Positions 1-47,021 of a stretch of 47,021 nucleotides of DNA are shown in pieces (the stretch's first letter is position 1; every line of letters begins with the position of its first letter). Origin of the DNA: Opitutales bacterium (GTDB lineage: Bacteria > Verrucomicrobiota > Verrucomicrobiia > Opitutales > T3Sed10-336); the NCBI GenBank assembly GCA_007130045.1, contig SLTG01000092.1, positions 1 through 47,021 of the forward strand. The letters are read 5' to 3'. The notes under the pieces were generated by a model. It worked only from the letters and a program-made list of their open reading frames with translations. It had not been told where the DNA came from and made no database searches. Position numbers and translations under genes: made by a program.

Positions 1-2
1 GA

Positions 3-110
3 TGCAAAAGCCTCTGGCGTGGTTTGGAGAAGCTCGATACGATCATGGAAGCCTGGCGCATGTTCGGCCCGCCAACCCGTATAGTGTTCCGCGACCCGGA
101 ATATGGGTAA
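3..110 (+). CDS. 3' end of an unidentified CDS, cut by the window edge
   Basis: An open frame enters from the left edge and ends at TAA 108-110, giving 35 visible residues ending in PPTRIVFRDPEYG. The composition (aromatic and charged residues, a plausible amphipathic helix LEKLDTIMEAWRMFG) looks more protein-like than the other two frames. One of those, 2-124, opens with an ATG but reads poorly. No family can be assigned from so short a tail. It could also be chance open frame. Confidence 0.35.
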   Translation, partial: CKSLWRGLEKLDTIMEAWRMFGPPTRIVFRDPEYG

Positions 111-421
111 CGACCAGCTCTTGAGAGGGGGGGACCATGCGCAAGCATGGTGGGGTGTGTTTTCCGAAAACTTGATGACGGGGAGTATAATCTGCTTTCA
201 GGTTTGAATCTTGGTGATGTGAGCTTGTCCGAGGAATCGTGGGAAGTTGATTTGATTTCAGCCGACTATTGCTTTTACGACTTGTGGAAGGTTGTTGAGG
301 AACGACTCCGGCCAATTGAATTTTTACTTCAATTTTACCTAAATAAGCTTTTCTATTTCCGTTATTTGTTTCTATTAAACTACAGCAAGAACCGGAGCGA
401 TCCGATAGGAAAGGTAGTTAT
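111..421. other. Intergenic region upstream of the XRE regulator
   Basis: About 310 bases without a convincing gene. Open frames exist on both strands (for example 147-491 plus), but they lack a good ribosome binding site and have unremarkable translations. The last 120 bases are markedly AT-rich for this genome and probably hold the promoter of the XRE gene. AGGAAAGG at about 409-416 is a suitable ribosome binding site for the ATG at 422. Confidence 0.5.
134..151 (+). other. Perfect 7-bp hairpin with GCAA tetraloop
   Basis: ACCATGC (134-140) and GCATGGT (145-151) pair perfectly around a GCAA loop, a GNRA-type tetraloop known to be very stable in RNA. It lies 24 bases after the stop of the upstream partial CDS, so it could be a transcript end or processing structure. 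No T-run follows, so it is not a canonical intrinsic terminator. Confidence 0.45.
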
Positions 422-844
422 ATGTCCGAAGAGAATGAACAGAGTCAATCCGTGGAGTCTCATGGGCTGGAGTACGATTTTCTCAAGTTGAGGAAGCATT
501 ACCGTCTGACGCAGGCGGACCTGGCCGATCTGTTGAAGGTCTCGAAGAATTATATTTGCCAGATCGAGACCGGGAGAAAGGTGCCGAGCCAGTCACTCGT
601 GGAGCTCGTGCAGCGTATCGAGAAGGAACTTGCCGTCAATCCACCCGCACAACGTCTTCGGAACGCCGTGGGCGGGTATTCACTCCAGGATAATCCCGCT
701 TCGGAATACATGCGGAACGTCTGGGCCGCCGCGCGCAACGACCGGTACCTCGAAGGGTACATTCTCACGAAACTGAAACTGGAATTCCCGATCGACAAAC
801 CGCCGTTTGTGTCCGAGTCCACCGAAAACAACGAGGATCACTGA
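422..844 (+). CDS. XRE-family helix-turn-helix DNA-binding protein
   Basis: A 140-residue cytoplasmic protein with a Cro/CI-type HTH at about residues 20-71. The signature helices LTQADLADLLKVSKNYICQI and the following ETGRKVPS are typical of the XRE family. Residues 75-140 form a non-conserved tail rich in charged residues, with no recognisable sensor domain, ending in a Glu/Asp/Asn-rich stretch. The start is set by AGGAAAGG about 6 bases upstream. It is followed after 62 bases by trmL on the same strand; a small GC hairpin (847-862) sits in the gap. Its targets cannot be read from the sequence; autoregulation through the AT-rich upstream region is plausible. Confidence 0.85.
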   Translation: MSEENEQSQSVESHGLEYDFLKLRKHYRLTQADLADLLKVSKNYICQIETGRKVPSQSLVELVQRIEKELAVNPPAQRLRNAVGGYSLQDNPASEYMRNVWAAARNDRYLEGYILTKLKLEFPIDKPPFVSESTENNEDH

Positions 845-906
845 CGCGGAGCGGGTGCTCCGGTGAGCGCGTTATCTGTGTTTGAATCGCCCGAGACTAT
901 CCCTTC

Positions 907-1362
907 ATGCTTCACATTATTCTGTTCCAGCCCGACATCCCGCAAAATACGGGGAATGTCGGGCGCCTGTGTGCGGTGACCCGCAGCCGCCTTCATCTGA
1001 TTCATCCACTCGGGTTTTCGATCTCCGATCGGCATCTCAAGCGAAGCGGGATGGATTATTGGAATTGCCTGGACGTTCATCACCACGAAAACTGGGACCA
1101 ATTCCTTGCAAGCGATGGCGGCCCACGCCGGATCTGGCTGTTCACAACCAAAGCGAACCGCTGCTTCTGGGATGTTTCTTTCGTCGATGACGACGGATTG
1201 CTCTTTGGCAAGGAGACCGCCGGGTGCCCCCAGTGGCTGCACGATTGGGCCGGTGCGGAACGCAGACTCAATATCCCGCGGTTCAACCCGGAGTTGCGCT
1301 CCCTGAACCTTGCCACCAGCGTGGGAATCTCCACATACGAAGCCCTCAGGCAGTTGCGCTGA
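907..1362 (+). CDS. trmL: tRNA (cytidine/uridine-34-2'-O)-methyltransferase TrmL
   Basis: A 151-residue SPOUT-fold methyltransferase, the usual size for TrmL. It methylates the 2'-OH of the wobble nucleotide in tRNA-Leu isoacceptors using SAM. The N-terminal motif QPDIPQNTGNVGRLC (residues 8-22) and the C-terminal trefoil-knot motif IPRFNPELRSLNLATSVGIS, followed by YEALRQ, are diagnostic. The start at 907 aligns with the family N-terminus (MLHIILFQPDIPQNTGN). It is a short single-domain enzyme and appears complete. Its only same-strand neighbours are the XRE regulator and cysK, so no functional operon is evident. Confidence 0.95.
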   Translation: MLHIILFQPDIPQNTGNVGRLCAVTRSRLHLIHPLGFSISDRHLKRSGMDYWNCLDVHHHENWDQFLASDGGPRRIWLFTTKANRCFWDVSFVDDDGLLFGKETAGCPQWLHDWAGAERRLNIPRFNPELRSLNLATSVGISTYEALRQLR

Positions 1363-1677
1363 GGGGTGGCGTCATTTTGCACGTTGTTTTTCGTTGGGCT
1401 CTGCGTCGCCTTGACCCACCGGCACAAAGCGGTTGAAGGATTCGCGCGAAATTCCTGTGGAATGTGACCCCGTTCGGTATCGATTGAAGACCCCGGGAAT
1501 GTCAAGTAAATAAAGTCTGTCTATTTATCGGTCCGTTTCCTTGATCGACGATGAGGCGACGATGACAAAATCCACGCGGTTTGAGGCAATGGAGGTGTGG
1601 AGGGGACTTATTTTGTTGATTAGAATACTATTTAACTCAAGAATACTGTTTCAACGTCAAACTGAGAGCTCTTATTT
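1363..1677. other. Intergenic region between trmL and cysK
   Basis: 315 bases without a supported gene. The last 70 bases before cysK are AT-rich (TTGATTAGAATACTATTTAAC and on) and probably contain the cysK promoter, but no clear -35/-10 pair with good spacing can be chosen. No recognisable riboswitch, T-box or CymR/CysB-type box is visible. GAGAG about 8 bases before the cysK ATG may act as a weak ribosome binding site. Confidence 0.4.
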
Positions 1678-2646
1678 ATGCCAGTCTACAATGACATTAT
1701 TGCGACCATGGGCGGAACGCCTTTGGTGAAATTGAATCGTATCGCGGACGGGTTGGATGCCGAGATTTGCCTGAAATGTGAATCCTCCAACCCGTTGAGC
1801 AGTGTGAAGGACCGAATCGGGGTGTCCATGATTGAAGCGGCTGAAAGGGAGGGAAAGTTGAAACCCGGCAGTCTGGTCATCGAGCCGACTTCGGGGAATA
1901 CGGGTATCGCCCTTGCGTTTGTTTGTGCGGCGAAGGGCTACCGCTGCCTGCTGACCATGCCCGAAACGATGTCGATGGAGCGTCGGATTTTGCTGCGGAT
2001 GCTCGGGGCCGAAATCGAGCTGACTCCCGGACCCAAGGGGATGTCGGGCGCGGTTGCGCGTGCGCGGGTGCTGCTGGAGGAATTTGGGGACGATGCGTTT
2101 ATGCCCGGTCAATTCGATAATCCGGCCAATCCGGAGGTCCACCGCCGCACTACGGCCGAGGAGATCTGGAACGCCACCGAAGGGCGCATCGACGTTTTTG
2201 TCGCCGGGGTCGGAACCGGGGGCACGATCACCGGGGTCTCGGAGGTGATCAAGAGCCGGACTCAGCTTCTGAGTGTGGCAGTGGAGCCGTCGGCAAGCCC
2301 GGTCTTGTCGGGCGGGAGTCCTGCTCCCCACAAAATTCAGGGGATCGGCGCGGGATTCGTTCCGTCAATCCTGAATCGGGACATCATCGACGAAGTCGTG
2401 ACTGTGGGCAACGAAGAAGCCCTCGAGACGGCGCGGCGCCTTGCGTTGACCGACGGTTTTTTTGGAGGTATCTCCACCGGAGCGAACGTCTGGGCGGCCA
2501 TGGAGATTGCGCGCCGTCCCGGTATGGCTGGGAAAAGGATTGTGACTGTCGCTCCCAGCGGTGGCGAGCGCTACCTGAGTACGCTCCTGGTCGAAACCGC
2601 GCGTGAGGAAGCCGCGGCACTTTCGGCTCCCGTGGACGCGGGGTGA
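1678..2646 (+). CDS. cysK: Cysteine synthase (O-acetylserine sulfhydrylase)
   Basis: A 322-residue fold-type II PLP enzyme that makes cysteine from O-acetylserine and sulfide. Lys44 in SSVKDR (residues 41-46) is the Schiff-base lysine. The substrate-binding loop TSGNTG is at 71-76, and the PLP-phosphate loop VGTGGTITG follows in the middle of the protein. [12 protein letters not shown] and the terminal SGGERYLST match the family. Residues 34-40 read CESSNPL where many CysK have E-fNP; this is conservative. Length fits the simple CysK/CysM form without a C-terminal CBS domain. CysK and CysM cannot be separated with certainty from motifs alone. The gene stands alone. Confidence 0.93.
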
Positions 2647-3214
2647 TCAAGGATTTCAGTCGTCGCGTTCGTACGGCGGGATTCTTGTTTGTTGTCACAA
2701 TCGAATTCGCGGTTCTCTGGAGGGTGTAAGTTCTATCCGTCGAAGTCGGGCGCGGGGAGTATGTGCGGCGGCGAGGCTTCGACTCGAATCACAATTGACC
2801 GTTACTCGAGATCCTTCTCGCGCTGCGGAGACGGTGTCGGGGGCGCTGTCTGAGAGTCATCAAGGCCGAGTTCGACCCATCGCGGTTCGGGTTCGCAACA
2901 GCAGCAGGGATCGTCGCACGGGTCGACGTCTTCGTTTCGGCTGTGAGAGCGGTGCGGGACCGTTGAGAAGGGCTTTCCCTTCGGTTCAAAGATGGTGACG
3001 GATCTATCGGACGATAATCCCGGGAAAGTGAATCCGCAATGGAAAGGCGGCTTTCTCGTGGGGGGCGGACGTCGATTCGGATTGTTTTCAGTGGATTGTC
3101 CGGCGGGAACGGGCGCTGGGCGACATGGGGCCAAAATCCGCTCGGGCTCCCGCAAGCGGTGCGTAGTAAATAGCGGGGGGGCGGCGTAGAGTACTAACAA
3201 TTCGAGTATTAACA
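2647..3214. other. 568-base gap with a possible gene remnant
   Basis: No convincing complete gene. Plus-strand frames (2603-2998 and 2992-3189) have low-quality translations rich in Arg and Gly. The minus strand carries a Cys-rich stretch, listed separately. The 60 bases before 3215 contain GTACTAACAATTCGAGTATTAACAATG, in which AC/GTATTAACA-type elements repeat imperfectly just before the next ATG and may be part of a promoter or operator. Confidence 0.35.
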
Positions 3215-3215
3215 A
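2802..3215 (-). other. Cys-rich reading frame, possible small or decayed gene
   Basis: A minus-strand frame whose last 65 codons look gene-like. It includes the cluster CDDPCCCCEPEPRW followed by a polar Pro/Thr/Ser tail. Only a TTG at 3213-3215 can start it, and the first half of the resulting protein resembles translated non-coding DNA. Four consecutive cysteines within CxxxCCCC could bind metal. The frame is either a degraded gene that lost its 5' end or a chance open frame in GC-rich DNA. I favour remnant or chance over a working gene. Confidence 0.2.
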
Positions 3216-3715
3216 TGGAACCCCAGATATTAGCGTTGATAAAGCGGAGAAAGTTTGCGGTACTCAGTCAGTGGAAGAGTGAGATCGAGGACCGGTATCC
3301 GTTTTATCATGGACAACGGCCGAAACTGCGACCGGCGCTATTGTTTCGAACCTTTGATTCGGTCCTCCGCCAGTTGAAGCATCCGGAAAGCGGGTCCGAG
3401 CTTCCGTCGATGCCGCTTCTGGATCAGATGGCGTTACATACCGTCCCGCCGCTCCATTGGTACGCGGAGGTTTTCCTGATCGGGGAGGAAGTCATGGGAG
3501 AGTTTTTTCTCAGCAATCTGACCTGCACCCGCAACGAATTCAGCGAAACGCTGGCCCGATTCCAGAACTCGCTCTATATCGCGTTTCACCGGATTATTCA
3601 GAAAGAGCTCCAGGCCTGGCACCTGGCGATCGAGAGTCCCGGGGCGAGAAAATCCGGGAGCGGGGCATCGGCTGCGCCGACAGTTTTGGCAGCTCAACCC
3701 ACCAACAGTCGATGA
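3215..3715 (+). CDS. Small all-helical protein, RsbRD N-terminal-like (tentative)
   Basis: A 166-residue soluble protein predicted mostly helical to about residue 140. The opening pattern ILALIKRRKFAVLSQWKSEI, with a Trp after a run of alternating hydrophobics, then a central EVFLIGEEVMGEFF, resembles the non-heme globin-like N-terminal domain of RsbR-type stressosome proteins. That resemblance is from memory of the pattern, not a search. There is no STAS, kinase or DNA-binding domain attached. The last 25 residues are Ala/Ser/Gly-rich and probably disordered. Its stop overlaps the start of the next gene (ATGA), so the two are translationally coupled. The next protein looks like a divergent paralogue. 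Confidence 0.7.
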   Translation: MEPQILALIKRRKFAVLSQWKSEIEDRYPFYHGQRPKLRPALLFRTFDSVLRQLKHPESGSELPSMPLLDQMALHTVPPLHWYAEVFLIGEEVMGEFFLSNLTCTRNEFSETLARFQNSLYIAFHRIIQKELQAWHLAIESPGARKSGSGASAAPTVLAAQPTNSR

Positions 3716-4104
3716 CAGCCACAGAAGACCGGAAATTCCTCGCCGAGCGAATCACCGAGAACGAAACGTCGATTCGTCGCGCATGGCAGGACACGATAAA
3801 ACACCGGGCTGGTTTCGTTTCGATACCGGACAACGAACTGCCTTGCGTGATCGAGCATTATATGCTACTGATAAAAATGCGGTTGGATGAGCGTGTTTCC
3901 GGGGCAGGCACCGCACAAGGAGATTCGTCGGCGGCGGGGATATCGCGGTGGGACGAGATAAATATCCTTCTCACCGGTGAAGAGGCCATAGCGGAGAAAT
4001 TGGTTGAAACGAGGAAAGAAACGGATGATAGTAGGCTTATGCTGCGAATACGACGAGAGCTCAATCTCGTGACTAATGAATTGATCCGTGAAAGAACCGT
4101 CTGA
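3712..4104 (+). CDS. Small all-helical protein, likely paralogue of the preceding gene
   Basis: 130 residues starting at the ATG that overlaps the stop of the upstream gene by four bases. It has the same plan as its neighbour: an N-terminal helix with a Trp (RAWQDTI), a polar linker, then EINILLTGEEAIAEKLVETR, which aligns with EVFLIGEEVMGEFFL in the first protein. It ends in a charged amphipathic helix (RIRRELNLVTNELIRER) that could form a coiled coil or protein contact. A longer open frame extends upstream in the same phase to 3457 but lies inside the preceding gene. Function unknown; a sensory or adaptor role for the downstream regulator is inferred from gene order only. Confidence 0.7.
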   Translation: MTATEDRKFLAERITENETSIRRAWQDTIKHRAGFVSIPDNELPCVIEHYMLLIKMRLDERVSGAGTAQGDSSAAGISRWDEINILLTGEEAIAEKLVETRKETDDSRLMLRIRRELNLVTNELIRERTV

Positions 4105-4201
4105 ATTCACGCTTTCGCCCCGACCATTCCCCTCGAGCTCAATTATCCGACACAGGCCTTTCGCAGACCGACCGCAAGAAACGCACATTGGAATACCAGA
4201 T

Positions 4202-5107
4202 ATGAAAACGACTCGCAGGGAATTTATTGATGGGCTGTCCGAAAGCCGCATTTTTAAAGACTACGAGACGGCGTTCAGTGCGGCGGCCGGACTTCCTTTG
4301 TCGATTACGCCGGTCGAAAGCTGGGGATTGCCTCATCATGAGAAGCCGGCCGAAAACGCGTTCTGCTATACGATGGCCAAGACGAGCAAGGCGTGCGCCG
4401 CCTGCCTCGAAGTCCAGCAAAAACTGTCAAGCAACGCGAATAATGGGCCGGTGACAGTGGCCTGCTTTGCGGGGCTCTGTGACACCGCCGTCCCGCTTCG
4501 GCTCGGCGACGAAGTTTTCGGGTATCTTCAGACCGGCCAGGTGATGCTCGGACAACCCAGCGAGGCAAGTTTCAGCCGCATGAGCCGGCAGCTCATCGAC
4601 TGGGGATTGAAGTCGGATCTGACGGAATTGAGAGAAGCCTTTTTTCACAGTCGGGTGATGACCGAAGACCAGTACAAAGGGTTTGTGCGGATGGTGGAGA
4701 CCTTCGCAAACCACCTGTCAATTGCGGCCAACCAACTCCTGATCCACGAGGAAAACCAGGAAGCTCCGATCGTGAGGCGGGCGCGTCGCTTTATCGAAGA
4801 CCATTATTCGGAAAATCTGAGCCTGGCGAAGGTCGCGGGCATGGTAAACACGAGCACCTTCTATTTTTGCAAACTCTTCAAAAAGGCGACCGGCCTCACC
4901 TTCACGGAGTACCTGGGACGCTCCCGCGTCGAAAAAGCAAAAGGATTATTGGCTAATCCGACTCTTCGCGTGAGCGAGATCGCGTTTGAAGTGGGATTCC
5001 AATCGCTTTCGCAGTTCAACCGGGTGTTCAAGGAAATCACGGGAGCCAGTCCGACAAAATACCGCGCGCGGGTCCTTTCGGATATCGAGAGCGGGGCCGA
5101 CGATTAG
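4202..5107 (+). CDS. PocR-domain AraC-family transcriptional regulator
   Basis: 301 residues from the ATG at 4202; the frame extends to a GTG at 4088, but those residues are not family-like. Residues about 8-165 fit a PocR ligand-binding domain, with the cysteine-rich stretch CYTMAKTSKACAACLEVQQK and CFAGLCD that is typical of PocR sensors and may bind metal or a small ligand. The C-terminal third is a double HTH: LSLAKVAGMVNTSTFYFCKL as the first and VSEIAFEVGFQSLSQFNRVF as the second, followed by TGASPTKYR. The downstream cyoE gene converges and overlaps by four bases at the 3' end. The two upstream helical proteins probably belong to the same transcript. Target genes are unknown. Confidence 0.88.
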   Translation: MKTTRREFIDGLSESRIFKDYETAFSAAAGLPLSITPVESWGLPHHEKPAENAFCYTMAKTSKACAACLEVQQKLSSNANNGPVTVACFAGLCDTAVPLRLGDEVFGYLQTGQVMLGQPSEASFSRMSRQLIDWGLKSDLTELREAFFHSRVMTEDQYKGFVRMVETFANHLSIAANQLLIHEENQEAPIVRRARRFIEDHYSENLSLAKVAGMVNTSTFYFCKLFKKATGLTFTEYLGRSRVEKAKGLLANPTLRVSEIAFEVGFQSLSQFNRVFKEITGASPTKYRARVLSDIESGADD

Positions 5108-6099
5108 AATCCACCGGACACGTGGTCCAGCAACAGTGCCGCGAGGAGCACACAAAGGTACACGATCGAGATCTTGAACAGGAGTGGGGCGGCAAGGTCG
5201 CGGTGTTCGCGTTTTCTGAAGGCTGCGGCCTGCCAAACGAAAGGTACGCTGACCGCGGCGACCGCCGTTCCGTAAAGCCATCCCGCCCACAGGAGAAGCG
5301 GTGACAGGGAGGCGGCGACCATGCACCAGGTGTAAATCCACGCCCGCCGGGCGGCACGGTCACCGGTGGGGTCGATCACGGCAAGCATCCGAAAACCGCC
5401 CTGGCGGTAGTCGTCGCGGTAGCGCCAGGCGATCGGATGAAAGTGGGGCATCTGCCAGAAAAAAAGGAGGCTGAAGAGGACGAATCCGCTAGCGGTGACA
5501 TGCCCCGCGGCGGCCGCCGAGCCGATCAACGCCGGCATCGCTCCGGCGACGGCGCCGGCTTCGGTACACCAGGGAGTGCGGACTTTCAATGGAGTGTAGA
5601 CGAGCCAGTAGAGAACGACCGTCGCCGCCGCAAGAACCGAGGCGGAAAAGGAAAAATACGCAAAAAGGATCAAGACTCCGGCGGTCGCGAGCGCCAGCCC
5701 GATCAGGAGGACGGGCGCGGGTCGCAACTGTCCTGCAGGGATCGGACGTTCGCGCGTCCGAACCATGACGGCGTCCCTGGAATGCTCGGACCATTGGTTG
5801 AGAGCGGACGCGCCGAATCCGGCCAGTAGCGTGCCTGCCGTCAGGGCGAGAAGGATCGCGACGCTCGTTTCGGGAGCGGCGAGCACGTAGGCGCAGATTG
5901 CCGGAAGCGCGGCGGTAGCCGTTAGCGGCGCCTTGACCAGGCGCGCCGCCGCCCGGATACGGCCCGCGAGGGTCGTACTCCGCGGAGATCCCGAGTTCCC
6001 GCGCCAAGGGTTGTTCTTGGTGCGGTACGCGGGATTTCGATCCGGTTCTTCGTGACCGTTGGGGGGTGGAGACTGATGATTACAAGTCGTATCCGGCAC
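5104..6099 (-). CDS. cyoE: Protoheme IX farnesyltransferase (heme O synthase)
   Basis: An integral membrane UbiA-family prenyltransferase that adds a farnesyl group to heme b to make heme O for heme-copper oxidases. The first Asp-rich site is NQWSEHSRDAVMVRTRERP (Glu replaces the first Asp of the CyoE consensus, a known variant). YTPLKVRTP and GAVAGAMPALIGSAA follow, and the second site is WRYRDDYRQGGFRML. About eight hydrophobic helices are visible. The start is uncertain: the only initiator downstream of the hemN stop is a GTG at 6099, two bases after that stop, without a clear ribosome binding site, so coupling to hemN is likely. This gives 331 residues with a polar 40-residue N-terminus. 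The 3' end overlaps the convergent AraC gene. Confidence 0.9.
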   Translation of the reverse strand: MPDTTCNHQSPPPNGHEEPDRNPAYRTKNNPWRGNSGSPRSTTLAGRIRAAARLVKAPLTATAALPAICAYVLAAPETSVAILLALTAGTLLAGFGASALNQWSEHSRDAVMVRTRERPIPAGQLRPAPVLLIGLALATAGVLILFAYFSFSASVLAAATVVLYWLVYTPLKVRTPWCTEAGAVAGAMPALIGSAAAAGHVTASGFVLFSLLFFWQMPHFHPIAWRYRDDYRQGGFRMLAVIDPTGDRAARRAWIYTWCMVAASLSPLLLWAGWLYGTAVAAVSVPFVWQAAAFRKREHRDLAAPLLFKISIVYLCVLLAALLLDHVSGGF

Positions 6100-6101
6100 G
6101 C

Positions 6102-7520
6102 TTATACAGTTCGTGAGAATCCCTTCGGCCCTTGTTTGAGGCGCCAGTCGAAAGCCATGGCGATGTTGCGCACGAGCAGTCGTCCCAGCGGCGTCAAGCG
6201 GAGTCCTCCTTCGAATCGCTGTAAGAGACCGTCCCGCTCGGCTTCGCCGAGCGAAGCGATCTCCTTGCCGAAGTATTCTTCGAAGTCGACTCCGAGCCGC
6301 TGCGACAGTTCCGCGTAATCGAGTTGAAGGTCGCACATGACTCGCATGATGGCATTACGGCGGATCCGATCGTCGTTGTCGAGGACGTAGCCGCGGGAAA
6401 CGGGCAATTCTCCCCGCGAGATTCGCCGGTAGTACGCCGGAAGTTCCTTCTCGTTTTGCCGGTAGGTGTTGGCGGTCTGCGAAATCGACGACATCCCGAA
6501 TCCGCAGATGTCGGCGCCCGCGCGGGTGCTGTATCCCTGGAAATTCCGATGCAGGGCGCCCTCGCGTTGCGCGACTGCCAGTTCGTCGGAGGGAAGGGCG
6601 AAATGGTCCATGCCGATGTTGACGTAGCCGGCTCGCGTAAGGCGTTCCACGACGCGGCACAGCATGTCGAGTTTCATCTCCGGAGAGGGAAGATCCCCGC
6701 GTTTTTCAAAGATGCGCTGGGCGGGCTTGATCCATGGAACGTGCGCGTAGCTGAAGACCGCCAGCCGTTCCGGCTTCAAGGTCAGGACTTCACAGAGGGT
6801 TTGATCGACAGAATCGGGCGTCTGGCGTGGAAGCCCGTATATGAGATCGATATTGATCGATTCGAATCCCGCCTCCCGCAGCCACGTCACCGCGCGTTCG
6901 GTCATTTCGGGCGGTTGAATTCGATTGACCGCCTGCTGTACCTGCGGGTTGTTGTCCTGAACTCCGAGCGAGGCGCGATTTGCGCCGGAATCCCGGAGGG
7001 CTTCAATGTGCTCGCGGCTCAGCCGTCGCGGATCGATTTCAACGGCGAATTCAGCGTCGCGGGAGAAATTAAAGCGTTTCCGGATCGCGTCTCCAAGCCG
7101 CCGGACCTGTCGGGGGGAGAGAAAGGTGGGCGTGCCTCCGCCCCAGTGCATCTGGACGACCGGGCGCGCGGGGTGGATGCGTTGCGCGATCAGGTCCATT
7201 TCCTTTTCCAGCGCGTCGATATATGGGTTTGCGGAGTCGTGGTCGCGCGTAATCACGGTCGTACATCCGCAGAACCAGCAACGCGTCTCGCAAAACGGAA
7301 GGTGAAAGTAGAGTGAGAGCGGCCGGGAATCGTCGTCAGGGGAACGATGAATCTCGCCGAGCAACAGTTCCTGTTTGACTGTGTCGCTGAACTGGAGAGC
7401 CGTTGGGTAGGATGTGTACCGCGGGCCCGCCACGCTGTACTTGCGGACGAGGGCGGGATCTAAAGAACCCGGAGGCGATTCTGCGGCCTGATTCGGAGTG
7501 GATATGGAGGAGGGGCTCAT
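6102..7520 (-). CDS. hemN: Oxygen-independent coproporphyrinogen III oxidase
   Basis: A 472-residue radical-SAM enzyme that decarboxylates coproporphyrinogen III to protoporphyrinogen IX without oxygen. The HemN-type cluster motif CxxxCxxCxC is present at Cys77, 81, 84 and 86. HWGGGTPTFL, the SLGVQDNNPQVQQAVNR stretch and IDLIYGLPRQT match true HemN rather than the HemW homologue, as does the long N-terminal arm with YSVAGPRYTSYPTA. The C-terminal winged region (RLTPLGRLLVRNIAMAFD) is complete. cyoE follows almost without a gap, making a two-gene heme unit. Divergent pdxJ lies 264 bases upstream, and that region must hold both promoters. Confidence 0.96.
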   Translation of the reverse strand: MSPSSISTPNQAAESPPGSLDPALVRKYSVAGPRYTSYPTALQFSDTVKQELLLGEIHRSPDDDSRPLSLYFHLPFCETRCWFCGCTTVITRDHDSANPYIDALEKEMDLIAQRIHPARPVVQMHWGGGTPTFLSPRQVRRLGDAIRKRFNFSRDAEFAVEIDPRRLSREHIEALRDSGANRASLGVQDNNPQVQQAVNRIQPPEMTERAVTWLREAGFESINIDLIYGLPRQTPDSVDQTLCEVLTLKPERLAVFSYAHVPWIKPAQRIFEKRGDLPSPEMKLDMLCRVVERLTRAGYVNIGMDHFALPSDELAVAQREGALHRNFQGYSTRAGADICGFGMSSISQTANTYRQNEKELPAYYRRISRGELPVSRGYVLDNDDRIRRNAIMRVMCDLQLDYAELSQRLGVDFEEYFGKEIASLGEAERDGLLQRFEGGLRLTPLGRLLVRNIAMAFDWRLKQGPKGFSRTV

Positions 7521-7784
7521 AATCAGCGATCCGCCTGCGGAGCCATCCGACCTTTTGAGAGCGTTGGTGGCGGGCCCGGAGGCATCCGGATATGGATACG
7601 TGTATAGTGCATCAAGGCGAGGAGGTTAGCACGTGAGAGCATCTTCAGCCGCGCGGAAGTTGTTGTTTTCTGCGCGAGGGTTGCATGCCGGGATAACCGC
7701 AAAGGCCGTTATTGTCGTTTTAAAGACTATTGCGTAACGAAGCGGTTTCGTTGATAACGGCAAATTGACCATTCGACGAACGAC

Positions 7785-8543
7785 ATGAACGAACAACCTA
7801 TACTCCTTGGGGTGAACATTGACCATGTGGCGACGTTGCGTCAGGCGCGTTATCGCGGCGCTAACCGAACCTGCGGGGAAATGGTCGAGCCGGATCCGGT
7901 GCTTGTCGCTCTGCTGGCGGAACGGGCGGGGGCGGACGGTATTACTGTTCACCTGCGCGAAGATCGCCGGCATATTCAGGAAGAAGACGTCCGGCGTCTT
8001 CGGCAGTCCATCGCCACCCGTCTCAACCTGGAGATGGCCTGCACGCCGGAGATGCGGGAATACGCCCTGAAACTTCGTCCCGATTGCGTTTGCCTGGTTC
8101 CCGAGGGACGGGAGGAGGTGACGACCGAAGGCGGTCTGGACGTGGTGGGTCAGATGAAGCGGGTGAAGGAAGTCGTGGACGCCATGCGGGAGGCGGGAAT
8201 TATCACCAGCCTGTTCATTGAACCCGATCCGGAGCAGATCGACATCGCGGCCGAACTGGGAAGCCCTCTGGTGGAATTGCACACGGGCGGTTACGCGAAT
8301 GCGTATTACACGGATCGGCGGCACGCCGAGTTCGATCGGCTGTCGGAAGGCTGCCAGCGTGCGCACGATGCGGGGCTGGTAGTGAACGCGGGCCACGGGA
8401 TCGATTACGTGAATATTGCCGAAGTGCGTACTCTTCCGTATATCCATGAGTTGAACATTGGCCACAGCATCGTTTCCCGCTCGCTTTCCACGGGAATCGA
8501 GGAAGCGGTGCGTGAAATGAAGGCGCGAATGAGGGGCGTCTGA
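7785..8543 (+). CDS. pdxJ: Pyridoxine 5'-phosphate synthase
   Basis: A 252-residue TIM-barrel enzyme that condenses 1-deoxyxylulose 5-phosphate with 3-amino-2-oxopropyl phosphate in the DXP-dependent vitamin B6 pathway. [15 protein letters not shown] (residues 9-23), [17 protein letters not shown], the LNLEMA strand and [11 protein letters not shown] are all family signatures. Length is typical. A hairpin AACGAA/TTCGTT (7736-7752) and an AT-richer stretch precede the start. acpS lies 95 bases downstream on the same strand, the common pdxJ-acpS arrangement, so co-transcription is likely. Confidence 0.97.
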
Positions 8544-8638
8544 GCGTGGCGGCGGACGGTTCAGGGACGAACGGTTATGGGACCGCGAGGAGTTATTTGC
8601 TTGCTTCGCTTAGGTGCGTTGTCCGGATTGATTGAGGT

Positions 8639-9046
8639 ATGGCGCTTGAACTTCCCACAGGGGGATATCTTATCGGACTGGGAACCGACATTGTCGATGT
8701 CGAGCGGATTCGACGCGTGATGGAACGGCAGGGTGATCGGTTTATCAAGCGGGTCTATACGGAGGAGGAGCAGGCATACTGTTTCGGTATGAAGCACCCG
8801 CACAAACATCTTGCGGCGCGGTTCGCGGCCAAGGAGGCGGTGTCGAAGGCATTTACGACGGGAATCGGCGCGCGGCTCGGCTGGACTTCGGTTTCCGTTT
8901 ACAACGGGGAGAGAGGCGAACCCCACATCAGGCTCGACGCGAAGGGGGAGTCGCTTCTGCGCGAGATCGGGGCGTCACGCGTGTGGATCAGTCTTTCTCA
9001 CACAGACACGCTCGCACAGGCGGTAGCGGCCATCCTGAAGGATTGA
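8639..9046 (+). CDS. acpS: Holo-[acyl-carrier-protein] synthase
   Basis: A 135-residue trimeric phosphopantetheinyl transferase that activates ACP using CoA. The Mg-binding Asp17 lies in GLGTDIVDVERI (13-24), and RFAAKEAVSKA (61-71) supplies Glu66 and Lys70. WISLSHTD near the C-terminus is also diagnostic. The start ATG follows GATTGAGGT, a usable ribosome binding site. The protein has an N-terminal extension of about 10 residues over the shortest family members. It follows pdxJ, with nnr about 450 bases further on, a conserved neighbourhood in many bacteria. Confidence 0.96.
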   Translation: MALELPTGGYLIGLGTDIVDVERIRRVMERQGDRFIKRVYTEEEQAYCFGMKHPHKHLAARFAAKEAVSKAFTTGIGARLGWTSVSVYNGERGEPHIRLDAKGESLLREIGASRVWISLSHTDTLAQAVAAILKD

Positions 9047-9119
9047 TCCGGAGCAGTCACCGAAATGACCCGGTGCGGCGCTTATTTATCCCTGACGCGA
9101 CGGCGTGCGATCTCGCGCG

Positions 9120-9377
9120 TTACATCCGGGACTGTTCATCGGTTTCAGAGTGTTGTTTATTCCAACGGCTGACCGCGCCCAGGATCAGAATAACGAGACC
9201 GGAAAAAAGAAGGAGAACTCCCGCCGCGGTCGCGATGTCGTGAACGAGCGCCCGCTGCTGTAGTTCCTGTTCGATATTTTCGAACCCGGGGCGTTCCCGG
9301 GTCCCGAAATAGATAAACATGGCCATGCCGATCGCCAGGCAGACCGTTCCGAAGACGATTTGAATTCTTTGTTTCAT
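9120..9377 (-). CDS. Small two-helix membrane protein, DUF3185-like
   Basis: 85 residues from the ATG at 9377, chosen because GGAAG lies 6 bases upstream; a GTG four codons earlier is less likely. Two hydrophobic segments are seen: residues about 5-25 (IVFGTVCLAIGMAMFIYFG) and about 47-69 (AAGVLLLFSGLVILILGAV). A charged loop lies between them, with a polar C-terminal tail. The pattern resembles the DUF3185 family of inner-membrane proteins of unknown function; that assignment is tentative. It is encoded opposite to acpS and nnr and is therefore a separate transcription unit. No function is proposed. Confidence 0.7.
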   Translation of the reverse strand: MKQRIQIVFGTVCLAIGMAMFIYFGTRERPGFENIEQELQQRALVHDIATAAGVLLLFSGLVILILGAVSRWNKQHSETDEQSRM

Positions 9378-9498
9378 CGTGACTTCCACCGGTCAACTGC
9401 TGAATCGAGGATAACGGAATCGCAATCATAAAGCGGAGGATTCGGCGGGCCGGTTCTGATGTTTACGCCGGTTGGGAATTCGTATTGGATTGGCGTTC

Positions 9499-11127
9499 AT
9501 GAAGAAGGTGATGCATCCCGTCCTTTCGTGCGCCGAAGCAATGGAGTGGGAAAAGAGTTTGCTGGCGGGTGAGGAGAAGAAGGAGTGGCGCGCGATGTCG
9601 TCGGCCGGCCGGAAGATCGGGCGGGCGGTACTGGAGGACTGGCGCGAGACGCGCGGGCAGGGTACGGTTGCGAACATTCTGGTTTTTGCCGGAAAGGGGC
9701 ACAACGCGGGAGATGCCCTGATCGCGGCTGAAGAAATCCTGCGGCGGCACGATTCCCTTCGTGTCGCGGTGGTCTTTGTGACGGGCGAAATCCCGAATCG
9801 GCCGTTGGTCAGGCGGGCGTGGAGGAACCTGCAGCATGCCGCGCGTGAAAGGGTGGAGGCGAGCGCGCTCCCGGCGGACGATTCCGCGGGGGATTGGCTG
9901 GAAGCAAAGTTCGGCGGGATCGAGTGGGATGTCTGTATCGACGGAATTCTGGGGATGCAGTTTAGACCGCCGCTGCGGGCGCCTCTTGACGGGGTCATCG
10001 GTTGGGTCAACCGGCACCCCGGCATCGTCTTGCGGGCGGCGGTGGATCTGCCGAGCGGCATCGGCGACGAATCGGCGGAGGAGCCGTTTCGGGCGGATTT
10101 CACGTACATGCCGGGAACCGTGAAGCGGCCCGTCTTCCTGCCTGATTCGGCTCAGTGGACCGGTCGATTGCGGTATCTCGACATCGGGTTTTTCGAGCAG
10201 TCCGGTGATCTTGTTGCGACGGCGTCCGGCAGTGGCGAATCGGGCGCGGATATCGAACGGAAATTCGTTTGTCCGGAGATTCTCCAATCGCTTTTCCGGT
10301 TGCGCGCCCCATTGCAGCACAAGAAGAACTACGGGCACCTTTTCCTTCTGGGTGGTTCCCGCTCGATGCCCGGCGCCGTTCTCATGAGCGTCATGGCGGC
10401 GTTGCGGAGCGGGGTGGGTCTGGTGACCGGATTTGTGCCTGAGTCGCTCGTTTCCGCGTTCGCCGCCCGTGTTCCCGAAGCAATGTGGGTTCCCCTTCCG
10501 GAAACGCCCGAAGGAGGTTTGAGTCTCAATGGATTGGATCATGTTCTCGACCACCGGTTCCGTCCGGATGCCCTGGTTCTGGGGCCGGGAATGGGAACCG
10601 CGAGCGAAACGCACTCGCTGGCGGGCGGAATCCTCGCCGGTATCGCCTGTCCGGTCCTTCTCGATGCCGACGGACTGACCGTTGATCTTGTGGATGCCGC
10701 TGCGGCGCGCCAGGTGGAGGCGCCGGTCCTGTTGACTCCGCACCCGGGGGAATTTGCGCGAGTGTCTGGCGGAACGTTTGCCGAAAATGGAGAAGAGGGT
10801 TTATTAGAGTTTTGCCGTGAGAAAGGGGTTGTCGCCGCCCTGAAGGGACCTCCGTTCACCCGGGTGACCGACGGGAAAGTCCTGCTCTACTGCACCACCG
10901 GGGGACCGGTGCTCGCCCGTGGAGGCAGCGGGGATGTTCTAAGCGGGCTGCTGGGCGGGCTGCTTGCGCAAGGGGCTGGCGATCCCGTTGAGGTTGCCGC
11001 CACGGGTGTTTTCTGGCACGGCGCGGCAGCCGATGCCCTCGCCCGGGCGCGCGGGTCCACGGCGGTGACCGTGACGGGATTGCTGGAGTTCCTCGATCCT
11101 AGACCGGGGGTCGAAAATCGGAGATGA
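9499..11127 (+). CDS. nnr: Bifunctional NAD(P)H-hydrate epimerase/dehydratase
   Basis: 542 residues from ATG 9499 (a second ATG at 9511 is also possible) with two fused repair domains for hydrated NAD(P)H. The N-terminal half is YjeF_N-like: VFAGKGHNAGDALIAAEEIL corresponds to the nucleotide loop, and AAVDLPSGIG matches the family's DIPSG motif. The C-terminal half is a ribokinase-like ADP-dependent dehydratase: HLFLLGGSRSMPGA, LVLGPGMG, LLDADGLT, LLTPHPGEFARVSG and RGGSGDVLSGLLGGLLAQG are all present. The epimerase loop departs from the usual GxGNNGGDG at three positions (H, A, A). It lies downstream of pdxJ-acpS, a known association, and ends just before a strong terminator. Confidence 0.93.
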   Translation: MKKVMHPVLSCAEAMEWEKSLLAGEEKKEWRAMSSAGRKIGRAVLEDWRETRGQGTVANILVFAGKGHNAGDALIAAEEILRRHDSLRVAVVFVTGEIPNRPLVRRAWRNLQHAARERVEASALPADDSAGDWLEAKFGGIEWDVCIDGILGMQFRPPLRAPLDGVIGWVNRHPGIVLRAAVDLPSGIGDESAEEPFRADFTYMPGTVKRPVFLPDSAQWTGRLRYLDIGFFEQSGDLVATASGSGESGADIERKFVCPEILQSLFRLRAPLQHKKNYGHLFLLGGSRSMPGAVLMSVMAALRSGVGLVTGFVPESLVSAFAARVPEAMWVPLPETPEGGLSLNGLDHVLDHRFRPDALVLGPGMGTASETHSLAGGILAGIACPVLLDADGLTVDLVDAAAARQVEAPVLLTPHPGEFARVSGGTFAENGEEGLLEFCREKGVVAALKGPPFTRVTDGKVLLYCTTGGPVLARGGSGDVLSGLLGGLLAQGAGDPVEVAATGVFWHGAAADALARARGSTAVTVTGLLEFLDPRPGVENRR

Positions 11128-11137
11128 ACACGCAATA

Positions 11138-11172
11138 AAAAGCTTCCCCGGGACGTTCCCGGGGAGGCTTTT
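11138..11172. terminator. Bidirectional intrinsic terminator between nnr and lipoprotein gene
   Basis: AAAAGC-TTCCCCGGGA, loop CGT, then TCCCGGGGAG-GCTTTT form a stem of about 16 bp with one G-T pair. The A-tract and T-tract on either side let it end transcription in both directions, as needed for the convergent genes nnr (ends 11127) and the lipoprotein (ends 11206). Confidence 0.92.
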
Positions 11173-11205
11173 ACGTTATTGGAAAAATGGTCCCGGTCGT
11201 GACGG

Positions 11206-12108
11206 TCAGCGCGCGGAAACGGTGACCGGAATCCGGACCTCTTCATATCCCTGCTTCTGAATAAAGAGGGAACCGGTGCCGGGGCGTCCGCCTTCGACCG
11301 AAATATTCACCGTTTGCGAGCCTCCGGGAATAATTACCTCGGGCATAATGATGCTTTCGGGGACGTCGGTCGTCACGTCGACGTAGAGCCCTCCCGGAGG
11401 CGCTTCAGTCGGAACCCTGAAGACGAGCGTCGTCCGGTCGCCGGTTGTGAAGGAAATGCGTTCGGGTTCGACTCGAATCCTTCCCGCGTCGATCCGCAGG
11501 GTGCCGACATTCATGGAGCCTTCCGAGTCTACCAGCTGCACGGGATAATCCCGTCCATGCGGTAGGGAGGGAACGTAGAATTCGAGAGAGTTGGAGGAAT
11601 GGACAAGTGTTTCGGCAGGCTCGTCGCCCACGATGATGCGGTCTCCGTCGTTGAATCCGCGCCCGACGACACCGACCCGGCTTCCCGCCGGAGCCCGTTC
11701 GACATCGAGAGTCAATGCGTACCGGTCGGTCAGGCGGAATTCCTGGACATCGGTAATTTCCTGGCGCCTTGTGGCGACCTGGTTTTTTTCGATCTGATAG
11801 TCGATCTGGAAGTAGTACCGTGCCTGCGTGCGGTCCGCCGGAAGACGGTATTCATATTCCCAGACGTTGGGGTCCATGGCGCTTTGCTGCATCGGGTGTC
11901 CCTGACCGTCGATAATAATGTACGGTTCAATGGAGTCGGCGAGAACCTTCGTGCTGCTGGGCTCAATCATGACGCGAATGTCGTAATTCCCTGACGGGTT
12001 TTCGGGTACGGTTTCCGAAGTAAGATTCGAGACCCGAAGGTCGCATCCAACGAGAACGAGAGAGCTGATAAGAGCGGCGAGAGCGAGCTGTGTCTTGGCG
12101 ATTTTCAT
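11206..12108 (-). CDS. Lipoprotein with IPT/TIG-like and immunoglobulin-like regions
   Basis: 300 residues. The N-terminus MKIAKTQLALAALISSLVLV followed by GC is a type II signal peptide with lipobox LVGC; Cys22 would be lipidated, placing the protein in the periplasmic or outer membrane leaflet. Residues about 45-130 look like a beta-sandwich that describes a value and its variation (VWEYEYRLPADRTQARYYFQ). Residues about 140-215 fit an IPT/TIG fold (PAGSRVGVVGRGFNDGDRII). The C-terminal 80 residues form another beta-rich domain. Extracellular binding or structural role is inferred; no catalytic motif is visible. Monocistronic, ending at the shared terminator. Confidence 0.75.
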   Translation of the reverse strand: MKIAKTQLALAALISSLVLVGCDLRVSNLTSETVPENPSGNYDIRVMIEPSSTKVLADSIEPYIIIDGQGHPMQQSAMDPNVWEYEYRLPADRTQARYYFQIDYQIEKNQVATRRQEITDVQEFRLTDRYALTLDVERAPAGSRVGVVGRGFNDGDRIIVGDEPAETLVHSSNSLEFYVPSLPHGRDYPVQLVDSEGSMNVGTLRIDAGRIRVEPERISFTTGDRTTLVFRVPTEAPPGGLYVDVTTDVPESIIMPEVIIPGGSQTVNISVEGGRPGTGSLFIQKQGYEEVRIPVTVSAR

Positions 12109-12257
12109 GATGTTGCGAGTGGAAAAACTGGTTTCAGGCTGGTTTGTTTCAATTTAGGTGGATAAACTTCCCCCGACAAGCAAAAGTGTTGGAGATTCGA
12201 TTGAATCAACGGATTCTTAAAAGGTTTAGGGGATAAAGGGTCAGAGGGTAAAGAAAA

Positions 12258-13451
12258 TTAATAACGAGGCATGGACGGATCGAATTCGTCCGCCCAGGCG
12301 TCAATACCGCCCGCGACATTGGAAACGGAGGGGAAGCCTTTATTTCGCAGGTACTTAGTTGTCTGGAGACTTCTTCCGCCGTAATGGCAAAAAACCAGAA
12401 CGTGCCGGTCGCGGGGAATACTTCCGAGTTTTTCGGAGATTTCGTTCATCGGTATCGTTTCGCTGCCTTCGATACGGCAGATCTCGGTTTCGTAAGGTTC
12501 CCGTATGTCGAGGAGAAAAACCTTTGAGCGATCGGCCTTCAACAGAGATCGGGCCTTGTGGACGGAGATCTCGAGCGGCCAGGGATCGGCTTTATCCCGG
12601 TTCCCGGACGAATTCTCTTCAGCGTTTTTTCCGGCGGAGCACGAAAAATCGTAGTTTTCGGAGCGCACGGAATCGATCTCCGCCTGTTCGCCGCACAGGG
12701 GACAACCGGGATCTTTCCGCAAATTCAGACTGCGGAAGTTCATCCGAAGGGCGTCGAAGACCAGGAGACGTCCCGCCAGAAGCTCGCCGATCCCGATCAG
12801 ATACTTGATCGCTTCCATGGCCTGGATGCTTCCGATGACTCCGGGAAGGGCGCCAAAGACGCCGGCTTCCCCGCAGTTCGGGACGGCGCCGGGCCGGGGC
12901 GGTTCGGGGAACAGGCACCGGTAGCACGGGGTTCCCGCGCGTGGATTGAAGAAGGACGCCTGTCCCTCGAACTTGAAAATACTGCCGTAGACAAGCGGTT
13001 TCCCCGCGAAAAAGGCGCTGTCGTTGTTCAGGTAACGCGTGGAAAAGTTGTCGGAACCGTCCACGACAACGTCGTATTCGGAAAAGAGCCCGACGCTGTT
13101 ATCCGCGGAAACGCCTTGTTCGTGAAGGCGGATCTCCACGTGAGGATTCAGGCGATGGATCTGTTTTTCGGCCGAATCGGCCTTGAAATTCCCGACGTCG
13201 GTGGTCCCGTGGAGGATCTGGCGTTGAAGATTGTGTTCCTCGACGCGGTCGAAATCGGCCACACCGATCGTCCCGATCCCCGCCGCCGCGAGATAAAGGG
13301 ATGCGGGGCTTCCCAATCCTCCCGCGCCGACGACCAGAACCTTCGACGAACGCAGGCGTTCCTGGCCTTTCCTGCCCACCTCTTGCAGGACGATGTGCCG
13401 GCTGTAGCGGGCGAGTTCGCGCGGTGTGAGTTGGGCTGTTTCGAGTGGCAT
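12258..13451 (-). CDS. moeB: MoeB/ThiF-type adenylyltransferase with C-terminal rhodanese domain
   Basis: A 397-residue E1-like enzyme that adenylates the C-terminal glycine of a MoaD- or ThiS-type ubiquitin-like sulfur carrier. The nucleotide loop VLVVGAGGLGSP is at 38-49, followed by DFDRVEEHNLQRQ and the zinc pairs CYRC and CPLC. PNCGEAGVFGALPGVIGS is the typical segment after the first CxxC. A rhodanese domain covers about residues 295-397, with active-site Cys355 in CHYGGRS, suggesting that it also carries the persulfide (MoeBR architecture). Whether the carrier is for molybdopterin, thiamine or another sulfur pathway cannot be told, because none is encoded nearby. Confidence 0.9.
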   Translation of the reverse strand: MPLETAQLTPRELARYSRHIVLQEVGRKGQERLRSSKVLVVGAGGLGSPASLYLAAAGIGTIGVADFDRVEEHNLQRQILHGTTDVGNFKADSAEKQIHRLNPHVEIRLHEQGVSADNSVGLFSEYDVVVDGSDNFSTRYLNNDSAFFAGKPLVYGSIFKFEGQASFFNPRAGTPCYRCLFPEPPRPGAVPNCGEAGVFGALPGVIGSIQAMEAIKYLIGIGELLAGRLLVFDALRMNFRSLNLRKDPGCPLCGEQAEIDSVRSENYDFSCSAGKNAEENSSGNRDKADPWPLEISVHKARSLLKADRSKVFLLDIREPYETEICRIEGSETIPMNEISEKLGSIPRDRHVLVFCHYGGRSLQTTKYLRNKGFPSVSNVAGGIDAWADEFDPSMPRY

Positions 13452-13601
13452 GTTAAATTGTAAATCGGTGTGCGGCGTGTCGATTTATTCAACTCAGGTC
13501 CGGCAGAGTTGTCAAAATCCGCGGCGGGTCCCCGGGGTTTTTTTCGCTTCCTCTCGATCCCGCTCTTGAATTATCGTAGGAGGATCTCCAAGGACTTGTT
13601 T

Positions 13602-14690
13602 ATGAGCAAACGTTACGTAGTGATTATGGCTGGAGGGCGAGGCGAGCGTTTCTGGCCCCAGAGTCGTCTTCGGCGTCCCAAACACCTTCTCCCAATCGTG
13701 GGCGGCAAGCCCATGCTGGTGCAGACTGTCGAGCGTCTCGACGGGCTCGTGCCGCCGGAGAATATTTTCATAATCACTGGCCGCGAGCAACAGGATGCGG
13801 TGGCTTCAGTCTGCTCCATGCTTCCGGCTGAAAACATCGTCAGCGAACCTGTCGGTCGCGATACGGCCGCCGCGGTGGGGTTGGCCATGGTCATCGTCAA
13901 GCAACGCGATCCGCAGGCATCGATTGCCATGTTGCCGGCGGATCATATTATTCGTGACAGGGACGCCTTTCACTCCGTTCTCGATACGGCGTTTCAGGCG
14001 GCCGAGTCGAAACCGGTGCTGGTGACGATAGGGATTTCGCCGACGGAACCGGCAACCGGTTACGGTTACATTCACCGGGGGGAGGAGTTTATCGAAATCG
14101 GCGGCAGATCCGTATACAAGGTGAAAGGGTTTGTGGAAAAGCCCAACATCGAAACCGCGAAGCGATACCTGGATTCGGGCGATTATCTCTGGAACGCCGG
14201 TATGTTTGTCTGGACCGTCGCCGCGATTGACAAGGCGCTCGAAGAAAACGCGTCCGAACTCCACCGCAGCCTGAGGGACCTCGAGTCGGGTTTGACGGAA
14301 GGGAAATCGCTGGAAGCGGTCATGGACGAAGTCTATCCCGGGTTCGACAGGATCTCTATTGACTACGCGGTGATGGAAAAGGCGGACAACGTGGTCGTGG
14401 TGGAATCCGAGTTCGACTGGGACGACGTGGGATCGTGGCCGGCGGTGGCGCGGCACTTCAAGCCGGATCGCAGGAAGAATACCGTGCGCGGAGCGGCGCT
14501 GATCGAAGACGGGAGCGGGAACATTGTGGTTTCCGATTCGAAGCACCTGGTCACGGTATGCGGAGTGAACGACCTGATCGTGGTGCATACCGACGACGCC
14601 ACGCTGATCTGTCCCAAGGACAAAGCGCAGGACATCAAGAAGCTCGTCAAAAAGATCGGGGACGATCCGAATTGGAAATCTCATGTATGA
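13602..14690 (+). CDS. manC: Mannose-1-phosphate guanylyltransferase
   Basis: 362 residues, the size of the single-domain GMP form without the phosphomannose isomerase half. It makes GDP-mannose from mannose-1-phosphate and GTP for surface polysaccharide and glycosylation. The nucleotide motif is MAGGRGERFWPQSRLRRPKH (residues 9-28). Further family motifs are EPVGRDTAAAVGLA, LPADHII, GYGYIHRG, KGFVEKPN, LWNAGMFVW, SIDYAVMEKA and FDWDDVGSW. The start is set by AAGGA 7 bases upstream; an AGGAGG further up (13578-13583) is too far to serve. The O-antigen ligase-like gene at 28.8-30.3 kb could use its products, though it is distant. Confidence 0.95.
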   Translation: MSKRYVVIMAGGRGERFWPQSRLRRPKHLLPIVGGKPMLVQTVERLDGLVPPENIFIITGREQQDAVASVCSMLPAENIVSEPVGRDTAAAVGLAMVIVKQRDPQASIAMLPADHIIRDRDAFHSVLDTAFQAAESKPVLVTIGISPTEPATGYGYIHRGEEFIEIGGRSVYKVKGFVEKPNIETAKRYLDSGDYLWNAGMFVWTVAAIDKALEENASELHRSLRDLESGLTEGKSLEAVMDEVYPGFDRISIDYAVMEKADNVVVVESEFDWDDVGSWPAVARHFKPDRRKNTVRGAALIEDGSGNIVVSDSKHLVTVCGVNDLIVVHTDDATLICPKDKAQDIKKLVKKIGDDPNWKSHV

Positions 14691-14816
14691 AGGAGGGGAC
14701 TTTCGAACGCTCACGTCCGGCGAATATTTCCGGTTGTCGTTCTTGCCGTTCCGCGTCGAGCGCCGAAGCGGATGACGGAACCGGGATCCTCTGTCTGCCG
14801 TATCGATCAAATTGAA

Positions 14817-15299
14817 ATGCCCTGCTACCTCGGAATCGATTACGGCGAAAAGAGAATCGGCTTGAGCTGGGGCGACGAACTGGGGCTGGCGGTGCCTTTG
14901 CCTGCGGCCGTGGAGAAAACGGAGGAGGAGCGCTGGCGGCATATTGAAGGGGTTGTCGCCGACAGGCGGATCAGCGCTTTCATCGTTGGATACCCGTACA
15001 ACATGGACGGCTCCGCGGGATTCAAGGCGCGGGAAGTGGAGGAGTTTGTCGAAAAATTGAAAGGGAGGTTTTCTTTGCCCGTTCACTTCGTTGACGAGCG
15101 GTTGACATCCAGCGTGGCCGAAGATCGCTATCGGAAGCGCAAGAAGAAAGCGGACCGGAAATCCGGCGAAATCGATTCCCATGCGGCAAGCATCATTCTC
15201 CAGGACTTTCTCAACACCCGTCATCCGTCCGGAGGGCAGGGAGGGGCGAGGGAGGAGGGAGGAGTGAGGGGCGCGGGACGAGGGGCGAGGGAGGAGTGA
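14817..15299 (+). CDS. ruvX: Putative pre-16S rRNA nuclease / Holliday junction resolvase-like RuvX (YqgF)
   Basis: 160 residues from ATG 14817, where the protein aligns with the family start (LGIDYGEKRIGLSWGD). This RNase H-like protein trims the 5' end of 16S rRNA. Catalytic acidic residues are seen in GIDYGEKRIG, in VDERLTS and in the IDSHAASIIL segment. The family ends near LQDFLNTR; here about 26 further residues of Gly, Arg and Glu follow, encoded by a purine-rich repeat (see the repeat entry), so the tail is probably acquired. Upstream, the weak ribosome binding site leaves some start uncertainty. It sits between manC and truA. Confidence 0.92.
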   Translation: MPCYLGIDYGEKRIGLSWGDELGLAVPLPAAVEKTEEERWRHIEGVVADRRISAFIVGYPYNMDGSAGFKAREVEEFVEKLKGRFSLPVHFVDERLTSSVAEDRYRKRKKKADRKSGEIDSHAASIILQDFLNTRHPSGGQGGAREEGGVRGAGRGAREE

Positions 15300-15302
15300 G
15301 GG
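15241..15302 (+). repeat. Purine-rich low-complexity repeat encoding the RuvX tail
   Basis: A run of G and A broken by few other bases. A 17-base unit, GAGGGGCGAGGGAGGAG, occurs twice exactly, at 15241-15257 and 15280-15296, 39 bases (13 codons) apart. Related GGAGGAGTGAGG segments follow each copy. Both copies are in the ruvX frame and give GAREE twice; the stop TGA follows the second. Such strand-asymmetric G-rich arrays are often dispersed elements or slippage products. Confidence 0.85.
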
Positions 15303-15486
15303 AATTTGGTGGTTGTTAATTGATGTCGATCTGTGGCGACCGAGTTTACCTCGGGAATTCGCCGCCGGAATGCCGCAGTGTTCCGGGGAGAAACCGTCAC
15401 CACATGAGGAAACCGCGCGTGACAGCATCGGCGCTTTTCCGTCCCGCGAATCACCACGGTCCATTGATCGACTGAAGGGATAACCG

Positions 15487-16269
15487 ATGACTTTTCCCCT
15501 CGACCCCCTCCCCGCGACTCCCGACAATCCACGCATGCGATGGAAGTGTGTGTGCGCCTTTGACGGCCGTGAGTTCCGCGGCTGGCAGAGCCAGGCGGAC
15601 GGAAGCGGAGTGCAGGACGCCGTCGAGAAACGTCTCGGCGAAATCTTCCGGCGCCCGGTGCGCGTGCACGGATGTTCGCGCACCGATACCGGGGTCCACG
15701 CCCGCCGCTACGTGTTTCACTTCGACGCCGAGTGGCGGCATTCCAAAGAGGCGCTTCTCGCGGCGTTCAAAAGCGCACTGCCCCCGTCCGTGCTCGTGTT
15801 TTCCGCCCGGAGGGCGCCCGAGAGCTTTCACGCCCGATTTTCGTCCACCGGCAAGCGTTACGTTTACTACGTTTACCAGGGAACACCTCTTCCGTTTGAG
15901 TCACGTTACTGCGTTGCGTGTCCGGTGCGCCTGGATACGGAGAGTATGGCGGCGGCGGCCGCCGTTTTGAGAGGACGGAACGATTTCGCCGCTTACTCGG
16001 CGGACGGCGGCGACATCAAGGAGACCACGGTACGTGACCTGCGGCGCCTCGAAGTCATCCGCACGGGCCGACGCATCCGGTTTATCGCAGAGGCTGACGG
16101 ATTCCTGTACAGGATGGTTCGCAGTCTTGCCGGCGCCCTGATCCGGACGGGTGAGGGAAAGCTGTCACCCGGGCGGGTGAAAGAACTACTCGACGAAAAG
16201 GAGCGTACTCCGGAAATTCCCACCGCCCCGCCGCACGGGCTTTTCCTGGACCGCGTTTTTTACGGGTGA
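15487..16269 (+). CDS. truA: tRNA pseudouridine(38-40) synthase
   Basis: A 260-residue TruA-family enzyme that isomerises uridines 38-40 in the anticodon stem-loop. The catalytic Asp67 lies in CSRTDTGVHA (63-72). GREFRGWQSQ, the FHARFSSTGKRYVYYVY stretch and FLYRMVRSLAGALI near the C-terminus complete the family pattern. GGATAACCG before the ATG provides a ribosome binding site. The first 16 residues (rich in Pro and Thr) precede the usual family start MRWKC; an internal ATG at that point would also work. The stop overlaps the comF GTG start, so the two genes are coupled. Confidence 0.95.
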   Translation: MTFPLDPLPATPDNPRMRWKCVCAFDGREFRGWQSQADGSGVQDAVEKRLGEIFRRPVRVHGCSRTDTGVHARRYVFHFDAEWRHSKEALLAAFKSALPPSVLVFSARRAPESFHARFSSTGKRYVYYVYQGTPLPFESRYCVACPVRLDTESMAAAAAVLRGRNDFAAYSADGGDIKETTVRDLRRLEVIRTGRRIRFIAEADGFLYRMVRSLAGALIRTGEGKLSPGRVKELLDEKERTPEIPTAPPHGLFLDRVFYG

Positions 16270-17057
16270 AACGCCTTTACTCCTTACTCTGGGGCTATTT
16301 AGAACGATCTCCGGTGAATCGGTTCGCGGAAATGTTCAAAACTCAGGTTGAGAATGCGATCGACCTGTTGTATCCGCGTTCGTGTGTGCAATGTGGAGAC
16401 GCTGTCGAGGAGAGGGGCCCGTTTCCGCATTTGTGCCCGCCCTGCGTCCGGCGGATCCATTGGGTCCGGTCGCCGGCCTGCACGGTCTGCGGGTACCCGT
16501 TTTTCGGTGCGATCGAGGCCGACCGGGAATGCCCCCACTGCATCCTTCTGAGACCCGTTTTCGGTTCGGGGCGAACCGCCGTCTTGCTCAAAGGTGCGGC
16601 GCGGGAACTCGTTCACGGGATCAAGTACCGGAGAGAGATTCACCTGTTGCGGGACGTTCGTGCGGTATTGGAGCGGGCGAAGGAACTGGTCGAGTTTACT
16701 GCGGGTGCGGCGTTGGTGCCCGTGCCCCTGCATCCCCGGAAGAGACGGGAGCGGGGATTCAACCAGAGCCGCCTTCTGGCGGAGGTCCTAGCCTCGCTTT
16801 CGCCGGGCGGCGGGGTTGAGGAAGTCCTTTGCCGTACGTTGGATACGGAAACGCAGACACGGTTCGACCGTGGCGAGCGGCTCCGGAACCTCAAAAATGC
16901 TTTTGCTATTTCACCGGATTTTTCGTTGAGTAAGCGCAAACGCTACGTACTGGTGGATGATGTGTTCACAACGGGAGCGACGCTCAATTCCTGCGCAAAG
17001 GTGTTGCGAAGCAACGGTGCAAAGAGGGTGGACGTCGCAACGTTCGGGCACGGCTAG
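16266..17057 (+). CDS. comF: ComF family phosphoribosyltransferase-like protein
   Basis: 263 residues starting at a GTG that overlaps the truA stop (GTGA). An N-terminal zinc-ribbon pair is formed by CVQC, CPPC, CTVC and CPHC at about residues 41-86. The C-terminal half is a type I PRTase fold: KGAARELVHGIKYRRE, PVPLHPRKRRERGFNQS, and the PRPP loop YVLVDDVFTTGAT. ComF proteins are linked to DNA uptake during natural transformation in several bacteria and interact with primosome proteins, but the biochemical activity is unclear. Complete by length. accD follows after 16 bases on the same strand. Confidence 0.92.
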   Translation: MKRLYSLLWGYLERSPVNRFAEMFKTQVENAIDLLYPRSCVQCGDAVEERGPFPHLCPPCVRRIHWVRSPACTVCGYPFFGAIEADRECPHCILLRPVFGSGRTAVLLKGAARELVHGIKYRREIHLLRDVRAVLERAKELVEFTAGAALVPVPLHPRKRRERGFNQSRLLAEVLASLSPGGGVEEVLCRTLDTETQTRFDRGERLRNLKNAFAISPDFSLSKRKRYVLVDDVFTTGATLNSCAKVLRSNGAKRVDVATFGHG

Positions 17058-17073
17058 AATTTTTTAGGATAAT

Positions 17074-17931
17074 ATGGCTTTATTCAGCAAACCAAAGTAT
17101 TCGACCGTCACGGTCAAGAAGAAGGACATTCCGGTCGGTCTCTGGGAGAAGTGTCCGATCAGCGGGGAGATCGTTTACCGAAAGGAACTGGAGCAGAATC
17201 AGATGGTGGTTCCCAACAGCGGCTACCACTTTCGGATCGACCCGGAACGGCGATTGTCGTTTCTGCTCGACCAGGACAGCTTCGTCGAAATGGAAACGAA
17301 GCTCGTTTCGATGGACGCCCTGAACTTCCAGGGTGTGTCTTCGTACGAAGAAAAACTGAAGGAACACCGGGGCAAGACGGGGAGGCGCGATGCCGTTTAT
17401 TCCGGGACGGGCACGATTCACGGAATCCCGATTTCGATTGCGGTGATGGATTTTCGTTTTCTCGGGGCGAGTATGGGAGCGGTTGTCGGTGAACGAATTG
17501 CACGTACGATCGAACGGGCTCTGGAAGAGAAGATGCCTTGTGTGATCATTTCCACCTCCGGCGGCGCGCGGATGTACGAAGGTATTCTCAGCCTGATGCA
17601 GATGGCGAAAACAAGCGCCGCCCTCGGACGGCTCCGCAAAAAAGGTCTGCCGTATGTTTCCATCCTCACCAATCCGACGACGGCGGGAGTGATGGCCAGT
17701 TATGCGAGCCTGGGCGATATCATTCTCGCCGAGCCGGGCGCCCTGATCGGTTTCGCCGGGCCGCGGGTGATCAAGGAGACCACGCAGCAGGCACTGCCGG
17801 AAGGCTTTCAAACCGCCGAATTTCTACTGGAACACGGACTGCTCGACCAGATTGTCCCGCGTACCGAGATGCGCGATCGTCTTCACGTGCTCTTGACGGC
17901 AATGTACCTGAAGAGAAAGGAGACATCCTGA
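17074..17931 (+). CDS. accD: Acetyl-CoA carboxylase carboxyltransferase beta subunit, degenerate zinc ribbon
   Basis: 285 residues, the normal AccD length. With AccA (not in this window) it transfers carboxyl from biotin to acetyl-CoA to give malonyl-CoA. The crotonase-fold body is intact: [70 protein letters not shown] and [11 protein letters not shown]. The N-terminal C4 zinc ribbon is not: the spacing C-x2-C-x15-C-x2-C is kept, but the residues are Cys27, Ser30, Val46 and Ser49. The surrounding Wx[23 protein letters not shown] and the normal frame argue against sequencing error. The start ATG follows TTAGGATAAT. folC follows after 16 bases, the usual accD-folC pair. Confidence 0.94.
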
Positions 17932-17947
17932 GCCGGACGGTTTGCGT

Positions 17948-19231
17948 ATGGATTACGCGGCAACGCAGCAGTATTTATACGGTTTGAAGAACCGGGGGGC
18001 CCGTTACGGCATCGGACGAATGCCTCCGTTTATGCGAGAACTCGGGAATCCGGAATCATCCTTTCCCATATTCCACGTGGCGGGGACCAACGGCAAGGGG
18101 TCTGTGTGTGCGATCCTCGAGGCGATCCTCCGCGCTGCGGGTCACAGAACCGGGATGTTTACGTCGCCGCATCTCGTGCGTCTGGGAGAACGGGTTCAGA
18201 TCAACAGGACAATTCTGACGGAAGAAGCGATCGTCCGCTACACGGCCGAATTGAAGGATGCGGCATTGCGGGCCTCGGGAGGCGATCCGGAGCTTCACCC
18301 GACGTTCTTCGAGTTCATGACAGCCATGGCCCTGCTCCACTTTGCGAGAGAGGACGTCGATGCCGCGGTGATCGAGGTCGGTCTCGGTGGACGGTTGGAC
18401 TCGACGAACATCGTGACCCCCGCGGTGTCGGTTATCACTTCGATCGGCCTCGACCATTGCGAGCAACTCGGCGACACGCTTGCGAAGGTGGCGGGCGAGA
18501 AGGCCGGGATCATCAAGCACGGCGTTCCCGTCGTACTCGGACGGATACAGCCGGAGGCGGAAGCGCCGATACTCGAAGCGGCCAAAGCGAAGAACTGCCG
18601 GGTCTTTCGTGTGCCCGACGCCTACGGCGACGACCTTTCGGCGTATCCTCGATGCGGGCTCGAGGGGGATTGCCAGCGTCTGAACGCGGCCGCGGCTCTG
18701 CTCGCGGTACGGGCGGCGGGCGATCGTTTTTCGATTCCGAAAGAGGCGGTGGAAGAGGGCCTCCGCACCGCGGAATGGCAGGGACGCTGGCAGCGGGTTC
18801 CGCTTCCGGCGCGGAACCTCATTCTCGACGCGACCCACAACGGGGAGGCCGCCGCATGGCTCGACCGGAACCTCGCGCTCCTCACACGTGAATCGGGGCG
18901 AAAGCCCGTGGTGATCACGGGAACCCTCGGTGAAGCTCGCGCGAGTTCGGTTATGAAAGTGATTGCTCGGCACGCCCGGGAAATTCATCTGTTGCGCGCG
19001 AACCAGCCGAGGGCGACGCCGTTCGAAGTCCTCGAAGCGATTCTGGCAAGCGAGTTTGACGGACCCGTTACCCGTGGAACGGTCGATTCTCTTTTCCCCG
19101 TTCCGGGTGTCTGCACGGCGGGGGTTGACGGTGACCCCGTGGTCCTCACCGGCTCGATCTACCTGATCGGAGAGGTCATGGAACGCCTCCAGGCCGCCTC
19201 GCCGGTTGCTGAGACCGAATTGCAGGATTGA
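17948..19231 (+). CDS. folC: Folylpolyglutamate synthase / dihydrofolate synthase
   Basis: 427 residues from ATG 17948; a TTG two codons earlier is not needed. This Mur-ligase-family enzyme joins glutamate to dihydropteroate and/or folate. The P-loop GTNGKGS lies at 46-52. FTSPHLVRLGERVQIN, the FFEFMTAMALLHFA helix, IEVGLGGRLDSTNIV, and SIGLDHCEQLGDTLAKVAGE followed by KAGIIK are family signatures. The C-terminal domain carries LILDATHNGEAAAW in place of the common DGAHNP-A motif. It could be bifunctional or FPGS only; motifs do not decide. It follows accD closely and probably shares its transcript. Confidence 0.95.
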   Translation: MDYAATQQYLYGLKNRGARYGIGRMPPFMRELGNPESSFPIFHVAGTNGKGSVCAILEAILRAAGHRTGMFTSPHLVRLGERVQINRTILTEEAIVRYTAELKDAALRASGGDPELHPTFFEFMTAMALLHFAREDVDAAVIEVGLGGRLDSTNIVTPAVSVITSIGLDHCEQLGDTLAKVAGEKAGIIKHGVPVVLGRIQPEAEAPILEAAKAKNCRVFRVPDAYGDDLSAYPRCGLEGDCQRLNAAAALLAVRAAGDRFSIPKEAVEEGLRTAEWQGRWQRVPLPARNLILDATHNGEAAAWLDRNLALLTRESGRKPVVITGTLGEARASSVMKVIARHAREIHLLRANQPRATPFEVLEAILASEFDGPVTRGTVDSLFPVPGVCTAGVDGDPVVLTGSIYLIGEVMERLQAASPVAETELQD

Positions 19232-19411
19232 GTCGATTTGACCGGCGTCATGAATCAAGAAAGGGTCTTTTCCGTTTGCGGCGGTCCGTAGCGTGGTTCA
19301 GCTACGCGAAGACCCTCCGGAGCGTTTCAGGAGGCGAGGTCGGGTAGTCGGTTCGTGACGCATTTAGCGAGTTGAAAAGACGCCATAAAATCACATATAT
19401 TGACGACATTT

Positions 19412-20032
19412 ATGAGACGACGATACCTTGATTCCTTTCTGTATGGACTGATCTTGACGCTAATGCTCGTCATTGCGCCCGGATGTGGCGAATTCCCGGA
19501 AACAGATGGGACCGGGGAGATATCGGAAGCCGATCATGAGGCCGGTGAGACCTCGGGAACGGAACCCGGCGCCGGTGAGACAGCGGCAGCGGAACCGGCT
19601 GCCAATGGGCGTAAACCCATCCTCGAGGTCGCTCGGGAAAGCGGAAAGTTCACCCAATTTCTGATGGCTGTGGAACGGACGGAACTCGCGGAGATGCTTG
19701 ACGGGGAGGGGCCCTACACGGTTTTCGCCCCGGGCGACGATGCGTTCGATCTCCTTTCGGCCGAATTGCTCGACCAGCTTTTCGAACCGCAGCAGCGAAA
19801 TTATCTGACGCGTCTGCTTTCGAATCATATTGTCGAAGGCGAGTTACGCTCCACCGATAAGATTGGAGAAGGAGAACAGCGCGTGGAGACCTTAGCGGGC
19901 AGCCGGGTCAAGTATGTGTCGGAGGAAATCGGGTTTTATCTTGAAGCCGCGGAAGTCAAGGAGCGAGACCTGGAGGCATCCAACGGAGTTCTCCACCGGA
20001 TCGACCGGATCGTTGTCCTGCGGCCGGACTGA
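19412..20032 (+). CDS. Fasciclin-domain (FAS1) lipoprotein
   Basis: 206 residues from ATG 19412. The N-terminal hydrophobic helix FLYGLILTLMLVIAPGC makes a lipoprotein signal with Cys25, although APGC is an atypical lipobox. A Glu/Gly/Thr/Ala-rich linker (about 26-68) with an imperfect EAGET/GAGET repeat separates it from a single FAS1 domain: ILEVARESGKFTQFLMAVE, GPYTVFAPGDDAFDLL, LLSNHIVEGELRS and the final NGVLHRIDRIVVL. FAS1 domains mediate adhesion at cell surfaces, so an outer-membrane adhesive role is inferred. A 6-bp hairpin (CGTAGC/GCTACG, about 19288-19307) precedes it in the 180-base gap after folC. Confidence 0.88.
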   Translation: MRRRYLDSFLYGLILTLMLVIAPGCGEFPETDGTGEISEADHEAGETSGTEPGAGETAAAEPAANGRKPILEVARESGKFTQFLMAVERTELAEMLDGEGPYTVFAPGDDAFDLLSAELLDQLFEPQQRNYLTRLLSNHIVEGELRSTDKIGEGEQRVETLAGSRVKYVSEEIGFYLEAAEVKERDLEASNGVLHRIDRIVVLRPD

Positions 20033-20166
20033 GCTCTGAACCTGCTTTCCAGTGGATGAACGGTGCCTGAACCGCGGTTAAGGCTGGGACATCGTGTTTG
20101 CCTGGGGAGAACCCGCCGGCCGATTTTACGGAAGAAGTTGAGTCCCGGTGCTGTTCAATATGCCCT

Positions 20167-21756
20167 TCATGCGCCTTTTGCGGCGGGCGATTTGGAAGCG
20201 GGTTGAGCTCCGAATTCAGCGAGCAGTTCGGGCGTCGGAGGAAGGTCGTTGATAATCTGGGACGGATCCGGTCCGACCCCCAGATAGCGCACGTTCGGCA
20301 AATCGGCCGGCCAGGGCTCTCCGTGGGAGGCGCACGAAATCACGCTCCGAATCATGCCGGCGAAGTAGGTTTTCGCCGCGGCAGGGAGATCCTCGAACCG
20401 CCGGACTTTGGAAATATCCTCAGACCAGCCGGGATAGGTCTGGTAAACCGGCTTCAATTGCCTTCGGAGCGAATCCCGGCGCGGGACGTGGTGGTAGAGG
20501 CGTCCCCGATCGTCTTCGTAGGCGACGCAAATCCTCAGCTCGCCGTTCCAGTCGCCCCGGTGGCGGAGGGCGTCGAGCTTGTTGATCATCAGGTCCTGGA
20601 AGCCGGCGTAGCGCAAGGCGTCGCCTTTTTCGACGGCATCGAACCAGCCCACCATGCGCTGGCGTCCGGTCGAGGTGCCGTATTCAAGTTTTTTCAGGAT
20701 GGCAGTCAGCGGGTGCCCGTCATCCATTTGGGTCAGGAAGGTGTGGGTTCCGACCTTGGTGTCGTAGGCCTTGGCTACGCCGAACGTGTGTATCGACTGG
20801 TTCGGGATTCCGGCGGAGAGAAAGAACTCGGGCGCGAAGGTGTGCGAGGCCGTGACGTTCGGAGAAAAGCCGTGGCGTTTGTCCAACCAGAAGGACTGGC
20901 CGAATTCGCCGATGATGTATTTTTCTTCTCTCAGGTCGGCGAGAAGAATTTCCCGCAGGTCGCGGATCTGGCCGGCCAGTGAGCTGCCGGCCATCCAGTA
21001 GGCTTCGATCAGTTCGTCTTCGCGCAAAGCAAACGGGGTGTCGCTGCGGAAGCGTGAGAAATCGAACTCGTCCGCCGGAAAGGTTCCCATCCGAATGCTC
21101 TCCTCGTTGGCGCGGGTCTCGGCCTCAGTGAGACGGTCGAACATCGCGGCCCAGGTCTTCTCATCGACGTTGCAGACGTGGCGGATCGTCTTGCGCGCTC
21201 GGTCGATACGGCCCCGCAGCTTGCGGACAAACTCGTCCTTCGGGCCGAGGAAGTCGTTGTAGAAAATCTGCCACTGACCGGTCTCGTCCTGGTAGGCCGG
21301 CGTGATGCCGCGGGCGGTGGAGCCGCGCGGTTCCTCGCCGAGCACGGACACCCGGTAATGTTCCCAGGCCAGATCGAGGAGGCGGTGGGTGAGATCGGAC
21401 ACCATTGTCCGTTCGTCGATCACCAGGCGCGAGAGGACCGGATAGCCCTTGGCCTCCAGGGGACGGATCTCCCACCAGAACTTGCGGGGATCGGCGACGA
21501 CGCCGCTCGCGATGCCAAGCGTGCGGGTCTGGGTCTCGGCCACACCCGCCGGGAGAAGGTTGAGCTTCAGGCCGGCGGCGGTGTGTCCGGAGTTGGCGCC
21601 GCCGTTGACCTTGATGACCGATGCGACCGGATTCGGCGTACCGGTGGACTCGCGCAGCTCCTCGGTGATTTCCGCGATGAGCCGGCCTTTGCCTTCGTCT
21701 CCCATACTGATGCCGATATCGGCGATCAGTCTGCTGGTGAATGGTTGCAAAGCCAT
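20167..21756 (-). CDS. purA: Divergent adenylosuccinate synthetase-like protein
   Basis: 529 residues, about 100 longer than a typical PurA. PurA ligates aspartate to IMP with GTP. Recognisable motifs: GDEGKG with Asp20 (but MGDEGKG, not WGDEGKG); [10 protein letters not shown] with His58; [21 protein letters not shown], where FEGAQG is expected; [17 protein letters not shown] (family RVGAGPF); [14 protein letters not shown]; and [11 protein letters not shown]. Thus the catalytic Asp and His are kept, while several substrate-loop residues differ. An inserted segment of about 100 residues lies before GEFGQ. It may be the genome's normal PurA, in a lineage with a divergent version, or a paralogue with a different substrate. 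guaB lies upstream on the same strand, so the two IMP-consuming enzymes are neighbours. Confidence 0.82.
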
Positions 21757-21879
21757 GATAGATCAGGATTATAACATCGAATCAGACCGGTCGCCGGAAC
21801 CCCTCGCCGCCGGACACAAACGGACAGGCTTTCACAATCCAGCCACCCTGGCAATGCCGAAAATCGGCGATGGATTCCT

Positions 21880-21984
21880 TCAGAGCACAGCGTCAACCAG
21901 TCGATCCACGACAGTGCCGACGGCGATCATGGCGACGACGAGACCGACCGTCGCAAGGAAGGAGATCTCGTGCATTTTCATCAT
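21880..21984 (-). CDS. Possible small hydrophobic protein after guaB
   Basis: From the first ATG it encodes 34 residues, mostly one transmembrane helix (FLATVGLVVAMIAVGTVV). The same frame is open back to the guaB amber stop at 22042-22044 with no other initiator, and the intervening 19 codons are also hydrophobic (LITLLLTIVVSFVV), so together they would make a two-helix hairpin. There is no clear ribosome binding site for the ATG. It may be a small membrane protein using an unusual start, an in-frame extension reached by readthrough, or a decayed gene fused in phase to guaB. Confidence 0.4.
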   Translation of the reverse strand: MMKMHEISFLATVGLVVAMIAVGTVVDRLVDAVL

Positions 21985-22041
21985 TACGACAAATGAAACG
22001 ACGATCGTCAGGAGCAGCGTTATGAGGCCCGGTAGGCCGTC

Positions 22042-23637
22042 CTAACCGCGCTCGTCGCCGGCTTGCTTCTTGGTGGCGACCTCGACGACGTCGTGGGGGG
22101 CGGCTTCCTTGAGACCGGCGGCGCTGATGCGAATGAAGCGGGCGTTCTTGCGAAGTTCGGAAAGGTCGCGGGCGCCAAGGTAACCCATCCCGGACTGAAT
22201 TCCGCCGACAAGCTCGGCGACGACGTTGTCGAGAGTGCCGGACACTTCCTTCAAGCCTTCGATTCCCTCGGCGGCGATTTTGCGGGAGGTATCGGCCTTC
22301 TCGTGGCCGTATCGGGCCGCTGAGCCGATCTTCATCGCCGCATGGCTTCCCATCCCCCTGTACTGCTTGTAGAGTTTGCCGCTGATCTCGACGATTTCCC
22401 CCGGCGCCTCCCGGCAGCCGGCGAGGATGCTTCCGCAGATAACGCCGTCGGCGAGCGTGAGCGCCTTGACGATGTCGCCGGACTTCGAGATGCCGCCGTC
22501 GGACAGAATCTTCACGCCCTTTCTCGCCGCTGCCTGCGTGGCGACATAGAGGGCGGTCAATTGCGGGATCCCAACGCCGGCGACGAGGCGCGTTGTGCAG
22601 ATCGAGCCCGATCCCTGGCCGACCTTGATGACATTCGCTCCACAGTCGGCAAGGAACTCCACACCCTGGCCGCTCGTCACGTTGCCCGCGATGATCGTGA
22701 GATCGGGAAACTCCCCGCGGATCGTCTTCACCATCGAGCCCACGCCTTCGGTCGCCCCGTGTGCGGTGGAAACGGCGATCACGTCCACGGCCTCATCCAC
22801 GAGGCGCCCGACGTGCTCGACAATGCGGTCTCGGTCCAGTTCGCCGTTTGCGGTGCGCATGGGTGAGAGCGCGGCGCCGACCATAAGGCGAAAGGCCGCG
22901 TCGCGGCTCGGTTTACGCAGCGCGCTCGCTTCGGCAATGATCTTTTCGGTGTCCGACATCGTTACCAGCCCGCACAGGCGGTCGTCGTCGTTCACGACGA
23001 GAAGCTTGTGGATGCCGATGTGTTTTGTGAAGAAGCGGTCGGCGACTTCGATCGGATTGCCTCCGACCTCCTTTTCGTGCAGGGTGTAAAGGTTCGCGCG
23101 GGAGGTCATCGCCTTGCTCACGGGGAGCCCGCGGTAGCGCTCCTTGACGGTCTGCCCCGTCAGGAGGCCGAGGAGTTCGCCCTTTTCGCCGACTACGGGA
23201 AAGGTGCGGAAGGCGTAGCGCTTCTTTTCGATCAGTTCGAGCACGTCGCCTATGCAGACATCGGGAGAGACGGTGATCGGATTCTGGATAAGGCCGTGAA
23301 TGTGGTGCTTCGTGCGCGACACCTGCCGGATCTGGTCTTCGGGCGGCATGTTGAAATGGATAATCCCGAGCCCGCCGTTGAGGGCCATCGCGATCGCCAT
23401 GCGCGATTCGGTCACGGTGTCCATGTCCGACGAAACGATCGGGATATGGAGGAGCAGGGAATCGGAGAGTGTCGTAGCCAGATTCGTCTCGCGCGGGAGG
23501 ATCGAGGAGTAGCGGGTGGCGAGGGTGATGTCGTCGAATGTCAGTGCCGTTCCGGCGTTTTCGCGAAAGAATTCATCCGCTTGCTTGTAGAAAAATTCGT
23601 CGTTCTGCTCGGTCGTGCTCTTCGCTGGGCCTTTCAT
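22042..23637 (-). CDS. guaB: Inosine-5'-monophosphate dehydrogenase, divergent
   Basis: 531 residues: a TIM barrel with an inserted pair of CBS domains (about residues 120-235). It oxidises IMP to XMP in GMP synthesis. [17 protein letters not shown] opens the barrel and [10 protein letters not shown] follows. The catalytic Cys347 lies in GSGSICTTR, and the flap-region motif YRGMGS and [10 protein letters not shown] are present. Two departures are notable: STAHGATEG has Ser290 where family members have the NAD/IMP-contacting Asp of the D-x-x-HG motif, and [10 protein letters not shown] replaces GxGPGSICTT. Length and domain order are otherwise normal. It lies upstream of the PurA-like gene, with a small hydrophobic frame between. 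Confidence 0.9.
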
Positions 23638-23701
23638 TTGCGGATACTAGAGGAAGACCGCGCGAGGGTTCAACCCCCGTTTTATTCGAAAAACCCGGAA
23701 A

Positions 23702-24475
23702 TCATGCGTTCGAGCCATCTTCGGCGGTCGCGTATTCCGCAGGCAGTTCTCCGGCGAGTTTGTCAACAAGACGGCTGGCGGCCCGGGCTGTTGCCAGCAT
23801 CCGATTATTGAGCCGGTTGCGGAGGATAAAATACGCGATCATTGCCGGAATGCCGATCATCAGTCCAGTCGCGGTGGTGACCAGGGCCTGGCCGATGTCG
23901 CCCGCGAGGAGTTCCGGGCGCCCCATGCCGCCTTTGGATATCGTTTGAAACGCCCCAATCATCCCGCTGACCGTGCCCAGGAGACCGATCATCGGAGCGA
24001 CCGTTGCCACCACGTTCAGGTAGTTGATCCATTGTCCGATTCCGTTTTCTTCGTGTTCGAGGGATTCTATCAAGGACGATTCAACCTGGTCCTTGTTGGC
24101 GTCGTCCGCCTCGGGACGCGCTTTCAGAAGGGCGTTTTTCAACGATCGTGTCAGCACGCTTGGAACGGCCTCGAGGTGCTCCGCCGCCTGATCGACATCG
24201 CGGGATTCCATCAGTGAAGAGAGCCGCGGAAGCGCGGGTGCGGGAACGAAGCGCGGGCCGGCGGTTTCGCGGGTGCAGTAGAACACCAGGAAGAACATGA
24301 TTACCGAACAGGCGCCGAGAGGGTACATCGCCCAGCCGCCCTGCTGCATTAAGGTCCAGAGGCTCAGACTTCCGCCCCCGCCCTCCGCGACGGCTTCCTC
24401 GGCCTGCGCGGCGACGGGAGCCATGACGGCGAGTGAAAGGTGGAATAGGAAACGGATGCGTTTGAGTAAGTTCAT
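23702..24475 (-). CDS. exbB: ExbB/TolQ/MotA-type proton channel family protein
   Basis: 257 residues. An N-terminal signal-like segment (residues about 7-25, ending AAQAEE) is followed by helix 1 at about 47-68 (GWAMYPLGACSVIMFFLVFY), a long cytoplasmic stretch, and two more helices containing VVATVAPMIGLLGTVSGMIG and QALVTTATGLMIGIPAMIAY. GLLGTVSGMI is the family motif. Such proteins pair with an ExbD/TolR partner to couple proton flow to outer-membrane work. No ExbD gene lies beside it: guaB comes next, 64 bases downstream. It is the last gene of an operon with two TPR proteins (19-base gap upstream). The start ATG at 24475 agrees with the signal sequence. Confidence 0.9.
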   Translation of the reverse strand: MNLLKRIRFLFHLSLAVMAPVAAQAEEAVAEGGGGSLSLWTLMQQGGWAMYPLGACSVIMFFLVFYCTRETAGPRFVPAPALPRLSSLMESRDVDQAAEHLEAVPSVLTRSLKNALLKARPEADDANKDQVESSLIESLEHEENGIGQWINYLNVVATVAPMIGLLGTVSGMIGAFQTISKGGMGRPELLAGDIGQALVTTATGLMIGIPAMIAYFILRNRLNNRMLATARAASRLVDKLAGELPAEYATAEDGSNA

Positions 24476-24494
24476 GGTTATTTCGGGTTTGTCA

Positions 24495-25544
24495 TTATTC
24501 GGGGAGGGAGAGAAGAAGTTTGCGCACGTGTTGAAGGGGTAGGTTCAAGTCTTTGTTGGCGGGACGCGCATCGATCTCAAGATCTCCCGGAACCTTGTCC
24601 TCTTCTTCGATTGCGGCGGCGATTTCCCGGTAATGAGCGCGCGTTTCCGCGTAACGGTCGCCGCTTTCCGGCCAGGTGAGGCCGTGTTCTTTCATTTCCT
24701 GAAACAGGCGGTAGCCATCGTTTTCGGCATCCAGGGCCAGATAGGAGTGCGCGGCGACCGCGTAGGCGCGATCGAGGTATTCCATCGGCCGGGCGCCGGA
24801 GAAAGCAACGGGTTGAAGAGCAACCCACAGCGCCTCTTCGTACCTTTCCTCACGGAGCTTCAGCTCCGCGAGGAGGGCCCACCCGATCGCGGATTCCGGA
24901 TAGGTGTCCTGCCGGGAACACCATTCCCGGGCCAGTTCGGCGGTCTGATCGTAGAGTTCAAGCCGGAAATAGCCTTCGAGCATTAGGGCTTCGAGTCGAG
25001 CCCGGTGGGCTTCCCTGCCGTTTTCCCGCAGGAGGCGCCGGGCGATCGAAACCGCGTTGATGTAATCGGCGGTTTCAAAATAGGCCACGGGAAGACTGAC
25101 CAGGGTTTCCTCCTGCCTTTCATCCAGAATCTCCAGGTAGGACACGCGCTGTCGAAAGAGAGCGTTGAGAAGAGGAATTGCCCGGTCGTATTCAGCGGCA
25201 TCATACAATTCCACCGCCGCGCGCTCGACTTCATCTCCCGGGAGGCGAACCGATGCGATCTCTTCTATCCGCAGCGAGTATTGGATCTGGCCGGCTCCTT
25301 CAAAGACGAGGATCCGGAGGCGGCCTTCTTCGATGCCGGTGAATTCGCCGGTGTACCGCCGGCCGTTCTCCATTATAGCCGTTGCTTCACCGAGAAGTGC
25401 GGTTTCAATCTGAATCTCGTCGAACACGTCGCCGGGACTTCGATCCGGAATGAGAAGAACGGCCATTGCGAGGAGAACGGCGCGGAGAGAGCGCGCCGAA
25501 ATGGGTCCGGGTGATTGCGATGTATTGGTCCGGCTGTAAGTCAT
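24495..25544 (-). CDS. Exported TPR-type repeat protein with small N-terminal beta domain
   Basis: 349 residues. A hydrophobic segment near residues 18-37 (LRAVLLAMAVLLIP) is a likely signal or anchor. Residues about 45-100 look like a small beta-barrel (ENGRRYTGEFTGIEEGRLRI), similar to Sm/SH3-like modules, followed by degenerate tetratricopeptide helices (AVELYDAAEYDRAIPLLNALF, AVSIARRLLRENG, ELAREWCSRQ, ALLAELKLREERYEEAL). Its ATG overlaps the stop of the upstream TPR gene (ATGA) and it precedes exbB, so the three proteins are probably made together. A periplasmic scaffold role for an ExbB-driven machine is inference. Confidence 0.75.
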   Translation of the reverse strand: MTYSRTNTSQSPGPISARSLRAVLLAMAVLLIPDRSPGDVFDEIQIETALLGEATAIMENGRRYTGEFTGIEEGRLRILVFEGAGQIQYSLRIEEIASVRLPGDEVERAAVELYDAAEYDRAIPLLNALFRQRVSYLEILDERQEETLVSLPVAYFETADYINAVSIARRLLRENGREAHRARLEALMLEGYFRLELYDQTAELAREWCSRQDTYPESAIGWALLAELKLREERYEEALWVALQPVAFSGARPMEYLDRAYAVAAHSYLALDAENDGYRLFQEMKEHGLTWPESGDRYAETRAHYREIAAAIEEEDKVPGDLEIDARPANKDLNLPLQHVRKLLLSLPE

Positions 25545-28459
25545 AGCGGTTGCTCGTCATTCTCCGGGGCAGCCGGATCATCCGAAAGTTCGTCGCGCAG
25601 CCGTTCCCGGTGGCCGAGTGCGTGTTCGTAAACCTCGAAGTCCGAAAGCTCGTCGACGTTCGTCATTTCCCTGAACGTTTCGTAGGCGGCCCGTATGTCG
25701 CCGATCTCCTCGAACAGAAGACCGCTTTCGTAGTACGCTTCGGCCACGAGGTCGCGGTAGGCGAGGTAAAGGGTGTAGATGCGCTGATAGTAGGCGATCG
25801 CCTTTTCGGGCTCGCCGAGGTTCCGGTGAATCCCTGCCAGCCCGCGCAGGGCGATTGCGTGGGGGCGTCCTCGTGCGGCGCGCTGCCGGAGGACCGATTC
25901 GTACGCTTCGCGCGCGGCGGCAAGGTCTCCTTTTTTCTCGAAGACGGTCGCTTCGAGAAGGCTTGCGTCGACAGCGAGACGGTGTCCCGGAGCATGTCTG
26001 TGAAAACGCCTCAAGCTCAAGAGAGCGTCGTCGTATTCGCGGTTTTCATACGCGATTCGGGCGAGGCCGTAGTTCGCGTAGGCGGCTTCGGGAGCATTGG
26101 GAAAATCTTCGAGCAGCCGCAGGAGGAAAGTTTCCCCGGCAGCGAGGCGGTGTTCGCGAAGAAAATGTCCGGCGAGCCCCAGACAGGCGGCGTCGAGGTC
26201 TTCGGGGGTCGCGTGGTTCGAGATTTCGAGCAGAATTTCGTCTGCACGGTGTCGCCGGCCGTCGAATCTCAGGCGTTCCGAGAGTTCCAGCGATACGCGG
26301 GCGTACCAGGTGATCCGGTCGTTGCGCAGGGCGGCGTCGCGTTCGGCTTCCAGCCAGTGGTTGAAGTCTCCGGCGGCGAGCAGGAGGCGCCCGGCGCCGG
26401 CGAAATTGGTCGTGCCGTCATTCTGCCGTATGCGGCGGTGGAGTTCTTCCAGCGCGGTGAGAATGGAGCCGATCTCTCGTGCGTCGCGATCGTTTCCGTA
26501 GAGCTCCAGGGTTTCAAGGAAGAGAGGGAAGGCCGCTTCCGGACGGTCCATTCGAGTGTAGGCCCAGCCGATCCAGTAAAGGGCCTCGCTGATGCGTGCG
26601 TTTTGCGGAATATCATCGCGTTCGAGAAAACCGCGAAAGTGAGCGGTCATTGCCTCATGCTCTTGGAGGGCGCGGTATACCTTTCCGATCTGGAAGACGG
26701 CGTACAGAAACATCGAACCGGCTTCGGGAGGCACTTCCCGAAAGGCGGAAACAGCGTCGTTGAGTTCTCCTCTTCCCATGAGGATGTCCCCGGCGAGTAC
26801 CAGGGCTTCGCTGTGCCGTTGATGCCCGGGATACTCGTTGGTGAAGTCAGTCGCGGCGACAAGAGCGCTGTCCAGATCGCCCATCGCGTAAAGGGTGGCG
26901 GCGCGGCGGTAGAGAATCTCGCCGGTGAGGCGGTGCTCGGCATAGGATTCCGCGAGCCGGTCGAACTCTTCCAGGGCTGTGGAGTAGTTCCGCTCGAAGA
27001 ACCATGTCAGCGCATGCCACAGTTCCGCGTTCGCGGTCAGGCGGGCTTCGGGAAAGGCGTCCCGAACTTTCATGAAATCAGTGCGAGCCTCTTCGAATCG
27101 TTCCAGCAGGGCAAAACTGAATCCGCGGGTGAAGAGCCATCGCCGGCGGAGCGGATGTTCGGGAAACCGGTCGATAAGATCGCTGAGAACTTCGATCGCT
27201 TCCGGGTAGCGGCGCTGCTCGCTGTGGGCCTGGGCGATAAGGTAGAAGGCATTCGGGGCGAGCGTGGAGTTTTCGTAGCGAACGGTGAAGTTACGCGCTA
27301 TCGTCAGCGCCTCCTCCCAGACTTCCAGGCCGTTGGCTGCAAGAACCCACCGGTAATGCGCGTCCTCGCGAAGGCTCGCGTCGAGCCGTTCGTCGAGGGC
27401 GAGACTCTCAAAGATCAGCCACGCCTCCCGGTGACGCCCGGCCATGAGGAAGGCGTGGCCGCGCCGCAGTGTCAGGCTTGGCGTGTAATCCGGGGATTCC
27501 TCAAGCGAGAGGAGCTGGCGCTGCGATCGCCGGAAAAGGTTGCGGTGGAAATCGGCGCGGCCGCCGCGAGTTACGGCTTCCGCAGGATTTCCCGTGGATG
27601 CCCCGGGCGCGTATCGACTGAGTGATTCGAGCCGGTCCCTTTGCAGCGAGATAAGTTGGCGGCGGGGTAGAGCCAGGCGGTAGCTTCGAATCGCATCGGG
27701 ATAGTTTTCATCATCCATCAACCGGTCGCCGAGTTCCATAGCGGCGAAACTGAGCACCGCAACTTCCCGAACGGATTCCACGTCCCAGTCGTTTTCGAGA
27801 AGAAGGACTCTCGCGAGATCATTGAGGCCGTTTTCCATCGCGCGTCGTGCCGCGAGCAGGCGCGCCTGCTCGCGAATCGACGATGGCGCATCGGATTCGG
27901 AAAAGTCGTGCAGCAGGCTAAGAGCGTCGTCCTCGCGTTCGAGCTCGAAGAGGATCTCGGCCTGTTGGAGCGCGGCGAGCGCCGCTTCGCGGTTGTGGGG
28001 ATATAACTCCCGGTATGATTGAAGGTGACGAAGGGCTTCGTCGGGACGGGCGTTTTCCCGTTGAGCGAGGGCGAGGTTGTATAGGACGAATGCGTTCGGA
28101 CGCTGGTCGGAATCGAAACGAGCCATGTAACGCTCAAAGGTCTCCGCCGCTTCTCCCGGCACTCCGGAGCGAAGCTCCGCGTAGCCCTTCAAGGGAAGGA
28201 TCCGACGGAGGAAGCCGCCTTCCTGAAACACAGGTTCGTTTCCGAATTCCTCCTCAATTCGAACGAAGAGTCCGGCCGAAGCGGCGTAATCCCCTGAAGA
28301 AAAAGCCTGGACGGCATCGTTCAGAAGGGACTCGAGCGTGTCGCCCGAGAGCTGCTGCGAGTAGCATCGCGTTGTGGAGAAAAACACGCTCGTCACGGCA
28401 AGCGCGGAAACGATGACGACAAAAGAAAGAGGCGCGGATATCTTCGAAGAAAGGGGCAT
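25541..28459 (-). CDS. Large exported TPR-repeat protein
   Basis: 972 residues from ATG 28459. An N-terminal hydrophobic helix (SFVVIVSALAVTSVFFS) suggests a signal peptide, and the rest is an array of TPR-like helix pairs across the protein, for example AFSSGDYAASAGLFVRIEEE, YLIAQAHSEQRRYPEAIEVL, DALLSLRRFHRHAPGH and AYYESGLLFEEIGDIRAAYE. Such proteins form superhelical scaffolds; YbgF/BamD-like periplasmic proteins are comparable. It heads the TPR-TPR-ExbB operon with translational coupling to the next gene. An open frame of nearly 700 codons on the opposite strand is a composition shadow. Exact ligand unknown. Confidence 0.82.
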   Translation of the reverse strand: MPLSSKISAPLSFVVIVSALAVTSVFFSTTRCYSQQLSGDTLESLLNDAVQAFSSGDYAASAGLFVRIEEEFGNEPVFQEGGFLRRILPLKGYAELRSGVPGEAAETFERYMARFDSDQRPNAFVLYNLALAQRENARPDEALRHLQSYRELYPHNREAALAALQQAEILFELEREDDALSLLHDFSESDAPSSIREQARLLAARRAMENGLNDLARVLLLENDWDVESVREVAVLSFAAMELGDRLMDDENYPDAIRSYRLALPRRQLISLQRDRLESLSRYAPGASTGNPAEAVTRGGRADFHRNLFRRSQRQLLSLEESPDYTPSLTLRRGHAFLMAGRHREAWLIFESLALDERLDASLREDAHYRWVLAANGLEVWEEALTIARNFTVRYENSTLAPNAFYLIAQAHSEQRRYPEAIEVLSDLIDRFPEHPLRRRWLFTRGFSFALLERFEEARTDFMKVRDAFPEARLTANAELWHALTWFFERNYSTALEEFDRLAESYAEHRLTGEILYRRAATLYAMGDLDSALVAATDFTNEYPGHQRHSEALVLAGDILMGRGELNDAVSAFREVPPEAGSMFLYAVFQIGKVYRALQEHEAMTAHFRGFLERDDIPQNARISEALYWIGWAYTRMDRPEAAFPLFLETLELYGNDRDAREIGSILTALEELHRRIRQNDGTTNFAGAGRLLLAAGDFNHWLEAERDAALRNDRITWYARVSLELSERLRFDGRRHRADEILLEISNHATPEDLDAACLGLAGHFLREHRLAAGETFLLRLLEDFPNAPEAAYANYGLARIAYENREYDDALLSLRRFHRHAPGHRLAVDASLLEATVFEKKGDLAAAREAYESVLRQRAARGRPHAIALRGLAGIHRNLGEPEKAIAYYQRIYTLYLAYRDLVAEAYYESGLLFEEIGDIRAAYETFREMTNVDELSDFEVYEHALGHRERLRDELSDDPAAPENDEQPL

Positions 28460-28598
28460 TCCAGACAAAAAGGGAGTTTTTAGAATGCGATCGGTCTGCG
28501 AGGGTGGAAACTAAGTCATTCCGTAGCAGAATGAAAAGGGAAAAGTTTTTTTGAGTGCATAAGAAAAATATGTTTCACGGGATGTCCACCTTTCCGTC

Positions 28599-28626
28599 TT
28601 GCTTTCGCTATGGGTGTCCGTGTTAT
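28599..28626 (+). promoter_or_regulatory. Candidate sigma-70 promoter for the tRNA gene
   Basis: TTGCTT (28599-28604) and TGTTAT (28621-28626) are separated by 16 bases and lie about 40 bases upstream of the tRNA. The match to TTGACA/TATAAT is partial, and no experimental support exists. Confidence 0.4.
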
Positions 28627-28668
28627 TGTGGGGGCAGCATCCGGGACATCGATTTTCCCAAGACCACA

Positions 28669-28740
28669 GCGGGCGTAGTATAACGGTTATTATGCGAGCT
28701 TCCCAAGCTTGAGACGAGGGTTCGACTCCCTCCGCCCGCA
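28669..28740 (+). tRNA. tRNA-Gly (anticodon CCC)
   Basis: 72 bases fold into a cloverleaf. The acceptor GCGGGCG pairs with CGCCCGC. The D-arm is GTAT-AACGGTTA-TTAT. The anticodon stem CGAGC/GCTTG closes loop TTCCCAA, giving anticodon CCC (reads GGG). The T-arm is GAGGG-TTCGACT-CCCTC. The discriminator base is A and the following bases are CCG, so the 3' CCA is not encoded in full. One D-stem pair is T-T. Confidence 0.95.
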
Positions 28741-28841
28741 CCGTACTGGTCGAATGTGCGGGATTCAACGTGGTTTGACGAAACCCTTCGCCTTTGTGCG
28801 GGGATCGGTTTCGGTCCTCGCGGGGAGATCCGGAAAGAACA

Positions 28842-30290
28842 CTAGCGTCGGCGTCGCCGTCGTTCGGATACGCGTTCCATGCGCACGAGGATGGTGCCCA
28901 GGACCAGCAGCGCACACCAGGTGGTCAGGATGGCGGGGTTCTGGAAGACGAAATCGACCGAGGCGTGGGCGACGGTAATTCCAATGGTGAACAACAGCAA
29001 CAGAATGAGCGGATTCTGATACGTCCTTCTCGAGAGCATTTGCGCTCCGAAATAGATCAGGGAGAATAGAATCAAACTCATTCCGACGACCCCGAGTTCC
29101 GCGGGGAACTGAATCAGGTCGTTGTGGGCGAATTCCCAAAGGCGCTCCCCCTGGAAGACGGCGTGGCCGGAATCCCAGTCCATGTATGCGGGAAAGAGCC
29201 AACGGAAACTTCCCGCGCCGGCGCCGTAGAACCAGTTGTCGGCGAACATCTGAGCGGTTGAAACGGTCGTGCTCCAGCGGATTTCCCATTCAATACTATC
29301 GACCTGGCTCATTCGGTCGAAGCGATCGATCAGGGCGTCGTAATCGATCCGGCTGGCCGCGAATCCGCCAAAAACCACGACCAGGGCCATGATTGAGACG
29401 GCGATCGCCTTGTTCGTCGAAGTGCTTTTCTGGAACAGCGTGAAGAACAGGAAGACGCAGAAGAGGCCGATCAAGGTCATTGTTCCGAGCACGACCCCGG
29501 TACGGGAGAGGGACAGCGCGACGACGATAAAAACGAGCACCGCAAAGAAGAGAAAAATGCCGCTGGGGTCGGACCGCTTGAGCATAACCCTGCCTTCATT
29601 GAAGTAGTATAGGGCCAATCCTCCGCTTAGACCGATGATCAGGTTATAGTAGGCGGCGGCGTGATTGCGGTAGATGAAGCTCCCGACGGTGTTGCGGGCG
29701 GAATGTTCGACGATCCAAAAGATTTTGTCCGCTCCTGTGAAAATCTGAGCGAGGCCAAGAAGGGAGAGCGCGATCCCGTTCAGCACGATTATTATGAGCA
29801 GAAAGAAGACCGATTGTTTCCGCGTGATCCCGCACCAGAGGGCACAGATTGTGAGAAAGGGGATGGCCAGGATCAGGAGGTAGCGAAAGGGATTGGCGTC
29901 GGCGAACGCGGTCTGTGTGCCGGAGGGAAGCCAGCCGATGTATTCGCGGATCGGGATCATGTACCAGCGTCCGGCGAGTTCGTAGTATTTCCATGCGGGA
30001 TTCAGGCCCTGGATGGCGATGTACAGGAACAGCAGCAGGCCGGCGTAGAACACCGGAAAGCGGATCAGTTTGACAATCCCCGGAGTCACGGGATCCCCGC
30101 CCCGCGGCAAGATTGAGATCACGAGGCAGAATGCGGCGATTCCGAGAGCCGTGAACTGGCTCCACAGGTGCATTGTGCCCAATGCCCATGGCAAGAATAC
30201 GAGCAACAGGCTGAGGGAGGCAAGCAGGGTTTTCTCAAGACCCGGGAGTCCGGGATCAAAGTTTTCGGAGGATAGCGAGTTCTCTGGCAT
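28842..30290 (-). CDS. O-antigen ligase / Wzy-type polymerase family membrane protein
   Basis: 482 residues from ATG 30290; a GTG seven codons earlier is possible. About 11-12 hydrophobic helices are visible, e.g. LLASLSLLLVFLPWALG, FRYLLILAIPFLTICAL and SVFFLLIIIVLNGIALSLLG. The long periplasmic loop near residues 330-390 contains WFYGAGAGSFRWLFP and EFAHNDLIQFPAELGVVG, the H-N-x-x-x-x-x-x-E pattern of the Wzy_C family. YRNHAAAYYNL and SLSRTG are further family motifs. WaaL ligase, Wzy polymerase and protein O-oligosaccharyltransferase cannot be told apart. It probably acts on undecaprenyl-linked glycans at the inner membrane. The C-terminus ends in a run of Arg. Confidence 0.85.
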   Translation of the reverse strand: MPENSLSSENFDPGLPGLEKTLLASLSLLLVFLPWALGTMHLWSQFTALGIAAFCLVISILPRGGDPVTPGIVKLIRFPVFYAGLLLFLYIAIQGLNPAWKYYELAGRWYMIPIREYIGWLPSGTQTAFADANPFRYLLILAIPFLTICALWCGITRKQSVFFLLIIIVLNGIALSLLGLAQIFTGADKIFWIVEHSARNTVGSFIYRNHAAAYYNLIIGLSGGLALYYFNEGRVMLKRSDPSGIFLFFAVLVFIVVALSLSRTGVVLGTMTLIGLFCVFLFFTLFQKSTSTNKAIAVSIMALVVVFGGFAASRIDYDALIDRFDRMSQVDSIEWEIRWSTTVSTAQMFADNWFYGAGAGSFRWLFPAYMDWDSGHAVFQGERLWEFAHNDLIQFPAELGVVGMSLILFSLIYFGAQMLSRRTYQNPLILLLLFTIGITVAHASVDFVFQNPAILTTWCALLVLGTILVRMERVSERRRRRR

Positions 30291-30614
30291 ATTTTTTTGA
30301 GCTACTATCACCTCGGGAGGGGAGTGAGCACGGAGGTTTCGTCGGTTAAACCCTGCCGATTTGGGGGGAAATTGTCACTGTCTTCGGTTTTTCTGGAATG
30401 TACAAGATCATTTTGGCAGGTTTTCTAACGGGAGCCGGACCCGATTGACGAACAAAATATTTATATACTTCCCCGTCGCCAATCCAGGGGCAGGAGGATG
30501 CAAAAGCTTTGAGCGGACGGTGTCGAGCGGGAATGTGTTCCCGGTTTTCATTCTTGATCTTCGAGCCAAAATCCAGTCCCTATGGGGAAAGATTTCCCTT
30601 TGGTGGGGTACTGA
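30291..30614. other. Divergent intergenic region before hisC
   Basis: About 320 bases containing the promoters of hisC (plus) and the ligase gene (minus). TTGACG followed by AACAAAATATTTATATACTT is AT-rich and promoter-like, but the best -10 (TATACT) is only 13 bases from the -35, so the fit is poor. A near-palindrome GGGGAAAGATTTCCC (30584-30598) lies just upstream of the hisC start and could be an operator or hairpin. No histidine-rich leader peptide or T-box is seen. Confidence 0.4.
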
Positions 30615-31709
30615 ATGAAACATTTAGCCAAGCAACTGGTGGAAAAGCAGCCGGTTTACGAACCGGGACGGCCGATTGAGGACGTCGCCAGGGAACTCGG
30701 ACTCGACCTGAGATCCATAATCAAGCTCGCCTCGAACGAAAGTCCCTTCGGCCCTTCCCCGATGGCGCTTGAAGCCGCGCGCGAGGCGTTGACTAACGGC
30801 CATCGCTACCCGGACGGGAACGCGACTCACCTGAAGGAAAAGATCGCCGAGACCCTTTCGCTGAAGCCCGAACAACTCGTGCTCGGAAACGGTTCGAACG
30901 AGATCATCGAGCTGCTCGGTCACGCGTTTCTGCGAAAGGGCGACGAAGCGGTAATGGGGAAGTCCGCGTTTATCGTCTACAAGCTGGTCACGCTCCTTTT
31001 TGAAGCGGTCCCGGTGGAGGTGCCGCTTGCCGGCCACCGCCACGACCTTCGCGCGATGGCGGACCGGATAACGGACAAGACCCGGATGGTTTTTCTGCCG
31101 AGCCCGAACAACCCCACCGGCACGGCCAACGAGGAAAGCGAGATACTTGCGTTCGCCCGCGACCTTCCGCCACACGTCGTCTTTGTATTCGACGAGGCCT
31201 ACGCGGAGTACCTCGATTCGCCGCCGGATCTGCGACCGCTGATCGAAGAGGGCCGAAACGTGGTTTGCCTGAGAACGTTTTCGAAGATTTACGGTCTGGC
31301 CGCGCTGCGAATCGGGTACGGTTACGGCAGCGCCGAGTGGGCGGCTCTGCTCAATCGCGTCCGCCAGCCGTTCAATACAAACGCGGTCGCGCAGGTCGCC
31401 GCTTTGGCGGCTCTTGACGACCGCAAGTTCGTCAGCGAATGCCGCCGGAGAACCCGTGAGGGAAAGGAGCAACTCGAGCGTGGCCTCGCCGCCGCCGGAA
31501 TCGAGTTCGTGCCGAGCGAAGGGAACTTCATCATGATCAAGGTCGGGGACGGCAGGGCGTTTTTTGAGCGCATGCAGCGGGAGGGCGTAATCGTCCGTCC
31601 GCTTGACGGCTACGGCCTGTCGGAATTCGTGCGGGTGTCGATCGGGACCGCGGCGGAAAACGAGCGTTTCGTGCGAACCCTCGAAAGCTTCAAGAGTTCC
31701 AGCGATTGA
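30615..31709 (+). CDS. hisC: Histidinol-phosphate aminotransferase
   Basis: A 364-residue fold-type I PLP aminotransferase acting in histidine synthesis (imidazole acetol-phosphate to histidinol-phosphate). The PLP lysine is Lys224 in TFSKIYGLAALRIGYG. LASNESPFGPSP (38-49), LGNGSNEIIELL, PSPNNPTGT and VFDEAYAEYL are the expected motifs. The C-terminal EFVRVSIGTAAENERFV is typical. Some family members also act on tyrosine or phenylalanine, so substrate range is open. Complete; hisA is encoded 13 kb away, so his genes are scattered. Confidence 0.95.
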   Translation: MKHLAKQLVEKQPVYEPGRPIEDVARELGLDLRSIIKLASNESPFGPSPMALEAAREALTNGHRYPDGNATHLKEKIAETLSLKPEQLVLGNGSNEIIELLGHAFLRKGDEAVMGKSAFIVYKLVTLLFEAVPVEVPLAGHRHDLRAMADRITDKTRMVFLPSPNNPTGTANEESEILAFARDLPPHVVFVFDEAYAEYLDSPPDLRPLIEEGRNVVCLRTFSKIYGLAALRIGYGYGSAEWAALLNRVRQPFNTNAVAQVAALAALDDRKFVSECRRRTREGKEQLERGLAAAGIEFVPSEGNFIMIKVGDGRAFFERMQREGVIVRPLDGYGLSEFVRVSIGTAAENERFVRTLESFKSSSD

Positions 31710-31803
31710 CCGCGCGCTGCCGGAGAGACATTTTGAAAAAACCAGTCGAGCGGGAAGGTGCCCGGGGTAGCTTTTTTCCTCCGCCGATGTGATCGCAACG
31801 ATT

Positions 31804-33108
31804 ATGGATATTATCTGGCTATTGCTGCTGATTCTCGTGTTCGTGTTTGTGCACGCGGTTTTCGTGGCGGTCGATTACGGCCTGATCAAGCTTCATTTCA
31901 CCCGGTTTGACACCGCTCTCCTCGATCGGGCTAAGGGCCGTCGAAGTGTTTTCAGGCTCATGGAGGCGGTGAACCGGTATTCGCGGGCGGTTCGGTTCGG
32001 AAGCATGGCGTGCACCCTTGCGGTGGGTATGCTTCTCGTTCTACTGGGCGAGCGGATTGTTGCGATTTCGGGAATGGACGAGACCGGTGGCGGGGTTCGT
32101 GCCCTGTTCTGGACGGGGGCATTTCTCCTCGCGTTCTTTCTGCAAACGGTGATTGGGGAACTTGTTCCGCGCGCGTTGGGAATCCGTTACCCGATTCAGG
32201 CGCTCGGGTCGTCGTCTTGGTTTATCCGGATTTTCACGGCGTTGACCTCGCCCGTTTCGCGGATGTTCGAGAGGGCGGCGGCGGCGTTGCTGCGAATCGT
32301 TAAGGCGGAGGCGGGCGAGGAAACCAGCCTGATTGACGTCGAGGTCCAGATCCGCTCGCTGCTCAGCGACGGAGAAGACGTTTCACCGATCACGGAGCGT
32401 ATTCTCAGCAACGCGTTGCAATTGCGGAAGCTGGTGGTCCAGGACGTGTTGATACCACGGAATCAGATTCAGTATTTCGACGTTTACGACGGCGTCGAAG
32501 CGAACATCGAAATCGCCCGGAAGAGCGGACACACCCGTTTTCCCCTTTGCGAGGGAGACCTCGATCAATGCATCGGGCTGGTTCACATCAAGGACCTGTT
32601 CCGCCAGAAAGCGGATCCGCAGCGGTTGGATCTCCGGAAGTTCAGGCGCGATATCCAGCGGTTTTCGGTGGACGATTCCCTGGATTTCGTCCTGGAGAGG
32701 CTATTGAAACAGAAAATGCACATGGCCCTTGCTGTTGACGAGTTCGGAGGGGCGGCGGGCGTGATTACCCTGGAGGATGTACTGGAAGAGCTTGTAGGCG
32801 AGATCCACGACGAGTTCGACCGGGAGGAGACTCAGATCCAGGCGCTTGACGACGGGCAGTACGTCGTCGACGGCCTCACGCCGATTCACGACGTCGCCGA
32901 GACGATCGGAGTGGCACTCTCGGACAAGGAAGTGTCTACGTTCGGCGGATTGATTACCTCCGAACTGGGACGAATGCCGAAGGAGAGGGAAACGATTATC
33001 ATGGGGCCGTTGAAGGTGACGGTGACGGGCGTCAGTGAAAAGCGCGTCTTGAGCGCCCGGGTCAAGCCGGTTTCGCCGCCTGTGGAAGGGGGAGCAAAGG
33101 ACGGCTGA
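31804..33108 (+). CDS. CNNM/HlyC-CorC family membrane protein with CBS pair
   Basis: 434 residues from ATG 31804 (a GTG five codons up is possible). An N-terminal DUF21/CNNM domain with about four membrane helices begins MDIIWLLLLILVFVFVHAVF and includes LFWTGAFLLAFFLQTVIGEL followed by VPR. A CBS pair follows (VQDVLIPRNQIQYFDV, then FVLERLLKQKMHMALAVDEF), then a CorC_HlyC domain (GQYVVDGLTPIHDVAETIGV). The family includes magnesium/cobalt efflux proteins; the hemolysin label in older annotation is unreliable. The CBS pair probably binds ATP and magnesium. Complete. Ion transport is inferred from the family. Confidence 0.9.
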   Translation: MDIIWLLLLILVFVFVHAVFVAVDYGLIKLHFTRFDTALLDRAKGRRSVFRLMEAVNRYSRAVRFGSMACTLAVGMLLVLLGERIVAISGMDETGGGVRALFWTGAFLLAFFLQTVIGELVPRALGIRYPIQALGSSSWFIRIFTALTSPVSRMFERAAAALLRIVKAEAGEETSLIDVEVQIRSLLSDGEDVSPITERILSNALQLRKLVVQDVLIPRNQIQYFDVYDGVEANIEIARKSGHTRFPLCEGDLDQCIGLVHIKDLFRQKADPQRLDLRKFRRDIQRFSVDDSLDFVLERLLKQKMHMALAVDEFGGAAGVITLEDVLEELVGEIHDEFDREETQIQALDDGQYVVDGLTPIHDVAETIGVALSDKEVSTFGGLITSELGRMPKERETIIMGPLKVTVTGVSEKRVLSARVKPVSPPVEGGAKDG

Positions 33109-33181
33109 CCGGGTTCCTTAAGGAAACGCGGGCGCGATATTTTCTTTGCCATCCGAACGGTTGCCGACAAGTATCCGGGGC

Positions 33182-33391
33182 ATGAGCGATCATATTTACA
33201 AAAAAATCGAATTGGTGGGCTCGTCGCCCGATAGTATCGAGAAGGCGGTTGAAAACGCTCTGGTGCGCGCCGCGACAACAATACGAAACATGCGCTGGTT
33301 CGAAGTCGTCGAGACCCGCGGGCATATCGAAGAAGGCAAATTGAGCCACTGGCAGGTGACGATCCAGGTCGGGTTCACGCTGGACGAATGA
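33182..33391 (+). CDS. Dodecin family flavin-binding protein
   Basis: 69 residues, the exact dodecin size, from ATG 33182. [20 protein letters not shown], then [20 protein letters not shown] and the terminal [13 protein letters not shown] match the family along its whole length. Trp39 is in the position of the conserved tryptophan that stacks on bound flavin. Dodecins form hollow dodecamers that store or buffer FMN/riboflavin. It stands alone after the CBS protein gene, with a structured sequence downstream (33430-33466). A complete and easily recognised small gene. Confidence 0.94.
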
Positions 33392-33429
33392 CGAAACTCA
33401 TTGCTCCGAATGCCGTTTGCGGCGTCTTG

Positions 33430-33466
33430 TTTGAATCCCTGCCGGCTTTCGGGAGGGTGATTCAAA
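33430..33466 (+). terminator. Long stem-loop after the dodecin gene
   Basis: TTTGAATC, CCT and CCG on the left pair with CGG, AGG and GATTCAAA on the right, interrupted by a G-G mismatch and a two-base bulge, around loop GCTTT. It starts 38 bases after the dodecin stop. No clear T-run follows (TCGGG), so it may be a Rho-independent terminator of weak type, an RNA-stabilising structure, or a regulatory leader for the next gene. Placed as terminator-like. Confidence 0.55.
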
Positions 33467-33593
33467 TCGGGAACCCGTAATAACAAATGTTGTTTCAGGC
33501 GACTTGCCGGCGCCGGATCAACAGGCGGCGGGATGCCGTTCCGTGAGCGGAATTTGGTTTTCCTTTTCGGAAAATTCTGCCTTGTTCGATGGC

Positions 33594-35174
33594 ATGACTC
33601 AGACAAGGAAACCGGTGCTCTTGATCATCCGCGACGGATGGGGGGCCAACCATAATCCCGAACACGCCGCGTTCGACGCCGTAAGTTTGGCCAGGAAGCC
33701 GTGCGACGACCGTCTTCGCGCGAAATACCCGGTGACGGAGGTTGCCGCGTGCGGACTGGACGTGGGCCTTCCCGAAGGCGTGATGGGCAACAGCGAGGTG
33801 GGGCACCAGAACATCGGGGCCGGCCGGATCGTGGACCAGGAGGTCGTTCGGATCAGCAAAGCGTTCCGCGACGGGAAGATGAAGGATAACCCCGTGCTCC
33901 GGGAGATATTGGGGAATGTGACGTCGAAAGGCGGTCGCCTGCACCTGATGGGAATCGTTTCCGATGCTGGGGTGCATGGACTCCTGGAGCACCTGTACGG
34001 ATTGCTGCGCGAAGCGAAGGCGGCCGGGATCGGCGAGGTTTTCATTCACGCCTTCACCGACGGCCGCGACACCAGCCCGAGGAGTGGAGCCGGCTATTTG
34101 CGCCAGATCGAGGAGCAGTGCGGGGAAATCGGCATCGGAAAAATTGCCGGCGTCTACGGGCGTTATTGGAGCATGGACCGTGACAACCGGTGGGATCGCG
34201 TGGAACGCGCCTACAATGCCCTCACGGGCAAGGCCGCCGATCGGACCGCCCGTTCGGCGATCGAAGCGGTTGAGCATTATTATGAGAACCCGATCGACAG
34301 CGACCGCAAAGGGGATGAATTCGTCACTCCCTGCTGGATCGTGGACGACGAGGGGAAGCCGGTCGGAACGATCGCCGACGGGGACAGCGTTATTTTCTAC
34401 AATTACCGGGGGGACCGTCCGAGGGAACTCTGCAAAGCGTTCGTCCTTCCGGAATTCGACGGGTTCGAGCGCGGAAGGCAGCTCGACCTGTCGTTCGGGA
34501 CGATGACGGAGTACGAGAAGGGGCTTCCGGTGAAAGTGCTGTTTACGAAGCCGGAAAAGATGAAAAACATTCTCGGCATGTACCTCAGCGAGAAGAAAAT
34601 CTCCCAGTTCCGCTGCGCCGAAACCGAAAAATATCCTCACGTGACATTCTTTTTCAACGATTACCGGGAGGAGCCCTTTTCTTTGGAGGACCGGAAAATG
34701 GCGCAGAGCCCAAAGGTTTCGACTTACGATCAGAAACCCGAAATGTCGGCTTACGAGATTACTGAAGCGGCGAAAGACGCGATCCTTTCCGGCAAATACG
34801 GCTTCCTTCTCGTGAATTTCGCCAACCCGGACATGGTTGGCCACACCGGGGTCCTGGAGGCGACGATCAAGGCGGTCGAAACGGTCGATTCATGTGTGGA
34901 CGTGCTGCTCAAAGCGCTTGAATCCGCGGGAGGGAAGGCGATTGTCACCGCCGATCACGGAAACGCGGACCAGATGTTCGATCCCGCGTCGAACGGTCCT
35001 CACACCTCACACACTCTCAATCCGGTGGAGCTTTTTGTTGTCGGCGACGGATGCGAAAACCTCGTACTCCGCGAAGGTGGACGCCTGGGCGACATCGCGC
35101 CGACGCTCCTCGAGTTGATGGAACTGCCGGCGCCGGACGAGATGACCGGCAGTAGTCTGATCGAACGACGTTGA
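33594..35174 (+). CDS. gpmI: 2,3-bisphosphoglycerate-independent phosphoglycerate mutase
   Basis: A 526-residue alkaline-phosphatase-superfamily enzyme of glycolysis that interconverts 3- and 2-phosphoglycerate using manganese. The nucleophile Ser67 lies in [25 protein letters not shown] holds metal ligand Asp14. [76 protein letters not shown] and PHTSHT complete the family set. The start at 33594 is chosen because the family begins here; upstream codons in frame look non-native. No strong ribosome binding site is seen. Stands alone between dodecin and the S55 protease. Confidence 0.96.
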
Positions 35175-35320
35175 AGGACCGTGTAGGTTTGGCGTTTAAA
35201 GAACCCGTAAAGGTTGGCGCGTGAGGACAAATCAGCGTTAAATCGTTGCGGAATCAAGTTTCCTTTGTTTCGTTATTCTCAGTGTCAACTACTTGAGCAT
35301 TGAACCGTCTGTTTTCTTAT

Positions 35321-37159
35321 ATGTCTCAAATGCGCCGCATCCGTTTTCTGTATTGCGGCTTGGCGGTCGCGTGGGTCGCGTGGGTCGCGGGAATTGTTGT
35401 TGCCGATCAGGAAGGCCCGGAAATTATGCCGTTGTCCGAGGTCCAGCCGGGAATGCAGGGCGAATGGAGAACGGTGGTGTCCGGGACGGAGATCGAGTCA
35501 TTTCCCCTCAAAGTCATCGGTGTCGGAGAGAATTTTATCGGTCCGAGACGCTCCCTCATAATCTGCGAGGCGCTCGACGAAAAGAGCCTCGTGACCGGAC
35601 CGGTTTCCGGGATGAGCGGAAGTCCCGTCTATATCGACGGCAAGCTCGTGGGGGCCTATGCCTATGGCTTCACGTGGGCGAAGGAACAGGCGTTGATCGG
35701 CGTCACGCCCATCGAGGACATGCTGGAGGTGATGGATTGGGCGGACGCCCGGGACCACGGTGTGATCGCGCGGCGCAGCGGGGAACGCGACGGACTGAGA
35801 GGGACGCTGGAATCACAGCTTTCGCGTGAGGAGATCGGCGCGGGAGCCTGGCGTAAATCCGGTGATGTCGAATTGCCCCGGCGCGATCAGTTGCTCGAAG
35901 TGATCCAGCCCCTGCCCACCCCTTTATTCGCCTCGGGAATCTCCCCCGCTGTCATGGCCGAGTTCCAGGACGAATTTCGCCGGCGCGGCGTCGAATTGCA
36001 GGCCGCCCCGATGGGGAAGGGACGCGAGGATATGGATCTGGAACTCGAACCCGGGTCGGCGGTTGCAGGAGTGCTGATGAGCGGGGACTTCACCTTTGCC
36101 GGCACCGGGACCGTGACCTATCGGGACGGGGATAGGGTTCTGGCGTTCGGGCATTCATTTTTCGGTGATGGCGACGTGGCGATTCCGATGGCCCCCGCTG
36201 AGGTGATGACCATCGTGCAATCGGTGATGAGTTCATTCAAACTGAGCAATCCGGGACCCGTCGTGGGGACGATCCACCAGGACAGGCAAAGCGGGATTGC
36301 GGGAACAGTCGGGCGGAGCGCGCCGGTTACCGGCATGGAGGTGCGCGTGCACGGCCGCCTGGGAGAAACCGAGGTTTTTCGCGGCGACCTGTTCGAGAAT
36401 GAGTATTTGTCGCCGCTGATCTCCGCGACGGCGCTGTTGGAGGTGCTGATGGGTGCGAAGAGAGCGGGTTTTGAACGGACCTTTTTTATCGAAAGCCACT
36501 GGGATATTGAAGGGGAAGAGCCGATTGTCCTTAAGGATGCCGCCGCCGGCGCCTCCGCGCCGCTTGTTCTGGCGTCCGAACACCTGTTCCTTTACGACCG
36601 GATCGTCGGCAATCCATTTGTCTTTCCCAGGGTGAACAGGGTCGTGGTCGAGATAACGGCGGAAACGGAGCAACGCCTCTCCCAGCTCGAAGCGGTGCAG
36701 CTCGACCGCACCCGGTTTCGCGGAGGCGATGAGATCGAAGTACTCCTGCGACTGAGGAATTTCCGGGGTGAAGAATCCGTCGAACGTGTGCGGGTTCCGT
36801 TGCCGGAGAGAACCCGGAATGGGAAGTTTACCCTTTTCGTCGGCGACGCGCGAGCCGCTCGAAGCGTGGACGATGCGCGGGCCGCGGTCCCCGCGAACTT
36901 TGGACAGTTTCTCGATCGCATCCGCGATCATTACTCGCACAGGGAGATCACCGTAAAAGTGCTCGAGGAGGCGCCCGGGCTGACAGTGGAAGGACAGGTG
37001 CTCGCGGATCTCCTGCCGTCAGTGAGATCGCTCTACGGATCGCAGGGCACGCAGGTTAGGAGCGCGCAGACCGGATCGAAAACCCTGTGGGAGGATCGCC
37101 TGACCCTGGACGGGGAGTTTAGGGGGAGTTACAGGCGAACGTTCACACTTGAACAGTAG
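35321..37159 (+). CDS. SpoIVB-type peptidase S55 domain protein, permuted
   Basis: 612 residues from ATG 35321. An N-terminal hydrophobic helix (FLYCGLAVAWVAWVAGIVVA) directs export or anchoring. The serine motif GMSGSPVYIDGK lies at 97-108, with Asp86 about 13 residues earlier. The segment around GTGTVTYRDGDRVLAFGH carries His278. In Bacillus SpoIVB the order is His, Asp, Ser, with GMSGSP near the C-terminus; here the serine segment comes first, so the arrangement is circularly permuted, as in related proteins of Gram-negatives known to me. The C-terminal third (380-612) is of beta character without a named domain. Eight bases separate it from the beta-propeller gene. Substrate unknown; sporulation is not implied. 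Confidence 0.82.
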   Translation: MSQMRRIRFLYCGLAVAWVAWVAGIVVADQEGPEIMPLSEVQPGMQGEWRTVVSGTEIESFPLKVIGVGENFIGPRRSLIICEALDEKSLVTGPVSGMSGSPVYIDGKLVGAYAYGFTWAKEQALIGVTPIEDMLEVMDWADARDHGVIARRSGERDGLRGTLESQLSREEIGAGAWRKSGDVELPRRDQLLEVIQPLPTPLFASGISPAVMAEFQDEFRRRGVELQAAPMGKGREDMDLELEPGSAVAGVLMSGDFTFAGTGTVTYRDGDRVLAFGHSFFGDGDVAIPMAPAEVMTIVQSVMSSFKLSNPGPVVGTIHQDRQSGIAGTVGRSAPVTGMEVRVHGRLGETEVFRGDLFENEYLSPLISATALLEVLMGAKRAGFERTFFIESHWDIEGEEPIVLKDAAAGASAPLVLASEHLFLYDRIVGNPFVFPRVNRVVVEITAETEQRLSQLEAVQLDRTRFRGGDEIEVLLRLRNFRGEESVERVRVPLPERTRNGKFTLFVGDARAARSVDDARAAVPANFGQFLDRIRDHYSHREITVKVLEEAPGLTVEGQVLADLLPSVRSLYGSQGTQVRSAQTGSKTLWEDRLTLDGEFRGSYRRTFTLEQ

Positions 37160-37167
37160 GATTTGCA

Positions 37168-39423
37168 ATGTCATTGAGTTGTCAATACGCATTTCGTAAT
37201 CGGCGGTTTCTTCGGGAAACGTTGTTGCGGATCGCCCCGGTGCTGGGACTGGTTGCGCTGCTTCCGGCGGCGGTTTTCGCGGTGAGGACGGAGTCGGTGG
37301 AGCACCAGAGTTTTGAGGATTTTCTCGGGGGCGATTTCCGCAACGTCGCGCTGAGCAGTTCGGGCGCGCTAATCCTGGCTCCGGAAGCGGAGGAGCTGGC
37401 CGGTCCCGACGAGCCGATTATATGGAGCGCCGTTTCGGACTCGAACGGGGGCTTTTTCTTCGGCACCGGAAACCGGGGCAAGGTTTTTCATCTTTCGGCC
37501 GACGGCGAGCTGCGCACCGTGTTCGAGCCGGAGCAGGTGCTTTCCCGCTCGCTGGCGCTCGCGCCGGATGGAACGCTTTTTGTCGGAACGTCTCCGGAAG
37601 GCAGGGTGTACCGGATTCGTGACGATGAGAAACCCGAGGTGTTCTTCGAGCCGGAGCAAAACTACATCTGGGACATCGTCCTCAACGACCAGGGCGACAT
37701 GTACGTTGCCACCGGTGCCCAGGGGCACATTTACAGGCTCGCTCATGATCATGAACCCGGAGAAGCCGTCGAACTCTTTTTTGAAAGCGACCAAACGCAC
37801 ATTTCGACGCTGGCGTGGGATGGTGAAGGGAGACTGCTTGCCGGGACCAGCCCGGGAGGTTTTGTTTATCGCCTTGATGCGGAGGGCAACGCCTTTGCGA
37901 TCCTTAATACCGGTGACAACGAAATCAAGCGGATCGTTACCGCCGAGGACGGGGCCCTCTACGTGGCCACTTTTACCGAGGAAAGCGGCGGATCGGCGCC
38001 TCCCGCCCGGCCCACTGGAGCCATTGCGAACGTCATTCAGGCGTTGATCGGCTCGGGTGAGAATGACAATTCCTCCAACAACGCGCGGCAGCAGGCACAG
38101 CGCGCGACCGCGCAGGCAAGAATCAGTATGATTTACAGGGTGGATCCCGACGGGTTTGCCGAACCTCACTGGGTTCTTCCGGGGCATGCGATTCACTCGA
38201 TGATTCTCCTTCCGGATGGCAGGCTGCTCGTCGGCATGGGCAACGACGGACGGGTTTTTTCCGTTTCCGATGCGACGGACTGGCAGTTGCTTCAACGGCT
38301 TGAAAGCGGGGGAGAGGTTTCGGTCCTTTTGCCCGGCTCCGCGAAGGACGGCGAAGTGTACGCCCTGAGCAGCAATCCTTCCCGCATCTATCGAATGGAT
38401 TTTTCGCTTGCGGCAAAGGGACATTATACTTCGGAAGTGCTCGATATGGAGCGTGGTTCGCATTGGGGGCGTTTTCATCTCGACGGGGCCGGCGACGGCA
38501 TCCGTGTTTCCACCCGCAGCGGCAACACCGACGAACCGGAACGCACCTGGAGCGATTGGACCGATCCGGCGAACGCCGGCGAGGCAAACGCGATAGGGAG
38601 TCCCGCAGCCCGCTACATCCAGTACCGCGTTTACCTGGAAAGCGACGGCGGGTCGAATCCGCTTCCGCGGGTCAACCGTACACGTCTGTTCTACCGGAAC
38701 TTCAACGCCTCGCCAGCGATTACCGGGATAAGACTCGTTCCTGCCGAGGTTGCCCTGGAGCGGGTTCCCGCTTCTCCCCAGGCGCCGAGTATCGATCTGG
38801 ATCAGCTTTTTAATTCAAACCGGGTCCGCTCTTCCAACGCCCAACAGCGAACCGGGCAGCTCCGGGCTGTTGAGCGCCCGGGGCTCGCCACGATCGCATG
38901 GCAGGCAAGGGATCCGAACGACGATGATCTCAGTTTTACGCTCAGGATTCGCTCGGAGGACGAGGAACGTTGGACGACCCTCGCGGAGGACCTGCGCGAC
39001 AACTTCTTTTCCTTCAATACCCGCGGATTCGACGAGGGGCGCTATTATGCGAAGGTGATCGCCAGTGACCACCTGTCCAACCCGCCCGGAGAGGCAAGAA
39101 CGGCGTCGCGCACAAGCGAAGCGTTTCTCATCGACAATACTTCGCCGACAGTGGAGCTCTTGGAGAAAAATGTCGGCAACGCTTCGGCGGTGCTGCGTGT
39201 GGCTGTGGAAGACCGCGTCAGCATTATTAAAGATGTCCGTTACTATCTTAACGGCGGAGACCGGACACCGATCTTTCCTGAGGATGGTCTGTTCGACTCG
39301 CGTCGCGAAACATTCCGGCTCGAACTGAACGACCTCGAGCCGGGCGCCCATAGCGTGATTGTCGCCGCCGAAGACGAAGCAGGCAACGAGCGAGTCCTCA
39401 ACATCCATTTCGAGGTCGATTAA
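37168..39423 (+). CDS. Exported beta-propeller protein with C-terminal fibronectin/Ig-like region
   Basis: 751 residues. A signal peptide is likely at residues about 18-38 (LLRIAPVLGLVALLPAAVFA). At least five blades with GTG-x-x-G-x-(V/I)-(Y/F) pattern are visible: FFGTGNRGKVFHL, LFVGTSPEGRVYRI, MYVATGAQGHIYRL, LLAGTSPGGFVYRL and LLVGMGNDGRVFSV. Between blades there is an Asn/Gln/Ala-rich linker around residues 280-315. Residues about 560-751 look like fibronectin or Ig-like sheets (ATIAWQARDPNDDDLSFTLR, SPTVELLEKNVGNASAVLRV). It starts 8 bases after the S55 peptidase stop, so they probably share a transcript. Surface binding or structural role inferred. Confidence 0.75.
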   Translation: MSLSCQYAFRNRRFLRETLLRIAPVLGLVALLPAAVFAVRTESVEHQSFEDFLGGDFRNVALSSSGALILAPEAEELAGPDEPIIWSAVSDSNGGFFFGTGNRGKVFHLSADGELRTVFEPEQVLSRSLALAPDGTLFVGTSPEGRVYRIRDDEKPEVFFEPEQNYIWDIVLNDQGDMYVATGAQGHIYRLAHDHEPGEAVELFFESDQTHISTLAWDGEGRLLAGTSPGGFVYRLDAEGNAFAILNTGDNEIKRIVTAEDGALYVATFTEESGGSAPPARPTGAIANVIQALIGSGENDNSSNNARQQAQRATAQARISMIYRVDPDGFAEPHWVLPGHAIHSMILLPDGRLLVGMGNDGRVFSVSDATDWQLLQRLESGGEVSVLLPGSAKDGEVYALSSNPSRIYRMDFSLAAKGHYTSEVLDMERGSHWGRFHLDGAGDGIRVSTRSGNTDEPERTWSDWTDPANAGEANAIGSPAARYIQYRVYLESDGGSNPLPRVNRTRLFYRNFNASPAITGIRLVPAEVALERVPASPQAPSIDLDQLFNSNRVRSSNAQQRTGQLRAVERPGLATIAWQARDPNDDDLSFTLRIRSEDEERWTTLAEDLRDNFFSFNTRGFDEGRYYAKVIASDHLSNPPGEARTASRTSEAFLIDNTSPTVELLEKNVGNASAVLRVAVEDRVSIIKDVRYYLNGGDRTPIFPEDGLFDSRRETFRLELNDLEPGAHSVIVAAEDEAGNERVLNIHFEVD

Positions 39424-39557
39424 GCGCGGCGCGCCGATGATGTCGGACGCGGCGGTTGGCGAACACTATTCTGGATGACGGGCGTTGGTTTGTCCCGGTT
39501 CGGTGAACTCGGCAACGAACTTGCATGGTGTTCGCCCTTGGCGATAGGATCGAATGT

Positions 39558-40376
39558 ATGAAAAAGCAGAACGAACCGGATCCGAATATTGAAGCCCACG
39601 TCGACCCGCTCAAGGAAACCTATCACGAGAAGATCGTCGACAATCCGGTTTACCTGAAGAGCCTTGAGGCGAAGGACACCGCTCTTTTGGTGATCGACGT
39701 GCAGTACCTCGACGCCGCCGAGGGATACGGGGTATTCGCGGACGTCTCATCCTCCGGATTACGCCCGGAGGATGCCCAATATTATTTTCAGGCATTGAAG
39801 CAAAGGGTGATTCCCAACATCGCCCGGTTGCAAAAAACCTTCCGGACGCACCGGATGGAGGTGATTCATACTCGTATTCAGGCGCTGACCCGCGACGGGC
39901 GGGACCGGAGCGCCGGGCATAAACGACTGGGTTTGCTGGCGCCTCCCGGCTCCAAGGAGGCCGAGTTTCTGCCCGAGGTGGCCCCGGTTGGCGACGAAAT
40001 CGTCATCAATAAAACGTCGAGCGGCGTTTTCCCGACCACCAATCTTTATTACGTCCTCAAGAACATGGGCATAAACGCGCTTTTCGTCGCCGGCGTTTAT
40101 ACGAACGAGTGCGTCTCCAGCACCGTCCGGGCCGCCTGCGATCTCGGCTTTCACGTGACAATGATCGAGGATTGCTGCACCACAGTCACCCCGGAGCTGC
40201 ACAAGTTTACCGTTGCCACCCTCCAGGACCGCTATTGTCGCGTCATCGATACCGACCAGGCGGTCAAGGAGATCGACAAATACGTATTCGATTTCGAAAG
40301 ACGCAAGATCTCCACGCTCGTTCCCGAGGACCGGATCTATAGCGAACTTTCACCCGACGAGCGAAAAGAAGCATAA
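39558..40376 (+). CDS. Isochorismatase-family cysteine hydrolase
   Basis: 272 residues from ATG 39558. The Asp-Lys-Cys triad of the family is present: LLVIDVQ (Asp), INKTSSGVF (Lys) and GVYTNECVSSTVRAACDLGF (Cys). The cis-peptide before the Cys and the SGVFPTTNL segment are typical. The first 50 and last 40 residues extend beyond the usual core. Members include nicotinamidase, ureidoacrylate amidohydrolase and N-carbamoylsarcosine amidase; the motifs do not identify the substrate. Its neighbours are the beta-propeller gene (134 bases before) and the barrel gene (convergent), so context does not help. Confidence 0.88.
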   Translation: MKKQNEPDPNIEAHVDPLKETYHEKIVDNPVYLKSLEAKDTALLVIDVQYLDAAEGYGVFADVSSSGLRPEDAQYYFQALKQRVIPNIARLQKTFRTHRMEVIHTRIQALTRDGRDRSAGHKRLGLLAPPGSKEAEFLPEVAPVGDEIVINKTSSGVFPTTNLYYVLKNMGINALFVAGVYTNECVSSTVRAACDLGFHVTMIEDCCTTVTPELHKFTVATLQDRYCRVIDTDQAVKEIDKYVFDFERRKISTLVPEDRIYSELSPDERKEA

Positions 40377-40513
40377 ACGGGATTGTCGTCTCGTCCTTCA
40401 GGGGAGAGTCAGCCGGGTTTATCATCAATCGCTGTGCGTTTGGCCAGGGCGCTTCGCCGGAAGCATCCGGGCGCGCCGGGTTTCGGGAACGCGGCGACCA
40501 AAGCTCGGCCGTT

Positions 40514-41095
40514 TCAGAAATTGACCCGCGCCCCTGCAAGAAAGCCGATATCGCCGTCCTCGACGTCGAGTTCCCCTATCAGGCCGAAGTGGTTCGTAAG
40601 GTGGTATTGCAGGGTTCCCGTGACTCCGACGTAGTCGTCGTCGATATCGCCGCCGATGTTCACATAGCGAGCCTCGATGCCGATTTCAAACTCCTGGTTT
40701 ATCCTGTGCCGGAGTCCGCCTCGAAGCCCGAAGCCGAAGTCGTCGGGTCCCGGACTGAAGTCGACGTATTCGATGCTGGGACCGACGTAGAGGTCGGTTC
40801 TTCGCGCGACTTCAAACCGGAAGGCGGCGCCGATATGCGCCTGTGCGAAGTCGATGTCGTCGGTCAGGTAGCGGAATTGGCCGAAAACAAAGACTTCCTG
40901 AATGGGCTGAATCGCCCCGCGGACACGCCAACCCGTGAAGTCCTGGCTACCAGGGCCGCTTCCGTAGCTGGGATAGAAGGCGACATTGCCTTCGAGGTAA
41001 TTGTAATTAAGCGATTGGGCGGATGTCGATTGCCCGAATGGAATCGACGTGCAAAACATGGCTATTGTCAGGACCGAGGCGAATGTGTGTTTCAT
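40514..41095 (-). CDS. Small outer-membrane beta-barrel protein (paralogue A)
   Basis: 193 residues with a signal peptide ending near SAQS (MKHTFASVLTIAMFCTS...). Alternating hydrophobic strands (VFVFGQFRYLTDDIDFA, AHIGAAFRFEV, TDLYVGPSIEYVDFSPG, IGIEARYVNIGGDI, VGVTGTLQYHLT) and a terminal aromatic Phe (ARVNF) mark an 8-stranded outer-membrane barrel of the OmpA/OmpW/porin-like kind. It is a clear paralogue of the gene at 42793-43362. Divergent from the porin gene. Function unknown; no named family assigned. Confidence 0.85.
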   Translation of the reverse strand: MKHTFASVLTIAMFCTSIPFGQSTSAQSLNYNYLEGNVAFYPSYGSGPGSQDFTGWRVRGAIQPIQEVFVFGQFRYLTDDIDFAQAHIGAAFRFEVARRTDLYVGPSIEYVDFSPGPDDFGFGLRGGLRHRINQEFEIGIEARYVNIGGDIDDDYVGVTGTLQYHLTNHFGLIGELDVEDGDIGFLAGARVNF

Positions 41096-41444
41096 GGTGG
41101 CTCACGAGGTGGAATTGATTGTGTCGAATGACGGGAGATGTCCGGATGGCAAATACCCTGCCGTCAATTGAAATTGGTGCTGCCGTGATTATGAGGATCC
41201 GCCGGGAACTCGTCAAGGTATATGTAAGGAGCCCTGATCGGGGTGTGCGCGATCCGAGGATCGCCGGTCGTTTCGGCAGTTCATAAACTCTTGAAATCGA
41301 GGTATGTTGATCGCGTATGCCGGAGGGAGAAAGCGAGTCAACAATGCGCGATTTCGCTTGATCTTATGTTACGATCATGTGTAAAAACTTGTGCAGTTTC
41401 GCGACGAAACTGAATTGGAAGTGTTCATAACTATCAAACCAACT
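41096..41444. other. Divergent control region between barrel protein and porin genes
   Basis: 349 bases with no gene. It must hold promoters for both neighbours. GCGATCC-GA-GGATCGC is a perfect 7-bp inverted repeat (about 41249-41264). TTGATCTTATGTTACGATCATG is near the porin side (about 41358-41379) and could include a -35 element. A perfect hairpin close to the porin start is listed separately. The region becomes AT-richer towards 41440. Confidence 0.4.
41394..41412 (+). promoter_or_regulatory. Perfect hairpin in the porin leader
   Basis: CAGTTTCG (41394-41401) and CGAAACTG (41405-41412) form 8 bp around loop CGA, ending 32 bases before the porin ATG. In RNA it would sit in the 5' leader; in DNA it is a possible operator half-site pair. 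A similar TTTCG also occurs upstream at 41350. Regulatory role is inferred. Confidence 0.45.
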
Positions 41445-42674
41445 ATGAATAAAAATATAAGAGTCCGACTTAAAAAATGGATGTCCGTACTGGGTGCGGC
41501 GGCGATCGCGGCGCCTTATACAACGTCCGCGCAGGAGCATAATGCCCTGGAGGGGCTTGAGCCCGTCCTCAGTTCAGTCAGCGGGTTGACACTCAAGGGG
41601 TCGATCGGCGCCGAATACGGCATTTCCGATGGAACCCGTAATCGCGGACCCGGCCTGGGCAAGTCAGAGAACTACCACACCTTCAACCTCGCCTATCTCA
41701 GGCTCGGGGTGGAGGCGACCGTTTACGATGACTTCCACTTCGATACGGTGTTGTCCATTCTGCCGAGCAGCGGAAACATCGTGAACGACCTCGGGGGACG
41801 ACAGGGCGTGATCAGTCCGGGGGTGAACCTTCACCGGGCAACGCTGACGTACACGGGATTCGATGTGACCAATCTCACCTTCGGACACGCCCATCCGCGG
41901 TTCGGAATGGAAGCGTACCGGGCGGATGAAGATCTATATACGATCACCCGCTCGTTGCTCAGCGCCGCACTGGGTCCCTTGCAGCATACAGGGTTGTGGG
42001 CGCACGGCGAATGGGATATATTCGACTACCATGTCGGCATCTACAATCATGACTCGTTTGGCGGAACAAACTATTCCGGGGCTTATCCGGTCGGTTACCT
42101 GTTCAATCTGAGTGCGGGTGCGGATTTGGATGAATACGCCAGAGCGTTGCACGAAGATCTGAGCGTACGTGTGCGCGCCGATTTCATCTACAATGATGAA
42201 GCCGGTGCCACACTCGGAGAAAATCGGGAGCCGTACAAGAACGCTTACGCGCTTGGCGCGAACGTCGGGTTCATGGGACTCAACGTGGCCTACGAATATA
42301 TCTGGGCGCGTGCGACCAATGTTGCCGGCTTTCCCAATCGGCCCCGGGCGCGCGGCTATTACCTGATGCCGTCCTATTTCGTTACGGATGAGTTCGAGGT
42401 TGTCGTTCGATACGAAAGGATGCGAAACACCGAAGGTAACGCCGGAGCGGCGGCGTTGTTCCATAACCACTACGCCGCCGACGTCGTCGGCATCGAACAG
42501 CCCGGCAATAAGTACCAGGCGATATACTTCGGCGGGAACTATTATCTCTATGGCGATAACGTGAAGATTATGGGGGGAGTCGAGTTCGCGGAGTTGAAGG
42601 GCGACACAGCGGGCACCGGCAACTTCCAGAGCCGCTCCCAAACCGCGATGACCGCGCTGCGGATGATGTTTTGA
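41445..42674 (+). CDS. OprO/OprP-like outer-membrane porin
   Basis: 409 residues from ATG 41445, with a signal peptide (MNKNIRVRLKKWMSVLGAAA..., cleavage near SAQE). Beta-strand pattern throughout and terminal TALRMMF fit a 16-stranded porin. NLTFGHAHPRFGMEAY and DLYTITRSLLSAALGP followed by GLWAHGEWDIFDYHVGIYNH match the phosphate-selective porin O/P family pattern. Substrate is not decided by this; many family members are general or pyrophosphate porins. It lies between two paralogous small barrel genes. A strong terminator follows at 42711. Confidence 0.85.
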   Translation: MNKNIRVRLKKWMSVLGAAAIAAPYTTSAQEHNALEGLEPVLSSVSGLTLKGSIGAEYGISDGTRNRGPGLGKSENYHTFNLAYLRLGVEATVYDDFHFDTVLSILPSSGNIVNDLGGRQGVISPGVNLHRATLTYTGFDVTNLTFGHAHPRFGMEAYRADEDLYTITRSLLSAALGPLQHTGLWAHGEWDIFDYHVGIYNHDSFGGTNYSGAYPVGYLFNLSAGADLDEYARALHEDLSVRVRADFIYNDEAGATLGENREPYKNAYALGANVGFMGLNVAYEYIWARATNVAGFPNRPRARGYYLMPSYFVTDEFEVVVRYERMRNTEGNAGAAALFHNHYAADVVGIEQPGNKYQAIYFGGNYYLYGDNVKIMGGVEFAELKGDTAGTGNFQSRSQTAMTALRMMF

Positions 42675-42710
42675 TCCGGCCGGGATTCGGGTATATCAAG
42701 AGAAAAGAAA

Positions 42711-42749
42711 AAAGCGGGCGTCCTTTGGGGGCGCCCGCTTTCTTTTTTT
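42711..42749. terminator. Intrinsic terminator between porin and barrel gene B
   Basis: AAAGCGGGCG (42711-42720) pairs with CGCCCGCTTT (42732-42741) around a loop containing CC/GG that may extend the stem, followed by CTTTTTTT. The upstream strand is A-rich, so on the minus strand a T-run also follows; it can serve the convergent genes on both sides. Confidence 0.95.
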
Positions 42750-42792
42750 CCCGGGATAGAATCGATTTTGCTCCCGGTTGAAATGTTGCCGG

Positions 42793-43362
42793 TTAGAAAT
42801 TCCATCGAACGCCGGCGAGCAAGCCGAGCTCCCCGTCTTCAAGGTCAACTTCGCCCACCAGTCCCACGTTCGGGTTGAGGAAGTATTGAAGCGTTCCGGT
42901 GACTCCGAGGTAGTCGTCGTCAATGTCGCCACGGATGTTGACGTAACGGATCTCACCGCCGATTTCAAAGTCCTCGTTCAGGCGATGACGAATCCCACCG
43001 CGGAGACCGAAACCAAAATCGTCGGTACCCGGGCTGAAATCCACATATTCCAGCGAGGGTCCGCCGTAGATGTCCGTGTTTTCGTCGATGGCGAATCGAT
43101 ACGCGGCGCCGACGTGCATCTGCGTGTAGTCGACGTCATCGGTTAGGAACCGGAATTGTCCGAAAAGGAATACTTCGGGCATCACGAGAAAGGAGCCCCG
43201 GACGCGCGGACCGATAAAGTCCTGACCGTTGTAGTCCGGATAAACGGCAAAGCTGCCTTCAACGTAGTTGTAGTTCAGGTTTTCCGGAGCGCTCCGTTGG
43301 GCCGATACGAATGTCGCCGTAAGGAGGCTGACCGTGATTAGAGATACCAGTGTTTTCTTCAT
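42793..43362 (-). CDS. Small outer-membrane beta-barrel protein (paralogue B)
   Basis: 189 residues from ATG 43362, which begins a good signal peptide (MKKTLVSLITVSLLTATFVS, cleavage near AQR). Upstream codons in frame are not signal-like. It aligns with paralogue A along its full length: LNYNYVEGSFAVYPDYNG, LFGQFRFLTDDVDYTQMHV, YVDFSPGTDDFGFGLRGG, YVNIRGDIDDDYLGVTG and a terminal Phe. The two differ mainly in loops and some strands. Same strand as paralogue A, separated by the porin on the opposite strand. Function unknown. Confidence 0.88.
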   Translation of the reverse strand: MKKTLVSLITVSLLTATFVSAQRSAPENLNYNYVEGSFAVYPDYNGQDFIGPRVRGSFLVMPEVFLFGQFRFLTDDVDYTQMHVGAAYRFAIDENTDIYGGPSLEYVDFSPGTDDFGFGLRGGIRHRLNEDFEIGGEIRYVNIRGDIDDDYLGVTGTLQYFLNPNVGLVGEVDLEDGELGLLAGVRWNF

Positions 43363-43494
43363 AGGTGGGTTGTGTAATGGTTGCTTTTTATTGTTCAGTG
43401 TCTTCATCGGCAACATGCCGCCTTCGACAGGGTTGCCACTTTGATAGAAACGTTCGGTCGCACAGTCAAGAGCGAAGTTCTGTTTTCACAGTGG

Positions 43495-43524
43495 TTGATC
43501 CTGTGGGTCTCGGGTCGATATACC
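43495..43524 (+). promoter_or_regulatory. Candidate promoter of hisA
   Basis: TTGATC (43495-43500) and TATACC (43519-43524) lie 18 bases apart, about 95 bases before the hisA start. Match to sigma-70 consensus is moderate. A CACAG/CTGTG inverted repeat overlaps the -35. Confidence 0.35.
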
Positions 43525-43619
43525 TCGGATTGATATTGTGGAAATAATTTTTTCGGTCAGCCGAGGGTCCATTTTTGGCTCGCGCCGGGTACACTCCGAG
43601 TTTTCAGATGGTTCTCAAC

Positions 43620-44345
43620 ATGAGAATTTATCCAGCTGTAGATATTCGGGGCGGGCGATGTGTTCGCCTTCACCAGGGAAGGAAAGATGAGGAAACCGTT
43701 TATTACGCGGATCCCACCGAACCCGCGCGGCTTTGGAAAAACGCCGGAGCCGAGTGGGTGCACGTCGTCGATCTGGATGGGGCGTTCGAGGGAGTCCCGA
43801 AGAACCAGAATGCCGTTCGCCGCATCGTGGAGACTGGCCTGAAGGTGGAAATGGGGGGCGGCATGAGAGACCCCTATAGCGTCGCCCGGGCGTTTGAATT
43901 GGGCGTGTCGCGGGTGGTGATCGGTACCCGCGCGTGCGAAAGCGAGGAGTTTGTCGCCGGCCTGGTCGAAAAGTTTGGCGACCGGATCGCCGTCGGCATC
44001 GATGCGCGTGATGGGAAAGTTGCCGTTAAGGGGTGGGTGGATACGACTGAGGTTTCAGCTCTCGCCATGGCGAAACGAATGGTGGACCTCGGTGTACGGA
44101 TCATAATTTATACGGATATTGCGACCGATGGTACCTTGACCGGCCCGAATTTTGAGACGCAGGAGCAGATGCTCCAGTCGGTTTCGGCGAGAATAATAGC
44201 ATCGGGCGGAGTCGCGCGCCGTGAGGACATCATCCGTTTCACCGAAATCGCCCGTGCCTATGGAAATCTTGATGGCGTGATCGTTGGCAAGGCTCTCTAC
44301 GACGGTAAAGTGAACCTTCCGGATCTGATAGGCCTGACGGCGTAA
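43620..44345 (+). CDS. hisA: ProFAR isomerase HisA
   Basis: A 241-residue TIM barrel for the Amadori rearrangement step of histidine synthesis. The start at 43620 gives MRIYPAVDIRGGRCVRLHQG, the family N-terminus with catalytic Asp8. WVHVVDLDGAFEG, VEMGGGMRD, VIGTRACE, VGIDARDGKVAVKGW, IYTDIATDGTLTGPN (second catalytic Asp), IASGGVARREDI and VIVGKALYDGK are all present. A weaker upstream extension to 43575 exists in frame but is not needed. The downstream gene is convergent with 30 bases between, in which GCCGG/CCGGC may form a small terminator hairpin. Confidence 0.95.
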   Translation: MRIYPAVDIRGGRCVRLHQGRKDEETVYYADPTEPARLWKNAGAEWVHVVDLDGAFEGVPKNQNAVRRIVETGLKVEMGGGMRDPYSVARAFELGVSRVVIGTRACESEEFVAGLVEKFGDRIAVGIDARDGKVAVKGWVDTTEVSALAMAKRMVDLGVRIIIYTDIATDGTLTGPNFETQEQMLQSVSARIIASGGVARREDIIRFTEIARAYGNLDGVIVGKALYDGKVNLPDLIGLTA

Positions 44346-44375
44346 TGAAATGCGGGCCGGGTTTTGGCCGGCGAC

Positions 44376-45761
44376 TTATTGCTGCAGCTTTTCGGCGATC
44401 TCTTCCAGTGGATACGTGATGATCTCCGACAGGGTGGGATGATACCAGGGCGCTTTCAGTAGATCGTGAACGCTCGCGTTCAGGGCAATCGCGGTCGAAA
44501 GAGAGTGAATGAGTTCCCCGGCGTCCTTGCCGACAATCTCCGCGCCGAGCAGGCGCCCGTCGGGGATTGAGGCGATCACCTTGACGTATCCGTATTTTGC
44601 TTCCATTAGAATCGACTTGCCGTGATCGTCAAAGGGATAGGACGCGGCGATGAAATTTCGGCCCGATTCTGCAAGGTCTTTTTCCGTCTTGCCCACCAAC
44701 GCAATCTGTGGGTCGGTGAAGAGCACCTGCAGGAGCAGATCGTAGCTCATCGGGGCGACTTTGGAGCCGAAGGCGTGTTGGGCGGCCAATTCCCCCTGCT
44801 GGATCGCGATGTGAACGATCTCATAAGGTCCGGCGCAGTCGCCCGCAGCATAGATGTCGGGATTGCTCGATTGCTGGTACCCGTTTGTTTCGATCTGGCC
44901 GTTCTCCCGGAGCTTGACGCCTGCCGCTTCAAGGCCGAGCGAGTCCGTCTGCGCAATTCGTCCCAGCGCATTGAATCCGTAGGCGGCTTCGCGAGTGACA
45001 ATCTCCCCGTTGTGCTCAAACACGGCGGCGACGCCTTTCTCTGATTTTCGAACCTCCTTGAGGTTCGTGCCGGTGAATAGTTCGATCCCCTCGTCGTGAA
45101 AAGCGGTCTCCAGTTCCCGGGAGGCCGACTCGGGAAAGTCTTTGACGATGTGAGAACTTCGCTGAATCTGGACGACTTGGCTGCCGATTCGGCTTAGGTA
45201 TTGGGCGAGTTCGCAGGCGACTATTCCTCCGCCAAAGACGAGGACCGACTCCGGGAGGAAGTCGAGGTCCAGGACATCGTCGCTCGTCCACAGCGGTACG
45301 CGATCCAGTCCGGGAATGGACGGCCAACTGACTTGCGATCCCGTGCTGATCAGGAATTTCCGGCCGTTTAACACAGTGCCGTCCGCGAGCTCGATGCTGT
45401 GAGTATCCCGAAAGCGGGCCATCTGACGGTGAAAGTCAAAGTCGCCCGACGTCAGCCCGTCCACCCGGTACGAGGCGAACTCCGAGATGATTCGGCGCTT
45501 CCGTTCCGCCACCCGTTTCATGTCCGCGGCGGCCCGGGGTATCTCGAGTCCGAACATCGCTCCATTTTTTGCGTGATGAAGGATCTCGCCGGTGTAGATC
45601 AGCGTCTTGGACGGCATGCAACCTCGAAGAATACAGAGTCCCCCAGGTTCGTCCGCCCCATCCACGACAGCGACCTTTGGGCTGAATTCCAAAGCTTTTC
45701 GCGCGGCATTATAGCCGGCGCTGCCACCGCCGATGACGATAAAATCGTAGTCTTTGGTCAT
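44376..45761 (-). CDS. Dihydrolipoamide dehydrogenase-like pyridine nucleotide-disulfide oxidoreductase
   Basis: 461 residues from ATG 45761; the frame runs further up but those residues are not family-like. FAD motif DYDFIVIGGGSAGYNAA lies at 4-20. The redox disulfide CILRGCMPSK (Cys43, Cys48) follows the CxxxxC pattern. NAD(P) motif VLVFGGGIVACELAQYLSRIG, FNALGRIAQ, DIYAAGDCAGP and the C-terminal YHPTLSEIITYPLEE with the catalytic His complete it. CILRGC differs from the CVNVGC of most Lpd and MerA. There is no N-terminal lipoyl or MerA metal-binding domain, and no 2-oxoacid dehydrogenase subunits lie nearby, so substrate is open. Confidence 0.88.
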   Translation of the reverse strand: MTKDYDFIVIGGGSAGYNAARKALEFSPKVAVVDGADEPGGLCILRGCMPSKTLIYTGEILHHAKNGAMFGLEIPRAAADMKRVAERKRRIISEFASYRVDGLTSGDFDFHRQMARFRDTHSIELADGTVLNGRKFLISTGSQVSWPSIPGLDRVPLWTSDDVLDLDFLPESVLVFGGGIVACELAQYLSRIGSQVVQIQRSSHIVKDFPESASRELETAFHDEGIELFTGTNLKEVRKSEKGVAAVFEHNGEIVTREAAYGFNALGRIAQTDSLGLEAAGVKLRENGQIETNGYQQSSNPDIYAAGDCAGPYEIVHIAIQQGELAAQHAFGSKVAPMSYDLLLQVLFTDPQIALVGKTEKDLAESGRNFIAASYPFDDHGKSILMEAKYGYVKVIASIPDGRLLGAEIVGKDAGELIHSLSTAIALNASVHDLLKAPWYHPTLSEIITYPLEEIAEKLQQ

Positions 45762-46000
45762 AGAACACGCAATTGTAGGCGGTGGCCGGTCATTTGAACA
45801 GGACGAAACGGCAATGGAGTCAAACGCGCATGGTTTAATGGCCGGGATTGGATATATTGCCGGAATTGCCGGACTGAAAAGCCTGAATATAAACTCGGAA
45901 CGGGGGAAATCCAGGATTCCTCGGATGGAATCCGACGATCTCTCCGCCAAAGCAAGTGTCCCTTGCAAAGGGTTTGAGATCGGGGTTAAAGTCGATTGCA

Positions 46001-46888
46001 GTGATAATCGACAGCCATGTGCACATGTATGCGCCCGAAGTAACGGCCGACCCGCGAGGCTGGGCTGAGGCGCGTTCCGAGTTTGGCTGGGCGGAACTGG
46101 CCGCGCCGGCTTCGGGACCGAGGATTCAGGGTTGGTCGGATATCGACACGCTGCTGGCCGATATGGACGCGGCCGGCGTGGAAAAGGCGGTTCTGCTCGG
46201 ATGGTATTGGGATCGATTGGAAACCTGTATCGAACAGAACAACTGGTACATCAAATGGGTGAACCAGCATCCGGACCGCCTTCTGGGATTCGCTGCGGTG
46301 CAGCCGCGTGCGGGAGGTGACGCGGAGGACGAGGTCAGGCGCGCCGTTGAGGCGGGCCTTTGCGGGATCGGCGAGGTGTCGCATCGCTCGCAGGGATTCT
46401 CAATGGACAATCCCGAATGGATTAGGATCATCGAACTGGCAATCGAGTGGAACCTGCCTGTCAACCTGCACGTGAATGAGCCCGTGGGTCGTCGCCATCC
46501 CGGTCGGCTGCAGGACGCTCTTGATGATTATGTCTGGCTTGCGGATCGCTTTCCGGAACTGAAACTGATTCTTGCTCATTGGGGAGGGCTGCTCCCCTTC
46601 TTCGAGTTGAATAAGTGGGTAGGAAGCCGGATGAATAATGTTTATTACGATACCGCGGCCAGCCCCCTGCTGTACCATCCGGATATCTTTCGGGCGGTGG
46701 TGGACCGGGTCGGAGCGGATCGGGTGCTGTACGGCTCCGACTACCCGCTTCGTCTTTACCCGCGCAAACAGAAGGCCCCCGATTTCCGTTTGTTTCTTGA
46801 GGAGATTGAGGATGCAGGCCTGACGGCTTCGGAAAAAAAGAAGATACTGGGAGTAAACGCCTCCAAACTCATCCATCCAAAAAAATAA
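46001..46888 (+). CDS. Amidohydrolase-2 family metal-dependent hydrolase
   Basis: 295 residues from a GTG at 46001, chosen because the family begins IDSHVHMY; the open frame continues to a GTG at 45956. Metal motif HxH is in DSHVHMYAP (His6, His8). NLHVNEP supplies another ligand, LILAHWGG a third, and VLYGSDYPLRLYPR the conserved Asp. These enzymes act as hydrolases or decarboxylases on aromatic and other substrates; the specific reaction cannot be read. Upstream is a 239-base region divergent from the flavoprotein gene, containing a CCCTT/AAGGG hairpin. It ends just before a perfect inverted repeat. Confidence 0.87.
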   Translation: MIIDSHVHMYAPEVTADPRGWAEARSEFGWAELAAPASGPRIQGWSDIDTLLADMDAAGVEKAVLLGWYWDRLETCIEQNNWYIKWVNQHPDRLLGFAAVQPRAGGDAEDEVRRAVEAGLCGIGEVSHRSQGFSMDNPEWIRIIELAIEWNLPVNLHVNEPVGRRHPGRLQDALDDYVWLADRFPELKLILAHWGGLLPFFELNKWVGSRMNNVYYDTAASPLLYHPDIFRAVVDRVGADRVLYGSDYPLRLYPRKQKAPDFRLFLEEIEDAGLTASEKKKILGVNASKLIHPKK

Positions 46889-46900
46889 TCCCGTAAAGAG

Positions 46901-46929
46901 AACAATATTTTGCCAGGCAAAATATTGTT
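46901..46929. promoter_or_regulatory. Perfect 12-bp inverted repeat (terminator or operator)
   Basis: AACAATATTTTG (46901-46912), CCAGG, then CAAAATATTGTT (46918-46929) is perfectly symmetric; TTGCC/GGCAA extends it into the loop. It is AT-rich in a GC-rich region, between the amidohydrolase stop and the next ATG. The right arm ends TTGTTTG with few T's beyond, so termination is possible but weak; a dimeric repressor operator is equally likely. Confidence 0.7.
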
Positions 46930-46967
46930 TGACGGGTTGGGGGTGGGCGGGGCAGGATGGCCGGGTT

Positions 46968-47021
46968 ATGAATACTGAAATCGGACTGAACAGGAGGAGG
47001 TTGAAGGTTCGCGGTGAGAGC
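46968..47021 (+). CDS. Start of a further CDS, cut by the window edge
   Basis: ATG at 46968 opens a frame to the window end, giving MNTEIGLNRRRLKVRGES. A purine-rich stretch AGGAGGAGG lies inside it at about 46992-47000 and could instead be the ribosome binding site of a later start, so this frame may be only leader. No identification is possible. It may be controlled by the inverted repeat 39 bases upstream. Confidence 0.3.
   Translation, partial: MNTEIGLNRRRLKVRGES

Follow-up and report, generated by a model that had tools for sequence, protein, structure and literature searches.

To our knowledge, the catalytic residues of trypsin-like proteases are assumed always to run His-Asp-Ser along the chain. 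HtrA proteases of the PA clan have this usual order, together with PDZ domains. The described protein closest to the one studied here is SpoIVB of Bacillus subtilis (family S55, PF05580, PDB entry 9lnf), with which it shares homologous Ser and His halves, the motifs GMSGSP and GH, and the character of an exported peptidase of the serine type. According to the report on the SpoIVB crystal, Asp363 lies about 24 Å from His236, and the authors propose Thr393 as the third catalytic residue (PMC12502668). That S55 labels are found on genes outside sporeformers is already known: in a second report the SpoIVB peptidase (S55) was widely detected in acidobacteria (PMC8841776). Those acidobacterial genes have the S55 label in common with our protein, the comparison being by label alone; the 'S55' that appears in PMC5900883 is the name of a strain and not the peptidase family.

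The window analysed here is a stretch of 47,021 nucleotides (contig SLTG01000092.1, Opitutales bacterium), in which a first-pass annotation had placed, at 35321-37159, an exported S55 peptidase with permuted catalytic order. Compared with SpoIVB, this protein has its two halves swapped, no detectable PDZ domain, Asp in place of Asn290 and about 250 extra residues at the C-terminus; there is no Spo0A in its genome, and it has a propeller partner. The observations described below are that the homologous halves are swapped, that three residues are conserved, that the gene is present in a single copy and that a propeller gene is its constant neighbour. We consider it likely that they reflect a permuted PA-clan protease of the SpoIVB/S55 branch, with a Ser-His-Asp triad, which would act in envelope processing with or on the propeller and not in sporulation.

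The gene and the layout of its product

The open reading frame of the protease extends from 35300 to 37159 on the + strand and is open throughout. The gene of the permuted S55-type protease (35321..37159, + strand) encodes 612 aa from the ATG at 35321, or 619 aa if counted from the TTG at 35300; the ATG is the likelier start, because a close relative (L032) has Met at the equivalent position. The numbers of Asp86, Ser99, His278, Lys307 and Asp321 are counted from the ATG; in the 619-aa form, which adds 7, the same residues are D93, S106, H285, K314 and D328. GMSGSP at 97-102, Asp86 and GH at 277-278 were all found at the positions that the first-pass annotation had given them.

The chain starts with a putative signal peptide (35321..35404, + strand), recognized by eye from a basic start, a hydrophobic run and a VVA end, and modelled as a helix by AF2 (residues 2-35). 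A Ser barrel follows (residues 39-153 of the 619-aa form; 35414..35758, + strand), delimited by VIA-align superpositions on DegQ and 9lnf and by hhalign to the Ser half of SpoIVB; this is what constitutes the C-terminal half in ordinary proteases of such type. A linker that contains a small beta-alpha-beta element (35765..36049, + strand) is partly disordered, with pLDDT <50 at 160-190 and order from about residue 195. The His half, normally the N-terminal one, comes next (residues 254-366 of the 619-aa form; 36059..36397, + strand) and is delimited by hhalign and by a model with pLDDT of 91.2 when this half is modelled alone. The remainder (residues 367-619; 36398..37156, + strand) is beta-rich and mostly of high pLDDT; these C-terminal residues, about 250 in number, gave no match in the Pfam scan.

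Relationship to S55 and host context

Against the Pfam model PF05580 (Peptidase_S55) the window protein scores 34.2 bits, with a cut-off of 25. In native order the best stretch aligns residues 44-124 with positions 114-194 of the 210 in the profile, not with most of the model; the N-terminal piece alone scores 27.4 bits, and as the remaining pieces of the protease gave no match in the plain Pfam scan, the Ser half was the sole one found. A profile of 81 sequences lifts the match of the Ser half to E 1.9e-6. SpoIVB (9lnf) was the only phmmer match in the PDB, with query residues 45-124 on chain residues 221-300 (15.3 bits) and query residues 266-342 on chain residues 119-196 (weak, 1.1 bits); the Ser of GxSGxP and the His of GH align with Ser378 and His236 of SpoIVB. 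With a PF05580 score above the cut-off and 9lnf as the sole match in the PDB, the resemblance to SpoIVB noticed in the first-pass annotation is not a chance one. PDZ domains had no Pfam match in the window protease, and when a profile of the SpoIVB PDZ domain was compared with the linker (150-261 in the numbering of the 619-aa form) and with the C-terminal part, the scores were 12-13, which is no match.

The nearest named relatives of the protein are MAGs of Opitutia/Verrucomicrobiota. The source genome, which is 97% complete, contains one S55 match and yielded none for Spo0A_C, for which a B. subtilis control gives a match. These results bear out the earlier suggestion that there is no link to sporulation.

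The homologous halves are in swapped order

Plain Pfam scans gave the Ser half only, and comparison of profiles and rotation of the halves were adopted for this reason. The comparison set of 12 SpoIVB sequences was obtained by tblastn with a segment of 9lnf, and came from 3 Bacillota plasmid records and 9 unannotated faecal 'phage' records. In 11 of these 12 both motifs were recognized by pattern, with His before Ser; the twelfth (L154) shows GH in the alignment. The order is Ser motif before His motif in the 19 full-length loci among the 21 of the set L131-L151. The first family alignment consisted of 24 rows from the copies found in relatives; the copy in the window, incomplete copies and a small number of others were not included. 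In native order, the family profile and the SpoIVB profile give two separate alignments, at residues 45-147 (Ser half, score 93.8) and 265-341 (His half, 38.4); when the family profile is rotated (residues 245-359, then 38-155) there is a single alignment of 182 columns, with a score of 115.2. With 18 relatives from a second phylum added, the rotated score is 128.4 and the native ones are 100.2 and 37.0. Taken alone, the His half has a weak hhalign probability (48% and 76%); shuffling the columns 400 times never reached its score of 31.5 (highest 25.1, average 13.8), and a reversed profile gave 16.0.

The same trend can be recognized when the two pieces are joined, with the linker (about 157-244) and everything from residue 353 to the C-terminus removed, and scored against PF05580 in native or in rotated order: 38.1 vs 43.0 bits for the window protein, 53.5 vs 60.5 for L132, and 57.2 vs 67.4 for L133. 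The rotated constructs cover the profile in one stretch, at positions 13-194, 12-201 and 13-202 of 210, respectively, and a single-stretch match including both halves is seen in rotated constructs only. TIGR02860, the SpoIVB equivalog model, behaves like PF05580: the window protein scores 25 bits in native order, and its joined pieces 29.2 bits in native and 33.5 in rotated order, all below the cut-off of 305.25. The circular permutation put forward in the first-pass annotation is thus upheld by the swapped phmmer matches, by the profile comparison and by the rotated Pfam and TIGR02860 matches, and the alignment after rotation that it had proposed as a check yields one unbroken SpoIVB/S55 match.

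The AF2 model, built from 81 sequences, has a mean pLDDT of 88.3 and a pTM of 0.85. Residues 39-153 (619-aa form) superimpose on residues 127-242 of DegQ, the C-terminal barrel of an HtrA protease (VIA-align Z 8.7, 105 residues aligned, 3.1 Å), and on residues 311-426 of 9lnf (Z 7.1, 110 aligned, 3.5 Å, 22% identity). The Ser is thus carried by what the model presents as a trypsin-like C-terminal barrel of the PA clan, and since it is C-terminal barrels that this segment fits, the protein would begin with the barrel that is normally second. The likeness to HtrA is one of modelled fold; no sequence match of the window protein to HtrA/DegQ proteases was found. The isolated model of the His half found PA proteases at Z values up to 6.5 in VIA-align (best SplA), on their C-terminal barrel, and 9lnf was not among the best 50 rows; in Foldseek 9lnf ranked second (probability 0.96, E 0.093, TM-score 0.40). 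With the whole model Foldseek returned no match at E 0.001 or better, and the beta-folds of superantigens, which fill many of its top rows with low TM-scores, were taken as noise.

These data also bear on the reading in which there is no permutation, the Ser half being related to S55 and the GH region belonging to an unrelated domain whose likeness to SpoIVB is fortuitous. Such a reading would explain why significance in plain searches was reached by the Ser half only, and why the isolated His-half model fits better on the other, C-terminal barrel. It is hardly tenable in the face of the shuffles, of rotated Pfam and TIGR02860 matches that run across the artificial joint, and of the fact that GH is followed by the stretch GxIxxD/N...GI.G in the same order in the family as in SpoIVB. 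The evidence for the His half comes from sequence profiles and not from the fold comparisons, and at this level the protein is a permutant: the Ser-containing half precedes the His-containing half, and both are homologous to SpoIVB in swapped order. A literature search of titles and abstracts, which took in few subscription papers, returned no report of a permuted S55 protein and none of a trypsin fold permuted in nature.

Predicted catalytic residues

Conservation was assessed in 99 aligned rows: the window protein, 80 related loci and 18 proteins of the second phylum. The alignments leave out the truncated L144 and L145 (of the 20 loci L132-L151) and L131, which is a duplicate of L072; a fragment alignment retained 79 of 81 rows, with L079 and L111 set aside for long insertions. 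Four residues are invariant in 99/99 rows, namely Ser99 (S106; 35615..35617, + strand), the counterpart of SpoIVB Ser378 and predicted nucleophile; His278 (H285; 36152..36154, + strand), the counterpart of His236 and predicted base; Lys307 (K314); and Asp321 (D328; 36281..36283, + strand). The invariance of the His and the Asp is independent of selection, because the patterns used in the locus search held the Ser region only.

The first-pass annotation had proposed a triad Ser99-Asp86-His278, of which the Ser and the His are supported and Asp86 is not. Asp86 (D93; 35576..35578, + strand) is the counterpart of SpoIVB Asp363 in the alignment, and 80/81 rows of the mostly Verrucomicrobiota set have Asp here, as a permuted S55 peptidase with that triad would have it. 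At this position the 99 rows show Asp 81 times, Gly 17 times and Ser once; the second phylum, with 19 rows (L072 plus 18 more) in which Ser, His and Asp321 are invariant, has 17 with Gly, 1 with Ser and 1 with Asp. In the SpoIVB crystal the counterpart of Asp86 is about 24 Å from the catalytic His (PMC12502668), and by homology Asp86 would sit far from the other two, with Ser99 and His278 close to each other. Asp86 is probably not catalytic, and we regard a triad built on it as very unlikely.

Judging from conservation, Asp321 is a better candidate for the third residue. It lies just before a strand of the AF2 model (332-337), 43-44 residues past the His in the 99 rows, which we take to be the topological place of chymotrypsin Asp102. 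Since Ser99, His278 and Asp321 are invariant and Asp86 is not, the predicted triad is Ser99-His278-Asp321, whose linear order Ser-His-Asp is a rotation of the usual His-Asp-Ser. In SpoIVB the position of Asp321 is occupied by Asn290, which is Asn in 11 of the 12 SpoIVB sequences and in 9lnf. Because this Asn is conserved in SpoIVB and aligned with the invariant Asp of the permuted family, it becomes a candidate for the third catalytic position in SpoIVB itself. Asn290 was reportedly discussed by Hoa et al. in 2002; our literature search found no paper linking SpoIVB with N290. Thr393 of SpoIVB, by comparison, corresponds to Ala, Ser or Cys in the permuted family.

As a side observation, Lys307 (36239-36241) is accompanied by a Ser two residues earlier in 98/99 rows.

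The propeller neighbour

The protease stop is 8 bases 5' of the next open reading frame, a gene for an exported beta-propeller protein of 751 aa with an Ig-like C-terminal part (37168..39423, + strand); Reg_prop matches it at 41 bits, over its cut-off, and Ig-like families match below their Pfam cut-offs only. The coupling to a beta-propeller gene that had been noticed in the window holds far beyond it. A propeller lies directly downstream, on the same strand, in 73/80 related loci; its start, as extrapolated from the match, has a median position 27 bases inside the protease end, and the largest gap is 240 bases. Among the 7 loci without this neighbour, 6 end within 600 bases of the protease, and in L084 no propeller was found in the 1,798 bases downstream. 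In the second phylum the propeller is adjacent in 17/18 regions of about 11-12 kb and in L072; the exception is L180 (genome G311), in which it lies about 10 kb from the protease on the same contig.

The two genes also occur together at the level of genomes. Among 53 relatives of the source organism, both genes are found in 29, the protease alone in 0, the propeller alone in 1 and neither in 23; the corresponding figures for 82 genomes of the second phylum are 58, 3, 2 and 19. Fisher P values for this co-occurrence are 4e-14 and 1.5e-13, respectively, uncorrected for kinship and with cut-offs that differ between searches.

Upstream of the protease is a gene for iPGM, a phosphoglycerate mutase (33504-35174), which is also present in the flanks of 11/80 related loci; this gene environment is therefore conserved in a portion of the order. 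Loci of the second phylum often have a further gene, of about 330-350 aa, after protease and propeller; in L072 the gene in this place (5125-6165) is of the DHH/DHHA1 phosphoesterase type, which suggests that protease, propeller and DHH/DHHA1 form a three-gene unit there.

Distribution

The protease is present in 29/53 relatives, as a single full-length copy; in G016, G041 and G046 it appears as two pieces of one gene each. At E 0.001 the S55 model matches 27/194 genomes of the phylum, 22 of them over the cut-off, and all stretches fall within positions 92-205 of the profile. In the second phylum, that of L072 (a MAG of candidate division KSB1), 61/82 genomes have one match each, 58 over the cut-off, with stretches within 104-209. 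A tblastn search with the protease against plasmids found none. One hit in viral contigs from a scan with SpoIVB (L152) matched over only 20 residues and was not used.

Discussion

The likely reading, a permuted S55-branch protease with a Ser-His-Asp triad, can be put in mechanistic terms as follows. The protein would be exported, and its N-terminal Ser half and later His half would come together as two barrels that make up a single protease domain, where Ser99 may meet His278 and Asp321 in space to serve as nucleophile; His278 would act as base and be oriented by the acid Asp321. The site of action would be the periplasm or the cell surface, and the protein may work there in proteolytic processing, either alongside the neighbouring secreted propeller or on it; it would have no role in sporulation.

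A different view of the same data is that the permuted S55 scaffold does not cut, and instead binds the propeller or serves as its chaperone. A constant pairing with the propeller would suit a chaperone too, Thr393 of SpoIVB is not conserved, and peptidase activity of the permuted protein is itself a prediction from sequence. We nonetheless find this view unlikely, as three residues of catalytic type invariant in 99/99 rows from two phyla would be unusual for a dead enzyme.

Going further than the likely reading of a permuted protease, we hold with slightly better than even confidence that a conserved permutant of the PA fold, present in at least two phyla, forms with its dedicated propeller an as yet undescribed module of envelope proteolysis, the Asp of its Ser-His-Asp triad being at the site of Asn290. 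If so, SpoIVB itself would use Ser378-His236-Asn290, and not Asp363 or Thr393; in this sense Asn290 is a new candidate in the dispute over which residue is the third catalytic one in SpoIVB. Retention of a natural permutant in two phyla would show that a swap in the order of the barrels is compatible with function, and may illustrate a way in which a widespread protease fold is rewired. For the many genes that have no more than an S55 label, the neighbouring propeller is also a candidate partner.

Finally, a minor observation concerns the records from which the SpoIVB comparison set was drawn. The records that hold the spoIVB genes L153-L164 bear the label plasmid or 'Bacteriophage sp.' (faecal samples), and two of these genes, in 2 of the 3 plasmid records, are beside spo0A; these records look like mislabelled pieces of bacterial chromosomes.
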